DNA of 64,000 nucleotides from Torymus aiolomorphi (Eukaryota > Arthropoda > Insecta > Hymenoptera > Torymidae): the NCBI GenBank assembly GCA_036365515.1, contig CM070876.1:102052310-102116309 (forward strand), written 5' to 3'. Shown here in pieces: positions 1 to 64,000 of the stretch; position 1 is the first letter of the stretch, and the number at the start of each line of letters is the position of its first letter. The position numbers and the translations under genes are program-made. Below the pieces are notes generated by a model, which made no database searches, had not been told where the DNA came from, and saw only the letters and a program-made list of their open reading frames with translations.

Positions 1-2
1 GG

Positions 3-1386
3 GTATTAGTTGAAAAACCAAAGAATGAAAAGATATTAGATTTAAAATGGATTTATACTAAAAAAAGGTGAAAATATATATAAAGCGAGAATAGTGGTAA
101 GAGGTTACCAACAAACAGATGTATTGGATGACATTTATTCACCTGTTGCGAAAACACAAACTTTGAAAGTATTGTTATCGTATTGCTGCCAAAACGGATT
201 GTTAATTGAGCAAATGGATGTAGAAACAGCGTTTTTAAATGGTAAAGTTAAATCAAAAGTATTTGTTAAACAGCCTGAAGGTTATGAGGATGGAACAGAA
301 AGGGTTTGTAAATTAAATAAAGCGTTGTATGGTTTGCGAGAAAGCCCAAGAGCTTGGTATGAGTGTCTTGATAATTATTTAAGTTCTTTAGGATTTGTAA
401 GAAGCGAACATGATTATTGTTTGTATACTTTAAGAGAAAGAGATGAGATTATATATTTAATTATATTTGTGGATGATTTGTTAATATGTTGTAAGAAAAG
501 ACAAAATTTGAATTACATAAAAGGAATGTTAGAAGATAAAGTGAGTATGTATTTAGGTATTAATATTGAATATGATGAAAACAAAAATGAGATGTCCTTA
601 GATCAGGAAAAGTATATTGAATCGTTAGCTAGAAAATATCAGATTGAACAAGCAAAATTGTATGAGACTCCAATGGAACAAAATTTAAAGTTAGAACCCG
701 CTGAAGAGATAGATGAGAAAATAAAGTATAGAAATTTGATAGGAGCACTTTTGTATATTAGCTCAGGAACAAGACTAGATATAAGTTATAGCGTAAATTA
801 TTTGAGTAGATTTCAGAATTGTTATGATGAGATACATTATAAATATGCTTTAAGAATTTTAAAATATTTATATTTAACTAAAAGTTTAAAATTAAGATTT
901 AAGAAAAACAATAATGTAGATATTCTTGAATGTCATGTAGATGCCGATTGGGCAGGAGACTGTGTAGACAGAAAGTCGACAACTGGATATATTGTTAAGT
1001 TGTATGGAAATGTAATATATTGGAAATCGAGGAAACAAGGAAGTGTAACTAAGTCTTCGACAGCTGCTGAATATGTCGCACTGTCTGAAGCAGTAAGTGA
1101 AGTAATATTACTAAAAGACTTGTTAAGTGACTTTAAAGTAGAAATTAAGAAACCTGTAAATATTTATGAAGACAATTCTGGCGCTGTGAGCATTGCGAAA
1201 TTTGGTAATTTTACAAAGAAATCAAAGTACATAGAAGTACATTATCATTTTGTAAATGAGAATTATGTTAATGGATTAATTGATATTGTTAAGGTCAGTA
1301 CAGAGAAAAATGTTGCAGATATTTTGACAAAGGCTCTTGGACGAGTAAGATTTGAAAACTTGAGAAGTTTATTGAATTTGATTTAA
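3..1386 (+). pseudogene. Ty1/copia polyprotein, 3' part (reverse transcriptase and RNase H), frameshifted
   Basis: The open frame from 94 to 1386 encodes the end of a copia Pol polyprotein, which copies element RNA into DNA. Seen: DVETAFLNGK (RT palm), LNKALYGLRESPRAWYE, the catalytic FVDDLL, then the copia RNase H with DADWAGD, RKSTTGY, SSTAAEYVAL and a terminal ADILTKAL. Bases 3-60 continue the protein upstream in another frame (an LDLKWIYTK stretch), so there is a frameshift in the A-run near 61-66. Gag, protease and integrase lie outside the window. The LTR begins 40 bases after the stop codon, as expected for copia. RT and RNase H motifs look intact apart from the shift, so the copy is not very old. 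Family assignment is secure. Confidence 0.95.
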
Positions 1387-1426
1387 AGACTATTGTAATT
1401 GCGAGAAACATAAATGTAAGGAGGCG

Positions 1427-1680
1427 TGTTAGAATACGTGTACATTTATGTCAGCGTGCGAAATAGAGAGCGCATGCGTGGCGCCATCACGCGAGCATAG
1501 CTGGAGAGCTAGCGAGAGCGAGCGGCCGAAGCGGGCACTCACTCGTTCGCCGTCCTCTGCCGAGAGCAGTTGTAATCAGAGAGAGAGAGAGAGAGCTGTA
1601 CTGTAATTGAATAAAACGTTGTTGCTGTTAACCAGAGTGGGTTATTTGAAGAACCCTGCCTTCCACATCCTAAATTAACA
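1427..1680 (+). mobile_element. copia 3' long terminal repeat
   Basis: This 254 bp block starts TGTTAGAATACG and ends CTAAATTAACA, giving TGTTA/TAACA inverted ends. A purine tract (AAGGAGGCG) immediately before it can act as the plus-strand primer. It contains a GA-repeat and an AATAAA poly(A) signal near 1609. The 5' LTR and the target duplication lie outside the window, so the far boundary rests on the inverted ends alone. Confidence 0.85.
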
Positions 1681-1939
1681 ATAAAATACATCATTTATAC
1701 ATAAAAAGGTAATATTACAAAAAGAAGCCGGCAACAAACTAATTAAGCTATGATGCGCGAGTATTATTTCAATGTATTATTCTTATTGAGTATTAGTTTA
1801 TTTACGTAATACTTTAAATAAACTTCAATTCATTAACGAATAAGAAATGAAAACTAGAATAGAGTGAAAACATTTTTACTAGTGCATTATCATGAGCACT
1901 GCCTTAATTTATTGTGTACATAAAATTGAAGTAAAGCTC

Positions 1940-2238
1940 ACAGTATATTATGATACAGGTGTGGAAAGTGATTATTTACCGCATAACACATTTTTCGCAC
2001 GAGCGAAACGAGGACTTAAAAATCTAACTTAAAAAACTATATGCGGCGCCATCTGTGAGCAATTTCCGCACTTAAATATGTATACGGTAGAGAGCGCTCT
2101 CGCCATCTATCGGGGATTATACATAACTTGCCAATATCTGCTTTACCATGTGAGACTTATTACTAGATTTTTCGTGCTCACATGGCCTTAAAGTTATGAT
2201 TTTGAGGTTATAGTAGTATAATAGTACATTATGCAATT
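1940..2238 (-). repeat. Interspersed repeat with 'GCGAAGCGAG'-type core (copy 1)
   Basis: The block holds a GATACAGGTGTGG segment, a CGCACGAGCGAAACGAGG core and, at its far end, TTATGATTTTGAGGTTATAG followed by AATAGTACATTATGC. The same ordered segments occur in reverse orientation at about 56790-56972 and 52955-53075. The end sequences resemble each other in opposite orientation, which suggests a non-autonomous DNA element. No coding capacity is visible. Confidence 0.6.
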
Positions 2239-2339
2239 ATTTATGAAAATTAATTTTTTTTGGCATGGATGATGATTGAGCATGAGTGATACACTCGTGG
2301 TCAAAATCATCATCTGAGTCTGAAAAAATCAATTGTTCT

Positions 2340-3330
2340 CTTGTTACACATAGTACTTTTTCAAACTATTGACAAACACTTTAAATTTCTAATGTATAAT
2401 AGCTGCGTTCAAAAGAACATAAAAAAACTTATATTAAAAAAAAAAAATTCTCTAGCTATCACGGTACTTTTGTTATTAATAAAAACGTGTTGTTTTCTTT
2501 AAGCTTATAACTTCAAAAGTAAATGGTTAATTTTTTTGAGAAAAATCATGATAATGGAGAATATAAATAGCTATAATCTCTAAAAACTTGAATCCATTCT
2601 GTTGGTTAGTTTTTGAGAACAAAATAAAATAATAAAAAAACGTGTTTTCTGTGGCGACAATGCACTGGAATAAAATTGTGTTAATTACTTCAAAATTCCT
2701 TGTAGAAGTAGATTTTTGGTAGCCACCTGCACCTTTATTTGGGATAGATGATTGGTTCATAAATTTCAGAGATTTTTGAGATTAAAATTTTTGTAACCTT
2801 TTTTTCGAATCGTAATTTCTTGAAAACGGCTGTATGTATCTGAGTGGGATAGGTAGTATTTAAAAGAGAATTAAAATACCCATATTTTCTAAACAAAATT
2901 TTCTAGCTCATGATTCTTTGGTTATTAACAAAAACGTAAAACCTGAAAAATTAAAAAAATAAGTTTTGTATGTCCAACGATTTCGGTTGGAAAATTGTCG
3001 TAATTTCTTCAAAATTCATTCTGTAGGTAGAGTTTGCATAATTCTCGGTCGAGTTCTTTTGGCAAAATAATTGGTCAATAAATTTCAGAGAAATTTGAGG
3101 TTAAAATTTTTTAAACTTTTTTTTTAAATCGTAATTTATCGAAAACGGTTCGATGAATCAGTTCCAGATTTTTAGACAATTTTGTATGTGATATAGATAT
3201 TATGTATATGAATTTTCATCAAGATCGTACGATTACATTTTATTTTCTTCTAAATTATACATTTCAAAACTACTTAATGACAACTTTTGACTTACAATTG
3301 AGAATTTGAAAAATATAAAAAAATAAATAT
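2340..3330 (-). repeat. Interspersed repeat family R1, copy A
   Basis: This AT-rich block is built from imperfect units of about 300 bp, each with an AAATTTCAGAGA...GAGGTTAAAATTTT segment and a following TCGTAATTT..CGAAAACGG segment. It is the reverse complement of copy C at 18300-19690; the part at 2527-2760 matches 19014-19247 almost base for base. The 77-residue open frame in both copies is a by-product of the repeat. The right end runs into the solo LTR at 3331. Further copies are at 6421-7470 and around 40000-42750. Confidence 0.8.
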
Positions 3331-4101
3331 TGTTACGTGTGGATACACGTACGAATACAGAATAACGAAATAAGCAAGGCGTCCAATTACAATATGACGC
3401 TGATTAGCAGAAAGCCGAGCGGTGGCGGCCTTGTCTAGGATGATAGGGTTTCTGTCTCGCGAGTCGGTGGCGTTGGTTCGATCCCAGGGTCCGTCACTTT
3501 TTATTATAAAAAAGTTGCGAGAGCTCACTCGTGTTATTTGTGAGTCTATCTCGGTACACGCATGTACGAAGGGTTCTGAGGTGTTCGTGTCGTTCCAAGC
3601 CGAGACTCGAAACGATGCAGTGAAATACAACTAGAGTTAAAGTATACTTGCGTTATTTATTAAAATACTTATACGTGCCAGAGAGATAACCTAACACGCG
3701 TTCGCTATGCAACCGATCGACGTCCTCTCGTGAATTCGTTGTTCGCTTGTCCTCGTTCCTCGTACCTCGCTTCCGTCCTTTCTCTAACTGTCCCGGGTGC
3801 GTTTCCCTCCGGTTTTATGTCTCGGGGTCTATAAGTGAGGGATCATTGCTTCATCTGCCGTTCATTTCTTCCTCCTAATTTCATGTCGAGATCTCGTGCC
3901 GGTGATTCAGTGCCACGCGGATTCGCTGTTTTGTTGACTCGCATTGGTTGATGGCATGCGCCTTCGACATTCGACGTCCTCTATCAACGCTCTGTATATT
4001 GCTGACCCGGAGTTTGTGTTGGGCTATGTGTCTTCGTTCTTCGAGCTTCATGGCCGCACGCGCTTTCTTTCTGGAAACTACCACTCGTAACACTCGTAAC
4101 A
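3331..4101 (+). mobile_element. Solo LTR, gypsy-like, 771 bp
   Basis: The block begins TGTTACG and ends CGTAACA (7 bp perfect inverted ends) and is flanked on both sides by ATAT (3327-3330 and 4102-4105), a 4 bp target duplication. There is no internal region, so it is a solo LTR left by recombination between two LTRs. It is richer in GC than its surroundings and ends with two successive CGTAACA motifs; the second is the one adjoining ATAT. Superfamily (gypsy or BEL) is inferred from the duplication length and ends only. Confidence 0.85.
3395..3492 (+). other. tRNA-like segment with pol III A-box and B-box matches
   Basis: Inside the solo LTR, AGCCGAGCGGTGGC resembles a class II tRNA D-arm/A box, and GGTTCGATCCC is a near-perfect B box about 60 bases on. 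The cloverleaf is degenerate and the anticodon arm pairs poorly, so this is not a functional tRNA gene. A second tRNA-like block occurs at 42790-42870 next to a CGTAACA end, so the association with this LTR type may be real. Confidence 0.45.
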
Positions 4102-4105
4102 ATAT

Positions 4106-5043
4106 ATATATGTTTAAAATTTATTTTTTTTTTCATTTCAAGAAAATTTATACTGTAGAAAATGAATGATTTCTAATTATAATTTATCTAGATTTTGAAT
4201 GCAATTAATATATATAAATTCAATAAATAACATGTGATAATATCTTAAACATTTTAATTTGCAATTTCATAATTACTATATAACTATTTTAAATATAATT
4301 TTCTAAAAAATTTTAAATAATGTATTTATGGAAAATAAAATATAAAAAAAACATGAAATTTATATTAAAATATACATTAAAAAAAATGATTTGATGTACT
4401 TTATCAATTCTCTTTGAGAAAGCATTCTGCTAAAGCAGTTAGCAGCGGATTTTGCAAAAGGAACATCTTCCAATTTAGATAATGTTAATATTTAATATTT
4501 TTCTTTTAAATTCACATTAATATTTAAATTTTACTTTTTTCTCTTATGCTGTATAGATTCAGCTGCATTTCATATATTTTTTGCTGAACGTTTTCGCGCT
4601 TTCTGCTGTACCTTCCTGTAACTTCTGAAAGATAATTACTTCATTTTGGCCGCAATGTTCGTATTTCCAAATTTATAACATATCCTATCCTTTTTAATTT
4701 TAATCTTAACAATGTTCAAATTTTGTGTTCTGCTTTTTATGATCCTTTCTTAGAGTAAGCTTTGTAATATTTAAATTTATTTTTCGTTAAATCTCTCTAG
4801 AAACATAATTAGTGAGTAAGCTAATTGTCAATTAATTGTCATCGTTTTCAATTCATTTACAATCATTTTTAAATCATCAATTTGATTTTCAAATTTTTTT
4901 GTTGCTTTTTTTTATTTCTCCATCAAAGTATTTTTTTGACTAACCCTGTCCCAACTTAACGTACACATTTTGTATCGTATCCCGCTAGCGGAACACATTT
5001 CATGACTTTTATCAAAATTTATTTTAAAATTTAAAATTTAATT
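4106..5043. other. AT-rich stretch without a recognisable gene
   Basis: I see homopolymer-rich DNA with no open frame of note, no clear splice-bounded exon and no repeat shared with the rest of the window. Confidence 0.5.
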
Positions 5044-5100
5044 TTAATATTTTTTTTCATTATAATGCATTCTATAAATAATTTTGATTTTACAGTTAAT

Positions 5101-5331
5101 ATGAATTTCTTCCCAACTCTTCTCTGTGCGATGTTTATCGTGGCAATTGCTTGGGTGGTCCTTCGCTACCTTATACTTATGATGCCCAACCGTTTTCCAC
5201 GTCGTTTTACGATTCATCGACGATCGGGAAGGCAATCGTCGTTCCCTAATCCTTTGGATTGGCATAATCCAAAATCAATACTGCGTCGATCCTTTGGATC
5301 GGCTTACGGTTTAGCCGCTGCTCCAGCGTAA
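5101..5331 (+). CDS. Small membrane-segment ORF, unrecognised
   Basis: The open frame starts at 5065 (MHSINNF...) with a second Met at 5101 (MNFFPTLLCAMF). I chose 5101 because a clean hydrophobic segment, roughly residues 4-27 and containing FIVAIAWVVLRYLIL, follows it directly, like a signal anchor. The remainder is basic and Pro/Ser-rich (RRFTIHRRSGRQ, then repeated DW/GSA segments) and ends GLAAAPA. Base composition is higher in GC than the flanks. The next ORF begins 75 bases downstream, so the two may belong to one element. I do not recognise the family. It could be a fragment of a transposon or of integrated foreign DNA; whether it is expressed is unknown. Confidence 0.35.
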   Translation: MNFFPTLLCAMFIVAIAWVVLRYLILMMPNRFPRRFTIHRRSGRQSSFPNPLDWHNPKSILRRSFGSAYGLAAAPA

Positions 5332-5406
5332 TTGTGACACGGTGATTGTGTCCAGCGTAAGGTTCGTATCCCTGGGTATCATACCCGTGGGCGCGAGCCG
5401 GCTGAC

Positions 5407-5784
5407 ATGGTAATTAATATCCTCGCCAATCACGTCGGGTTTCAAGAAGCGGTTTTCCGTATTGCTGAGCCATTATACCAAAGGCACCTCGATCGGCAGC
5501 TTTTACGTGAAGGAAATGATTTGCTCCAGCCGAAGTACGTTCCGGACCATGATGCTCCATCAGAGCCTGAGGGGGTCTATGCGATTTACTTGCATCTCAC
5601 GTATGGCCCACCTCATGAGGATGATGATCAGGGTCGTACTTACGTAGAGCGTCTCAACCTTGAAATGGGCAGAGCACATTCTGGTAGCACAATTTATGGA
5701 TATTGTGAGTTATGCTCAGTTCCCCTTAGAGTTTGGCGGGACGCAGAACATGTTTTGAAACATTTTTTCGAGGTGTTGGGCTGA
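5407..5784 (+). CDS. Small acidic ORF with zinc-finger-like motif, unrecognised
   Basis: The 125-residue frame begins MVINILANHVGFQEAVF and ends HFFEVLG. The middle is acidic (PPHEDDDQG). Near the C-terminus, CELC followed by AEHVLKHF gives C-x2-C-x11-H-x3-H, a plausible C2H2 zinc-binding site. It follows the hydrophobic ORF at 5101-5331 in the same orientation, and the short gap contains a GGGTATCATACCC hairpin. Composition is more balanced than the surrounding AT-rich DNA, which suggests an inserted segment. No family was recognised and no intron signals are obvious. An exon of a longer protein is an alternative. Confidence 0.4.
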   Translation: MVINILANHVGFQEAVFRIAEPLYQRHLDRQLLREGNDLLQPKYVPDHDAPSEPEGVYAIYLHLTYGPPHEDDDQGRTYVERLNLEMGRAHSGSTIYGYCELCSVPLRVWRDAEHVLKHFFEVLG

Positions 5785-5799
5785 ATGTATCACAAGCAT

Positions 5800-6420
5800 T
5801 AGAATGCAACTCTCCAATGCATCAAGAAAGCTTAAGAAACTTTGTTTGTCCTTACTGCCTCGACCATATATCAATAAATAATTAATTAAGTTCAGAAATG
5901 TTTTATTATTCTTATTGGAAATAATTTTCATGCTTAATCGTGCATAAGTGTGCTTAACTAAGTAAAACTGTGCCAAACTTTGCCTAAGTAGGTAGGTTTC
6001 ATACATTTTGCACAGATTTATCACAGATCAGCACATTTTTTTTTAATATTGTGGCACACTTTTACACATTTTTGCACCGTTTTGTATAGTGTGTCACACT
6101 TTTACACAGTTTGGCATAAATAATTTTCATCTATTGCAAATAAATATAATATAATAATTTTATTTCCGATATAATTATGTATATTTTTGCACACTTTCGG
6201 ACACTTTATAAAATTTTAGTATAGTTTGGCAAAAATAATTTTTAATTATTAAAAATAAAATTAAGTTTATTATTTTGAACAGTTGTGCAACTGTTCGAAC
6301 TCGATCGAAGTGTTCTTACCATGTTGAATTCATTTCGCACTGGATGAGCAATAACATCCTATCTCCACTCGGTGCGTAGAAACGTCTTATCTTGTCTCTG
6401 CGCGTAAGATCTTCCTATCT
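5800..6420. repeat. Degenerate repeat region with TTTGCACAC/TTTTACACA motifs
   Basis: From about 5930 to 6250 the sequence repeatedly returns to TTTGGCA, TTTGCACA and CACTTTTACACA words at irregular spacing, in both orientations. It looks like a decayed short tandem repeat. No gene is visible. Confidence 0.4.
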
Positions 6421-7470
6421 CGAAGAGATGTTATGAGTGTGAGTGTGTATGTGTGTGTGTATGTGTGCGTGTGTGTGTGTGTGTTTATGTTTGTGTGTAT
6501 ACGCCTAGATCTTAGCCGCTACTCGGTCGATTTTAAACGGACAAGTCTAATTTTTTTTTTCATTTTTTTATAGTGATTGATGATCAAAAATCAATTTTTT
6601 GATTGGTCAGATGAATTCTTGTTTTATTTTGTATTTTCGATTTTCTCAAAATTATTTTTTACTTCTTCTTAATATGTGTTTGAAATTCCGAACGTTCATA
6701 GTGAACGAAATTTTAATTTAAAGTTTCTAATTTTGGTTAGAATTCGTCTGAGGGTGGTTTAAGTGGTAACTGTAAGAGTGAGAAGTGATTATATACAGTT
6801 ATTATCATTTTTTAAATGTATTAACTAGTCAAATTTGGCTAAATCTGAAAATGGAAAAATCTTTCGTTCACTATGAACGTTCGAAATTTCAATCATATTT
6901 TTTAAAGATATGATCAAGATATTTGAATCAGATGTATAGCATTTGAAATAGAATTAAAATACCTATATTTTCTTAAAAAAAAGAAAGTTCTCTAGCTATC
7001 ACGATTATTTTGTTATTAACAAAAACTTTTTTTTTTAAAAGATTATAACTCTTAAACTAAACTATCAATTTTGTTGATAAAAATCATAATAATGGAAAAT
7101 ATAAATAGCTATAATATGTAAAAATTTGAATTTATTCTGTTGGTCAGTTTTTGTTAAAAAAATGAAAAATTAAAAAAATGAATTTTGTATGTCCAACTAT
7201 TATGAGAGTAAAATCGATTTAATCGCTTTATTCATTATTATTAAAATAGATTTAATAGCAATTCATTATAGAGGTATATTTTTGATAGTATCCGTTCGAG
7301 TTCTTGTGGCAAAATAATTGGTTAATAAATTTCAGAGATATTTGAGGTTAAAATTTTGTTAACCTTCTTTTAAAATTGTAATTTCTTAGATGAATTTTTA
7401 TGTGATAAAAATAATATGTGTTCTTATTTTCATCAAGATCAAACGATTACTTTTTGAGATATTTCACGAA
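6421..7470 (-). repeat. Interspersed repeat family R1, copy B, with GT microsatellite start
   Basis: The copy opens with a GT-rich tract and GCCTAGATCTTAGCCGCTAC, words also present at 40080 (copy D) and, in reverse, near 19560 (copy C). It then contains the CTCTAGCTATCACG segment and the TTTCAGAGATATTTGAGG segment shared with copies A and C. A 213 bp inverted-repeat element interrupts it at 6680-6892. Confidence 0.75.
6680..6892. mobile_element. MITE with ~31 bp terminal inverted repeats
   Basis: The ends are TTGAAATTCCGAACG and CGTTCGAAATTTCAA, and complementarity continues through the GTTCATAGTGAACGAAA segment. The interior is non-coding. It lies within repeat copy B, so it inserted after that copy. 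No target duplication longer than two or three bases can be assigned. Confidence 0.7.
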
Positions 7471-8145
7471 GAGCTCCCTTTTTCAACTATTGCATGGAAA
7501 CGCTTTATACTATTACAGCTTGATTTCACAGTTATACAGTTTTAGTCAATATCTTTTTCATGCTAATAAAGTTTCTTCTCATAATAAAATAAGAAAAATA
7601 GTCGTTATTTTATTTAAGATTACATTATATCTTACATTTACATCAATTTATTTTTCAATAATGATTAAAAATATTAAAATATATCAAACTTCATTAACCC
7701 TATCTACATAAATGAATGATCGTATAATAACAATTGACAAATATTTTTTTAAACAGGTATTCATCTGAAACGTCGTCCGATTTAGTTATTTAAATCAAAT
7801 GCATCCACTCATCATCTGAAAATACAAAATAAGTTATATTAAAATAATTCAAAAAACTATTTTCTATTATTTTATTTTATTTTTTTTTTTCTTTTAAATA
7901 ATTATCTTATTTTATTTATTTATATACTCATCCTATTTGAAACTTAACACTACCAACTTTTTTTTTCTTTTAAATAATTATATTATTTTATTTATTTATA
8001 TCAGATTTATAAATACCCCATATAACATATTTTATAATATTTTAATATTTCAATTCCTTTCTCACTTTTTTCTCACCCTAACTCTCTTAAAGATAAAATA
8101 TCGTTTCAAATATTAATAATATAGATAATATAGTATATAATAAAT
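7471..8145. other. AT-rich stretch with a 78 bp direct duplication
   Basis: A segment reading TTTTCTTTTAAATAATTAT and then TTATTTTATTTATTTATAT occurs twice, near 7885 and 7963. The rest is AT-rich and non-coding. It is probably the 5' flank of the Helitron that follows; the exact 5' end of that element cannot be placed. Confidence 0.4.
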
Positions 8146-9288
8146 ATGCCCAAATATAAGAAAACAAACAAACATTTGACAAAGAAAAAAAAATTAACAC
8201 GAAAAACTCTCGTAAAAATAAAAAAAAACAATCAAAATTCGTAATAAATTGAAAATATTCATTAAAAACAAAAGGACTAATAAAAATTATTCAGAAAATG
8301 AAAAATTAAGAAATGCTTCATCTTTAAAATTATTACGAACAAATGAAAAATATAAATTAAGAGAAAACGAACTTAATAAAAAACGGATTAAAAAAAAAAA
8401 AGATCAAATTATACATTTAAAAACAAAGAAAATCACCAAAACATTGTTAAAAACCAAAAATTAAGATCAGACAACGCTTATACATCCCGTGAAAATCAAA
8501 AGAACATTGATAGAAATATAAAGTTGAGGTCAGACGACGATTACAGATCTTTCGAAAATCAAATGAACATTGCTAGAAACCAAGAATTAAGGTCAAACGA
8601 TTCTTACACATTTCTCGAAAATCAAAAGAACATTGATAGAAACAAAGAATTAAGATCACAAGAATCTTACACATTTCTCGAAAATCAAATGAACATTAAT
8701 AGAAACCGAAAGTTAAGGTCAAACGAGATTTACAGATCTCGGGAAAATAAAATGAACATTGATAAAAACCGAGAGATGAGGTCAAACGACGCTTACACAT
8801 CTCGTGAAAATCAATTAAATATTACAAGAAATAAAATACTAAGATTAAACCCAGATTATCTTAAAAATAAATATTTAAACAATCATGAATATAAAAGCAT
8901 GAAACGTACCGACACATCATATGTAGAAAAAGAGAGATTAGAAAATAAAAAAAGGATTAAACTTTTACGACAAAATGATGAATATGTACTTTTCAATAAG
9001 ACTAAAGAAGTTGGAAAGAAAAAGAAACTCAGATTGGATGAATTATACAGATATCGAGAAAATTATTCAAATAAATTTAATAGTGAATTAAATGCTGGAA
9101 TAAATATAAATTCTAACAAACTTATATCAATATTTATAATTGATAGAAAAAAAGGTCCTGACATCAACTGTATATGTTGTGATAATATCTTTTTTTCTAG
9201 ATCGGTAAATTTATTCAATAAAAATAAAATAAAAGACAAAATCGATTCTCTCATTATTAACAAAGATGAATTTTTTCACAAATTATGA
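8146..9288 (+). pseudogene. Helitron N-terminal region with tandem 21-residue repeats
   Basis: A possible start at 8146 (MPKYKKTNKHLTK) is followed by two frame changes before the long open frame at 8524-9288. That frame has at least five imperfect repeats of about 21 residues around a core like LRSNDSYTFLENQ, each followed by a NIxRNxE linker. Such charged N-terminal repeats occur in arthropod Helitrons. Near the end, GPDINCICCDNIFFSRSV is the short cysteine motif that precedes Helitron_like_N. The next segment (GHIPKL...) continues in another frame from about 9335. The region probably contacts DNA or RNA, but its role is not established. Confidence 0.75.
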
Positions 9289-9334
9289 ATTGTAAATCAA
9301 GTTATGTATGTAAAACATGTTTAAAATACATTTA

Positions 9335-10641
9335 GAAGGTCATATACCAAAATTATCATCAAATGAAAATTTACGTTTCCCAGAAATACCTGATGTTGTT
9401 AAAAATTTATCATAATAGAAGAAAGAATGGTTTCACCTTATATTCCATTCATGCAAATTAGAGCTTTACAACCATACGCATTAAACTCTCAATTGTCTTT
9501 AAAAGGCAGTGTTGTTAACATATATACTGAAATTAACGATATGATCAGTGTTTTGCCTAGAAACTTTGACGAAATGTCAGTTATACAAATCAAATTAAAA
9601 AGACATTTAGATCATAAAACTCATTATATGTATGAAACAATTAAACCTTCTAAAATATTTGAAGCCTTAAAATATCTTATAAATACACCGTTATATAAAA
9701 AACATCATATAAAAGTAAATGATGAATTTTTCAAAGGATTTGAAAGAAATAGTGAAAATGATGTAAATTTTATTGTTGATGACTTTGACAAATCTAATAA
9801 CAACAACTGTAATAACAACTGTTATAATATAAATACTATATCAAATGAAATACAAAATGTAACTACAGACAATAACGAAAAGGATATAGAAGATGATTTC
9901 GAAGTAAATGACGAAGTTTTAATTTTAGATAGAAATAAAGAAATTATTTCAGATGTTATAACAATAGCTCCAGGACAAGACAAACAACCTGTACCGTCGC
10001 ATAAAGTTGAAAATATTGATGAATTATGTTTTCCTAAAATTTTTGGAGGCCAGATATTAGATAAAGAAAAAAAATTAACTTACACTGAACGTACATTATC
10101 TGAAATCAGACGTCGTGATAGAAGATCTTGGGAACCAACTAGATTATTATTCATGGCAAAACAAAAAATAGAAAAATCAGTTTTTTCAAATATGAATACA
10201 TGCTTGCGAAAAATTAAAAACAATGAAAATCTATCTGCAGAACATGTGTTAAATCAAAGCAAATTGCATGATGTTTTCAAACAAGACAACGGTTTCATGT
10301 TTTTGAAACAAGTTAGATTCTCCCCATATTATTGGCAAAGCAAAAAAAAAGAACTTTTTTCTGTTATTAGACAACTAGGTATACCAACATTGTTTATGTC
10401 GCTTTCTGCCTCAGAAATAAAAAATTTTGATTTATTAAAAATCTTATATAAGCTTCAGTACAAAAAGCCAATTAGTACTGAAGAAGTTCTTAATCTTGAT
10501 ATGGATACAAAAACTAAATTAATCAAGAACGATCCAGTAACTTGTGTAAGATATTGTCACAATAGATTTTGTAATATTATGAATTTATTAAAAAACCCAT
10601 ATGGCCATTTAAAGAACATTTTATTATTGACAGTTTTTTAA
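9335..10641 (+). pseudogene. Helitron_like_N region of the Rep/helicase protein
   Basis: The frame from 9335 (GHIPKLSSNENLRFPEIP) shifts at about 9415 into the open frame 9427-10641. Recognisable Helitron segments are EERMVSPYIPFMQIRAL, LKRHLDHKTHYMYE, PSKIFEALKYLINTPLYK, an Asn/Asp-rich linker, SEIRRRDRRSW, FSPYYWQSKKKELF, RQLGIPTLFMSLSA and DPVTCVRYCHNRF. This part precedes the HUH motif in intact elements and belongs to the replication-initiator half. The frame ends at 10641 and the protein continues in the frame of 10626-11129, so one frameshift separates the halves. Confidence 0.85.
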
Positions 10642-11129
10642 GGATTGAATTTCGAGCACGTGGATCTGTACATGTACATACATTATTATATTGTAATAAT
10701 GCTCCAATTTATGATGAAAGAGATCCTAATTCAGAACAAAAACTAATTGAGTTTATTGATAAATTAATAACTTGTGAATATAATCCGAAAAATCCTTATA
10801 TGACCTTTCAAAGACATAAACATAAACCTACTTGTTATAAAGGTCGCAAAAATAACAAAATTTGTCGCTTCAATTATCCATTATATGTTATGAATAGTAC
10901 AATGATATTAAAACCATTAAATGAAAATGAATTTACTGGTAATGAACATATTCATATTGAGAAAATTAAAACTTTAATTAATATATATTTTAATTCTAAT
11001 ACTGATGTAAGTTTTGAAAATATGTTGGAAACGTTATCAATGACAGAATATGAATATATAAATGCTATCAGAAATACATTAAAAAAGAATAAAATTTTTT
11101 TAAAAAGACATCTCTTGAAGTTGCTATAA
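10626..11129 (+). pseudogene. Helitron Rep: HUH metal-binding motif
   Basis: The frame reads IIDSFLRIEFRARGSVHVH; the HVH at 10671-10679 is the HUH motif that positions the metal for DNA nicking. Downstream, FQRHKHKPTCYKGR and CRFNYP match the conserved Helitron C/H block. The frame closes at 11129, and the next part resumes one frame away from about 11105. Key residues are present, so loss of function comes from frameshifts rather than from motif decay. Confidence 0.85.
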
Positions 11130-12197
11130 ATGCATATAATCTAGAAATTTTAATGTTATTAGAATCAAACATGGATTTACAAAAAGTATTAGATGCTTAT
11201 ATTGCTGCTTTTTATATGGTAAATTATGTAACTAAAATAGAAGCAGGACTATCAAAACTATTGAGAGAAGCATCCGATGATATTGAAAACGGTAACTTAG
11301 ACTTGAAACAAAAATTAAGAAAAATTGCTAACGTTTTTATAAATGGTAATGTTTTAACTTCGCAAGAAGCAGTTTATCATACTTTATCATTGCCATTATG
11401 CATCTCAAGCAGAAATGTAGTATATATTAATACAGTTCCTATTAATCAAAGAAGTAGAATTAAAAAAAAACCTAAAGAATTGAAATTATTATCTAAAGAT
11501 TCAAAAGATATATATGCAAATAATATTTTTGAAAAATATGAAAAACGAATAAACCAATTAAACGATGTATGTTTGGCTGATTACGTAGGCAACTATAAGT
11601 TTTCAAAGAAATTATTACATAATGATACCGACGATGAAGATATAGATAATAACAACGAAATTATGAATATCAAAGAAAGAAATAAGAAAAAAGTAATACG
11701 TTACTATAGATATAAAATTGAAACTGATTCATTTAATTATTATCGTGAGCATGTCTTGTTGTTTTTACCATTCAGAAATGAAGAATTAGAGATAGAAAAA
11801 GCTGATTGTGAAAAATTGTTTTATGACAATTTATCTACGATGCAAAAAAACAAATCTCAGTATTGTTTGATAAAAGATGATTGTTTAGAAACTGCTTTAA
11901 AATATGCAGATAATGAAATGTTTAATGAAGAATATAATGATAATTTTTTTAAACAAACCAATTTAGAGAATGTAGATATTTTAGAACAAATAGGAAAAGA
12001 CAAATCAAAAAAAGAAAAAATTTTTCAACGTATTGTTTTACCTAATATAATAAATAAAGAACAAGTTTTTCAAATGATAAACGAATTAAATACTGATCAA
12101 AGAAATATAGTAATGCATGTTTTACATTGTTTCAAAGTTGATAAATTACCTATGAGAATATTTTTAAGTGGCTCAGCAGGTGTCGGTAAAAGTAAAG
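11105..12197 (+). pseudogene. Helitron Rep tyrosine motif and start of PIF1 helicase
   Basis: Seen in order: DAYIAAFYMVNYVTK, whose two tyrosines four residues apart plus a lysine form the Y2 nicking motif; EAVYHTLSLPLCISSRNVV; YYREHVLLFLPFRNEE; LNTDQRNIVMHVL, which opens the helicase; and Walker A GSAGVGKSK near 12170-12193. The reading frame is cut at 12197 by a solo LTR. Removing that LTR and one copy of its 5 bp duplication rejoins the frame exactly to the downstream helicase part, so the element was open here when the LTR arrived. Confidence 0.88.
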
Positions 12198-12490
12198 TGT
12201 TGAATAAATTGAGTCCTGGTTGTAAAGAAAAAAGAATAGTTTATTTAAGATGAATAAGTATATACAAGTATGATGTAGCGAGCCTCATGCTCGCGGCGCG
12301 AGGTGCTTGTCGCTTGGAGTCCAACGGTCGAGAGAGAGTTTTGCGCGTCAGTCGCTGCTGCTCGCGCACCGATCACGTGATGCGCACTGGAGGGGAGCAC
12401 ACGTACACTTACTTGTGTGAGTGCGCGTATACAATTCATACGCGACCTTTCCTCTTATATTACGCAATATAGAATGTACAATATTTAACA
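12198..12490 (+). mobile_element. Solo LTR inside the Helitron helicase
   Basis: The 293 bp block begins TGTTGAATAAATTG and ends ATATTTAACA, giving nearly perfect TGTTRAATA inverted ends. It is flanked by TAAAG at 12193-12197 and 12491-12495, a 5 bp target duplication typical of LTR elements. GC content is above that of the host element. Only an LTR remains, so the original insertion was probably resolved by LTR-LTR recombination. Superfamily is not determined. Confidence 0.88.
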
Positions 12491-12495
12491 TAAAG

Positions 12496-13493
12496 TTATC
12501 AATACAATATATCAATTGCTATCTATTTATTTTAACGAAATTCCTGGTGAAAACTCTGATAAACCAAAAATTATCCTATGTGCACCTTCCGGAAAAGCTG
12601 CATTTTTAATTGGAGGTATTACCTGTTATACAGCTTTTGCTCTACCTGTAACTCAATTCAATAAACAAATGCCTGAATTATCATCAGATATTGCTAATAC
12701 TATAAGAGAACATTTCTTTCATGTAAAATTACTAATAATTGATGAAATTTCTATGGTTGGAAGTAATATGTTGGCACGTATAGATACAAGATTAAGGCAA
12801 ATATTTGGTGTTAATAAAAGTTTTGGAGGAATATCAGTAATTTTAGTTGGTGACTTATATCAATTACCCCCAGTAATGGATCGGCCAATATATACAACTC
12901 CAAATACATCAGAACTAAGTATTTTTTCTGAAAATATTTTGTGGGAAGAATTTAATTACTATCAATTAACTAAAATAATGCGTCAACAAAACGACACAAA
13001 TTTTATAAAGGCTTTGAACAATTTAGCTACAAATAACATAACAGAAAATGATATAGCATTGTTTAACTCAAGAATAACTGATGAAAACAATATTCCTGAA
13101 GAAGCTATTAGATTATTTGGTGAAAATAAGTTTGTTGACGAATATAATGCAAAAAAAATCAACAATCATCCAGGCATAACTTACAAATCAAAATCAATAG
13201 ATTCTGTACCTGACTCTGTTTCTGAAAAAACCAAACAGTATCTTTTACAATCATTTCAAAATAAAAAGAGACAAGAATGCGGAGGACTAAGCGCTGAAGT
13301 AATGTTGAAAATTGAAATAAAATATATGATCACAACAAATATTGATGTTGAAGACGGCTTGGTTAATGAAGCTTGCGGTATTTTAAAACATATTACATTC
13401 AATGAAAATAATACACCAAAAATAATTTGGTTAAATTTTGGAGAAAACATTAAAATAGGATCAAAAATTAAAAATAAATATAAAGATATGGCA
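12496..13493 (+). pseudogene. Helitron PIF1-type helicase, central part
   Basis: The frame continues directly from Walker A across the LTR. Motifs: IILCAPSGKAAF (motif Ia), LLIIDEISMVG (Walker B DEIS), VILVGDLYQLPPV (motif III), QLTKIMRQQND (motif IV region), and EVMLKIEIKYMITTNI with VNEACGIL toward the C-terminal RecA fold. It unwinds DNA during rolling-circle transposition. The frame is closed at 13494 by a hairpin element; the helicase resumes in frame at 13639. Confidence 0.9.
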
Positions 13494-13638
13494 TGTTCTT
13501 GTTTGTGCACATAAGGATTGTGCACATATTTATCGTGCACAGATAGCATTGGTACAGATCTATATATATAGATATATACCAATTTTAAAGTGTGCACAAT
13601 TAATATGTACACAATCAGTATGTGCATAAACAAGAACA
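13494..13638. mobile_element. 145 bp hairpin/MITE insertion in the helicase
   Basis: The ends TGTTCTTGTTTGTGCACATA and TATGTGCATAAACAAGAACA are inverted repeats of 20 bp with one mismatch. The interior holds further GTGCACA words and a TATATATA palindrome. Cutting out exactly this block restores the helicase frame, and I see no obvious target duplication. It is non-coding. Confidence 0.75.
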
Positions 13639-15576
13639 CGTCAAAGATATTATGAATAATTTAAAAATAGATTTGAATTTGATTCCAATATCTGCAATAG
13701 ACGTAATTATAAATACAAAAGAAAATATCAAATAGTTAGAAAACAAATACCAGTAATACCAGCTGAAGCTATAACAGTTCATAAAAGTCAAGGTCAAACT
13801 TATGATAAAGTTTGTATAGATTTTACAAAGTTTACTAAATTTAAAAGTAGGTCATTATTTTACGTGGCGTTAAGTAGAGTTAGGCAATTATCAGATTTAT
13901 ATATAATTGGCAATTTTCCAACTTTAAATAAAACAAAATATGATGAAACAACAAACGTAATAATGAATAATTTGAAATTAAACAAAAATTTAAAATTATC
14001 ATTTACAAAATGTATTCAAGAAAATGAACTAATAATAATTTATCAAAATATTAGATCTTTAAATAAAAATTTCGATTACATTATTAATGATCACTGGTAT
14101 TATCAAGCCGATATTATGATATTTTCTGAAACGTATACAAAAGATTCAGATACATTTGAAATCAATGGATATAATATCATATATAGATCTGACAGTAACG
14201 TAAAATATTCTAAAGGGATTATTTGTTTTGCTAAAAAAGAAATACATTATGATATTATTAAAAATGTTACTTATAATAAAACTAACATGTTACATCATCT
14301 TGATATGGTCATGTTAAAAATAAATAACACGTACATTTTAACTGGATACAAATCACCCGCCGTTGACAAGCAAACATTTTCAAGTCATTTTAAAACATTT
14401 GAAATAAATAAATACAACAACAATAAATTTATTATAATTGGAGATTTCAATTACGATGCTTTTTTAGAAAATAACTTTATAGAAAAATATTTAACTCATC
14501 AAAATTTTAAAAGAGCACTTCCAACAAAAATTTCGACTACAAATTTTAACACTCAAATAGATATTATTTTTATAAATAAAGAAAATAACCATTTTGAAGC
14601 TCGAGTGTACGAAACTTACTTCTCAGATCATAAACCAATTTTCATTGGTTTATCTGATGATAATGGAAAAAATAAAACTAATGAAACTTTCATAAATGAC
14701 ATTGATAATCATAATATTAATAAAAATATAAATAAATACATTAATGTTGATAAAATAGATAACGATATAACCGATTTAAATATTATTGGATTACCAAACA
14801 AAGACAATGTATCTTGCTATGCTAATGCAACCATACAATCATTGTTTCACTGTAATACATTCAGAAAACACCTTTTTATTTTTCAAGAAAACGACTGTTT
14901 AAAAGAAATATTTTCATTATATAAATCAAATCATTTTGATGTATTGGAATTTAGTCAAATTATAAACAAAGAATATGCATTATCTATACAACATGATGCA
15001 GCTGAATTTATCATGGATATTTGCAAAAAATCAAAATTATTGAAAAATGTTATTGAACATGAACATATAACTGAAATATTCTGTCCAAATTGTAAAAAAC
15101 TTAAACAAGAAAAGACCAATAATATTATAATTACATTAACCATACCTCCAAAACAAAAAATTTTTAATTTACAGGAAATTATCAATGATAATATAGATAA
15201 TTACAAAAATTTAGATATAAATTGTAATAATTGTCAGGTCAAATTACAAAACAAAACAAAAGTAATTATTGCAAGACATAAAATCGTTATTTTACAATTA
15301 ATGTTATTTTATATCGATAAATCAATAAACATAACAAAACTGACACAATGTAAAATAGAAAATATTACTAGATCCAATATATACATAGATAACAAAATTT
15401 ACAAAGTCACTAACGCAATATTTCATCATGGCCCTAACATTGATTCAGGACATTACACAACTATGATAAAGCAGAATAATACATGGTTTAAAGTAGACGA
15501 TTCAAACATAAATAAAAGCAACTGGCCTAAATATAGTAAAGATATGTATATAATATTTTTAGAAGAAATACAATAA
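13639..15576 (+). pseudogene. Helitron helicase C-terminus fused to AP-type endonuclease and ubiquitin-specific protease
   Basis: Apart from one TAA at 13657 the frame is open. It starts with helicase motifs (AEAITVHKSQGQTYD, then YVALSRVRQL). From about 14040 an exonuclease-endonuclease-phosphatase domain follows: YQNIRSLN, SETY, IIGDFNYD, QIDIIFIN and FSDHKP (catalytic Asp-His). From about 14780 comes a C19 peptidase (USP): Cys box NKDNVSCYANATIQSLFH, IQHDAAEF, two zinc-type CxxC pairs (CPNC, CNNC) and His box DSGHYTTMI with WFKVDDSNI. All three catalytic positions look present. The endonuclease is known in Helentrons; a USP in this place, rather than an OTU protease, is unusual as far as I know. 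Substrate and need are unknown. Confidence 0.9.
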
Positions 15577-15629
15577 CTAAAATAAATAATATCAAAATTC
15601 ATAATTTAAATTTAAATTATTTCTTTACC

Positions 15630-16900
15630 TTTGTAAGAAGCAATGGGACTAACTATAATAAAATAAAACAGCAAAAATAATATCTCAATTCCATAATTTT
15701 AAAATTCATAAATAAGTAGAAACACATTTCCAAACTAAATATATGTGTATAATAATTTTATAAATAATTCATTAACTACATTACGATAACATTAAATATG
15801 TAAATAGTAAAACCGAAATCATTTTGTTAACTTTGTGATAGGCAAGGGGACTCACAATAATAAAGCACCCCGATATTATAAATTAAGTAATTAGTATTTA
15901 AAAAATTCGAATAAGTTAAAGCAAATTGCAAAACTGTTTTGAATTTCTGTATAGAATATTTTTATAAATCATCTTTAACTAAATTCAAATGATATAAAAT
16001 ATGTATATAAAATAAATATAAAATATGTATATAAAATAAAATTTAAGCATTCGTTATATTTGTGAGAGGCAAGGGGACTCACAATAATAAAGCCACCCGA
16101 TGTAATAAATTAAATACCTAATATTTTAAAATTCGAAATAACTTAAAGCTAATTTCCAAACGGTATTGAATATATGTATATAATCTCAGTGAGAGGCAAG
16201 GGGACTCACAATAATAAGTCACCCCGATATAATAAATTCAAAACTAATTAAATTATATCTAATATCAAATATTTATATTTTAAATTTAAATTATTTCTTT
16301 ACCTTTGTAAGAAGCAATGGGACTAACTATAATAAATGTGTATAATATTTTTATAAAAAATTCATTAACTACATTACAATGACTTTAAATATTTAAGTAG
16401 TAAAACCGGAATCATTTTTTGTTAACTTTGTGAGAGGCAAGGGGACTCACAATAATAAAACACCCCGATATTATAAATTAAGTAAATTAATATTTAAAAA
16501 AATTCGAAAATACCTTAAAACGATTATTCCAAAATGTATTGAATATACGAATAGCATATTTTCAAAAAAAGTCACCAACTAAAAGAAAATTATATCAAAT
16601 ATGTATATATTATAAATTTAAAGTATTTCGTTATCTTTATGAGAGGCAACGGGACACATAATAATAAAACACCCAAATAATTAGATTTATACATACATTA
16701 AATCACTAATATTTTCAAAATTCGAATAAGTTAAAGGAAATTGCAAAACTATTTTAAATATCTGTATATAATATTTTTAGAAATATTCTTTAACTAAATT
16801 TAAATGATATAAAATATGTATATATAATAAAATTTAAGTATTTCATTATATTTGTCAGAGACAAAAGTACTCACAATAATACGTCACCCCGATATAATAA
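15630..16900 (+). repeat. Eight dispersed copies of a GTGAG...CTCAC hairpin repeat in the Helitron 3' flank
   Basis: A motif reading TTTGTGAGAGGCAAGGGGA and then CTCACAATAATAAA recurs near 15631, 15833, 16060, 16187, 16300, 16428, 16635 and 16851, spaced about 100-230 bases. In the best copies TTGTGAG pairs with CTCACAA. The copy at 16635 changes one pair from G-C to A-T. Longer AT-rich segments between the motifs are also shared. It probably forms the non-coding 3' part of the Helitron. Confidence 0.75.
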
Positions 16901-16999
16901 ATTCAAAACTAATTAAATTATTCAGTAACTAAAACAATTGTGAACTTATGAAATTGTATATTTATATTCTATTATTCTTTAATATTGATTATAAAATTG

Positions 17000-17755
17000 T
17001 CGTTATGTTAATTTCCATTTTCCAAACACAAAGTAATTGTTAAAAAATTAGTGTTTACATTGTTGGTAATCTAAATTCTCGGTTGTTTCTAAATTCTTCA
17101 TATAAATAAGAAATAAATATAAATTCGGTTGTTTCTAAATTCTTCATATAAATAAGAAGCTTTTCATTATAAAGTATTAATATACAATATATAATTTAAT
17201 AATAATCATTTATACCGCGAGTATGTAGTATGATTAGATGACATGATTTTATCATATGTAATAATTGCGTGATAATTATTATGATTATTAATATATGTTC
17301 ATTCAATTGAATAAATTGTAATACATATCTGTTAACTTTTACTTGACATATATATATCATATAAAAGTAGATATTATAACGATTATTCTATTGCATGAAT
17401 ACTTAACTGGCGGAGGAAGGAAATAGGTTCGGAGTTGTCTTTGCAGAGAGTATTTATTTTTAGAGACTTTATGTAATGGTTGAGGAAAGGAGGAACAACT
17501 CCCGTGGTTTAGTAGGGCTACAGGCGACGGAGTCGACGGATTCATCTCTCTAAAGTGCATAATTTTATTATTCGACTAATTCAATAATTTTATCATGTCA
17601 TAGAATTCTGAATTAGTAAAAGAAATATTTTCATGTATTTCATGAGAGTGAATTAAAAAAAAGTCCAACGCGCTAATAGCAGTACCTCAATGGTAGCGTG
17701 GAAACTGCTAATAAATTAAATACCTACAAAAATCGATATTTATATGTACAATTTT
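17000..17755. other. No gene recognised
   Basis: The stretch is AT-rich with a GC-richer island at 17405-17560. A short inverted repeat (TAGCAGT...ACTGCTA) lies at about 17680-17715. A duplicated 40 bp segment (GGTTGTTTCTAAATTCTTC) occurs near 17083 and 17126. The minus-strand open frame over the GC island has no recognisable features. Confidence 0.4.
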
Positions 17756-17770
17756 CATGTTAATTTTCAG

Positions 17771-17939
17771 TATGCAATCACACAAAAATTTCCGATGCTT
17801 TCGTACATACAAACGCTCCGATTATATTGACTTGTCTCTATATCACGTTTCTGAATCATCTGATGATTTTCACAAAAAAAGTAGCAGAATTACTTTTTAT
17901 GGTGCACCTTCAACTTTGGGTAATATTTTAAATCCATAA
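17771..17939 (+). other. Possible 3' terminal exon, unrecognised
   Basis: A TTTTCAG acceptor precedes an open frame reading MQSHKNFRCFRTYKRSD and ending GNILNP, stop at 17939. An AATAAA signal follows near 18040. This would fit a terminal coding exon with a short 3' UTR, but no upstream exon can be joined to it and I do not recognise the protein. It could equally be chance. Confidence 0.2.
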
Positions 17940-18299
17940 TATTTTGAAAACTTTAAAATAAATTCAAATAAATTACCAAACTTTGCATTACATATATTCG
18001 TTTATGACACATATGAATGTTTATTGTAAAGTCACCAATAAAGTCAATCAATCAAGAGACTTTCCAAAAAGGTTACAACAAAAATACTGGCATATTCTGC
18101 AAGTAAAATGCAAACTTTTTCCCAATCAATTTTCTATACAAAAAATTTTGATATTTTGAGTAAAATAAAGATAATCTTTTGAAATTTCAACCAAATATAT
18201 TCATCAATGAGTGGTTAAAACTTGATCGCACTGTAAATTACCCTCAATAAAAAACAAAAGCAAGTGAACAACATACACGCATAGCACGTGTTTTTCCAT

Positions 18300-19589
18300 T
18301 TTCTAGTATAGATATATCCAAAAAATTACGATTTGAAAAGAAGGCTAAATCAGTTTTAACCTCGAATATCTCTGAAATTCATAAACGAATTCTTTTACTC
18401 TAAAAACGCATATAATAAATAATATACACTCTACATCTACGCCAAATTAAAAAAAATTAAAACAAATTTTCTCTAGTCATCAGGCGACAAATAAAATAAC
18501 TTTGTAAAATAGGAAAATTTTAAATGTCAAAAAGTAATCGTACGATCTTGATGAAAATTCACATACATAATATCTATATCCCATACAAAATTGTCTAGAA
18601 ATCTGTAACTGATTCATAGAATCGTTCTCGAGAAATTACGATTTAAAAAAAAGTTTAAAAAATTTTAACCTCAAATATCTCTGAAATTTATGGACCAATT
18701 ACTTTGCCCAAAGAACTCGACCAAGAGCTATCCAAAATCTACCTCCACAAGGAATTTTGAAGAAATTACGACAATTTTCCCTCTGGAATCGTTGAACATA
18801 CAAAACTCATTTTTTTCATTTTTCATGTTTTACGTTCATGTTAATAACCAAAGAACCGTGATAGCTAGAAACTTTTTTTTTTTAGAAAATATAGGTATTT
18901 TAATTCTCTTTTAAATGCTACCTATCCCATTCTGATACATACAGCCGTTCTCGAGAAATTACGATTCGAAAAAGAGGTTACAAAAATTTTAACCTCAAAA
19001 ATCTCTGAAATTTATGAACCAATCATCTATCCCAAAGAAAGGTGCAGGTGGCAACCAAAAATCTACCTCTACAAGGAATTTTGAAGTAATTAACACAATT
19101 TTATTCCAGTGCATTGTCGCCACAGAAAACACGTTTTTTTATTATTTTATTTTGTTCTCAAAAACTAACCAACAGAATGGATTCAAGTTTTTAGAGATTA
19201 TAGCTATTTATATTCTCCATTATCATGATTTTTCTCAAAAAAATTAACCATTTACTTTTGAAGTTATAAGCTTAAAGAAAACAACACGTTTTTGTTAATA
19301 ACAAAATAACCGTGAAAGCTAGAGAAATTTTTTTTTTAAATATAGGTTTTCTTATGCTCTTTCGAACGCTATCCGTCCTCCAGATTATAAAATTTAAATC
19401 CAATCATTAAAAAAAATCAAAAATAAATTTTTGGAAAATGAAAAATTCGACATAAAACAAAAATGAATCAGTTAGTCGTGCAAAATTATTTTTTTCCCGA
19501 ATTTGGAATCAAAAAACAAAAAAAATGGGACCCGTCCGGTTAAAATCGACCGCGTAGATCCGAAAATAAAGCGGTATACATACATACAC

Positions 19590-19669
<80 letters not shown>

Positions 19670-19690
19670 CCATACAGACATTTTCTAAAA
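18300..19690 (+). repeat. Interspersed repeat family R1, copy C
   Basis: Three imperfect units of about 300 bp (near 18340, 18635 and 18950) each carry ATTACGATT, TTTTAACCTC and ATCTCTGAAATT segments. The rightmost unit is almost identical to copy A in reverse orientation. At the right end lie the element's GT/AC microsatellite (19588-19668) and the words seen at the start of copies B and D. The 77- and 74-residue open frames in it are repeat by-products. Confidence 0.8.
19588..19668. repeat. (AC)n microsatellite
   Basis: About 80 bases of nearly pure AC dinucleotide, part of family R1. The Cys/Val-alternating open frames over it on the minus strand are artefacts. Confidence 0.95.
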
Positions 19691-19930
19691 TCATGTGACA
19701 CAAACTTCTAACACCTTTATTCACGTTTTTAGAGCAATTTAAAGAAAATTAAAATTTTACTATTACAAAGCTTCCTCTATGAGGAAGCAATACACAAGCA
19801 GTGCCTCAACTAAATCTGAAAAATTGCATAATTTAATTTTTTTTTTATGAAATTATACCTACTTACAAAAAGATATTGGCTTAAAAATATATCGGCTTAA
19901 CAATATACATAATCAGCTTAAAAATACATG
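19691..19930 (+). repeat. Tail following the AC microsatellite
   Basis: The sequence ACAGACATTTTCTAAAAT, then CTTCCTCTATGAGGAAG (a 7 bp hairpin), resembles tails that follow AC microsatellites in many insect genomes. It is probably the terminal part of copy C. Nothing coding is visible. Confidence 0.45.
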
Positions 19931-20079
19931 CAATGCATGAAATGCATTATAGAAGCAGATTTCTATCATTCTTATACGCTTTTAAATTAAGTTCGAAAAC
20001 ACACTTATATACCTATCAACAGCATTTAATGATAAGTACACCTGTTAAATCTGACGGGTGGTCTCTTATAGTTGCTGCT

Positions 20080-20580
20080 TTTCCTGGGAGGAAAATGAAA
20101 ACCCTGAAACAAAAAATGAAGCTATAGCAATGGTCGAAAGCAGTAAATTACTGAAATAACAATTATTCAAAGAAAAGACCACAAAGTGGTCACAAAATGT
20201 ATTAAAATAAATACAGACTAGATCAGGTTCCATGGACAATCTGGAAGAAGATGAAGCTGTCAAGATGTGCGTTGGAAGGAAGCCCTTCACTCAAGGTTAC
20301 CCACTGTGACGGCGTTGTTGAGTTTGTCAAAATTGGAGTTCAAATTTGGTGCTATTTTCTCATAATTCTCCTGCCTTATGATGGTGATGTTAATGCTCAT
20401 ATTGATAGTCTCATAACTTCCAATCGCGATACTGAAAAACTGTACTGGGAAAAAAAAATTTGGTTTAGTAAATAATGTTTGTTATTTTAGATTTGAATAC
20501 CCTGACTCGTTTAGAAAAGAAAAAGGAAAATCAAAAATTTTCTATGACCACAGTCTCTTTTGCCGAGAAAGGAAAACAAT
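20080..20580 (+). pseudogene. Possible degraded coding sequence, unidentified
   Basis: Read in shifting frames, the plus strand yields protein-like segments: NPETKNEAIAMVESSKLLK, KEKTTKWSQNVLK, GSMDNLEEDEAVKMCVGRK and RFEYPDSFRKEKGKSK, separated by stops and shifts. The composition is like that of a normal cytoplasmic protein rather than of the surrounding repeats, and there are no splice signals. This suggests a processed pseudogene, as for the SF3A3 copy about 1 kb away, but I could not name the parent gene. Confidence 0.3.
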
Positions 20581-20589
20581 AATAGCAAT

Positions 20590-21315
20590 TTTTTAGATTC
20601 AATATGAAAAGTAATTATATTAAATAAGAAATAACTAAAAAATTAGATTAATAATAATATGTTTTAAAACATTCTACTTAGAATAAATTATTACATGGTC
20701 ACCTATGGGTTGGTACCATAACCATAAACTATAATACCTCTACACATAACTGACTGCTAGCATCAATGGAAACACAGCTGTCATCACAATAGTAAATAAT
20801 ATGACTTCTAATTTCTTTATACGGCGTTTCTCAATTGGTTTTTTACTTTTGGCACTCTAAAGTAGATTTGAAAGTAAAGATTTAGTATATCATATTTAAT
20901 AAAGTACATTCGTTTAATAAGTTTGTGAAAGTGTTTAATACAAGTAGTGTACAATGAGTGTTTTGTTGAAGTTTCAAATTAGCTTGACAACGAGACAGTT
21001 ATATTGTCAAATACACTCTCTACGAATAGAAATATATTTATTTCAAGATTCAGTTTAATTTATAATCATCAAATCTACAGTTACATCTACCTTTATAGGG
21101 TATAAGTTGATTCAGACATATGAGGTACGTCTTGAACTTAACTATGTACTGTAGTCTGGTTGAAATAAATTAATTAATTTTTGAATTGCTTACTTTTCTG
21201 TAATCTCCTCAAAGGTCTTCTTTATAGTAATATAATCCATCATCAAGATCCTGTGTCATTTTTACTTCTGTAATTCAATTACCAATGCAATCATGTCCTT
21301 CTTGTTTTGTAATTT
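20590..21315. other. No gene recognised
   Basis: AT-rich sequence without a supported exon. Its right end merges into the decayed 3' part of the SF3A3 pseudogene. Confidence 0.4.
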
Positions 21316-21320
21316 TTAAA

Positions 21321-21911
21321 GAATCCCAACCAAGGGGCAAATTCTTAAGATTACAGGGCACCTCATTCTAATCATTTTCCTTAGATTCACTTGCACTTGC
21401 CGCAGAATCAGAATCTCCACGTTCGCCTTCAGTTCTAGCTTACTTCCTCTGTACATTTTCTTTTGTGGCTACTCTCTGATTAGATACTATTTGAACAATC
21501 TTGCTACTTCCTTTTGCTGTTATACATTCTTACCCTTGCCTGGTTTCCTTTGATTCTTCTTTGCCAATAAAATAGGATCAAGTGTAGCCTCTCCCTTTGT
21601 ACTAAACAATCTTTGATGTTTTTCTTCCAAGGTATCACCGCATTTCAAACCAAGAGCCATGAGAGCAGACTTCAATCTATCCCAAAATGAGAAAGCACAC
21701 AAATCTAAGTGAGCTCCAACATTGATTAAAACACTGCCTGTTTCTTTAGGCCAACCGGGAAAGGTCCTGGTTTCTAGACTGCTGCTCTGTATAAACTGAT
21801 CAAGCAGCATTTTCAGCTCAGTTTTTTGTGCAACTTCTCCTTGACCATCGCGTCGGCGAGACGTGCGCACTCCTCGTGCAGCCGGCGCTGCTGTTCCAGG
21901 AGGGTCTTCAT
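21321..21911 (-). pseudogene. SF3A3: SF3A3 (splicing factor 3a subunit 3) processed pseudogene
   Basis: SF3A3 (SF3a60/Prp9) is a U2 snRNP protein of the spliceosome. The minus strand starts at 21911 with [18 protein letters not shown], the family N-terminus, and stops after about 32 residues. A second frame (21951-21520) gives [35 protein letters not shown] and [12 protein letters not shown], strongly conserved mid-protein segments. Further on come ENVQRK, a stop, an acidic stretch and LKNLPLGWD. Residues between the N-terminus and the FPGWPKE region are largely missing, a short EELASLGL-type stretch is lost, and there are several stops and frameshifts. No introns remain, so a retrocopy is likely. 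The C-terminal zinc finger is absent. Confidence 0.9.
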
Positions 21912-22035
21912 CGTGAACAGTCGTCGGCAGGACGACCGGGTGTTGACGCACTCGGTTATTTACGTTTGGGGTTAGGATATCAGTACGGCAGTCCGCGACG
22001 CGATGTACCTAAGGGAGAAAATACAATAGGCGCCG

Positions 22036-23293
22036 CACAGTGGTCCGAAACGCTGAAAAAATGGACAAAAATCAGTATTCACGCGGAAAATTATTATTAT
22101 GGGAATATCATAGTGAAAATTGATAGTTCATATCCTAAGGTATAAGATAGGCTACCGCTTTTTTGAACATTGTTGTTACATTTTTTTATACAGAGCGTTA
22201 AACAACAAAAAAACGGGAATCGAAAAATGACTTTTACACAAAATTCTTTTCAATGCTCCTAACGCAACCTTTCCTTCGCCCCGATTGCACTTCAAAAAAT
22301 GTATTAGGGGGAACTAATTAATGTCCGACGAGTGGACAGAAATTGAACGTAGAGAAACAGCATTTCACACTAATTTTTGATTGATTCAGCATCTCTGGTT
22401 ATTTACAGTGCAAATTTCAAATATTTAAGAATTACATACTATTACCATTTAAAATTTGATCAACACAATTTTTCAAAACATATATTTTCACGTAAAAGAG
22501 CCTGAGCTGTTCGACAAGATTGTTGCTGCTCTGATTCGCAACGATTAAAGTAGTTACAAATGCAATTATTAAAAAAAAAAAAAAAAAAAAAAATCATATT
22601 TTATTTCTAAAAATGCACTTTTTAGACAGTTTTTCAGTTGTTTTTTCATAATTAGATACCTCCAATTGACTTCTAGCAATTTTTTACATAGGAAACAACT
22701 GTAAAAAGTCATCGATTGGTTCCAAAATCCGCGGTGTGATGAAATCATCAATCCCTGTGATACAAATTTTAACCTACTTTATTATATTTAAACTTTGCTA
22801 ATATTTTCTATACCCAAAAAATGACCTGAAAAATTTTGTAAAATATACATTTCGACGTAAAAAAATGTCAGCTTTTTGATGAAAATATTTTCGAATCGAT
22901 TAGAAACAATTATGGTAGTGAAAAATGCAATTGTTTATAAAAAATGGGATTTTTAGTTAACATAAATGCATTTTTAAGGTGGTTTCCATTTTTTTTTTCA
23001 AAATCTGATCCGGTAGATCGATTCCTTGTCGTTTTTTACCTAAGAGAAAACTTCTAGCGCCATATTTTTTTGAAAATTCAGAGAATTTTGTGTAAAAGTC
23101 ATTTTTCGATTCCCGTTTTTTTGTTGTTTAACGCCCTGTATAAAAAAATGTAACAACAATATTCAAAAAAGCGGTAGCCTATCTTATACCTTAGGATATG
23201 AACTATCAATTTTCACTATGATATTCCCATAATAATCATTTTCCGCGTGAATACTGATTTTTGTCCATTTTTTCAGCGTTTCGGACCACTGTG
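22036..23293. mobile_element. Non-autonomous Transib-like element with RSS-like ends
   Basis: The 1258 bp element has inverted repeats of about 215 bp. Each end starts with heptamer CACAGTG, then 22 bases, then ACAAAAATC. It is flanked by CGCCG at 22031-22035 and 23294-23298. Transib transposons are known for 5 bp GC-rich target duplications of the CGNCG type and for ends resembling the RAG recombination signals (CACAGTG, spacer, ACAAAAACC). No transposase is encoded. The insertion disrupts a palindromic element whose other arm shows the empty site. Confidence 0.85.
22570..22592 (-). repeat. Poly(A)/poly(T) run inside the Transib-like element
   Basis: A run of over 20 A residues in the interior. 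It is useful only as a marker and is likely unstable. Confidence 0.9.
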
Positions 23294-23519
23294 CGCCGTC
23301 CTCTGCTCCGCGCCCTGCTCCGTGCTCTGCGCCATCTGCGCCGTGGTATCATCATTGCGCTGATTGGTTGATTCTATTAAGATCATAGAGCATATATCTA
23401 AGATCGGAATGGGTGGAATCAACCAATCAGCTCAATGCTTATACCACGGCGCAGACGGCGCAGAGCACGGAGCAGGGCACGGAGCAGAGCACGGCGCCTA
23501 TTGTATTTTCTCCCTTTTT

Positions 23520-23815
23520 TTCCTTTAAGGGTTATTCTCACTGTGTGAGCATGTACCCTGTTCCTCAATACGTCAAACCTCAAAATTTGTCCACAATAAA
23601 GATTACTTGAATGCCAATCTAGAGATGTTGATCCAAATGTTGATTGTAACTTCTTTACAGCAATAAGTATAATAACAACAAAAGCAACTGGTATTAGTGC
23701 TTCTTGCTGAATTGAAGAATTCAGCAACAAAATCTGTAGATCTTAGAACAGAAAGGCAATTAAAGTGGTGTTTCTATGAGGGAATAGGAACCAAAAGACG
23801 AGGTTTGGAAATGGT
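23520..23815. other. Stretch between palindromic element and retrotransposon
   Basis: No conserved domain is seen. The part adjoining 23819 may be the 3' UTR of the I-type retrotransposon on the minus strand. No poly(A) or short tandem tail could be located, so its 3' end remains undefined. Confidence 0.4.
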
Positions 23816-23818
23816 AAA

Positions 23819-25137
23819 TTAATATACAGGTATATTATTATCAAAAATATAACTAGAAAGAGTTTTGTATATACTGGGGTAGTTGAAGGGAATATTTGAA
23901 AGATTTGAGCGCAGAGGCACCCCCAACCTCCTGCATTCACGCAACAGAGGAGATCTGTGGTTTGAGAATAAGGGATAATTCGACACTAAATGTTCGACGT
24001 TATGGAGGCTTTCACCACACTCACAACTCTCCTCCACTACAAAATTTTTGGAGGCCAGCTGTGCCCTGGCTCGGCTATGTCCACTGCTGAGTCTATTTAA
24101 AATGCATACTTGTCCCCTGCTGAGTCCCCCAACCAGGAAGAACCTGGGGGAGAACACAAAATTGTCTATTTGTGAAACATAGAGTCTACCCTTCCTAGCG
24201 TTACCATAATTCCTTACATATTTCAACATGTTATTTTGGAGGTCTTTAAGTAAAATGGGTAAAAGATCTTTGGGTGGATAGAGAGAGAAAACAATATTAT
24301 CAGATTCACATACTTTTTTAGCAGCATTATCGGCAATATCATTTCCTGTTATATTTTTGTGGGCAGGAACCCAAAAAATTGAGAGTTTAATATTTTTTGA
24401 AAGTAATCTATAAGCATCCCTCCTTATGAGATAAATAAAAGGGTGCATTTTGGAGTCTAAGCCATTACATTTTAGTTTATCCGTAATACCCATCGAATCA
24501 GTAAAAATTACAACTGAATCAAAACTGAGACATAAGGCATGATCCAAAGCTCTCCATAAGGGCATAGAGTTCCGTAGACCATACCGAGATCTCGTCGGCT
24601 ATTCTAGCGGCAAATACTGATTGACTCTGATGCGAAAAGATAGAAAAACCTTTCTTGTTACTATACGTACCAGAGCTATCTGTGAATAAAATGAGGGTGT
24701 TAGGGTTGAATGTGCTGACAAGCTTCATCTACTCTTCCTAAGGGTTTTTTGTCTTAGTTTCCAGGCCCCACTTCGTGTTAATGACATCATCAATAAATAA
24801 AATATCATAGGGGCAAAAAAACGTTGGAAGCATACTTAGTCTAAGCATTTTTGATAATGATTCCAGCATATCTAACCAAACATGAAAAATTAAACTATAC
24901 CTTCGCGTCCTGTTACCCGGTCTGGAAATGTTGCAGAATTCTTTTATATAGTACAATTTAGAGATAATCAAATTATCGATTTTAGCTTGAAAAGACACAA
25001 CCATACGATGGGCGATATATAACCTCCTGGCCCTAAGATGGGGAATACCTGAAATGTGATGCAAAATATTGATTGGAGTAGTGATAATACATCCTAAACA
25101 GATCCTCATAGCACGATTTTGTAAAGTATCTAGTTTG
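23819..25137 (-). pseudogene. ORF2 C-terminal part: RT thumb connection, RNase H and CCHC tail
   Basis: Reading down from 25137, KLDTLQNRAMRICLGC directly continues the RT part that lies on the far side of the DNA transposon. RNase H follows in two overlapping frames: LILFTDSSGTYSNKKG and EISVWSTELYAL, then VIFTDSMGITDKL and IKLSIFWVPAHKNITGND with the final DIADNAAKK. Near the end, SCECGESLHNVEHLVSNYPLF is the cysteine/histidine tail common in such LINEs. Frameshifts occur near 24730 and 24540. RNase H would remove the RNA template during target-primed insertion. The stop codon is at 23819-23821. Confidence 0.88.
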
Positions 25138-25141
25138 TTAA

Positions 25142-28100
25142 GGGGACAAGCCATGGTTGAACCTGAAAAAAAGCTATTGTATTAATTCTTTAATAACAAA
25201 GCCAATATATAATTTTAAGAGTTCAAACTTTTTTTTATTATTAAGTTATACAATTACCTATAATTTAAGACTACATCATCCAGGTGTTTAAGATTTTGGT
25301 CTTGCAGTCCATTAGATTAAGAAACCCTTTTGAATTAGAAACTGGCATGTCATTGCCGCAGGAAATTTTTTGAACAAAGCAAGGCAGGGGTCTGCTTACT
25401 TAGGAGTACCTTTGTAGTTATACCACTTATAGAAAATGTGAGCTACTTTTTTTTTTTTTTTTTTTTAAATTGTTTTTTAATGAAAAATCTAATTTTTTTA
25501 TGTTTTTTTTTATTAAAATTTCAATATTTTTTGTAATTTTATTTTATAATTTTTTTTCTAAAGCCTTTTTCAAAAAAGTACCTCACATTTTCTATAACCA
25601 ACACAATTTTAAAGATACTCCTAAATTTCCAAACCTCTAGCCTGCTTTATTTAAAAGAAATCCTGCGGCAAAGTCCCTGTAAATACAAAAAACAAGTTAT
25701 TCAGAAATTCAATTCAAAGTTTTGGTTTTCTATAACTTTATATAAGTTTCAAAACTACTTACCAAAAATTTTTTTTTTCATTCTGTATGATATACTTTAG
25801 TGGAAAAAATGAAACAGATGCCAATTAGATGAAAGTAGTCCTGGCTAAATCATTTTAAATGTTGAATAAACCTATAAAAAAGAATTTCATTAATTCAACA
25901 ATATTTTTAAATTTTTTAGATTAATACATAAATGTTGTACTTATTTTTTTTTTTCGTACTAGGCTGAAAACATTGTTAGTCATAAATGTTATTGACAGTA
26001 AAAATAACCTCAAAATAAATTAATCCTTTTATGAGAGCCAATAACACACCTGTAAAAAGAAAAAAATTAATAAATATTATATTAGCTATTATCGCATAAA
26101 AATAACTTTTTACCTACTCTAGTAAGAACCTGGTGCATATGACTCTTCAGGTAAATTCAATTGCAGTCTTCTTCGTTTTCTCCTATTTTCTAAAGTATTT
26201 TCTTCGGCATTCCTCTCAGCATGAAATAATCTGATGTCATTGCTTTTCTGTGCCCACTCAATTGCAGCTACTCCAGGTTTCACATCAAAGGCTTCCATAA
26301 TATTCAGAAAAGCAACTCTTCCATCGTTGAAGCAAGTGACAGCAATACAAGCACCTGCTGTGAGCACATGTACACCACTGAAGGAGGTCTTGGTTACAAT
26401 CTTCCAAACTGAATTATTAAAACTCTCATTACTATTTTGGGTGTAACCGCCTAAACATCTGTGAAGCAGCTCCTGTTCAGAGAGATCTTTGTAAATTGGT
26501 TTCAACTGCTCCATAATCACTGCAGGAATACTGCCTTTATGATGAAAATCTTTTAGTTTTTTTTAGCCTTCGCTTTTTGCCACTTGCACCAACTGCTCTG
26601 TCCTGGTGGGCATAAATGATGTTGAGGATTCTGGTCTGTGGAAATCTTGTGGTAGTACGTAGCCCATATAGCATTCAGCATTTTTTCTACAGAGTCCGTG
26701 TTGTTTCTGATGGCATTACCATAATATGTGGTGAGCTGATCAATTACTTTTAATCGTCCTTGGCCTCCAATGGTTTTTCCATCGTCTAATAACTTTTTTC
26801 CAAAATTTTTCTTTAAATTCCTGAGTCTGGTTCCCATTCGTTTCTGGACGTGTCCCACACACTCCTTCTTTTCAACTTTAACTTCATCTCCATACGGTTT
26901 GGCCTGGCACAAAGCACTGTACACTTTCGAATCTCCATCTCCAATGTAATGATGGTATTTTACATTATACTTTTCTTGAGATCTTCTAAACATTTCCACA
27001 ACTCCATCGACTTCCATCTTTCCAGCACTCCCTTCATGGTTTGCTGCACATTTATCTTGATGATCACTGAACCAGTCTTCATATTCTTCTGTGCCTTTTC
27101 TATTTTCCCACTTTAAACATGCTTTACAAAAACTGTTCTTGATAAATATGTCAAGAACTTGTTGAGAACGCAAGCCAATCAAACTTGAAATTCCTTGCAA
27201 TGAAGAAAATCCTCTTTTTCTCCATGACCCATCACCAGATACATCTAGGCCTTGATTTTCAGCTGGTGTTAATGCTGTTTCCTTTTTGACGGCTTCTTGC
27301 ATAGAATTTTGTGCTACCTCTTGAGTCACTTTGCTTAAATCTTCATTGAGATGGTCATAAAAACTATGTGCAACAGGTGGTGGCAAATCCATGATTCCGC
27401 AAAAAGTTTGCAATGCAGCATATCCTTGCCCAATTGCTCTTAGTGCAAGAAGACTGCGTCTGTTGGTTTCATAAGCATTGCTTTGAGCTCCAACTTGCTT
27501 GCTCGTGCTTATAATTCTTCTCTCTGAACAATTTTTGCACATAATATTAAATTTGGAGCCAAGTCCTTGAATATCTTCTTCTATAATTTTAACTTGTTCT
27601 TTACATGTTGCACATACAAGAAATTTCTCCAGCTGTAAGAACAGAATGTTTATATCTATTATTCTGTTTCTTGTTTGTGACGCTTCTACAGATATATCTT
27701 TTATTTTCCCTGAAGTTGTACTTCTTTTCCTTTTGTTCGTGATTTTTTGTTGAACATTCTCTGAATTTTTGTTAAATCCTTTATGTTTTTTTTTTTTCTT
27801 CCAAATTTTCTCTTCTTTCCTGGAGCTCCTGATGTTCTATTTCTCTTGTCAGAATCCATAGTGGCTAATATCTAATCCTCTATAATGTTAGTTATTAAAA
27901 AACACAAATAAAAGTCACTCACTGAACTCACTAAATTAAAAATATTAACAACACTTTGCACAGTGCAGTTAACCTAAAATCGCTGTCTTCTACACTCTCA
28001 GTTAAAAGAGTTCTACACAGCACTTTATTTACAAAAAATTTTTTGTCAATACTGAATAAATTGCATTGAAAAATGCAGATTCAATTATATTCAAAACACT

Positions 28101-28521
28101 TTTAGTTTAAATCCCAACGACTATGGCGCTGACAGAACGTAAACAGATGAGATTTTAAACCATCTATATGTATTGTACGTATTATACTTTTGTATAAGTA
28201 GAGTAAAAGTAAAATACACGAGGTTTATACCTCGAGTTAAGTTTGCCTACTATGTCAATGTACATTTACGTTCTAAATTCAGTATTGTATGCTGTGAAGC
28301 ATAAAATAATATAAGATTAACAATAGTATATCTAAAATGGATAATTTAAGAAAAATCACTAAATATGCAAAAAAGTGACTTCACGGTTTTAGCTGTATTT
28401 TCAAAACGAAATCGAATTTGGAAATGCGGTTGGAAGCATAGTATTCAGAGGAAAATTTGCTATCAAAATAGTACATAAAAAAAAAATCGATTTTTCGACC
28501 CCCTAACCATGGCTTGTCCCC
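25142..28521 (-). mobile_element. Kolobok-like DNA transposon, 3380 bp, in a duplicated TTAA
   Basis: The ends GGGGACAAGCCATGGTT and AACCATGGCTTGTCCCC are perfect 17 bp inverted repeats flanked by TTAA at 25138-25141 and 28522-28525. TTAA duplications are typical of Kolobok and piggyBac. The encoded protein is of the arthropod Mutator-like DDE type (Pfam group 'Mutator'), not piggyBac, so Kolobok is preferred. Removing the element and one TTAA rejoins the host retrotransposon frame (GSRSKLL then NKLDTLQNR). It is therefore younger than that retrotransposon. Confidence 0.88.
26119..27859 (-). pseudogene. Kolobok/Mutator-like transposase, two homopolymer frameshifts
   Basis: This DDE-type transposase would cut and rejoin element ends. 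It starts at 27859 (MDSDKRNRTSG). A shift in the 12-base T-run near 27787-27797 leads into FLVCATCKEQVKI and the long frame below 27542: CKNCSERRI (second zinc CxxC), DVSGDGSWRKRGFSSLQG with the probable first catalytic Asp, YHHYIGDGDSKVY with the second, and CVGHVQKRMGTRLRNLKK. A further shift in the poly-A run near 26560 leads to IMEQLKPIYKDLSEQELL and HRCLGGYTQNSNESFN, where the final Glu is likely. Length would be about 575 residues, normal for the group. Both breaks are in homopolymers, so sequencing error rather than decay is possible. Confidence 0.85.
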
Positions 28522-28525
28522 TTAA

Positions 28526-30161
28526 GTAGTTTGGATCTCGAACCAGCGAATAAAAAGGCGGCCCAGTCAGCTCTAGGTCTAACTATAGACTTATAGAAGG
28601 TAAGAGCTGTACTGGGATGTATCCCCCACTTATTTCTGCACAAAAATGACAGCATATTAATGCCTAATTTTAATGAGTTAACAGTTTTCTCAATATGGTC
28701 ATACCAGTCCAAATTAGCATCCCAAATGACTCCCAGATATTTAAGGGATCCCGAATTAAAAATGCTCATGTCGTTCAAATTAACTGCTATGGAACCTGGT
28801 CTTATTCCACCTACGTTGAAACCAAAAAAAATTAGAGAGCATTTATTAAATGCAATTTTGAGGTTAATATTAGTAAGCCAATTGTATAGTAGATGAATAC
28901 CCTCATTTAGCTTGGCCCTTATAATTTCTAAATTCTTATTTCTAAAATAAATAATTATGTAGTCCACAAAACCCAAGATCCTAAGATCTACAGGGATATA
29001 AGAGTAAATCTGGCAAATATAAAGGTTAAAAAGAAGGGGGGACAGAATACACTCTTGGGGAAGACCTTTATTGGTAAACGCCTCCTTAAACGGAACATTG
29101 TTATAAAAGCCGATAATATGTCTATCACTAATGAGATTAAAGATAAATTTGTTGAAAATAGATGGAACACCTAGGTCTTTGAGAGTTCCCAATAATACTT
29201 CAAGGTTAACCTTATCGTATGCTCCTTCTAGATCAATGATAAGAACTCCCAATAAGTCACCTTTTTCTCTAGCTATAATCGAGTGTAAGTGAAGAGTAGC
29301 TAGGCAGTCCGCATAAGATTTGCCCCTGCGAAAGCCATTGAAGGATTTTGGCAATAAACCCTTACCCTCGCTCCACCACATCAGTCTATCATTGAGACAT
29401 CTCTCCAAAGTTTTGAGAAGAGTAGAAGCCGGCGATATGGGCCTATAACCTTTGTCCTTGCCCTTAGGGATGAAGCAAATCTTAAACTCTTTCCAAAGCG
29501 TGGGATAAGTGCCAGATTTGAAAATGTGATTATAAAATGATGTTAACTATTGAATGCAGTTGATGGGCAAATTTTTGAGTATTGTATATGAGATCCCATC
29601 TAATCCAGGTGCCGAATTTTGTTTGCTACCTTTGATCGCATTGAAGACTTCCTTTAGTGAAATATCAGCTTGCAGACACGGATCAGTGGAATCTCCAAAG
29701 TTGAAGTTCTCTAAATTCTCATAATGATAGCTACTGGCTATTTTACTAAAAGCCTCCATCAAAGGAGTATTATTCTCCGGGGTATTGTTATCAAGAGAAG
29801 AAGATGAAGGATTGTAAAACCTATTCTTAAATTTTTTAATAATTCGAAAATTCTCCACTATGCGTCTAGACGGGTCCATGGATGAAATAAAGTCTCTAAA
29901 ATTACTTTTTTCTATCAAATTCAGAGAGGAAGAAACCTCTTTTGAGACTTTCTTAAAGGTCTGCAGATTTTCAACAGTGGGGAATGATTTAAAGATTTTC
30001 AAAGCTTCTCGTCTTTTCGAAATCAAATCAGTGCACTCCTCATTCCACCTGATGCAATCCGGAAATTTCTTAGAAGTAGAACATGCGCTTGCTTTCAAGA
30101 AAACCGGATCATCTGAAGGCGAGGAAGAGTCTGGAATATTAACCTTACCACCAGCTTTCAA
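28526..30161 (-). pseudogene. ORF2 reverse transcriptase of the I-type retrotransposon
   Basis: Downstream of an RT linker (FPDCIRWNEECTDLISKRRE), the RT motifs appear: NSAPGLDGISYTILK, then after a stop near 29547 TYPTLWKEFKICFIPKGKD, RPISPASTLLKTLERCL, FNGFRRGKS, VLIIDLEGAYDKV, NKGLPQECILSPLLFNLYI and LGFVDYIIIYF, followed by SLKYLGVIWD. The catalytic segment should contain two adjacent aspartates (A-D-D); here it is V-D-Y, so the enzyme is inactive by substitution as well as by frame breaks. The frame continues to 28526 and is then cut by the TTAA-flanked transposon. Confidence 0.92.
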
Positions 30162-30296
30162 AATAGCTTCTTTAATTAGTTTGTTAAAAGCAGATAGATC
30201 ATCGTCTACATTTGAGAAAGTTGCAGGTAAGAACTCAGATGAAGACGACGCCTCATCTTTAAAAGTATTCCAATTTACCTTAGAAAGTTTAAATAT

Positions 30297-30982
30297 TCAA
30301 TTTGAGTAGAACTGTAATTTTTGAAAGTCATTACACACGACAGAGATGGGGAGATGATCACTCCCACAATTATTATCATCCACTTCCCAGCCGACTCTAT
30401 GGAGAATGTCCGTTGTACAAATTGAAATGTCCGGGCAACTATTTTTTTGTGCAATCCTAGTGGGGCTGCAATCGTTAAGAAAAACCAGATTATTAAATCG
30501 AATTATGGATTCCAACAGATATCTTCCTTGCTGATTTGTTGTTGAACTACCCCAATGATGGTGTTGACCGTTTAAATCACCCATAATGATACAGTTTCTC
30601 ACCTTAGCTAACTTGCCGAGAAGTTTTGAAAGAGCATCAACTTTAATTATATTTTAAGGGGGGTTGTACATAAAAAAAATATTAAACGAAAGGTCCTTTT
30701 CCCAAATTTTCAATGCTAACAGTTCTAAATTTCTAGGGCAATCATCCCAAATAATAGAAGAATATTGATACGATTTATGAATAAAAATAGCTAGGCCACC
30801 TCCTCTCTCTTTATCACAGTTTACCCTATCCTTCCTAATTTTACAAAAATCTCTCACGTCTGGAGGAATATCTACCTTATCGAGACCAGTTTCTGCAAAA
30901 CAAGTAACATCGGACTTATAGACAAGGTTGCCCATTTTCCCTTAATCCCATTGCAATTCAAATAAGTTAGTTTGCCCGCCAT
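30297..30982 (-). pseudogene. ORF2 AP-type endonuclease domain
   Basis: ORF2 probably starts at 30982 (MAGKLTYLNCNGIKGKW). After a frameshift near 30935 come CFAETGLDK (metal-binding Glu) and RGGGLAIFIHKSYQY. After a stop near 30654 come IIMGDLNGQHHHWGS, CPDISICTTD and GSDHLPISV with the catalytic Asp-His. This domain nicks the genomic target to prime reverse transcription. Key residues persist, but three frames are needed. Confidence 0.9.
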
Positions 30983-31065
30983 TAAACTTTTTTCAACAAA
31001 ACGCTTTTTTTACCTCCAGCGTAAATACAAGATTTTTTAAAATTAGTGATATCTAAATTGTTAGT

Positions 31066-32586
31066 TTAAAAAAATTTTTTTTTGGATTTAACAGATCCTT
31101 GAGATGACGAACTAGAAGAATTACTCTTTACTTTTTTATTATCCACAGCATTTTTTCGGTTAGTAATTTTCCCAGATAGGGGTATAATATTTTCTTCCTC
31201 TTCTGAGGCGTCTTTCAAAAAATTAAACTCATTTGCTTTATCGAAAGGGGGTATTTGAACGTTACTCCAACGGTCACGGCAACTCAGATTCTCTGGCGAT
31301 ACCGCCGAAAGAGTGTTATCCGTCTGCTCCCTAACTAGATTGGGATCTAAGCATGATGTAGAAATGATCACCTCCCGATCATACCCACTCGGGAAGGAGT
31401 CATGTGAGTCCTCATCATCCGATTGTACATGAGCCTCAGATGTAATGTCATGTGAGGGGGGCTGGCACCATTGAGAGTTAATCACAGTGTTGATGACAGT
31501 CTCCTCAACCAAGTCCAGTCTAAAATCTTGATTATTTTCTAGTAAATCTATTCTGTCGAAGAAAGGGTTAGGAAATTCAAAAGAAGGCACATTGTTTTTG
31601 ACTACGTCCTTCATGAATTTCTGTTTTGCAATAAAGATAGCTTATACCTTACTTACTTGAAGAGAGAATTGAATATTCTGACAGTCTGGGTTATCATGAT
31701 TTCGCCCACATGTCACACATCTGATCTCACTCCTGCAAAAATTAGATCCATGACCAAATCTTTGGCATTTGTTGCATCTGACGACCACAGGTGCATAAGA
31801 AGAGACCTTAAAAAAAACACCATAGAGTTCTAAGTACGGTGGAAGAGGCAGTTTGGTAAAAATTTTCAAAAGTTCTGTGTTAATTTTAACTTTCCCTTGA
31901 TCCGAGTCGATAGTTCTTTTGATTTTCTCCACTTTGTCAATACCCTCACCTTCTGAGCAAACAATGCCTTTTAGAAGAATATCTTCCGACAAATCTGGAG
32001 GAACTCCAGAAATCATCCCTATATTATAAATACCCTCTGCCGGGATAAAAGCTTTCCAGCTACTATTAACAAGTCTAATACCGTTCTCCACAAAATCATT
32101 GGCCTCAGTCGGTGAATAAAAAGAAAAAGAAACTTTCTTTATTCCAATTTTCCTAAGACCAGAGACTCAGAAGCCTGCATTAAGTAAAAGCAGCCCTATC
32201 GACACTATGTGGAGATTGCCCAAGTTATTATCCATGTCAGAGTCGAAAATGTGGACAAAAAAAGGGCCATTGGTAGAATCCGAATATCTGTTTTCTTTCT
32301 GAGAATCAAAATCTTTCAAAATAATCACATTAATATCCGCATTCGCAGAAATTGGAGTCTTCGGAGGGATTTGATTTTGAGATGGGTTTGAACTGTGTGT
32401 AAGGTTAGAAGGGTTTCTGGGAGGTGAATTCATGTTTTTATTACTACTGTTATCGAACAACTCAGAGTGAAGAGAAGGATTAGATCTATGAGATATTCTT
32501 GTATTTGAAGCCTGCACATTCTCTTTGCCTCTTTTTGATATTGGTTCCTGACCCTTATCAAATGTGTTGGGTCTTTTATTACCCAT
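31066..32586 (-). pseudogene. ORF1 (Gag-like) of the I-type retrotransposon with zinc knuckles
   Basis: The start is taken at 32586 (MGNKRPNTFDKGQEP), a polar Ser/Asn/Pro-rich N-terminus. NGPFFVHIFDSDMDNNLG begins the RNA-binding fold usual for these ORF1 proteins. A stop near 32167 is followed by KVSFSFYSPTEAND and FIPAEGIYNIGMISGVP. CNKCQRFGHGSNFC and CVTCGRNHDNPDC are zinc knuckles. After 31642 a further frame (31614-31066) carries an acidic, Ser-rich tail ending KKKFF. ORF1 protein packages the element RNA. At least two frame breaks are present. The knuckle order and RNA-binding fold exclude an LTR gag. Confidence 0.88.
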
Positions 32587-32639
32587 AGCGTCAAAATGAA
32601 TATTAAGAAAACCCAAAAACTCCAAGAATAACTAAAGAT

Positions 32640-33814
32640 ATATAACCTAACCTGATGTTAACCAAAAAGAGACTAAAAACTAAAAAACTAAATTCAGTAC
32701 GTTACATAAATACCAATAATATTGTGCAGAGGTAGTGTTTGGGTGATGAGCTTAATTTCTATCTACACAAATCTCCTCTGTGTAAGTACGAGTGAAGCTA
32801 TGTAAACAACATTCCAGGCTAGAATTTGAAACTAAAATTTTGAAACCCAATAAGCAGCTTCAAAACTCGACTCAACAACTTATTCACATTAAAACCTTAA
32901 AAGAAAAATCAAAAATAAGTAATAATGTTAAAATGCGTAAATCTAAATAAAACTGGTATTTAAGGTAAATAGGAGCTACCTTAATCCACTCTTAAAATTT
33001 AAGAGGGGAAAACTAGCCTACACCTATGTCAATGAAAGAGAATCAAAGATAATAACCCCCCTTACAGAAACTTAAAACCTCTTAAATTCAAATAAGAGGG
33101 AAAAGTGTAGTGCAAGATAGGCCACAAAACACATATAATTCACCAAAAATGATTTCTCTTTCTTTTTTTTTTTTTAATATTATAATTTTGTTATTATTTC
33201 CAAAAGTAGCAAAATCGCACGTCAAAAATACCAATATATCACTACGGGATAAGGATAGAATAATACATCAAATCTCAGACCCCGTAGAGTAATTAAAACA
33301 AAACTGAGTAAATTTAATCTATATAATACCTGTATAATGATAGAATGGTGATATATTGAAATAGAGGAATTCCTAGAAGCCACTGCCAGACTAAGCTCTC
33401 TTTGTGCTGGTGGAAGACAAAATTGCGTTCTTCCTTGGGCTGGACACGATGATGAAAGGCTGTATGAAGAAACTCCTCCAGCAATCTCTCCAGAATTGAT
33501 TATTCTCCTTCAAAAATGGCGCTATATTGCTCAATTCCAGACCTTCGGTCGAATATTCAAAATGGTGCGAGTCACAGATGGTTGAGAGAGCGAAATTTTA
33601 AATACGTGTTTACTGGTCAGCGGTTAAGAACGGAATCTGTATTTTCTCCCTAACTCGACGAGGCGCGCGCAGCTGCGCTGCAGCCTGCAGTGCATGCGCT
33701 TAGGCGTACATGCACACGGGTAAGGCCAACAGTGTCGCCGCCATTGCCATCGCTCTGCTGCGATGTTACACATTACTCATATGATAATAGGTAATAATCT
33801 ATTTTTTTTGTTTG
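32640..33814. other. Probable 5' UTR of the retrotransposon and flank
   Basis: No protein-coding signal is seen. The part at 33590-33775 is GC-rich (GACGAGGCGCGCGCAGC...) and would fit the internal promoter/5' end of the minus-strand LINE, but no target duplication was found to fix the end. Confidence 0.35.
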
Positions 33815-34065
33815 CAAATTATGTAAAATCAAGAGAACATTGCTCTAAGTTTCATAATATTATACCCTTCTGAAAAGTTTCAAGCCAAAATATTAATTCG
33901 TTTTTGCGCAAACTTTGAACAAAATTTTGACATCACGCTCCGTCCACCTCGAAATTTTGTTCAAAGTTTATGCAAAAACCAATTGATATTTTGACTTGAA
34001 ATTTGGCAGGAAGGTAGAATATTGTGAAACTTAGAGGAATGTTCTCTTGATTTTGCATAATTCGG
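33815..34065. mobile_element. Palindromic element P1
   Basis: The arms run from AAATTATGTAAAATCAAGAG inward to CAAACTTTGAACAAAATTTT and back from near 33935, with about 110 bases per arm and scattered mismatches. The inner and TCAAGAGAACA words are shared with P5 (35615-35992), so the two belong to one family. Confidence 0.8.
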
Positions 34066-34339
34066 TGTATTTTCTTTTTTATTAGCTGTACTATAACAGT
34101 ATTAACCTGACTCGTTTCATCTAAAATATAATAATATTTATACCAGTATTGTTTACTTATGTTTTAGAAGGAAACGTTTATAATATAAAAGTGTTAATTA
34201 AAGTATAGGATTGTGACACCTGTTATACAATATATTTTTAAAATAAATATTATACAGTTTTCTAATTAAAGATAGAAAAAATACTAGGAGTCATTTCAAC
34301 AAAAAATACTAAAACGTTCAAAGATGTTTTAATTAAAAT

Positions 34340-34712
34340 AGGTTGAGGGAAAAAATAAAAACTCCTTATCTTGACCGTAACGAACTATAACTTTTAATTA
34401 CAAAGCCGAGGTTTCGAGCACTTTAGTTATGTGCTTCTTTTCAAGGCGTATAACACTTAAAAAATATAAACTTTTAATTATGGTTGAATGACCGCGTCAA
34501 AATAAACATAATCTCGACGTGAGTAACGTCGTTGTCGAGATTATGTTTATTTTGACGCGGTCATTCAACCATAATTAAAAGTTTATATTTTTTAAGTGTT
34601 ATACGCCTTGAAAAGGAGCATATAACTGAAGTGCTCGAAACGTCGGCTTTTTAATTAAAAGTTATAGTTCGTTGCGGTCAAAATAAGGAGTTTTTATTTT
34701 CTTCCACAACTA
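34340..34712. mobile_element. Palindromic element P2, near-perfect arms of ~180 bp
   Basis: The arms start AATAAAAACTCCTTAT and meet around a GACGTGAGTAACGTC centre near 34522. Only a few mismatches separate the arms over about 180 bases, indicating recent origin or arm homogenisation. It is non-coding. Confidence 0.88.
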
Positions 34713-35234
34713 ATTTTCATAACGAACAACATAAAAAATCTTGTTTGGTTTAATTAAAATACACAATTACGGCATCTGTCATTAAATATATTTTAGTATT
34801 GTGATATTATAATATGTAAATTAATAATGATTCCAAGTACTCGATAGGCAGTCAATAAATTCTATTTATGGAAAATTAATTTTCGATAATTTCTAATAAA
34901 CCAAATTTTAAAACACATATTAAAAAATAATTTTCACTTATTGTTTGTATTATTCAAATGCGGTTATGAAAAACTGTATATTTCAACAAAGATAAAAAAA
35001 AATGAATTTGACACTTTTACAACGAATTCTATCATTTAAATACTAAATAATGTAGAGATTTGACATATCTTTTAATCAATGTAATTCGAATTTATTCGAC
35101 AAGGTTGTTCTCTATTCCGTAAAACATGTATTATACACACACATGCGCACACGAATAGAGAGATGCAATAGTATGTTCTCTCTGGAATCACTGCCTGCAA
35201 CATCTTGTGTTTACTTCCCGGGCTGCTGTCGCTG
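34713..35234. other. No gene recognised between palindromes
   Basis: AT-rich DNA. A segment at 34755-34800 (CATCTGTCATTAAATATATT) resembles 34195-34240 in direct orientation, so P2 may lie between duplicated flanks. Confidence 0.4.
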
Positions 35235-35382
35235 TAAAGCTGCCTCTACACGGCGTGCCGCAAGCCGCGAGCTGCGTACCCTAGACAAAGACAGATATAC
35301 AAATCCTATAGGATTTCGTATATCTGTCTTTGTCTAAGCACGCGGCTCGCGGCTCGCGGCACGCCGTGTAGAGGTAGCTTTA
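35235..35382. mobile_element. Palindromic element P3, 148 bp
   Basis: It starts TAAAGCTGCCTCTACACGG and ends CCGTGTAGAGGTAGCTTTA. The arms meet at AATCCTATAGGATT near 35308. The outer arms are GC-rich (GTGCCG, GCGAGC) and the inner ones AT-rich. It abuts P4 directly. Confidence 0.88.
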
Positions 35383-36340
35383 GGGACTATCCACAAATGC
35401 GCTGTGCTGTGCTGTGCGGCTGTGTTCTGCTCTATGCTGCGCTGCGCTGTGCGTTCCGATTTTAATAACGGAGACGTCCACCTATGTTTATAACCTATGA
35501 CCGGGTTCGATACATTTCAAATTTTTTTTTTAACAAATATTGTGGTAATAAAACGTAAGTGGATTTTTTAATTAGTACTTTTTTTTAACAAAATAACTTG
35601 TAAAAATACTTTAAGGGAGTGCCATAGTCGTACCGGTACCGACCGAGAAATTCACACAGTTTCAAGCTGATTAAAAATAAAATACGTCGAATCACAAAAA
35701 ATCAAGAGAACACTTCGCTGCGGTTTTGAACGTTCTATCATCCAGTAAAAGTTTGGAGTCGAAATATCAAGTTGTTTTTGCAAAAACTTTGAAAGAAATC
35801 GAATTTTGTTTTGTTCAAAGTTTTTGCAAAAACCACTTAATATTTCGACTTCAAACTTTTACTAGGTGCTAGAACGTTCAAAACCGCAGCGAAGTGTTCT
35901 CTTGTTTTTTTGTGATTTTACGTATTTTATTTTTAATCAGCTTGAAACTGTGTGAATTTCTCGGTTGGTAATGGTAGGACTATGGAACCCCGTTAATAAT
36001 TAGAATAAGAATAACTGTAAGAAAAAACGTGTATACAAGCGGGACGATAAGTGCAAAAAGATGTAAAATCTATACATTCGAAAATAAAGATAATTTATAG
36101 AATTAATACTTTAATAATTACTTTTATTAAGAAATGAGGTAGAGGTACCGGTTATCAAACCCCATAAAATACAGTACCTAAAATACACCAAGATTATAGT
36201 AACTGCGATGTATCGAACCCGGTCATAGGTTATAAACATAGGTGGACATCTCCGTTATTAAAATCGGAACGCACAGCGCAGCACAGCACAGCGCAGAGCA
36301 TAGCCGCACAGCACAGCACAGCGCATTTGTGAGTCCCTAA
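35380..36340. mobile_element. Palindromic element P4 with ~140 bp inverted ends, host of P5
   Basis: The ends TTAGGGACTATCCACAAATG and CATTTGTGAGTCCCTAA are inverted repeats. Complementarity continues through CTGTGCTGTGCTGTGCGG, TTCCGATTTTAATAACGG and TATAACCTATGACCGGGTTC. The interior holds element P5 and about 300 bases of AT-rich DNA. Confidence 0.88.
35615..35992. mobile_element. Palindromic element P5 in TTAA, nested in P4
   Basis: The arms (GAGAAATTCACACAGTTTC, TCAAGAGAACACTTCGCTG, GTTTTTGCAAAAACTTTG) fold back at about 35805. It is flanked by TTAA at 35611-35614 and 35993-35996, which would be the duplication of a TTAA-specific transposase. It belongs to the same family as P1. Confidence 0.85.
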
Positions 36341-36540
36341 CAGTGAATCCACATTGCATGCCGTATGCCGTATACCGTCAGAAAAATAGTTGTCCGAAAT
36401 CTATAATATTTATAACTCTATTGTTACAATTCCTATAGGATTTATAATCATAGAGTTATAAATTCTATAGATTTCAGACAACAACTTTTTTTCTGACGGC
36501 ATACGGCATACGGCATACGGCATGCAATGTGGATTCACTG
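36341..36540. mobile_element. Palindromic element P6, 200 bp, hAT- or Harbinger-like ends
   Basis: It begins CAGTGAATCCACATTGCATG and ends CATGCAATGTGGATTCACTG; arms of about 85 bp include a triplicated CGGCATA word. TAA occurs on both sides and would be a 3 bp duplication; CAGTG ends are also seen in hAT elements. The superfamily is undecided. Confidence 0.85.
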
Positions 36541-36543
36541 TAA

Positions 36544-36791
36544 GAGTGAGTGTAGGTACATAAGCGCCGCGCTGCACTGTGTCGCCTTGCGACGTGCTGC
36601 GCCTTTGCTGCGCGACGCTGCGCCGCGGTAATTATTTTTTTGGATTGCGGCTCTGATTGGTTGATGTTTAAGTATTAACCAATCAACGTTGCGATCTAAA
36701 AAAATGGTTAGCGAGGCGAAGCGCAGTCACAACATAGCGCTGCACGTCGCAAGGCGGCACAGCGCAACGCGGCGCTTATGTACACTCACTC
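36544..36791. mobile_element. Palindromic element P7, GC-rich arms
   Basis: The ends GAGTGAGTGTAGGTACATAA and TTATGTACACTCACTC enclose arms rich in GCTGCGC words. The central section is CTGATTGGTTGATG...TTAACCAATCAAC. The plan (GC-rich arms, CCAAT-type centre) matches the element at 22013-23514. Confidence 0.85.
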
Positions 36792-36799
36792 CAACTCTC

Positions 36800-37200
36800 C
36801 TCGTCTTCGTCGTCGGCAAAGTTGTAGGTATTCTGTACCTCTTCAAAACTTCGTCTGGCTGTATCGTAAAGGATCCCCCCTCCCTTCCACCAGCGCATAC
36901 CGAATACGGTTTTTACGGTGCCTGAGTTTCTTTTGTGTACATGGGTAAGCTACATAGGACTCGTCATGTTTGACTCGTTAAAACTTCCTTCTCATAAAAT
37001 TTTTTTGCTATTCTGTAGAACCTTCCGTAGCTAGCAATACTTCTACAAAATGTTCGGCAGTTTGTAAAAAATAGAGAATTTTTTTAAACAATCAAAACCT
37101 GAATACTAATATGAAAATATAACTACCTATATTAAGTTATAATGATGTACAGAGCAACTAGCTTATAATTAATTCTCGCTCGTGTTCATACACACGTCTC
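36800..37200. other. No gene recognised
   Basis: Unique-looking sequence between the palindrome cluster and the first long inverted arm. No exon is supported. Confidence 0.4.
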
Positions 37201-37204
37201 ACAT

Positions 37205-38235
37205 TTCCGAAAAGTTTGCCTTATCTACATGTGTTTGAACTTTTAAACGTTGCTGGCAACGAAAATGTAAACTGACCGCAAAATAGATTTGTTTCCATAA
37301 GTAACGTATATTATGATGAAAGGTAATGGAATAAATGAAAATATATTTCAAAAAGTCCATACCAACTTACCCCCAATCCCCCAACCAATTACATGGAGGT
37401 TAAACGAAAATAAAAAATTCCCTCGCGGACCCTCTGGCCTTTCCTCGAATTTATATTATTTTTATAACATTTTTGCAACAAAATAAGTTTGATAAAAAAT
37501 TTTAGTGTACAATGTATATCGAGCATGAGCAATAGCACATTTTGAGGCATTTTTCGTGACAATTCCGGCATAGCGCGGATTTGAGGGTACCCAGAAGGTT
37601 TTTCGACATGCTGAACCCGATTATTAGATCAATTTTGCGTACAACGTACAGCGCATGGGGAATAGCACATTTTGGGGCGTTTTTCGACAAAATCAAGGCA
37701 TAGCGCGGATCTGAGGATACCCAGACGTTTTTCGACATGCTGAACCCGATTCTGAGATCAATTTTAGCGTACAACGAACAGCGGATGCAGAATAGCATAT
37801 TTTGAGGCATTTTTCAACAAAATCAAGGCATAGCGCGAATCTGAGGGTACCCAGAAATTTTTCGACATCCTGAACCCGATTCTGACATCTATTTAATGTA
37901 CAATATACCGCGCATACGCAATAGCACATTTTGCCTCATTTATGTGAAAAACAGGGCACAGCTCGGATCTGAGGGTACCCAGGGGGTTTTTGAACATGCT
38001 GAACTGGATTCGAATGTGCATTTTAGTGTACAATGGATCGTGCATGCGCAGTAGCTTATTTGGATGTATTTTTGTGAAAATGAAGGTATAGCGCGGATCT
38101 GAGGGCACCTAGTGTAGAATGTACCGTGCATGCGTAGTAGCACGGTTTGTTTTTCTTTGTGAAAATCAAGTTCAGCTCTGATGTGAGGGTCGCGGAGAAT
38201 TTTTCGACATTCTCTACCCGATTCCAATGTCTTTC
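37205..38235 (-). repeat. Left arm of a long inverted repeat, with ~140 bp tandem units
   Basis: The outer part (37205-37450) includes ACCAACTTACCCCCAATCCC and matches 45480-45665 in reverse. It is followed by about six divergent units of roughly 140 bp, each with an AATAGCACATTTTG, CATAGCGCGGATCTGAGG, TACCCAG and TTTTTCGACATGCTGAACCC series. Minus-strand open frames here are repeat by-products. Its partner is 44385-45665. Confidence 0.82.
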
Positions 38236-38681
38236 TTGTCTTTATAGCGAAATATCGAAGGGCGCGGCCGCCCTCTGTCTGGCGAGTAAAAGAACGAAGT
38301 GATGAACAAGCCAACAAGGGGCCGCCGTGCACTTTATTCTTTGAAATCGGGTTTTTCAACGTATAGGATTTTTGTTATCTTCCTTTAATAGCAATTAATG
38401 AGTTTATTTATATACTTAATGCAGTTCATTAGAAAGCATTTTTCACGTACTTTCTTTATGTGAAGTTTCATTACAAAAGATGCTTTTGTTTTCTTTTAAT
38501 TAATTGTTCAATTTTTCGCCTTCCCAAATAATATTTCTATTCCCTCAGTGTATACTGAAAAATTCAGTGTGCACTGAATTTTTTTATAACCAGCTAAGCT
38601 CTCATCACATAAGCAGTAGTTTGACCAGTGACCGAGAGAGGCGCTATATATATCGTAACATAATACATAATAACATAGCTA
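38236..38681. other. Intervening sequence with a 26 bp palindrome
   Basis: The only feature seen is a perfect inverted repeat near 38556-38582, AAAAATTCAGTG and CACTGAATTTTT around TG. No gene is supported. Confidence 0.45.
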
Positions 38682-38980
38682 CACTGAGAGACTTTCGGAG
38701 TAGCTGGTACTCTTCAAGTCTAGATGGAGCTCTGAACCGTGGGGTTAGGCGCTACACTTCTCATTGGAGTAACAGTTACTCCGATCTGAGTAGTGGTTAC
38801 TCAGATTCGGTATAGCCACTGCGCTGATCTGTGTGCGCGTGACCTAACCTCTCGGAAAAGAGTACGCAGTGCACCGAAAACGTGCAGCTGTTACTCGCTT
38901 CGGAGTACTGACCACGCCGAATGGCGGCGCTGCTGTTGCTCGGTGTGAAGGTTAGAACCTACTCGGAAAGATTTTCAGTG
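38682..38980. mobile_element. MITE, 299 bp, in a TAGCTA duplication
   Basis: The ends CACTGAGAGACTTTCGGAG and CTCGGAAAGATTTTCAGTG are inverted repeats of about 22 bp. TAGCTA flanks both sides (38676-38681, 38981-38986). The interior repeats GGAGTA/ACTCCGA words. The 103-residue open frame in it has no domain. Confidence 0.75.
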
Positions 38981-38989
38981 TAGCTACTA

Positions 38990-39990
38990 GCCTAAAATAT
39001 CATATCATATTAGTTAGCCTAGCTAGACTATAGCTAGTAAATATAAATAGATTACTTACAAATGGTTGATTAGAAGTTCATGTTAATATTTTTAAAAAAT
39101 TATTGGGAAAAATACAAACATAATAAAAAAATTGTTGCAATTTTTTTAATAGTAAGTCAATGGAAGATAAAAAATCTATTTTCAAGTAGAGGTTGTGATG
39201 TGATGTGAAAGAAACCAATTTAAATTAAATTTAAATACTGCAAAAAAGAGATTCATAAAATTTGACTGCGGACATTTATATATAGTTTATTAGCACTTAC
39301 TGAGGATGGATCAAGACCTTCGTTAAAATAGTGCCATTAAATGTAATGAAGAAAACATAATAAATGATGAAGAAATAGAGAGTTTTTAAGATACGTTGGA
39401 AATGTTCTTCAACACAATTCCCGAATAAACCATCTATTAAAAGTTCAGAACAAAAGCAACCATCTAAAAAAATTGAACCTTCTACAGAAAAATCTGAAAA
39501 TATGAAGACCGCGTAAGTACTTCTACAGGGAAAAATAAAGTAGACGAAAAAGGAAAAAAGATTATATAGTCAAATACATATACATACATGTGTAATATAA
39601 TCATGGAAGAGATTTGAAGAAGAAGAATAGGTTATGGAAAAGTGATATTATTAAAATTAAAAACATTATGATAAAGGAAATTTTAATGAACCACTAGTGC
39701 TACAATAAGTGGCAATAATCATCGAGAAGAGTTCAGGAAGAAAGAAAATTATTATATTAGATAAGTATAACCATTTTTAACATCAGTATTTATTTTTAGG
39801 CAATCAAAAATACTTTACTATTATACTTTGTTAAAATGTTTTTATATTTTTTCAGATTTCAGATTCAGATATCATGGAGTTGAAGATGTTTAGTTTTGCT
39901 TCCTCCTAGAAGAAGCTTTGTGATAGTAAAAATTTTGGATTCGCTAAAAACGTGGTAGAGGTATGTTTTGAGGTCTCAGGAATCATCATA
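38990..39990. other. No gene recognised
   Basis: AT-rich DNA with short Lys/Glu-rich frames (for example near 39410-39500), not bounded by convincing splice sites. Confidence 0.4.
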
Positions 39991-39999
39991 CACTATTTT

Positions 40000-40198
40000 T
40001 GAAAAACATCTGTATGGATGTATGTGTGTGTGTGCGTGTGTGTATGTGTGTGTGTGTGTGTGTGTAAGTGTGTGTGTGTATGTATACGCCTAGATCTCAG
40101 CTTCTACCCGACGGATTTTTCTCGTTGACGGCTCATTTTTTTCGTTTTTTTTTTGTGCGATGGCGGGTCAAAAGTTCGTTTTTTTATTTTATAGATTC
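40000..40198 (-). repeat. Interspersed repeat family R1, copy D, first part
   Basis: GT-rich tract, then ATACGCCTAGATCTCAGC and CGACGGATTTTTCTCG, equivalent to the start of copy B. It is interrupted after ATTC at 40195-40198 and resumes at 42199. Confidence 0.8.
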
Positions 40199-40423
40199 TG
40201 TTACGCGCCTAGTATTAATTATTAATACTTAATAAATAGTATTAATTATATTTATAATTATTAATGTTAATAGACTCTCCGCGCCGGTTTACGCGTAAAA
40301 CTGTATATAGCGCATTTGAATTTTCCCGCGCTGCGCGCCGACCCGCCTGAGAGCAGTACGCGGCGCCGCCGCCAGGCGGCTACGGCCCTACTTTTGCGCT
40401 CGCCAAAGTAAGTAAGCGCGCTC

Positions 40424-40535
40424 CGGGGCATATAAGCCCCGCGCACCGACGCCTCGGCAGCCTTATTTCCCCCGACACCCCCTACATAGTAGGACGGTCT
40501 CAGCCTCGGCAGAGTAATTTCGGGTGAATAAAGGA
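40424..40535 (+). promoter_or_regulatory. Putative TATA promoter and early poly(A) signals in the insertion
   Basis: CATATAAGCCCCGCGCACC gives a TATA-like box. AATAAAGG follows about 100 bases on, with a second AATAAA at 40548. This resembles the promoter/poly(A) arrangement of an LTR, which would make the downstream ORF part of a long U5 or internal leader. Sequence-based inference only. Confidence 0.45.
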
Positions 40536-40663
40536 GATTTTTGATTAATAAAAACCTTGAGTTTTTATTTACGAGACCTATTGGTCGCGTTTTTGAAGAG
40601 TCTTTCCCGGCTCATTTCCCTATCTCTTCCTACTTATCCTTCCAGTGTGCGCCTTCTGGATTT

Positions 40664-41269
40664 ATGTCCTCCGGCAAATTCCGGGCTCTCGAGGCGGAAA
40701 AGGAGCTCCTTCGGCTCCGCCTAGGGAACATCGTCCGGGAGCAGGTCTTGGAAAGGCGGCGACTCAGGAAGCATCTCCTCCAGCAGCACCAGCAGGAGCT
40801 CAACGACCAGGCCCGGAAGTGGGCCAAGGACCGGGCTCAGCTGCAGGCCAGCCACGAGCTGGAGATTCGGCAGCTGCGGGAGCAGAGCCGAGCGGAGTTA
40901 CAGGAACTCCGAGAGCAGTTGCGGCGAGCGCAACCTAGCGCCGCCCCTCCGCCTCCTCCGGCAGTGTCTCGGACGTACCAGTTCGTAGACACTCCGCCCA
41001 CTGGCCGAGAACGCCCTTCGTTGGAGCTGACTGTTCGGCGAATCGCCGCAGGAGCGCCTCCGGCTCCTAAGCGCATCGCCTTAGTGGATCTGCCGCTCAC
41101 CGAGAACGTCCCAGCGAAGAAGGCCTGCCGACCCCCGCCCGCTCATCGGAATGAGCCGGTCCTTCGAAAAAGGACGCAGCCCGTCAAACCAGGCAAGACG
41201 GCGATAAAGCGTCGGGCGGCGCTAGAAACGACCTCTCTCCCGGAAGCCATCATCGACCTCACGGTCTAA
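40664..41269 (+). CDS. Coiled-coil protein with terminal SUMO-interaction-like motif, unrecognised
   Basis: The 201-residue protein starts at MSSGKFRALEAEKELLRLRL. The frame is open further upstream, but a CTTCCAG acceptor-like site lies just before this start. Residues about 8-90 are a charged heptad-rich coiled coil (QQHQQELNDQARKWAKD, ELEIRQLREQSRAELQEL). A proline run, a basic middle (PAPKRIALVDLP, RKRTQPVKPGK) and the last residues EAIIDLTV follow; IIDLT is the classic hydrophobic-D-L-T form of a SUMO-interacting motif. Base composition is far richer in GC than the window, and in-frame codons end mostly in G or C. It might be a Gag-like or accessory protein of the insertion that carries it. 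Not recognised beyond these features. Confidence 0.6.
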   Translation: MSSGKFRALEAEKELLRLRLGNIVREQVLERRRLRKHLLQQHQQELNDQARKWAKDRAQLQASHELEIRQLREQSRAELQELREQLRRAQPSAAPPPPPAVSRTYQFVDTPPTGRERPSLELTVRRIAAGAPPAPKRIALVDLPLTENVPAKKACRPPPAHRNEPVLRKRTQPVKPGKTAIKRRAALETTSLPEAIIDLTV

Positions 41270-41302
41270 GGGCCGCGCTCACGCGCTCCCCTTAGTTTTG
41301 GC

Positions 41303-41330
41303 GAGTCAGTTCCCGTTTTGGAACTGACTC
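41303..41330 (+). terminator. 11 bp perfect hairpin just after the coiled-coil ORF
   Basis: GAGTCAGTTCC and GGAACTGACTC pair around a CGTTTT loop, 33 bases after the stop codon. The position suggests an RNA 3' element. 'Terminator' is used loosely; the function is unknown. Confidence 0.5.
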
Positions 41331-41391
41331 CCAACTTTAATCAAACCCAAAAATAATCCCCGAAGCAGGGTGGTGTTGCCTACACCGAGCC

Positions 41392-41499
41392 AGGTGGTCT
41401 CGCCCTACCACCTAGACCCAGGACCAGGGGTTGACACAGGGGGGATAGTGCTGTGTCCTCCCCCTGTGCAACGAGGGAGCATCAGCGACGAGTCGTCGC
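41392..41499 (+). other. Three further hairpins preceding the array
   Basis: AGGTGGT/ACCACCT (41392-41413), CACAGGGGG/CCCCCTGTG (41435-41468) and GCGACG/CGTCGC around AGT (41485-41499) are each perfectly paired. They continue the hairpin series of this insertion. Confidence 0.6.
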
Positions 41500-41540
41500 C
41501 TCTGCAGGCACGCTCTGCCTTACAGCTCGCCTCCGGCTCC

Positions 41541-41900
41541 GGTTGACGTCGAGCGGTTGCTCCGTCAACCCTCTCTAAGCGTTCAGCGAGCGCAGCGAGC
41601 ATACTCCGCTCGCAACCCCCCGAGATTGGCGTCGAGCTATTGCTCCGCCAATCCTCTTCACGCGCTCATAGCACAGCGAGCACTCACAGCTCGCACCCAG
41701 CGGTGGTTGGCGTCGAGCTATTGCTCCGCCAACCCTCTCCAAGCGTCCACAGAGCGCAGCGAGCATACACAGTTCGCAATCTGCCTTGATCGACGTCGAG
41801 CTATCGCTCCGCCGATCCCCTCTCGCACTAAGAAGCAGCCTAGCGAGCGCCTGCAGCGCCTCCCTGCATCGATAGACGTCGAGCTATTGCTCCGTCTATC
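41541..41900 (+). repeat. Array of five covarying 30-nt hairpins, ~83 bp period
   Basis: The hairpins are at 41541-41570, 41624-41653, 41705-41734, 41788-41817 and 41871-41900. Stems are GGTTGACG/CGTCAACC, GATTGGCG/CGCCAATC, GGTTGGCG/CGCCAACC, GATCGACG/CGCCGATC (one mismatch) and GATAGACG/CGTCTATC. The 14-base interior TCGAGCTATTGCTC is nearly constant and itself pairs GAGC with GCTC around a TATT-type tetraloop, leaving a TC bulge. Stem positions 2, 4 and 6 change on both strands together. Spacing is 83, 81, 83 and 83 bases, so the reading frame is not kept, which argues for nucleic-acid structure rather than a peptide repeat. Between hairpins CAGCGAGC words recur. Confidence 0.85.
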
Positions 41901-42130
41901 ACCTACCTATGCTCACAGGATACATCGGATACGGATAACTTCGCTCCAGCTCAAGTCTGAGCACAACCCTGCGCGCTCAAGCGCTCTCCAGCACTCAGAG
42001 TGCCCCTCCTCTTGGTGCGTCGTTCTCTCGCAAACCGAGACAACCGGCCTACACCAGAACAGGCATTCGTGTAAATTACCAGACACAACATCGGTCTGAA
42101 GTGCTGTCGGCATACTCGGCATACTCAAAA

Positions 42131-42146
42131 TCGGCTAGCGAGCCGA
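42131..42146 (+). other. Terminal hairpin near the insertion's 3' end
   Basis: TCGGCT and AGCCGA pair around AGCG, about 50 bases before the end of the insertion. Confidence 0.6.
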
Positions 42147-42198
42147 TCCCTCGAGTAGAGCGCTCACCAACGCCCCCCGAGTGCTCACGCCTACATCA

Positions 42199-42750
42199 AT
42201 TCGTTTTTGTTTTATGGTCAATTTTCGATTTCCAAAAATTTTATTTTTGAGTTTTTTCAGGAATAGGGTGAGGATATTGCAATCGAACAAACACCATTTT
42301 AAAGAGCAAAACAATACCTACATTTCTAAAAAAAACCGTCTCGATAAGTGTCGTGGTTCTTTTGTTTTTTTTAATAGATTTTTATTTAAAACTCTTATAA
42401 CTCCGTACCTAATCGAACAATTGCTAAAGAAAAAATCATGATAACGTACAATAATAGTATCTATAGCAGGTAGAAATTTCAAACCTTTCTCTTGACTAGT
42501 TTTCGAAAAAAAAGTTAAAAACAAAAAAAAAGAGTTTTCTATGTCCAACGATTACGGGAGTAAAATTGACTTAATCGGTTTGAAATTTTTTGTAGAGGTA
42601 GATATTATGTAGCTCGAGGCTAAGTTCTTTGCGCTACAAGATTGGTCCATAAATTTCGGAGATATTTGAGGTTAAAATTTTTTTAACCTTTTTTTAAGTC
42701 ATAATATCTCAAAAACGGCTTTATGTATCTGAATGGGGTAGGTCATCACA
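42199..42750 (-). repeat. Interspersed repeat family R1, copy D, second part
   Basis: It resumes after the insertion with ATTCGTTTTTGTTTTATGG and contains the TTTCGGAGATATTTGAGG and AAAACGGCTTTATGTATC segments shared with copies A-C. Open frames on both strands are repeat by-products. Confidence 0.8.
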
Positions 42751-42784
42751 CCTATAAAAAGATCGTCACGAGGCATCAAAGTAC

Positions 42785-42926
42785 GCCTCGCAACGTTAGC
42801 TCACTGGTCAGAGCACCGGACGGGAAATCTCGCGGTCGTGAGTTCGCGTCCCGGTCGTTGTATATTTTTTACGCATCTTGTTCATTTCAATTCGCTCCAT
42901 AGCCTCTTCATACGTAACAATACATT
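42785..42926 (+). mobile_element. tRNA-derived SINE or LTR fragment ending CGTAACA
   Basis: GTTAGCTCACTGGTCAGAGC forms a perfect D-arm (GCTC/GAGC) and A box, and GAGTTCGCGTCCCGG is a B-box-like segment. CAACG...CGTTG could pair as an acceptor stem. Position 33 of the anticodon loop is not T and the T stem pairs badly, so it is not a tRNA gene. It ends CATACGTAACA, like the solo LTR at 3331-4101. Confidence 0.55.
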
Positions 42927-42929
42927 TTA

Positions 42930-43625
42930 TGGCATTTAAATATGTATGTTTAATTTAGAAATGGATATCAATAATTTGAATAATGTAAAGAAGGTTTAAT
43001 GATTTTTTTTTTATTATCATTTTAAAAAAATCAAAGTATCACGATAAATTGAAAAGTGAAATTGAAAAATATCGTCCGTACGAAATATACTATTTTAGGC
43101 TCAAAAACCCGAAAATCAATATATGTGTCATAATATATATATATATATATATCGTATGAAATTAGGGCTAAGTAGTTTTTTTATCTCTGACTGCAGATTC
43201 CACACTCGCTCTAAAAAAGCCCACTTTACGTCCTAGGTACACCCAATATACTATTTTGCTCCTGTGAATAGTATATTACGCGTCTAGGGATTACAAATAA
43301 TAGTATATTATGATACATGTGATTTAAGTACCCCATTATTGTACGTCCTGATATTAGAGCCCGAGCGTAGCGAGGGTGATAAATGAGCCCGTGCTGTGGG
43401 CCACTGAAGTGGCATGTATCGTATAAAATATTTTACATTATATGTACATTGTAATTCAAGTTGAAGGTGTGAGTATAATTAATATGAAATTTGAGGTATT
43501 TTGAACTAGTTTTTTACCTAGTTAAGCCGAAAATCTAACCTTCACGATCGTATGCTATAGACGAAAAGGATATTTTTGCCCCTTTAAGCAAAAAATAATT
43601 TATTTATTACACATATGTAATTCGT
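42930..43625. repeat. AT-rich stretch with (TA)n and a 'GAGCGTAGCGAG' repeat
   Basis: A short (AT)n tract lies at 43133-43151. From 43240 to 43420, AATATACTATTTTG, AGTATATTACGCG and CCCGAGCGTAGCGAGG resemble the interspersed repeat copies near 46630, 53000 and 62170. No gene is visible. Confidence 0.5.
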
Positions 43626-43627
43626 TT

Positions 43628-43763
43628 TGACCTCTAGACTGCTGGAAAGCCTGTATATAGGCTTAAACTCTCACATAAACTTTGTATATAGTTGATACAA
43701 GGTACACATTTGGCCATTTTAACCGACAGTTAGAAGGTTCAAATTCCAGCAGTCTAAAGGTTA
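43628..43763. mobile_element. MITE, ~136 bp
   Basis: TGACCTCTAGACTGCTGGA and TCCAGCAGTCTAAAGGTTA are inverted ends of 19 bp with two mismatches. The interior is AT-rich and non-coding. Confidence 0.7.
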
Positions 43764-44384
43764 ATCACGTCCGTATGTTGTCAGTACATGAAAACTGTAT
43801 TTTTTGATATTTAAATATATTATATTATGGAATCATATACCCTCAGAAGTCTAATGAAATATAATTAATATCACGTTGGTTTACGTTTTTAAATACCAAA
43901 TTGATATAATTTTTTAATATTATCGAGTGATAAAATATTATTTCGTTCTTTAAAATTTTCCCGATAACACATTTTTGATATAACCAACAAAAACTGCTAA
44001 AATTGAATAATTTTTTGCCTAGCAAGACGAAAGTATCACTTTTGCCTCTGGCGCGAGATTCTAAAATTTTCGGGCTCGCTAAACAAAAAAGTAGTAAAGA
44101 TACTAAAAAAAAAAGAAAAAATAAAGACTGCCTCCTCGTATACAACTATTTAGGTTTATATATATATAAAGTTGGTGAAGAGTTTCATCCAAAACGTTTG
44201 GCACAGCCTTAAGTAACTGGATATACCCCCCAAACGTTGAATTAAAATTTTTAATACTTCTTCCAAAGATAAAAAAAAATTGTAAAAAATTTTTCATGAT
44301 GATAAAGCAAAACAGAGCATGAAATTGTGTTTCATTGAAAAAACAAGGGGTAGCTTTGGAACGATACCAGACCATGATTTTAAC
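43764..44384. other. No gene recognised
   Basis: AT-rich sequence with homopolymer runs; the overlapping short open frames on both strands show no domain. Confidence 0.4.
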
Positions 44385-45665
44385 AAGTGCGCCATAAAAT
44401 TACTACGCATGAGCAATACATTATATACTAATATAAACCTCAGGATCGGGTTCAGCATATGGAAAAAGCCCCTCAGTACTCTCAGATCGGCGCTATATCT
44501 TGATTTTCATGGAAAATGCCACTAAATGTGCTATTGCGCATACGCGGTACGTTGTCCCTTCTTAAAAAAGTGATGAGCGGCCATGTTGAAGCCTCTAAAG
44601 GATTAATTTTGATTGTTCGATAAATTGGTCGATAAGAAGGCGTGAGTAATTGACCGTGTTTGGATTTTTTAAATGAAATTTTTATATTCAAATGACTCAA
44701 TGATTTTTAATTTAATTAAAATAAATATAATAAATACAATCTTTGCTTGTACAAAAATATTTTATAAGCTGAAAGGTTTGCATCAGTTTCAAATCATATT
44801 TTATATCAAGAGAGCTGAATAATCGTATTAAGGTTATGATTTTGAACTTGAAAAAAAGAGTGGTACTAAAAATGGTTAAATTCTAGCTTTAAAAAAATAC
44901 TTTAAATAAATTAAAAATAAAACGTGATGAAGGTAGCATACCTAACGTCAAAAACAGAAAAGTACGCGCGAAGCGCATTGAATATAGCTAGTACACTAAA
45001 ATAGACGTCAGAATCGGGTTCAATATATCGAAAACCCCCCTGGATACCCTCAGATCCGGGCTATGGCCCGATTTTCACGAAAATGTCTCGAAATGTGCTA
45101 TTGTGCATCCGCTGTAAGTCGTGCGCTAATATAGACCTCAGAATCGGGATCAGCATGTCGAAAAACTTACTGGATATTTTCAAAGTCATAACAAGTAAAA
45201 TATTGTTCATATACATGACTTAAATATTATTTAAACCGCCAATCACGATTTGTGAATTGATCGGCTTTCAAATCACCAGTCAGCTGTGATTGGTGATTTG
45301 ATCGGCGGACAAATGACCAATCAGTCGTGATTGGTGATTGTATGATGATTTAAATCACAAATGATTTAAATATTTGCAATCCTGGTTCGGAAAGGTTTCG
45401 AGTGTTTGATTTCGTTGCAAATTTTTTTTTAACTTATTTTGTCGCCATAATGTTATGGAAAGAATAAAATTTTGAGGAAAGTGGAGAGTAATGTAATTGG
45501 TTCGGGGGTTGGGGGTAAGTTGGTATGGACTTTTTCAAACATATTTCCATTTATTTCATTACCTTTCACCATAATATACGTTAGTTATGGAAACAAATCT
45601 ATTTTGCGGTCAGTTTACATTTTCGTTACAAGCAACATTTAAAAGTTCAAACACATTATCTATCA
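44385..45665 (+). repeat. Right arm of the long inverted repeat
   Basis: Two blocks (44385-44545 and 44960-45180) carry the same ~140 bp units as 37470-38230 in reverse: CAGAATCGGGTTCA, CTCAGATCCGGGCTATG and AATGTGCTATTG. The outer section 45480-45665 (GGGTTGGGGGTAAGTTGG, then the TTGCGGTCAGTTTACATTTT segment) mirrors 37215-37390. Confidence 0.82.
45235..45380. repeat. Short tandem repeat with CCAAT/ATTGG words
   Basis: About three units of roughly 41 bases share TGTGATTGGTGATTTGATCGG or its variants. The block is bounded by ATTTAAA..TTTAAAT inverted words. Confidence 0.65.
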
Positions 45666-46268
45666 CACAAATTTTGTTTTGCATCAGGCCAAGCCCTTTT
45701 AATATCTTTTTGTAGTCCGTTCCTTATCAGGCATGCGCGGTATTGCTTCTTGATTAACTTTCCAAAGTCCGGCCTGTTCGCTAGTATCAGAGTGATCTCA
45801 CTGATGTTCTAAATAAGTACGATCAAATATGGCAAAGGCTGAATGGACTCGTTACAGCGTGAATGTAATGTATGATGTTGATCAGGTTTGGTGACTGAGT
45901 GAAAATAAAAATTGCGAGATAGCTCGCAATCTTCGGAATCCCCTAAAGCAATCACTAACGGTTCATTTCTAGTTAAGTCTATGTCGGACATCGACTTTAT
46001 TCGCGCTTAATCATCGCGTACACTCAGCACACAGTCGCGCGAGCTAATCGGTATTTTGTAGTAAAAATGTTGTGATGAATCATTATATAAATGACCAATT
46101 TTCTTTAAATATTATAGCAGGTTATTACTCGTATAAACGCAATAATGTATAATATGAAAGGTACTTATTTGTATAAAATGTAATTGAATGGAAAAATCGA
46201 TAACAATTGAAATTTTTATATATAATATTAAACGTTCAGTATTGCTATTTTATAATTTTCTCCGACAG
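45666..46268. other. Upstream region of the spliced gene; possible first exon near 45829
   Basis: A short frame MAKAEWTRYSVNVMYDVDQ starts at 45829 and is followed by GTTTGG, a poor donor. It could be the first coding exon of the gene below, but nothing connects the two. No other exon is supported here. Confidence 0.2.
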
Positions 46269-46469
46269 TCGCGAAGACTCATGCCGAAGCGTTAGCTAAA
46301 GCTGAAATTGCTGAAGAAGATTCTGATGTTGATAAGAAGTATGAAGAATTACAGGATAAAACAGAAAGAAAAAGAAGAGCAGCCAAAAAAGAAGATGACG
46401 ATTTTCAAAGTCTATTAAAAAAACCAATAATTGTTAATTCAAAAAAGGTGCCCAAGGAAACTATGCTTA
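46269..46469 (+). CDS. Exon a (charged, coiled-coil-like)
   Basis: Acceptor TCTCCGACAG, donor GTGAGT. The frame starts with two bases and encodes AKTHAEALAKAEIAEEDSD, then KKYEELQDKTERKRRAAKK and DDDFQSLLKKP. Length 201, phase 1-1. The tone resembles the linker of insect BEN/DUF4806-type proteins, but that is a weak resemblance. Confidence 0.7.
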
Positions 46470-49400
46470 GTGAGTATTTTAATATTTATTTATATATTTT
46501 TAAAAATATTTTTTTAAATATTTATTTTTCATTTTGTGGTATTGCTAATAAATTAGAAAATAATTCTACGTCTAATTCTGTGGATATAATAATACAGAAA
46601 TAAAAGCTAAAACAACTTAAAGAAAATATAGTATGACAAATAATAGTACATTATATGTAACAAGGGGCGAAAGTAGCAGTTTTTATTTACTGTACGAGCG
46701 AAGCGACCCTTGAGGAAAATCTACTTTTGAACCGTGTTATGTATAGTATTTTATTCCACACTCGATCATGACCACCTTTTGTCTCTGAAAAATTTATATT
46801 AAAAATTCGTTATTTTTTTGTGAAAATTCGCTAAATTTCGTCATTTTTCCATAAACAGTGTTATTAAGAAAAATTTACTTTGAACCTGCAAAGGAGATCT
46901 GCGAGGACTATATGCTTCTTTTGCCCCAAATTTCAGGAGGAAAAAGTGGCGATAATGGTTGAGTGTGTGGAATAAATATATTTCAATGCAATATATACAT
47001 TTAAACAACAATCCTCTTTTCAATCAAGTCTTACGTAAATTTATTTAATAATAATTATGAAAATGTCGATTTTTAACTGTGTAATATTTGTTATAAATAA
47101 TGGTCGGAAAATAAAAAGGAGATTTAAATCATGTTTATTATGTCCCATGTTCGTTTTCAGCTCCTAAAATATTTTCATATCTGTCATTTTTAGACACGAC
47201 CGCTCCTCTGTAGGGCCTTATAATTTCACTAAGGTGAAATTCGTAACTCACCGTATTATAACGATTTAAGGTGTAGAAAATGTTTTCTACGCAAAATTAG
47301 TTCATTTCTAGTGTTCCTTATGATGCATGTATATGGATGTACGTATATGCAAGCAAAATCTTGTAGGCACATTTTCTTATATAAAAATTGATCGAATCAC
47401 TCTGGGAAAGAAATCTTATAATCTGCTACTCGCAAATTGGTGGCAGTCCCATTTTAGGAAAGATCCATTCATAATTATATAATTGCAGTCACATATAAAA
47501 ATACGAAAAACCGTGTTTTTCGCTATAACTTTTCCGGATCTCATTTTACTAAAAAATGTTAGAAACAAAAGTTGTAGATAGTAAAAAAAACAAAACTTTT
47601 CGCTGTTGAACATTTTTATGTAAAATTAGATCCAGACCAAGAAAATTCTAAAAAACGCTTAAAATATTAATTTTCGGCTATTAAACTGACAAGATTTGGT
47701 TTTCCGTACGATTACGTACGTTTGCGAACGTTGCCGTACGTTAAAAAGTAAAATTTGATATTAACAAAAATAATTTTTGGGGTAAATGTACATTTTTATA
47801 GTTTTTCCTACGTTGCTGCAGATTTTTGTACATTTGCGTACGTTGGCGTACGTTCACGTACGTTCGCGTACGTTTCGGTACGAATGTCCGAATCGTAACG
47901 AAAATGTACGCAAACGTACGTGAACGTACGCATATGTACACGTATATACGTACGGAAATCTATAGCAGCGTATGATTTATATTTCCATTGGGATAAGTAA
48001 ATCATTAAAAAATATATATTTTCTTTTAAGAGCTTGCTAGCGGATCAACAGCTACGGAAACGTTTTCAAATACTGACAATGCGATTGCTTTAGAAAGAAA
48101 TGGTACGTACATTTCATAAAACCATTGGATGTAAAAGAATTGTAAAAATGTTTTATGTATATTTTTATTTTATTTTTACATAACTTATTTTTCTCTTGTA
48201 GTGCATATATTATTTTTCGTCCTAGTAAGCGTAAAATGCGCTCTTTGCGTTCTCAAGAGAGGGAGTAAAACGTGCAATTTATGCATACTATGATGAAAAC
48301 TATTATTTTATATGCATTTATGGATTTATTTTATTATTTTAAATGTAATTTTTATTCGATTAATCTCACGAAACATCCTTTTTAAAACACTATTTAAACA
48401 TGATTTTTGTAGACATGGAGGATTTACTGAACATAGCAGTTAAAAATAAACCTATTATTAGAAGTCAAGAAGTATTAACTAAAAAATATGTATTGGTGGA
48501 TGAAAGGCGAAAAACACAAAACACTAAAAATATCAAAACGGAAGATGATGAAGGTAATATAATACATGCACAGAGATATGATCTATTAGCGGTAAGAAGG
48601 AAATCCTTTCGTGAAAAATCCTCTTGAAGTATAAGAATTATCCTTTCCAATAAAAATTATTATAATAGCGATGAAATTAAGCAGTGATTGTCGCATTTGA
48701 TAAATGTATGGTTGATCACTTCTCGTTTTAAATGAAGGTAGTTCCCTAAAATATCAAAAAGTGGGTTTGAAAAATAAGAAAATTCAAGCGTATACTTTAA
48801 AATCTAATCAATTTTTCTTTATTTTTTAAAATATAAGTAGCCGACCTATTTTTTGAGAAAAACATTATTGAAATTAGTTATTTTAACACGGCAGTTAATT
48901 GGAACCACATTAATTGTAATAGAAATTAATAAAGTTTACTACTTTAAATCTGGGTTTTCAAAAATCAAAAAATATTTTATTAAAGGTTCAATTTCGCGCT
49001 TTCTTCTGAATAAAAAAAATATGTATCAAGCCGACCTTCTTAAAAAGATATAAAAGGTTGTTTATTTTCTACTTTATGTGTATATTACCTTTTAACTCAA
49101 AAAATCATAGATATTCATAAATAACTTTGTCACATATGATTTAACTAATTCAAATGTTAAATAATACTTATTTTTTCGCGATCACTGTATTGACTCACGA
49201 GTTGCTAGAGAAATGCTTAAAAAAATGAAATAAATATTGAAATATATTTGAATGTATTCTAAAAATTTATATAAGTATATCTTCGGGTGGGAAGAGGAAG
49301 GTTTTATCTGGGCCAAGCGTTGAAAAAGGTTCTATTTGAGCCGCGCGTTACAAAAGGTTCTATTTGGGCCGAGCGCTGAAGAAGGTTTTATTTGAAACGT

Positions 49401-52400
49401 TCTTCTTTTTAGCAAAATTTAAGTTGTCAACGCGCTACCTTCGAAAGCTTGAAAATTCATTTAAATTTATCATGACTATAGTCATGACTACGCGCTACCT
49501 TCGAAAGCTTGAAAATACATTTTCAAGCTTTCGAAGGTAGCGCGTTGACAACTTAAATTTTGCTAAAAAGAAGAACGTTTCAAATAGAACCTTCTTCAGC
49601 GCTCGGCCCAAATAGAACCTTTTGTAACGCGCGGCTCAAATAGAACCTTTTTCAACGCTCGGCCCAGATAGAACCTTCCTCTTCCCACCCGACGATATGT
49701 TATATAACTTTATATTTTGATTTTGTGTATATATATAACGTTTCTTTCTGAAGAAAGTTTTATATTTTCTTGAAACAGAATCGTTTTGATTCCAGAACCA
49801 ATTGTCTGAAAAGGATATTCCTTTTGGGGCAAAAGGATTACATTTGGCTCAAGTGGATGTTTCTCTGCTTGTATTGTGAAATTTTAATATCTAAAATTGC
49901 TAATTAAATATTTTTCATTTAATACAGTCGATGTTGATACGGATTTGGAAAAATTGTACCAGTTAAATAAACAAGGTATAGTAATATAAAAGTCGTAATA
50001 GTACAGTACGACTTTATGTACACCCAACTCCAGGGATTCTTGCCGAACGTGTCCTCTCAGTTTCAAAATTCAGTTATTTTATCTTTTGATTCCGTTGTAA
50101 AGGTTGTGGTTACACTCGAATTGTCCAATAAAATTGCAAGATTTTGAATCTGAGAGGACACGTTCGGCAAGAATCCCTGCCCTGGAGTTGGGTCTATATA
50201 CTTGTACCACTCGAAATACAGTTGCGTGTAATCGTTTACATGAACTGTGAGTAACATTCTTGATATAGTATGCGTCAACTACTGCAATACACAAAAGTGC
50301 TAATAAACAAAATATTTTAATGAAAGTAGAATCAGAGTAGAATGAAAAGCGATGAGCGAACGTAGGAAGTGAGCCTCACAGAAAAAGATAATGTAAAGAT
50401 CATACATTTGTTATAATAATTTATTTAAAAATGCCTACAACGCACACACACACATACACACACACACATACAGACACACACATACACACACACACTTTTA
50501 AATTAAATTTAAAACAATGAACTTGTGCAATCAAAAATCTCAATAGAGCATATAAAAGTATCACTTCATGTTCCGAAAATAACGCACGAAAGAGGTATAT
50601 TACGTATACTACATCAAAAAGAATTTATTATTAAATAGTATATTAATATTTTTGTAACTGAGCAAATCGTTGTTCTTACCAATTAAGCAAGAAATAGATT
50701 GACATTTTGACAAATAAGTAATTTTTCTGTGATACGATTAAATAATAAATTCGTTGATTATGACTAAAAAGATGCTTCTTCAGTGCCTATTTTGAATACA
50801 CTTTAAACATTATTTTTAGCAAGTAAAAAAATATCTGTAGATAACACAACGAAGAAACCGAAGCCGATTCACCCATCCCAAAATGATCCTCCCGAGGATG
50901 CAGATGACTCAGGTAAATGCTTTTAATACATCACAGCATGAGGTTCGTACTATTTATTCACCGAGTTGAGAAAAGCATATTGGAGCGAAATTATGAAGTA
51001 AGACGGTAACTCTTCCTTCGTTTCGGCCGTATACAAGTACAAACTTGATGGTAAACACTTTGGATACTCGTGGTCTACTTTATGCTCTTAGTGAAAATAA
51101 ATTATTACAGATTTTCCTATCACAGATAAAAAAGATTCCTTGTATTTAATGAATAAATACAATTGCTAACTCGTGAGTCTGCTGCAGACTCACTCGAAAC
51201 GTCATCAAAAGTGCAGAAAAGACATCAGAATAAATACTCTTAGAGACGGAAAAACGCGTGTGTATGTAAAGAATACTTTGATGATAATAGATATTATTGA
51301 AATAAAGTCTGAATCAGTATGAACATAAAGAAATTTATAAATTTGATAGAAAAAAATTCGTGTGCGTACAGGTTATACAGCTGATTAACACGCAACTGGT
51401 CGCCCTCGCGGATGCATAATTACAAAATCTCCAAAACCTAACTTTTAATTAACAATGACTTGTACATAGTCCAAAGCCATATTCATTAACTGTTAATGAA
51501 TGGTCTTAAATACAAAGAATCTTTTCTCTCTGTGTATATTAATAAGTAGGTTGAACAAAATCTTAACTCAGTGTTCTCCCAAAAATGGTGGTATCACAAT
51601 GCGCTCGACAATAAGATCAGCTGTAAATAAGTGATTATATAAGGTAGTATATCGGCGCGTTCAGCGCTGATGCAAAACTTCTCCTTTCACACCGAGTTAA
51701 GATCTCGCTTCTGATAGCTGTTTTTATTTATCAATTGAAACATTGAGAAATCAGTGTTTAGTAAATACATACATTACTTTTTGCAGATAATAGTAGTATA
51801 ACCGACACGGGCCAACCATCAACATCGAAAAGTAAGCGTTTAATATAACTTTTTCATTATTCTTTTCACAACATGCATGAATTCTATGAAAATAGATTTT
51901 CTTTGAGCACGTTAAATATATAGTAGATTTCAATAACACTTCGTGCAATTCTCATTTTCGTTATTTTATCAAGCTACACTGAAAAAATGTTTGGAGCGCG
52001 CCGGCATATGACAGGTTACTGTAAATAGTTCTGAGACGTAGACTTCAATAGTATAGCTCGTGAAGCCATACTAGTACTTGAAGAGCAGAGTCGTTGATGT
52101 AGCCAAAAAGTATGGTTCCCATGACAATCTTCATTTACCATAAACATTTACGATGTCTTTGGTTAGAAAATTGCCTCGAAATCTTAATGCTTTTAACGAG
52201 ATTTCCATACGGTTTCGAGCATTCACGGTATGAAATATGTATTTTCTTAAATGAAAAAGAAACATAATTCAGACCTTTATACATTATTTATTACATTATG
52301 TTCTGTTATATATTATTTCATACATTTTCATTAGGTTATCTGAATTCTAAGTCATATGGTATGGCTCTCCGATCTTTTCTTTGGTTTCTTTATTACGCGC

Positions 52401-55400
52401 TTACAGAATATCAAATATAATAATACTAAAAGTTACAGTAACATTTTAACTTGCCCATACTTTGGATGGCCGTGGTCCCATAACTTTTTTTCAGTGTATA
52501 GATAGAAATAAATTCGTATGTACGACTGAAAACACAATACTTCAGTACGTATATTGAAAATACTTTCAACATTATTTTCAGATGTTCCAAAAATATCGAC
52601 TGATAAAAAAATGAAAGAGCGAAAGCCGATTCTTTCATCTGTCGACAAATCTTCTGGAGACTTAGATGACTCAGGTAAATTCTTTCACCACATGTTAAAA
52701 TGATAATCGTACTGTTTATCCGTCGAGTTGAGAAAAAAGTATATTAGAGCGAAATTATAAAGTAAGTCTTATATCGTTTCGACAGTATATAAGTACAAAC
52801 TTAGTAGTGGGCAAGTCAAAAAAGTATATGTCGATAAACAGAAATAATTTTGGTTATAAGCGCTTGTATTTTTATAGCTTACAGTACGCTTGAGTGACAA
52901 CCTCACTCCGGATGCTCATGGCTTATTTATTTTGTATTTATCTAACCTCAAAATCACAACTTTGGTATGATTTTTCGGCGCTCGTGGTATAAAATACTCG
53001 TCTCGCTTGTGCAAAATAGCACATGAGCGAAATAATCGACTCCCGCACCCGTGTCGAAATGTACTATTATGCTTTTAGTAAAAATAAAGTAGTACTCTAT
53101 ACATTTTCCTATATCCAACATTTAAGTATTTCATACTGTATTCATAGAAGTAAATATGTAGGTTATAATAAAAAACAATCATTTAATACGTATTTTTAAC
53201 ACAATTTAAACATTATTTTCAGAGGTTTCAGAAGTATCTGAAAAGGTGGAAGACTCCCACCCATTTCTTCATCTTTCAATGAATTTCCTGAGGATACAGA
53301 CGACTCAGGTAAATGCTTTAAGCAACACATCTCAGTATGAGGTTGATATCAAGGAGCGCGGGAGCGCTCCGAAGGCAAGTATAGAAGAAGCCTAAAGGAG
53401 CGACCCGTGCTACATATACATTGAAATGGGTGTACGAAAAATTCAATGCGCTTTTACGTATATTGCGTTAGTTTTTACTATATAACATATCCCTCTTAAT
53501 CGAAAGCCATTTCATTGCTCTACTCAAATCAAAAGATTTTATTTAAAGAGATTATCTTGTTCAAAAGATATAGAGAGCTGAATTTTTTTGTGTGCTTTTT
53601 CCTTTCCGAACTTTTCTCCATGGTTTTAAGATATCCGGTTTTGCAGCTTCTTACGACACTTCCGGTTGTCGTCTATCTTACGCTTGTATATCTATATATA
53701 CACACCCGTATGTGTGATATTTATATATATACACACACATATGTGATCGACCTAACCTTATATATAACATGTCAGTATATTTATATTTTTTATATACAAA
53801 TGTTGTTATCATAATCGTCAGATAGTTAATAACATATATATATATACACACACATATGTGATCGACCTAACCTTATATATATAACATGTCAGTATATTTA
53901 TATTTTTTATATACAAATGTTGTTATCATAATCGTGAGATAGTTAATAACATATTTCAAAGATCTCAAGAAGTTGCTAGATTGTTTAGGTTAAGAACTTA
54001 TTCTCAGCAATCTAAGAAGAAGAATTTTTATCTATCTACATCATCGGGGTTTTTTACATTAGATAAGTATTTTAATAAATTTGTTAAGTGACTATAATCA
54101 TTTAAAAAAAAGTGATACTTTGTGTGATTTTTTTTATTACAGTTACAGATTTTATGACTTTTTGAAGTCATTAAAAAATAATGTAAAGTAAAACCAGGAT
54201 GCATTCTAGTGAAATTTTTTATTATCAACTTAATAATACAAAGCTAATCTATGAATCCAGAATCAATATGAAAAAAAAGCTGGAACACGAGTTCGTGAAA
54301 TTTATTTTATAAAATATAAGAAAGTATAAAATAAGGCAAGTATAAGTTTTTCCTGGAATATATAAAAATAAAAAGAATTATTTTCATATATGACTTCACA
54401 ATAAATAGTATTGTTAATGAAAAATGTTATACTAATTTTAGATGGAAGATATCACCACATTCCAATGATTCGTGGTAATATGTATGGAAGGCATTGCTGG
54501 TGATGAATAATGATTCCAGTGTTAGTACCGAAAAACCATACAAAAGAGAAAGCCGTAATACAATAGATTATTCTTCGTTATCGGATAATCTGACAGATGT
54601 TGACAAGGATGATCTTACAACTGTGTAAAAATGCTAAGAAGGCGAAGACACAGTTTGAGAAGGTCTAGAAAGAACGATATGATAGGTTCACAACTTCCCA
54701 TTTACAAGGTATAGAAATATCAAGATGTTTTATATTTTCTACTATAAAAGAATGTCGAGAAAGCTTTTTTCTCTCAATGATTCTGAGTTCACAAACTTTT
54801 GTTTTTAATTTTGCAATAATATAATTAATTTCAAAATAATATAATTAATGATTGGCTTATGGTGAGGGGCGCCAAATGTTTCAGAGAAGCCATCTGTTCT
54901 GTGAATATATAGTCCATGAAACTATAATATAAATTTTACTATAATGGCTACTTTTTGAATCTGCAACCAATATTTTAATTTGCTAGTTGATTGTGATGCA
55001 GTAGTATGATTATTAGATCTAGTATTTTCATCTACTTCAAGAAATTTAGTCAATGTCCGTGCAAAGTACTTTTTATGGAAAGCGATTATATATCAGATAA
55101 GTTTAAACGTTTCTTTTCGTTTTTAAACTGTTCTTTTTTCAAGAGAATTGTTGCTTTGTGTATTGTTTGTTATGTTTCTGACTAGTAGATCTCTTGAAGG
55201 CATTAAAATTCTACATGGTTTTAGCCGGAAAAATAAATATAACTTAAAAAAAAATAAAAAATAGATACTTTATGAAAATTTTTTTCATTTTCAGATTATA
55301 GAATTTTCTCACAGACTTTGACCTCTGGAACAGATTCTTATCAAAGGAGCAGCACCAGTAGTAATACCAGTAACTTCTCATTACATCGGTAAAGTCTTCA

Positions 55401-58400
55401 TAGGCTACAAGTAATACAATTAGACAGACTTTTAGGAGGTGGAATAGAAACAGGATCTATTACAGAAATCTTTGGAGAATTTAGTTTTAATAGATTATCT
55501 AGTTGAAAATCTAGGTGAAAATAGTGTGCTTTTTTTGAGGGATTGGAAACTCACTGATAACAAACTCAAAAAAAGAACGTAGTGATCTGCCTGGTACAAG
55601 TGTATTATTGTCAAAAAGTGACATCTAATCAGTGTTTTGCGTTAAATTAAATAAAGTACTAGTATGATGTGTTACATGATGAAATAAAATCAGTATTTAT
55701 AATTAACAATTTAAATAAGTAGTGTAAATAAACAGTGTTATAACCAAAAATAAATAGTGATCTTCCCGATACAAATTTATTATTGTATTGTTAAAAAGTG
55801 ATATCTAATCATTGTTTTGTGTTAAACAAAATAAAGTACCAGTATGATGTATTACATGAAATTAAATCAATGTTTATAATCAACAATTTAAATAAATAAA
55901 AAAATAAAATAAAAAATAATAAATAAAATCAACTTAATTTAACTTTTACTTTTTAAATTTGAGTTTCAAATATTTTGAGAGTAGCTCAAGTGTGTATTCA
56001 TAAATAATATAAAATACAATATTATGAAAAAAAATAATTTTTATTAAACTATACAAAGTTCTGTTAAATTATATTTGTACATAATTTATTTTAATCTCAT
56101 TAGTAAAAACTAAATATTTCTCACATTGTGTTTATGATCCAAAACAGATTTAAAGTTTTGAACAGCACTTTGTAACTGTTGAACTTGACTTTGGGGTATG
56201 GAAGCTTTCTTTATACTTGCACGTTTTAACTTCATGTAAGTCGTGTCAGCTAAAAAGTATTTTAATATTGAAATAATGATATTACTATAATTTGTATGTA
56301 AAATTAAAATTGTTATTTAAGTACAAAGTCTTACCATTAGGTCGGCACTCAAGTTTCTGAACAATTTTACTTTCCATAGACAATTTGTCTGTTTCTAGTA
56401 CAACAGCATCAGAATTATTTGATGCTAAAAGATAAAAACTTTATTAACGAATGTAAATTTATAGTTTATTACCTAATTACGTTAAAGAGTATGTTTTTTA
56501 CCTGGAATATCAGAAAAAATTCCTAATGTCTGGTGTAGTATAACTGCCCCAATAAACAAAGTTGCTGCCCGACAACCAAACCTGCCCACATCAAGTTTGC
56601 GTTCTTCTGGAATGTCATGTTTTACAGGTTCTTTGAGAGCTAAGGCTGCCTCTGAAAGTCCAAGTGTGACCTCTGCTTTTTGTTTAAAGTGTCTAAAATG
56701 AACATATTTAAGTGGTAATAATTACAAAATTAACAAAGTCTAAAAAATGTCATTTTATATTTAAATTTTCTTTATTGTTTTTATACCACTTTAACCTCAA
56801 AATCATAACTTTAATATGATTGTTCGGCTCTTGTGGTATAAAATACTAAACAACACTGGTGCGTAAGGTGATTATTACCTTATTCGACATTTTGTCACTC
56901 GCTTCGCTTGTGCGAAAAACGTCTCATGCAGTAAATAATCACCTTCCACACCCGTATAATCGTAATGTACTATAATGTAAAATTTTTAGAAAAAAACTTA
57001 CTTTACTATCTTAAGTTTTGCCACTTTGATATGACCAGGTGCTTTTTGCCATTTATTTTTTCGATATACTTTGGTACTTTAACCAACCAAATACCACGAT
57101 TTGCATTAGTTAGATCTAAACCTTTTTCTATGTGTGCTGCTGAAGCGGATGACATCTTTTTTCTTAAGTTTACCTAAAATACAAAATAATAAGAATGCTA
57201 AAGTAACAGGTTATTCAAAATAACATAGAAATCCATCTAAATAAATATTACTTACTAAACTTTGAAATGACATTCAAATAAAATTGTTACTGTGTAAACA
57301 GTAGATTAATGATAAAATTTATGAAAACTAATTTTAAGTTTATATTGAAACTAGGATTATTTACTACAAAATATAAACAAAGCATGTGTATTAAAATATT
57401 TATATATATGTATTTATTTTTTTAAATATTTATTCATATTTTCAAAATCCAAAATAACATGAACAGCACCTACATCTAAATTTTATTTTAAAAAAATATA
57501 TATATATAATAGTATTAAATAATTTAATTTATAATAAATATTTTCGATTTAAATTGATTTGTAGATTAGAACGTACTGAAAATTTGGAGCAAGAAATGTC
57601 TCAATTGAAAATGACCAAAGCTGAATATTTGTCAAAAATAGCTGTATATGAGACTCTCTCTCCCTCCCCTCTCTCTCCCCACCTTTCTCCCTCCCTCTCT
57701 CTCCCTCTCTCCCTCTCTCAACATCTGTTAAATTGAGTACCAAAAACTTTAATGAGAGCTTAAATATTTTTTTAAAACAATCAACACATTTTTTAAAAGC
57801 TAATTTTTTAAGTACGTTCTAACAACAATTTGTCTAGTCCTTTTAATTTTTCTAGTCTCATCTATTCAATAAGCACTCTGTACAAATGGTAATAATTTTT
57901 TTCATGACTGTACAAGTAAATACTACCATTTAATAATGATATTAAAAATATACTACAATAAACTATCGTAACGTTATCACACTATGTAATTATTATTTTC
58001 TCTTCAAAAATTGTGAAATCTATCTAAAAAAACATTTTACAAAAGTTTAAACTAAGGCAAGTATTAGTCTCTCTCTCCCTCCCCCTCTCTCCCTCACTTT
58101 CTCTCTCTCCCTCCCTCTCTTTCTCCCCTGTCTCTCTCTCCCTCTCTCTCTTTCCCTCCCTTCTCTCTCCCTCTCTCTCTCAACATCTGTCAAACTGAGT
58201 ACCAAAAACTTTAATGAGAGCTTAAATATTTTTTAAAAACAATCAACCCGTTTATTAAAAGCTAATTTTTGAAGTACGTTCTAACAACAATTTTTCTAGT
58301 CCTTTTAATTCTTCTAGTCTCATCTATTCAATAAGCACTCTCTACAAATGGTAATAATTTTTTTCATGACTGTACAAATAATAATATTGTTAATATAAAA

Positions 58401-61400
58401 CTTTCTACGAAAGTATAAAACTCTACAAATGGTAATAATTTTTTTCATGACTGTACAAATAATAATATAAAACTTTCTACGAAAGTATAAAACTCTACAA
58501 ATGGTAATAATTTTCTTCATGACTGTACAAATAATAATATTGTTAATATAAAACTTTCTACGAAAGTATAAAATAAGGCAAGTATAGAAATTTTTTCTTT
58601 ATAATTTACTCTCCCTCCCTCTCTTCCCCCGCCCTCTCTCGCCATCTATTTCTCCTCCCGTCCTCTCTCTCTCTTCCTCTCTCCCTATCTATCAATATCC
58701 GCCAAACTCTGTACCAAAAAATTTAATGAGAAATTTAACAACACAATTTTTGTACAGACCTTTTATTTCTTCGAATCTCATCTATTCAATAAGCACTCTC
58801 TGCAAATGGTAATAATTTTTTTCATGACTGTACCAATAATAATATTGTTAATATAAAACTTTCTACGAAAGTATAAAATAAGGCAAGTATAGATGTTTTT
58901 TCTGTATAATCTAAAAAATAATAATATTTATGATTTTTTAAAAGAAATCAAATAAATACTAGTGAAAAAGTCTTTTACTTCTTTGAGTCATTGTATGGTG
59001 AACAAATTATATGTTAGTAAGTACATTCAAATTGTTCACTGCAAATCAAACAAATGAAAGTTGTGAAATCAATTATCGATAGTCAAGTAATGAAACAACT
59101 CTCGGAAACAACTGTGTGACTGTTCTCAGAAATGTATTAAAATTTGTTCATCCTTCTATACAAATTAGACACAAGAAAGAACTGAAATCAATTTATTGTA
59201 GTCAAGTACCTATAAGTTAACTTGACTGAATAATACAACTTTTCGTACCTACTCAAAAATATTCAGTCAGCGGGCATAAAGTACTACTTAACGCCCAAGA
59301 GGCGTAATAGCTCCCATACTCCTACAAAACTTTATAGACGCACTTTACACCCGTGTGGGCAAAAATTATTTCAATTGTATAATATGTAAGTACATTCAAA
59401 TTGTTCATTGTAAATCAAACAAACGAAAGTTGTGAAATCAATTACCGATAGTCAAGTAATGCAGACAACTCTCCGAAACAACTGTATGACTGTTCTCAGA
59501 AATGTATTCAAATTCTGTTCATTCTTCTATACAAATTAAACACAAGGAAGTACTGAAATCAATTTATTGTAGTCAAGTAACCATAGGTTAACTTGACGGA
59601 CATAATAGAACTTTTAGTACCTTGCGTGTAAAATTACATTTTACGCCCACGTTGTAACTTCAAAAATATTCAGCCAGCGGGCATAAAGTACTACTTAACG
59701 CCTAACAAGCGCAATAGCTTACATACACCTACAAAACTTTATAGAACCTACGCACTTTACGCCCGTGTGGGCGAAAATTATTTTAATTATATAACTATTA
59801 TGCCTTCCTTTTATTTCTAAAATTCATAAGAATTTTATCATATATTTATGAAAAGTCAAAGCCTATATAAAAAAATTACATAGTTACCACCACATCCCCA
59901 TTTTTCATTATTCTTTCTCAATTTTGAAATTTCTATAATATCTTGGGAAGACAATAGAAGTCTATAGAGCTGCTCTAGCAGTGGTGGACCTCCAATCTCC
60001 CATACATACTTGGCGGGCCCGAAGGTTTGCAGTTTACCGGTGGGCTTTGTAAATGTAGAATACTAAATTTTTGCATAAATTCATTAACAATGTTTATATC
60101 TATAAGCCCACTATAAATAATTACATTGGCTCTAGTTTTTAATTGATACCGCTTTTACTTTCATTACCCAAAATATTTTTCCTTGTGTCCGTCTTTTTTA
60201 AGCGGGAATGAGATAAAAAATGCATATACATTTATAGTCTACTCAAAAGTGCTTTAGATTTTATTAACCATTTTGTAAGCCACCTATTTTTTATCCTTTT
60301 CCCGTGTGTAAATATCATATGAGATCTCATATGAGATCTGATGTCCGATATTCTCATATGAGATCTCATATGATATTCTCATGCGGGTTTGTACTTTCTA
60401 TTTAAAAACAGAGTAATAGATTCAATACGGATCAGTATTTAATATGTAGAAGCAACCCATTTATACATTTTATCTGGTCTTTAAACATATGAATATTTAT
60501 ATGAAAATGACCATGTCTACACCTTAAACTGCAAACCTTCGGGCCCACCAAGTATGTATGGGAGATTGGAGGTCCACCACTGCTAGAGCAGCTCTATAGA
60601 CTTCTATTGTCTTCCCAAGATATTATAGAAATTTCAAAATTGAGAAAGAATAATGAAAAATGGGGATGTGGTGGTAACTATGTAATTTTTTTATATAGGC
60701 TTTGACTTTTCATAAATATATGATAAAATTCTTATGAATTTTAGAAATAAAAGGAAGGCATAATAGTTATATAATTAAAATAATTTTCACCCACACGGGC
60801 GTAAAGTGCGTAGGTTCTATAAAGTTTTGTAGGAGTATGGAAGCTATTACGCCTCTTGGGCGTTAAGTAGTACTTTATGCCCGCTGACTGAATATTTTTG
60901 AGTAGGTACGAAAAGTTGTATTATTCAGTCAAGTTAACTTATAGGTACTTGACTACAATAAATTGATTTCAGTTCTTTCTTGTGTCTAATTTGTATAGAA
61001 GGATGAACAAATTTTAATACATTTCTGAGAACAGTCACACAGTTGTTTCCGAGAGTTGTTTCATTACTTGACTATCGATAATTGATTTCACAACTTTCAT
61101 TTGTTTGATTTGCAGTGAACAATTTGAATGTACTTACTAACATATAATTTGTTCAGCATACAATGACTCAAAGAAGTAAAATTGATTATTCACCAAGTTG
61201 AGAGAAAAGTTTATAAGAATGAAATTATAAAGAAAATATGTTACTCTTTTTTCGTTTCGGCGGCATATAAGTATAATAAACTTAATAATGGGTAAGTTGA
61301 AAAATTATATGTTGACACGAGGGAATAATTTTAGTCATAGACGCCTACATGTTTGCAGCCCTCGGGTGACAACTCCACACTTAGTGCTTAGACCTATTTT

Positions 61401-62064
61401 ATGCTCTTGGTGAAAATAAATTATTACTAGACTTTTCTCCATATTGAACATTTAAGAATACTAATAACCAAGTTGAACAAAATCTTAACTCATGAATGTC
61501 CTCTCAAAAATGGTGATATCACAAAGCGTTTGACAATAAGATCCGTTGTAAATAAGTGCACGGAAAAAAATTCCTGTATTAGTCATACCAGCACTGAGAA
61601 TGAGTGTGTATGATAATGTGGCGCACTGGATGTTGCAAAGCGCTGTAAAAACAATTTGTTTTTTACAGCAGCATAATCTCAAAATTGTACTTTTATGAGA
61701 TTTCTAGGCTTCCTTACTCTAAAATACTGTATGAAATTCGCGTGGAAGATAATTGTTAAGAATCTTTCTTAATTATTAAAAATTATTATACACTTTGCCA
61801 TAAATACGATTATAATTTTATAGCGAGTAAAATATTCTTTCAATGTTAAGAATCCTTTTTCTTTGCATGCACTTCTTCTTTTCATTATTTATCAAGCCGT
61901 TATTTTGAACACGCTTTAAACATTTTTTGCAGAGGATCAGAGGAAATTGAAAGATAGATCTTCAAATCAGCCAAAGAAAATCGTCTCATCTACTAAGGTA
62001 CATTTTGATAATGGGAGTACTGAAGAGCCTGAGAATGAAGAGCCTGAGAAGTCGCGTGTACAAA
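46269..62064 (+). CDS. Spliced insect gene of unknown function, phase 1-1 exons, partly duplicated
   Basis: Exons with GT/AG borders on the plus strand: 46269-46469, 48031-48102, 48413-48591, 49796-49879 (possible alternative end), 49928-49975, 50820-50912, 51787-51831, 52582-52674, 53223-53308 (frameshifted), 54442-54503 (possible end) and 61933-62064. All but 48413-48591 (phase 0 donor), its alternative partner 49796-49879, the frameshifted 53223-53308 and the terminal 54442-54503 start and end in phase 1, so they can be skipped without changing frame. The protein is charged and low in hydrophobics (KKYEELQDKTERKRRAAKK, PEDADDSG, ENEEPEK), like the disordered middle of insect nuclear proteins. 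I recognise no domain. The first and last exons were not found. Introns hold many repeats and a gene on the other strand. Confidence 0.6.
46610..46770. repeat. Interspersed repeat with 'GAGCGAAGCGAC' core
   Basis: CAAGGGGCGAAAGTAGCAG, TACGAGCGAAGCGACCC and GAACCGTGTTATGTATAGTA are shared in order with 62165-62330 (CAAGGGGAGAAAAT to TTACCGTGTTACGCGTAG). Intronic. Confidence 0.55.
47705..47960. repeat. CGTACG-rich palindromic repeat array in an intron
   Basis: GCGTACGTT-type words recur at about 12-base steps from 47835 to 47885 (GCGTACGTTGGCGTACGTTC...), then recur in opposite orientation to 47950 (ACGCAAACGTACGTGAACG). CGTACG is self-complementary, so the whole block can fold back. Open frames here are by-products. 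Confidence 0.75.
48031..48102 (+). CDS. Exon b
   Basis: Acceptor TTCTTTTAAG, donor GTACGT. It encodes LASGSTATETFSNTDNAIAL with both ends in phase 1, length 72. It joins in frame to exon a (A + AG giving Lys). Confidence 0.65.
48413..48591 (+). CDS. Exon c
   Basis: Acceptor TTTTTGTAG, donor GTAAGA. The frame encodes MEDLLNIAVKNKPIIRSQE, KKYVLVDERRKTQN and IIHAQRYDLLA. It joins exon b in frame and ends in phase 0, unlike the other exons, so the next phase-1 exon cannot follow it directly. Confidence 0.7.
49276..49698. mobile_element. Foldback element, ~420 bp
   Basis: The arms mirror each other from CGGGTGGGAAGAGGAAGGTT to AACCTTCCTCTTCCCACCCG. Each arm holds four variants of AAGGTTCTATTTGGGCCGAG. 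The centre includes a duplicated CTACCTTCGAAAGCTTGAAA. It lies within an intron of the unknown gene. Confidence 0.88.
49796..49879 (+). CDS. Possible alternative terminal exon
   Basis: Acceptor TTGATTCCAG. In phase 0 it reads NQLSEKDIPFGAKGLHLAQ and stops at 49877-49879. It fits the phase 0 donor of exon c, so a short isoform ending here is plausible. Inference from phase only. Confidence 0.4.
   Translation, partial: NQLSEKDIPFGAKGLHLAQVDVSLLVL
49928..49975 (+). CDS. Exon d
   Basis: Acceptor TTTAATACAG, donor GTATAG. It encodes DVDTDLEKLYQLNKQ-type sequence, length 48, phase 1-1. Confidence 0.5.
50022..50193. mobile_element. MITE with ~45 bp inverted ends
   Basis: It begins ACCCAACTCCAGGGATTC and ends with the complement; arms extend through GAACGTGTCCTCTCAG. 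A short loop contains the only unique sequence. No clear target duplication. Confidence 0.8.
50442..50496. repeat. (CA)n microsatellite
   Basis: Interrupted CACACA/CATACA tract of about 55 bases in an intron. Confidence 0.9.
50820..50912 (+). CDS. Exon e1 (duplicated exon family)
   Basis: Acceptor CATTATTTTTAG, donor GTAAAT. It encodes SKKISVDNTTKKPKPIHPS and ends PEDADDS, 93 bases, phase 1-1. Exons at 52582 and 53223 and the intron ends before them are related. Confidence 0.7.
51787..51831 (+). CDS. Exon f
   Basis: Acceptor TTTTTGCAG, donor GTAAGC. It encodes NSSITDTGQPSTSK, 45 bases, phase 1-1. Confidence 0.5.
52582..52674 (+). CDS. Exon e2 (duplicated exon family)
   Basis: Acceptor CATTATTTTCAG, donor GTAAAT. 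It encodes VPKISTDKKMKERKPILSS and ends SGDLDDS. Same length (93) and phase as exon e1, with the KIS-D-K-KP-PI pattern conserved. Confidence 0.7.
52955..53080 (+). repeat. Interspersed repeat with 'GAGCGAAATAAT' core (copy)
   Basis: AACCTCAAAATCACAAC, GTGGTATAAAATACTCG and CACCCGTGTCGAAATGTAC are shared with 56790-56972 and, in reverse, 1940-2238. Confidence 0.6.
53223..53308 (+). pseudogene. Exon e3, frameshifted copy of the duplicated exon
   Basis: Acceptor CATTATTTTCAG, donor GTAAAT. The first half reads VSEVSEKVEDS; the second half reads PPISSSFNEFPEDTDDS in a different frame. It is 86 bases instead of 93, so a net loss of seven bases breaks the phase 1-1 pattern. It is probably skipped or dead. 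Confidence 0.65.
53690..53955. repeat. Tandem duplication of ~112 bp
   Basis: A unit running from ACACACACATATGTGATCG through AACATGTCAGTATATTTA to GATAGTTAATAACATAT is present twice, with only a couple of differences. Confidence 0.85.
54442..54503 (+). CDS. Possible terminal exon
   Basis: Acceptor ACTAATTTTAG. In phase 1 it reads DGRYHHIPMIRGNMYGRHCW and stops. A GTAATA donor inside could splice further. Neighbouring frame NNDSSVSTEKPYKRESRN (54510-54628) also looks protein-like, so a frameshift within a longer exon is possible. Confidence 0.4.
55295..55392 (+). other. Exon-like open frame, Ser-rich
   Basis: Acceptor TTTCATTTTCAG. In phase 1 it reads YRIFSQTLTSGTDSYQRSS and further Ser/Asn residues, and stops at 55392 (CGGTAA overlaps a GTAAAG donor). 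It may be a terminal exon of the unknown gene; not otherwise supported. Confidence 0.3.
55417..55482 (+). pseudogene. RAD51: RAD51 recombinase fragment, 22 residues
   Basis: The frame reads QLDRLLGGGIETGSITEIFG then EF, matching the strongly conserved segment just before Walker A of RAD51, the strand-exchange recombinase of homologous repair. The match stops exactly where the ATP-binding loop should begin, and flanking frames contain stops. It looks like an isolated exon remnant or captured fragment, not a working gene. Confidence 0.8.
55560..55910. repeat. Tandem duplication of ~165 bp
   Basis: Two diverged copies share TAGTGATCT, TTATTATTGT, AAAAGTGAYATCTAATCA and AGTATGATGTRTTACATGA in order. 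Confidence 0.75.
56110..57155 (-). pseudogene. GTF2F2: General transcription factor IIF subunit 2 (TFIIF beta, RAP30), truncated and frameshifted
   Basis: TFIIF beta helps RNA polymerase II initiate. Four minus-strand exons: 57155-57002, 56692-56502, 56424-56335 and 56249-56110, with GT/AG borders and compatible phases. Exon 1 reads MSSASAAHIEKGLDL, then NRGIWLVKVPKYI, and after a one-base shift KWQKAPGHIKVAKL. Exon 2 has EVTLGLSEAALALKEP and KLDV...HQTLGIFSD, with an unexpected insert of about 13 residues between. Exons 3 and 4 give DKLSMESKIVQKLECRP and TTYMKLKRASIKKAS. The stop at 56110 removes the C-terminal winged helix, leaving about 160 of some 250 residues. Intron 1 contains an interspersed repeat. 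It sits inside an intron of the plus-strand gene. Probably a decaying duplicate. Confidence 0.85.
56790..56972 (+). repeat. Interspersed repeat with 'GCTTCGCTTGTGCG' core (copy)
   Basis: AACCTCAAAATCATAAC through CACTCGCTTCGCTTGTGCG to CACACCCGTATAATCG and AATGTACTATAATG; the segment order is the reverse of 1940-2238. GGTGATTATTACC and GTAAATAATCACC form internal inverted repeats. Confidence 0.65.
57160..57640. other. No gene recognised
   Basis: AT-rich DNA upstream of the TFIIF beta copy. It might contain that gene's promoter, but no element is clear. Confidence 0.35.
57645..58905. repeat. Tandem ~430-540 bp repeat with CT-microsatellite heads
   Basis: Three units (from about 57645, 58065 and 58605) start with CTCTCTCCCTC tracts, then CAACATCTGTYAAAYTGAGT, ACTTTAATGAGAGCTTAAAT, ACGTTCTAACAACAATTT and TCTCATCTATTCAATAAGC. 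Within the second unit a 63-80 bp sub-repeat (AATGGTAATAATTTTTTTCA) is repeated four times (58340-58565). Overlapping open frames are by-products. Confidence 0.85.
58973..61181. mobile_element. Large foldback element, 2.2 kb
   Basis: The left arm (58973-60036) and right arm (60525-61181) mirror each other at high identity from TTTTACTTCTTTGAGTCATT inward to CTGCAAACCTTCGGGCC. The left arm carries an extra copy of about 400 bases (59386-59800), so the arms are unequal (about 1064 and 657 bp). The spacer of about 490 bp contains a CATATGAGATCTCATATG palindrome cluster at 60315-60380. No ORF is seen. It sits in an intron of the unknown gene. Confidence 0.9.
61182..61932 (+). repeat. Intron segment duplicated from the e-exon region
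   Basis: CACCAAGTTGAGAGAAAAG, CGTTTCGGCGGCATATAAG and TTTATGCTCTTGGTGAAAAT parallel segments at 50950-51110 and 52715-53095. The end GAACACGCTTTAAACATT matches the intron ends before exons e1, e2 and e3. This supports segmental duplication of exon plus intron. Confidence 0.75.
61933..62064 (+). CDS. Exon g
   Basis: Acceptor ATTTTTTGCAG, donor GTAAGA. It encodes DQRKLKDRSSNQPKKIVSS and an ENEEPEKSRVQ end with a short EEPENEEPE repeat. 132 bases, phase 1-1. Downstream exons, if any, were not found in the window. Confidence 0.65.
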
Positions 62065-64000
62065 GTAAGAAACTTTTATTTTAAATTAAGCTTTGTTGTC
62101 ATTTATTTCTTTTTTTTTTTTAATAAATTCTTTTTTTGTAAAAGTTATTTTGATGATTAATATAGTCTACATTATGCAGCAAGGGGAGAAAATGAATTAT
62201 CTCCGATGGGGATAAGTTATTAAAGAGAGTTGAAGTACAGAGTGCTAAAGTCATCGATACGATAACGCGTATTAATACCTCACCCATGTTTGAAGTAGCT
62301 TTTTTACCGTGTTACGCGTAGTGTTGTATTTACTTTATAACTTCAGTATGTTAAATGACACATTTATTCACAGTTATAAAAACTGTGTTGTGCATATCCG
62401 TTTCCCTTATTTTCTCTCAACGTGCTGCTACAGAGAAAAAGGATGCTTAACATTAAATGCACGGCATAAACTATTAACGAGCCGCTCATTGGATATTGAG
62501 TTGAATTGAACAATAATCCTTACTAGTTAAGAAGCCACATATTTGAAATTGTAGAAAATTTGAAATACACGAGTCGCGCTTTAACTGTTAAGGTGTATCA
62601 CTTAATCGTTAAGAGGACGTCGGATATCGGCAGTAGGAATCTGTTTTACCATAACCTCAAAACACTTCATTTTTGGCTTCTCATTAAATATCCTAAAAAT
62701 TTCGACTAAAAAAAAGACTTGTCCCCCATTCAATTTTTATTGATGAATATAACGAGATGTTTCTCCCATCTTGAAAGCTTTTTGTTTTCTCAAAAACTTG
62801 GAACTACGTTGCGCTATGTGTAAGTCTTATGGGGTAGATGAGGTGACTGCTCCATTTGACTAATTAAAAAATTCAGCAACACTTTTCACGGAAAGAGATA
62901 GTTGTCCCCCCTAGATAAAATGTTGGGGAATATTATCGTAATTATTTTATATTATAAAAGTTAATAATCTCAGAGAAAACTTGGAAATACAAAACGAACT
63001 GTCAAGAAGTAGATAAAGGAACTTCTTTACCATTTGAAATATTGATTTTTAATGTATTTAGTGCCCGCGAGAGGGCGATGCAGACATTTTGTGTGTAAAC
63101 AAGAAACGAAAAGTACCTAGGGTTTTTTTCATGCAACAGTATTTTTAAATTGACGCAAACTTGATTTTAATAAAATTATATGTTACAGCGCATTAATTAA
63201 ACAAAAGTTTTTATTATATAACTTTTCAATTTTAATAATAAATTTAAAATATTTCTTATTACAACACTTTCATTTTTATTGAATCATCTCCATAATAAAA
63301 TAATCATATAAATAATCATTCAAGCACAACGTTCTAAAAGTAGATTTACTTTTCGTTAATAAAAAGTCGATATTAGGAAACTTCTAAAAGAGGCTACCGT
63401 CAAAGTAATTGTAATCCCTCTACATACTTATCGATATTTTTTAATTTATTATACCATCATTTATAAATTTTGCTCCTTAACTTCTGGAATAAAATGCAAT
63501 AAAAATGGTTAAGAAAAAATAAAAATTGTTTTAAAATAACTAAAAATGCGAGACTAGCTTTTTCTCGTCAACCGACGATTACTAATTGTTAGTAATAATA
63601 ATAATAACAGTAAGTGTAACAGAAGATTTGAATGTACATAGCGAAATAAAATCCTTTACTTGAATTTCATGTTTAAGAATTGATGCCTTCAAAATTAGTA
63701 ATCAAGTGTCTTCTGTATTCCTTACCTGGTGAAGTATTACCTACAACCTCTGCCAGTTTCAAAGAAAATTGGGGTTCCGGAACCCTGAGCCTCTCCTGGT
63801 CAGTGAAAATTAAAAATAATTTAATCAAAATACTGCTGTTTGAGAATGAGTTTCTGGGGGAGAAATAAATGAGTTGATTTTAATATAAAATAAAACTATT
63901 TGACTTTATTCAAAGTCCGTTGTGTCCTGTTGACTACATTAGTATGGCATGTAGTGGTAAATTAGGTTTCTTGCACCACAAGCTGGATCAGGTAGCCCTA
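62065..64000. other. No supported gene; one interspersed repeat
   Basis: 62165-62330 resembles the repeat at 46610-46770. A perfect GGGTTCCGGAACCC palindrome lies at about 63771. A short frame at 63680-63868 has no recognisable content. The rest is AT-rich intron- or intergene-like DNA. Confidence 0.4.

Follow-up and report, generated by a model that had tools for sequence, protein, structure and literature searches.

A 64,000-nucleotide stretch of Torymus aiolomorphi DNA, here called the window, contains five similar hairpins in tandem, and this raises the question whether the array serves a mobile element or is a repeat that happens to fold. The initial annotation took it to be a functional RNA or DNA structure in which pairing, and not sequence, was kept. 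The explanation preferred here is a tentative proposal that may well be correct: the hairpins could act together in the leader of a retrotransposon as a multivalent RNA array on which an arginine-rich protein docks. We infer the binding, the partner and the role, and also that RNA is the acting strand, from sequence-based evidence, namely the position in an LTR, the pairing across families and the constancy of one module.

The element that carries the array

The array lies within a piece of DNA that is delimited as follows.

40195..40198, no strand: left target-site duplication, ATTC, equal to 42199-42202
40199..42198, forward strand: solo LTR of 2000 bp, TG...CA, Ty3/gypsy-type, bounded by where homology ends in most of 30 loci
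42199..42202, no strand: right target-site duplication, ATTC, equal to the left copy

When the host genome (1.08 Gb, 21 contigs) was searched with the array region, copies of 97-100% identity were found among the 40 scored of 89 candidates. Thirty loci of the window family, the window's own copy included, were examined. The homology mostly spans window positions 40199 to near 42198-42201, four loci being shorter at one end, and the termini are TG at the start and CA at the end. A perfect 4-bp duplication on both sides identifies 16 of the 30 loci as solo LTRs, the duplication of the window copy being ATTC. Five loci have TTGGC(G/A)CCCAA directly after the LTR and five have ACGGTGAGGAAT directly before it; these two groups make up five LTR pairs, 6.6-7.2 kb apart from start to start, and within these full-length pairs the two LTRs differ by 0.95-1.4%. 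Four loci fit none of these classes, having no duplication pair, no TTGGC(G/A)CCCAA after and no ACGGTGAGGAAT before the LTR.

In the two elements scanned, Pfam recognizes Retrotrans_gag and RVT_1 above cut-off and Ty3_capsid below it; among the six frames scanned (gag, protease/RT and neighbours), the one downstream of RT (L270:3258-4175) has no Pfam match. The primer-binding site of full-length copies, TGGCGCCCAACGTGGGGCTC, is found directly downstream of the LTR, and we take it to resemble that for lysine tRNA. Paired LTRs flanking gag and RT, TG...CA termini and a short duplication place the element with the Ty3/gypsy type, and the 2-kb piece is thus one LTR of such an element. What had been called a 2 kb insertion, and discussed in terms of LTR or TRIM features, is therefore a solo LTR, and a TRIM identity is rejected since the elements to which the piece belongs have two LTRs that enclose gag and RT. 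The LTR gave no match against plasmids.

A deletion of about 440 bp (40919-41359) is present in six of the 30 loci; the tail of ORF0 and hairpin A (see below) are gone, and the array is spared. Four of these six loci are the LTRs of two full-length elements. This means that the form without the ORF0 tail and hairpin A has moved, perhaps helped in trans.

Hairpins of the window and of related families

The array consists of the following units, assigned from fold energy and stem covariation.

41541..41570, forward strand: array hairpin 1
41624..41653, forward strand: array hairpin 2
41705..41734, forward strand: array hairpin 3
41788..41817, forward strand: array hairpin 4, with one A-C mismatch, invariant in 30 loci
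41871..41900, forward strand: array hairpin 5

The initial annotation described five 30-nt hairpins with a period of about 83 bp, and they are indeed present with a start-to-start spacing of 83, 81, 83 and 83. Each unit is built of an 8-bp outer stem, a 2-nt 5' bulge, a 4-bp upper stem and a 4-nt loop, and the reported interior, TC-GAGC-(TA/GG)T(T/C)-GCTC with GAGC paired to GCTC around the tetraloop, is found in all five. Four stems are perfect, as stated, and the folding energies of these units lie between -15.5 and -19.2 kcal/mol, with z scores between -4.1 and -5.7; unit 4 with its A-C mismatch, for which the 30 loci hold no variant, folds at -11.1 kcal/mol (z -1.6; 16 of 200 shuffles equally good). 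The loop C of unit 4 is unique to the window copy, 29 of the 30 loci having T. It was also correctly observed that stem positions 2, 4 and 6 change in a compensated way: these three of the 12 pairs are changed on both sides, the other nine are invariant, 59 of the 60 cells are paired and six cells are changed on both sides. None of 500 shuffles reaches six such cells or the pairing percentage, while for covarying pairs (three) 107 of the 500 are as high, and for the pair-type count 359.

The core pattern with at most three mismatches occurs five times in the window against 0.16 expected. A scan for the architecture alone, allowing at most one unpaired position in the 8-bp outer stem and asking for a 2-nt bulge, a 4-bp upper stem and a 4-nt loop, gives five matches in 41270-42198, whereas 1000 shuffles average 0.02 and never exceed one. 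Across the whole AT-rich window a raw count gives 95 such matches, so the architecture by itself is not rare; the unusual point is five hairpins in 0.9 kb of GC-rich DNA with one common core. Outside the host genome, viral contigs hold 116 matches to the core pattern and prokaryote contigs at least 119, and since those listed (80 per scan) occur with one match per contig they are taken as chance. No hairpin array of this kind is described in the titles and abstract openings that a search of open-access papers listed.

A coding reading of the array was rejected. The 180-aa frame at 41557-42099 has no Pfam match, and the unit spacing breaks the frame, as had been remarked from the spacings.

Related elements were sought in the host genome with the protease/RT part of pol, and the 91 scored of 11761 candidates gave 30 loci. 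A model built from the five window hairpins, R1, was run on 25 of these loci. R1 has matches in seven of the 25, which belong to four families in addition to the window family F1: F3 (L286), F4 (L292, L293, L296), F5 (L294) and F6 (L302, L303). In pol, these seven are 61-73% identical to the query. The best R1 match is always on the sense strand and, where a primer-binding site was found, within the last ~450 nt of the LTR. Two more F6 copies carry hairpins (L307, L309), and L306 and L308 are longer versions of the loci L302 and L303 that reach further upstream; in the four F6 copies there are 3, 5, 4 and 4 units, 102-106 nt apart. One to five units were read per copy, some copies being cut by the locus end, and the loops have 3, 4, 5 or 7 nt. 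A pol tree, with midpoint rooting only, keeps F3-F6 together with L295 outside, and joins F1 with F1p.

The sense-strand R1 matches comprise 23 distinct hairpins after removal of identical sequences; the truncated unit L296:1-25 and the match L294:1-23 were left out, and 11 of the 12 pairs were scored, the top pair being omitted because of loop gaps. In this set 92.9% of 253 cells are paired and nine are changed on both sides, and neither value is reached in 500 shuffles; slid structures are 27.5-52.6% paired. The count of covarying pairs (three) is as high in 66 of 500 shuffles, and that of further pair types in 423. Six of the nine both-side cells are in window units, two in F4 and one in F3. 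Compensation beyond the window family is thus thin, with only three cells in two families. In energy folds, 19 of the 23 hairpins retain an open bulge below a paired upper stem, one of them without any outer stem. The F3 hairpin favours another pairing, and mismatches weaken the fold of F4 unit c (L292, L293), L308a and L308b. A U-G wobble is found in nine of the 23, all in F6.

Around the bulge the letters are more constant than pairing requires. The first bulge base is U in all 23 hairpins, while the second is A in 12, C in 10 and U in one. Directly above the bulge the pair is GC in 19, GU in three and AC in one, followed by A-U and then G-C in 23/23; below the bulge it is GC in 20, GU in one and none in two. 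There are eight invariant columns, five in this module and three in the outer stem. The seven columns that correspond to an arginine sandwich hold four minor letters of 161, and among 200000 random sets of seven columns 1335 are as constant, a number that falls to 599 if variation is scored per family; these figures are descriptive because of shared descent, the origin of R1 in F1 and a bulge listing that required T in the bulge together with GAG or AAG, and R1, which lacks that requirement, gave the same units. The view that pairing, not sequence, was kept is therefore right about the pairing and has to be amended for the bulge U and the adjoining upper layers, which are constant or nearly so.

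Between the array units hairpins of a second type are found by sequence scan.

41595..41613, forward strand: GCGAGC-7 nt-GCTCGC, between units 1 and 2
41676..41694, forward strand: the same type, between units 2 and 3
41759..41777, forward strand: the same type with GCGAGC and GTTCGC, between units 3 and 4

Their consensus is GCGAGC-7 nt-G(C/T)TCGC, and similar ones occur in the scanned stretches of F4, F5 and F6, with none in the scanned F3 stretch.

The array is not found everywhere. R1 has no match between the ORF0 end and the LTR end of F1p (pol 90-91%; one copy, L310 + L279), in L280 or in the 516-nt LTR tail of L295, and the tails of L288, L289 and L290 from ORF0 to the LTR end hold no array. 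F1p and F2 show the ORF0 end but no array, yet they are multicopy, so that the array is useful or tolerated, not indispensable. Among the 30 window-family loci there are 11 outer-stem changes in 2400 cells, seven in single loci and two common to two loci each. All 11 are one-sided, which is the outcome that the initial annotation had named as speaking against its own interpretation. One element has the bulge U of unit 2 changed to A in both LTRs (L262, L265). The minor letters of the family, 23 of 4500 in the hairpins and 48 of 6300 in the spacers, are mostly in single loci and are not taken as proof.

Tandem repeats and long hairpins favour template switching. The array might thus be a tandem hairpin repeat without function, its stems matched by common descent and by template switching (quasi-palindrome correction). 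The array-less multicopy relatives, the uncompensated changes in window-family copies and a covarying-pair count that is not convincingly above shuffles all fit this explanation, which we nevertheless consider somewhat unlikely. Under correction the 2-nt bulge should disappear, as should the unit-4 mismatch and the U-G wobble of F6, but the bulge is kept in all 23 hairpins, the mismatch is invariant in 30 loci and the wobble persists in nine of the 23. Nor does it account for a bulge U with A-U and G-C layers that stay constant next to a loop, a second bulge base and stem portions that vary. The proposal of a functional structure in a mobile element is then partly upheld, with hairpins mostly paired in four further families, and partly weakened by the array missing from related ones.

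The predicted leader around the array

Upstream of the array the LTR contains the following features.

40429..40436, forward strand: predicted TATA-like box, CATATAAG, with the start assumed ~30 nt downstream
40527..40552, forward strand: two AATAAA motifs (40527, 40547), predicted end of R
40664..41269, forward strand: ORF0, 201 aa, with a predicted long N-terminal helix, a basic C-terminal part and an F6 homologue
41303..41330, forward strand: hairpin A, an 11-bp perfect stem after the ORF0 stop, from fold and family comparison
41430..41472, forward strand: hairpin X, with stems that vary between families around G(T/A)GC(T/A)GT(A/G)TCC

A third AATAAA is found further upstream, at 40231. With the predicted TATA and poly(A) signals upstream and the primer-binding site downstream, the array is probably located in U5, that is, in the leader of the genomic RNA, the U5 boundaries being deduced from these signals. 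If the predicted signals are real, U5 extends from ~40560 on and the array is ~1.1 kb from the start. The F6 copy L309 has the same order, with TATA at 65, AATAAA at 161 and 183, then ORF0, the array and the LTR end. The gag frame opens ~70 nt past the LTR (L271:1898-2677).

A single-sequence structure model of ORF0 is confident for a helix at residues 3-89 and not for the remainder. ORF0 of F1 and of F6 are homologous (BLASTP E 2e-7 in a single comparison; 47/148 identities with L309 and 20/44 with L306), and both finish in or close to DLTV. A frame of F2 compares with F6 ORF0 at E 0.012, a divergence too great for certainty. ORF0 has no homologue in the protein database at E 1e-3 and none in viral contigs. 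ORF0 in F6 contains repeated TQT motifs, three in L306:449-1072 (+) and two in L309:2406-3197 (-), and the L289:4089-4382 (-) frame has one, while the window-family ORF0 has none; these motifs resemble binding sites for dynein light chain (LC8). The layout is reminiscent of the rice Retrosat2/RIRE elements, for which an ORF0 is described upstream of ORF1, with no statement that it belongs to the LTR (PMC3485330). Both are long-LTR elements with an extra ORF0 ahead of gag-pol, and here ORF0 is inside the LTR; the likeness drawn is one of layout.

Hairpin A has a similar stem in F1p and a different one in F2, and no stem of at least eight perfect pairs was found in the scanned F3 and F6 stretches. 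Hairpin X, for which the stretch given above is the search pattern itself, is found in F1, F1p, F2, F3 and F6, with a weak fold in F1p. Its loci are the window, L286, L288, L289, L290, L306, L307, L309 and L310, array-less families included.

The sense strand of the leader is poor in AUG. There are three in 40460-42198, where 10.8 are expected from shuffling and 3 of 1000 shuffles have so few, and one in 41270-42198, where 6.8 are expected and 2 of 1000 have so few, while the mirror triplet CAT is found 19 times against 19.5 and 11 times against 13.0, respectively. After ORF0, AUG is missing from all four F6 copies, which are related to each other; 3.4-4.5 would be expected, and 1-7 of 500 shuffles reach so low a count. 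In these copies CAT is found 3-6 times against 4.7-5.9. F4 shows no depletion (4 vs 5.3), and the tails of F5, F3 and F2 have no AUG where 2.3, 1.8 and 1.6, respectively, are expected. The sense-strand depletion points to a sense RNA that is scanned or translated in F1 and F6. As to whether RNA or DNA is the structured molecule, which had been left undecided, sense-strand RNA fits best in view of this depletion and of the U-G wobble in F6.

These observations bear on a second alternative, in which the hairpins would be structural steps and not docks: a structured, AUG-poor leader would bring ribosomes to gag after ORF0, whether by internal entry, shunting or reinitiation. Such a translation element, which we regard as unlikely, is in keeping with the order of ORF0, long AUG-poor leader and nearby gag frame, and with a region 41270-42180 that folds at z -8.2 compared with 20 shuffles. 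Against it, F1p and F2 have the ORF0 end without the array, and the invariant bulge U is left without a reason.

The bulged module and its possible partner

The module has a counterpart in lentiviral and cellular RNA. In HIV-1 TAR, according to the accessible part of PMC11885821, U23 is indispensable, any base is accepted at position 24, and the third bulge base, which HIV-2 lacks, is not required; U23-A27-U38 form a triple between two G-C pairs, and swapping these pairs abolishes binding. In the preformed motifs of 7SK, the accessible text of PMC6189040 places the classical sandwich bases in G-C pairs. The sequence that an arginine sandwich requires, a bulge U and an A-U layer, is found in all 23 hairpins, and the A-U layer has G-C in the sandwich orientation above it in 23/23 and below it in 19/23. 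Like TAR and 7SK stem-loop 1, the array hairpins have a lower stem, a 5' bulge beginning with U and then G-C, A-U and G-C; as in TAR the second bulge base is free and the structure is located in the leader of the RNA of an LTR element, and as in 7SK there is a G-C pair at the sandwich base (GC 20/23, GU 1/23). In sequence and predicted fold, the kept and the free positions resemble the reported arginine-binding determinants of HIV TAR.

There are also differences. Lentiviral transcripts begin with TAR, which is part of R and whose hexaloop is contacted by cyclin T1. The array is tandem and not single, it stands in the predicted U5 past the AATAAA motifs, ~1.1 kb downstream of the start by the predicted signals, its loops have 3, 4, 5 or 7 nt, and it has no known Tat-like partner. 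The likeness is one of sequence and predicted structure and not of common ancestry. Retroviral leaders carry several stem-loops close to the primer-binding site of the genomic RNA. The array resembles such packaging signals in its stem-loops near the primer-binding site, but it is upstream of that site, repeated, and has an invariant bulged module, and a packaging role would be putative. Such a signal is required in cis when Gag encapsidates the RNA, and array-less relatives of the element are multicopy. Retrozymes are LTR elements with hammerheads and thus have a structured RNA motif inside the LTR, as described in the accessible part of PMC9695139. In contrast, the window has no Rfam match above the gathering score, and the two sub-threshold matches in the LTR (E 2 and 8.5) are both off the array.

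A tandem array in the 5' leader also recalls the insulator of Drosophila gypsy, but clustered double-stranded protein sites of the Su(Hw) kind, or a cruciform-forming array, are quite improbable here, as Su(Hw) sites are double-stranded in AT-rich surroundings and the array has GC-rich inverted arms in which no such site was seen on comparison by eye with the consensus (PMC2374998), changes that keep arm complementarity are not expected of a site read as sequence, and the sense strand folds better than its complement in 16 of the 23 hairpins, worse in six, with one tie.

In the docking array preferred here, the hairpins would be a cis-acting RNA in the predicted U5, between ORF0 and the primer-binding site. 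The outer stem would present the constant module, that is, a 2-nt 5' bulge from U, then G-C, A-U, G-C and a small loop, and an arginine-rich protein would dock on several tandem hairpins by way of this arginine-sandwich-like module. The protein may come from the host or from the element, where Gag and the basic part of ORF0 are candidates. Docking might mark the full-length RNA for packaging, or help ribosomes to reach gag past ORF0. A more specific version is an independent Tat/TAR-like system, where an arginine-rich protein from ORF0 would read the arginine-sandwich array and govern elongation, export, translation or packaging. It is suggested by ORF0 being in the same LTR, homologous in F1 and F6 and basic in its C-terminal part, and we consider it doubtful.

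Should an arginine-rich protein bind the module, the recognition trick of lentiviral TAR and 7SK would also be used by a retrotransposon, and in tandem. Arginine-sandwich recognition may then have an earlier origin, or arise more easily, than has been assumed, and Ty3/gypsy-type elements would offer a testable leader RNA structure under selection as well as a natural multivalent RNA tag. If there is no binding, the array remains useful as a clearly delimited case in which selection on RNA structure can be told apart from palindrome repair by template switching.

The other genes recognized in the window belong mostly to mobile elements. A tRNA-like stretch at 42805-42860, with a look-alike of A-box and B-box noted by eye, is perhaps a piece of a SINE; ARAGORN finds no tRNA there. 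Pfam recognizes RVT_2 at 94-1386, a Helitron-like N domain at 9427-10641, Exo_endo_phos together with ubiquitin hydrolase in the frame at 13864-15576, RNase H at 23819-24565, a Mutator transposase at 26553-27542 and RVT_1 at 28503-29408. Two arrays of 28-bp repeats, at 49298-49394 and 49581-49678, are reverse complements of each other by eye and ~190 bp apart, giving 49298-49678 a foldback look.
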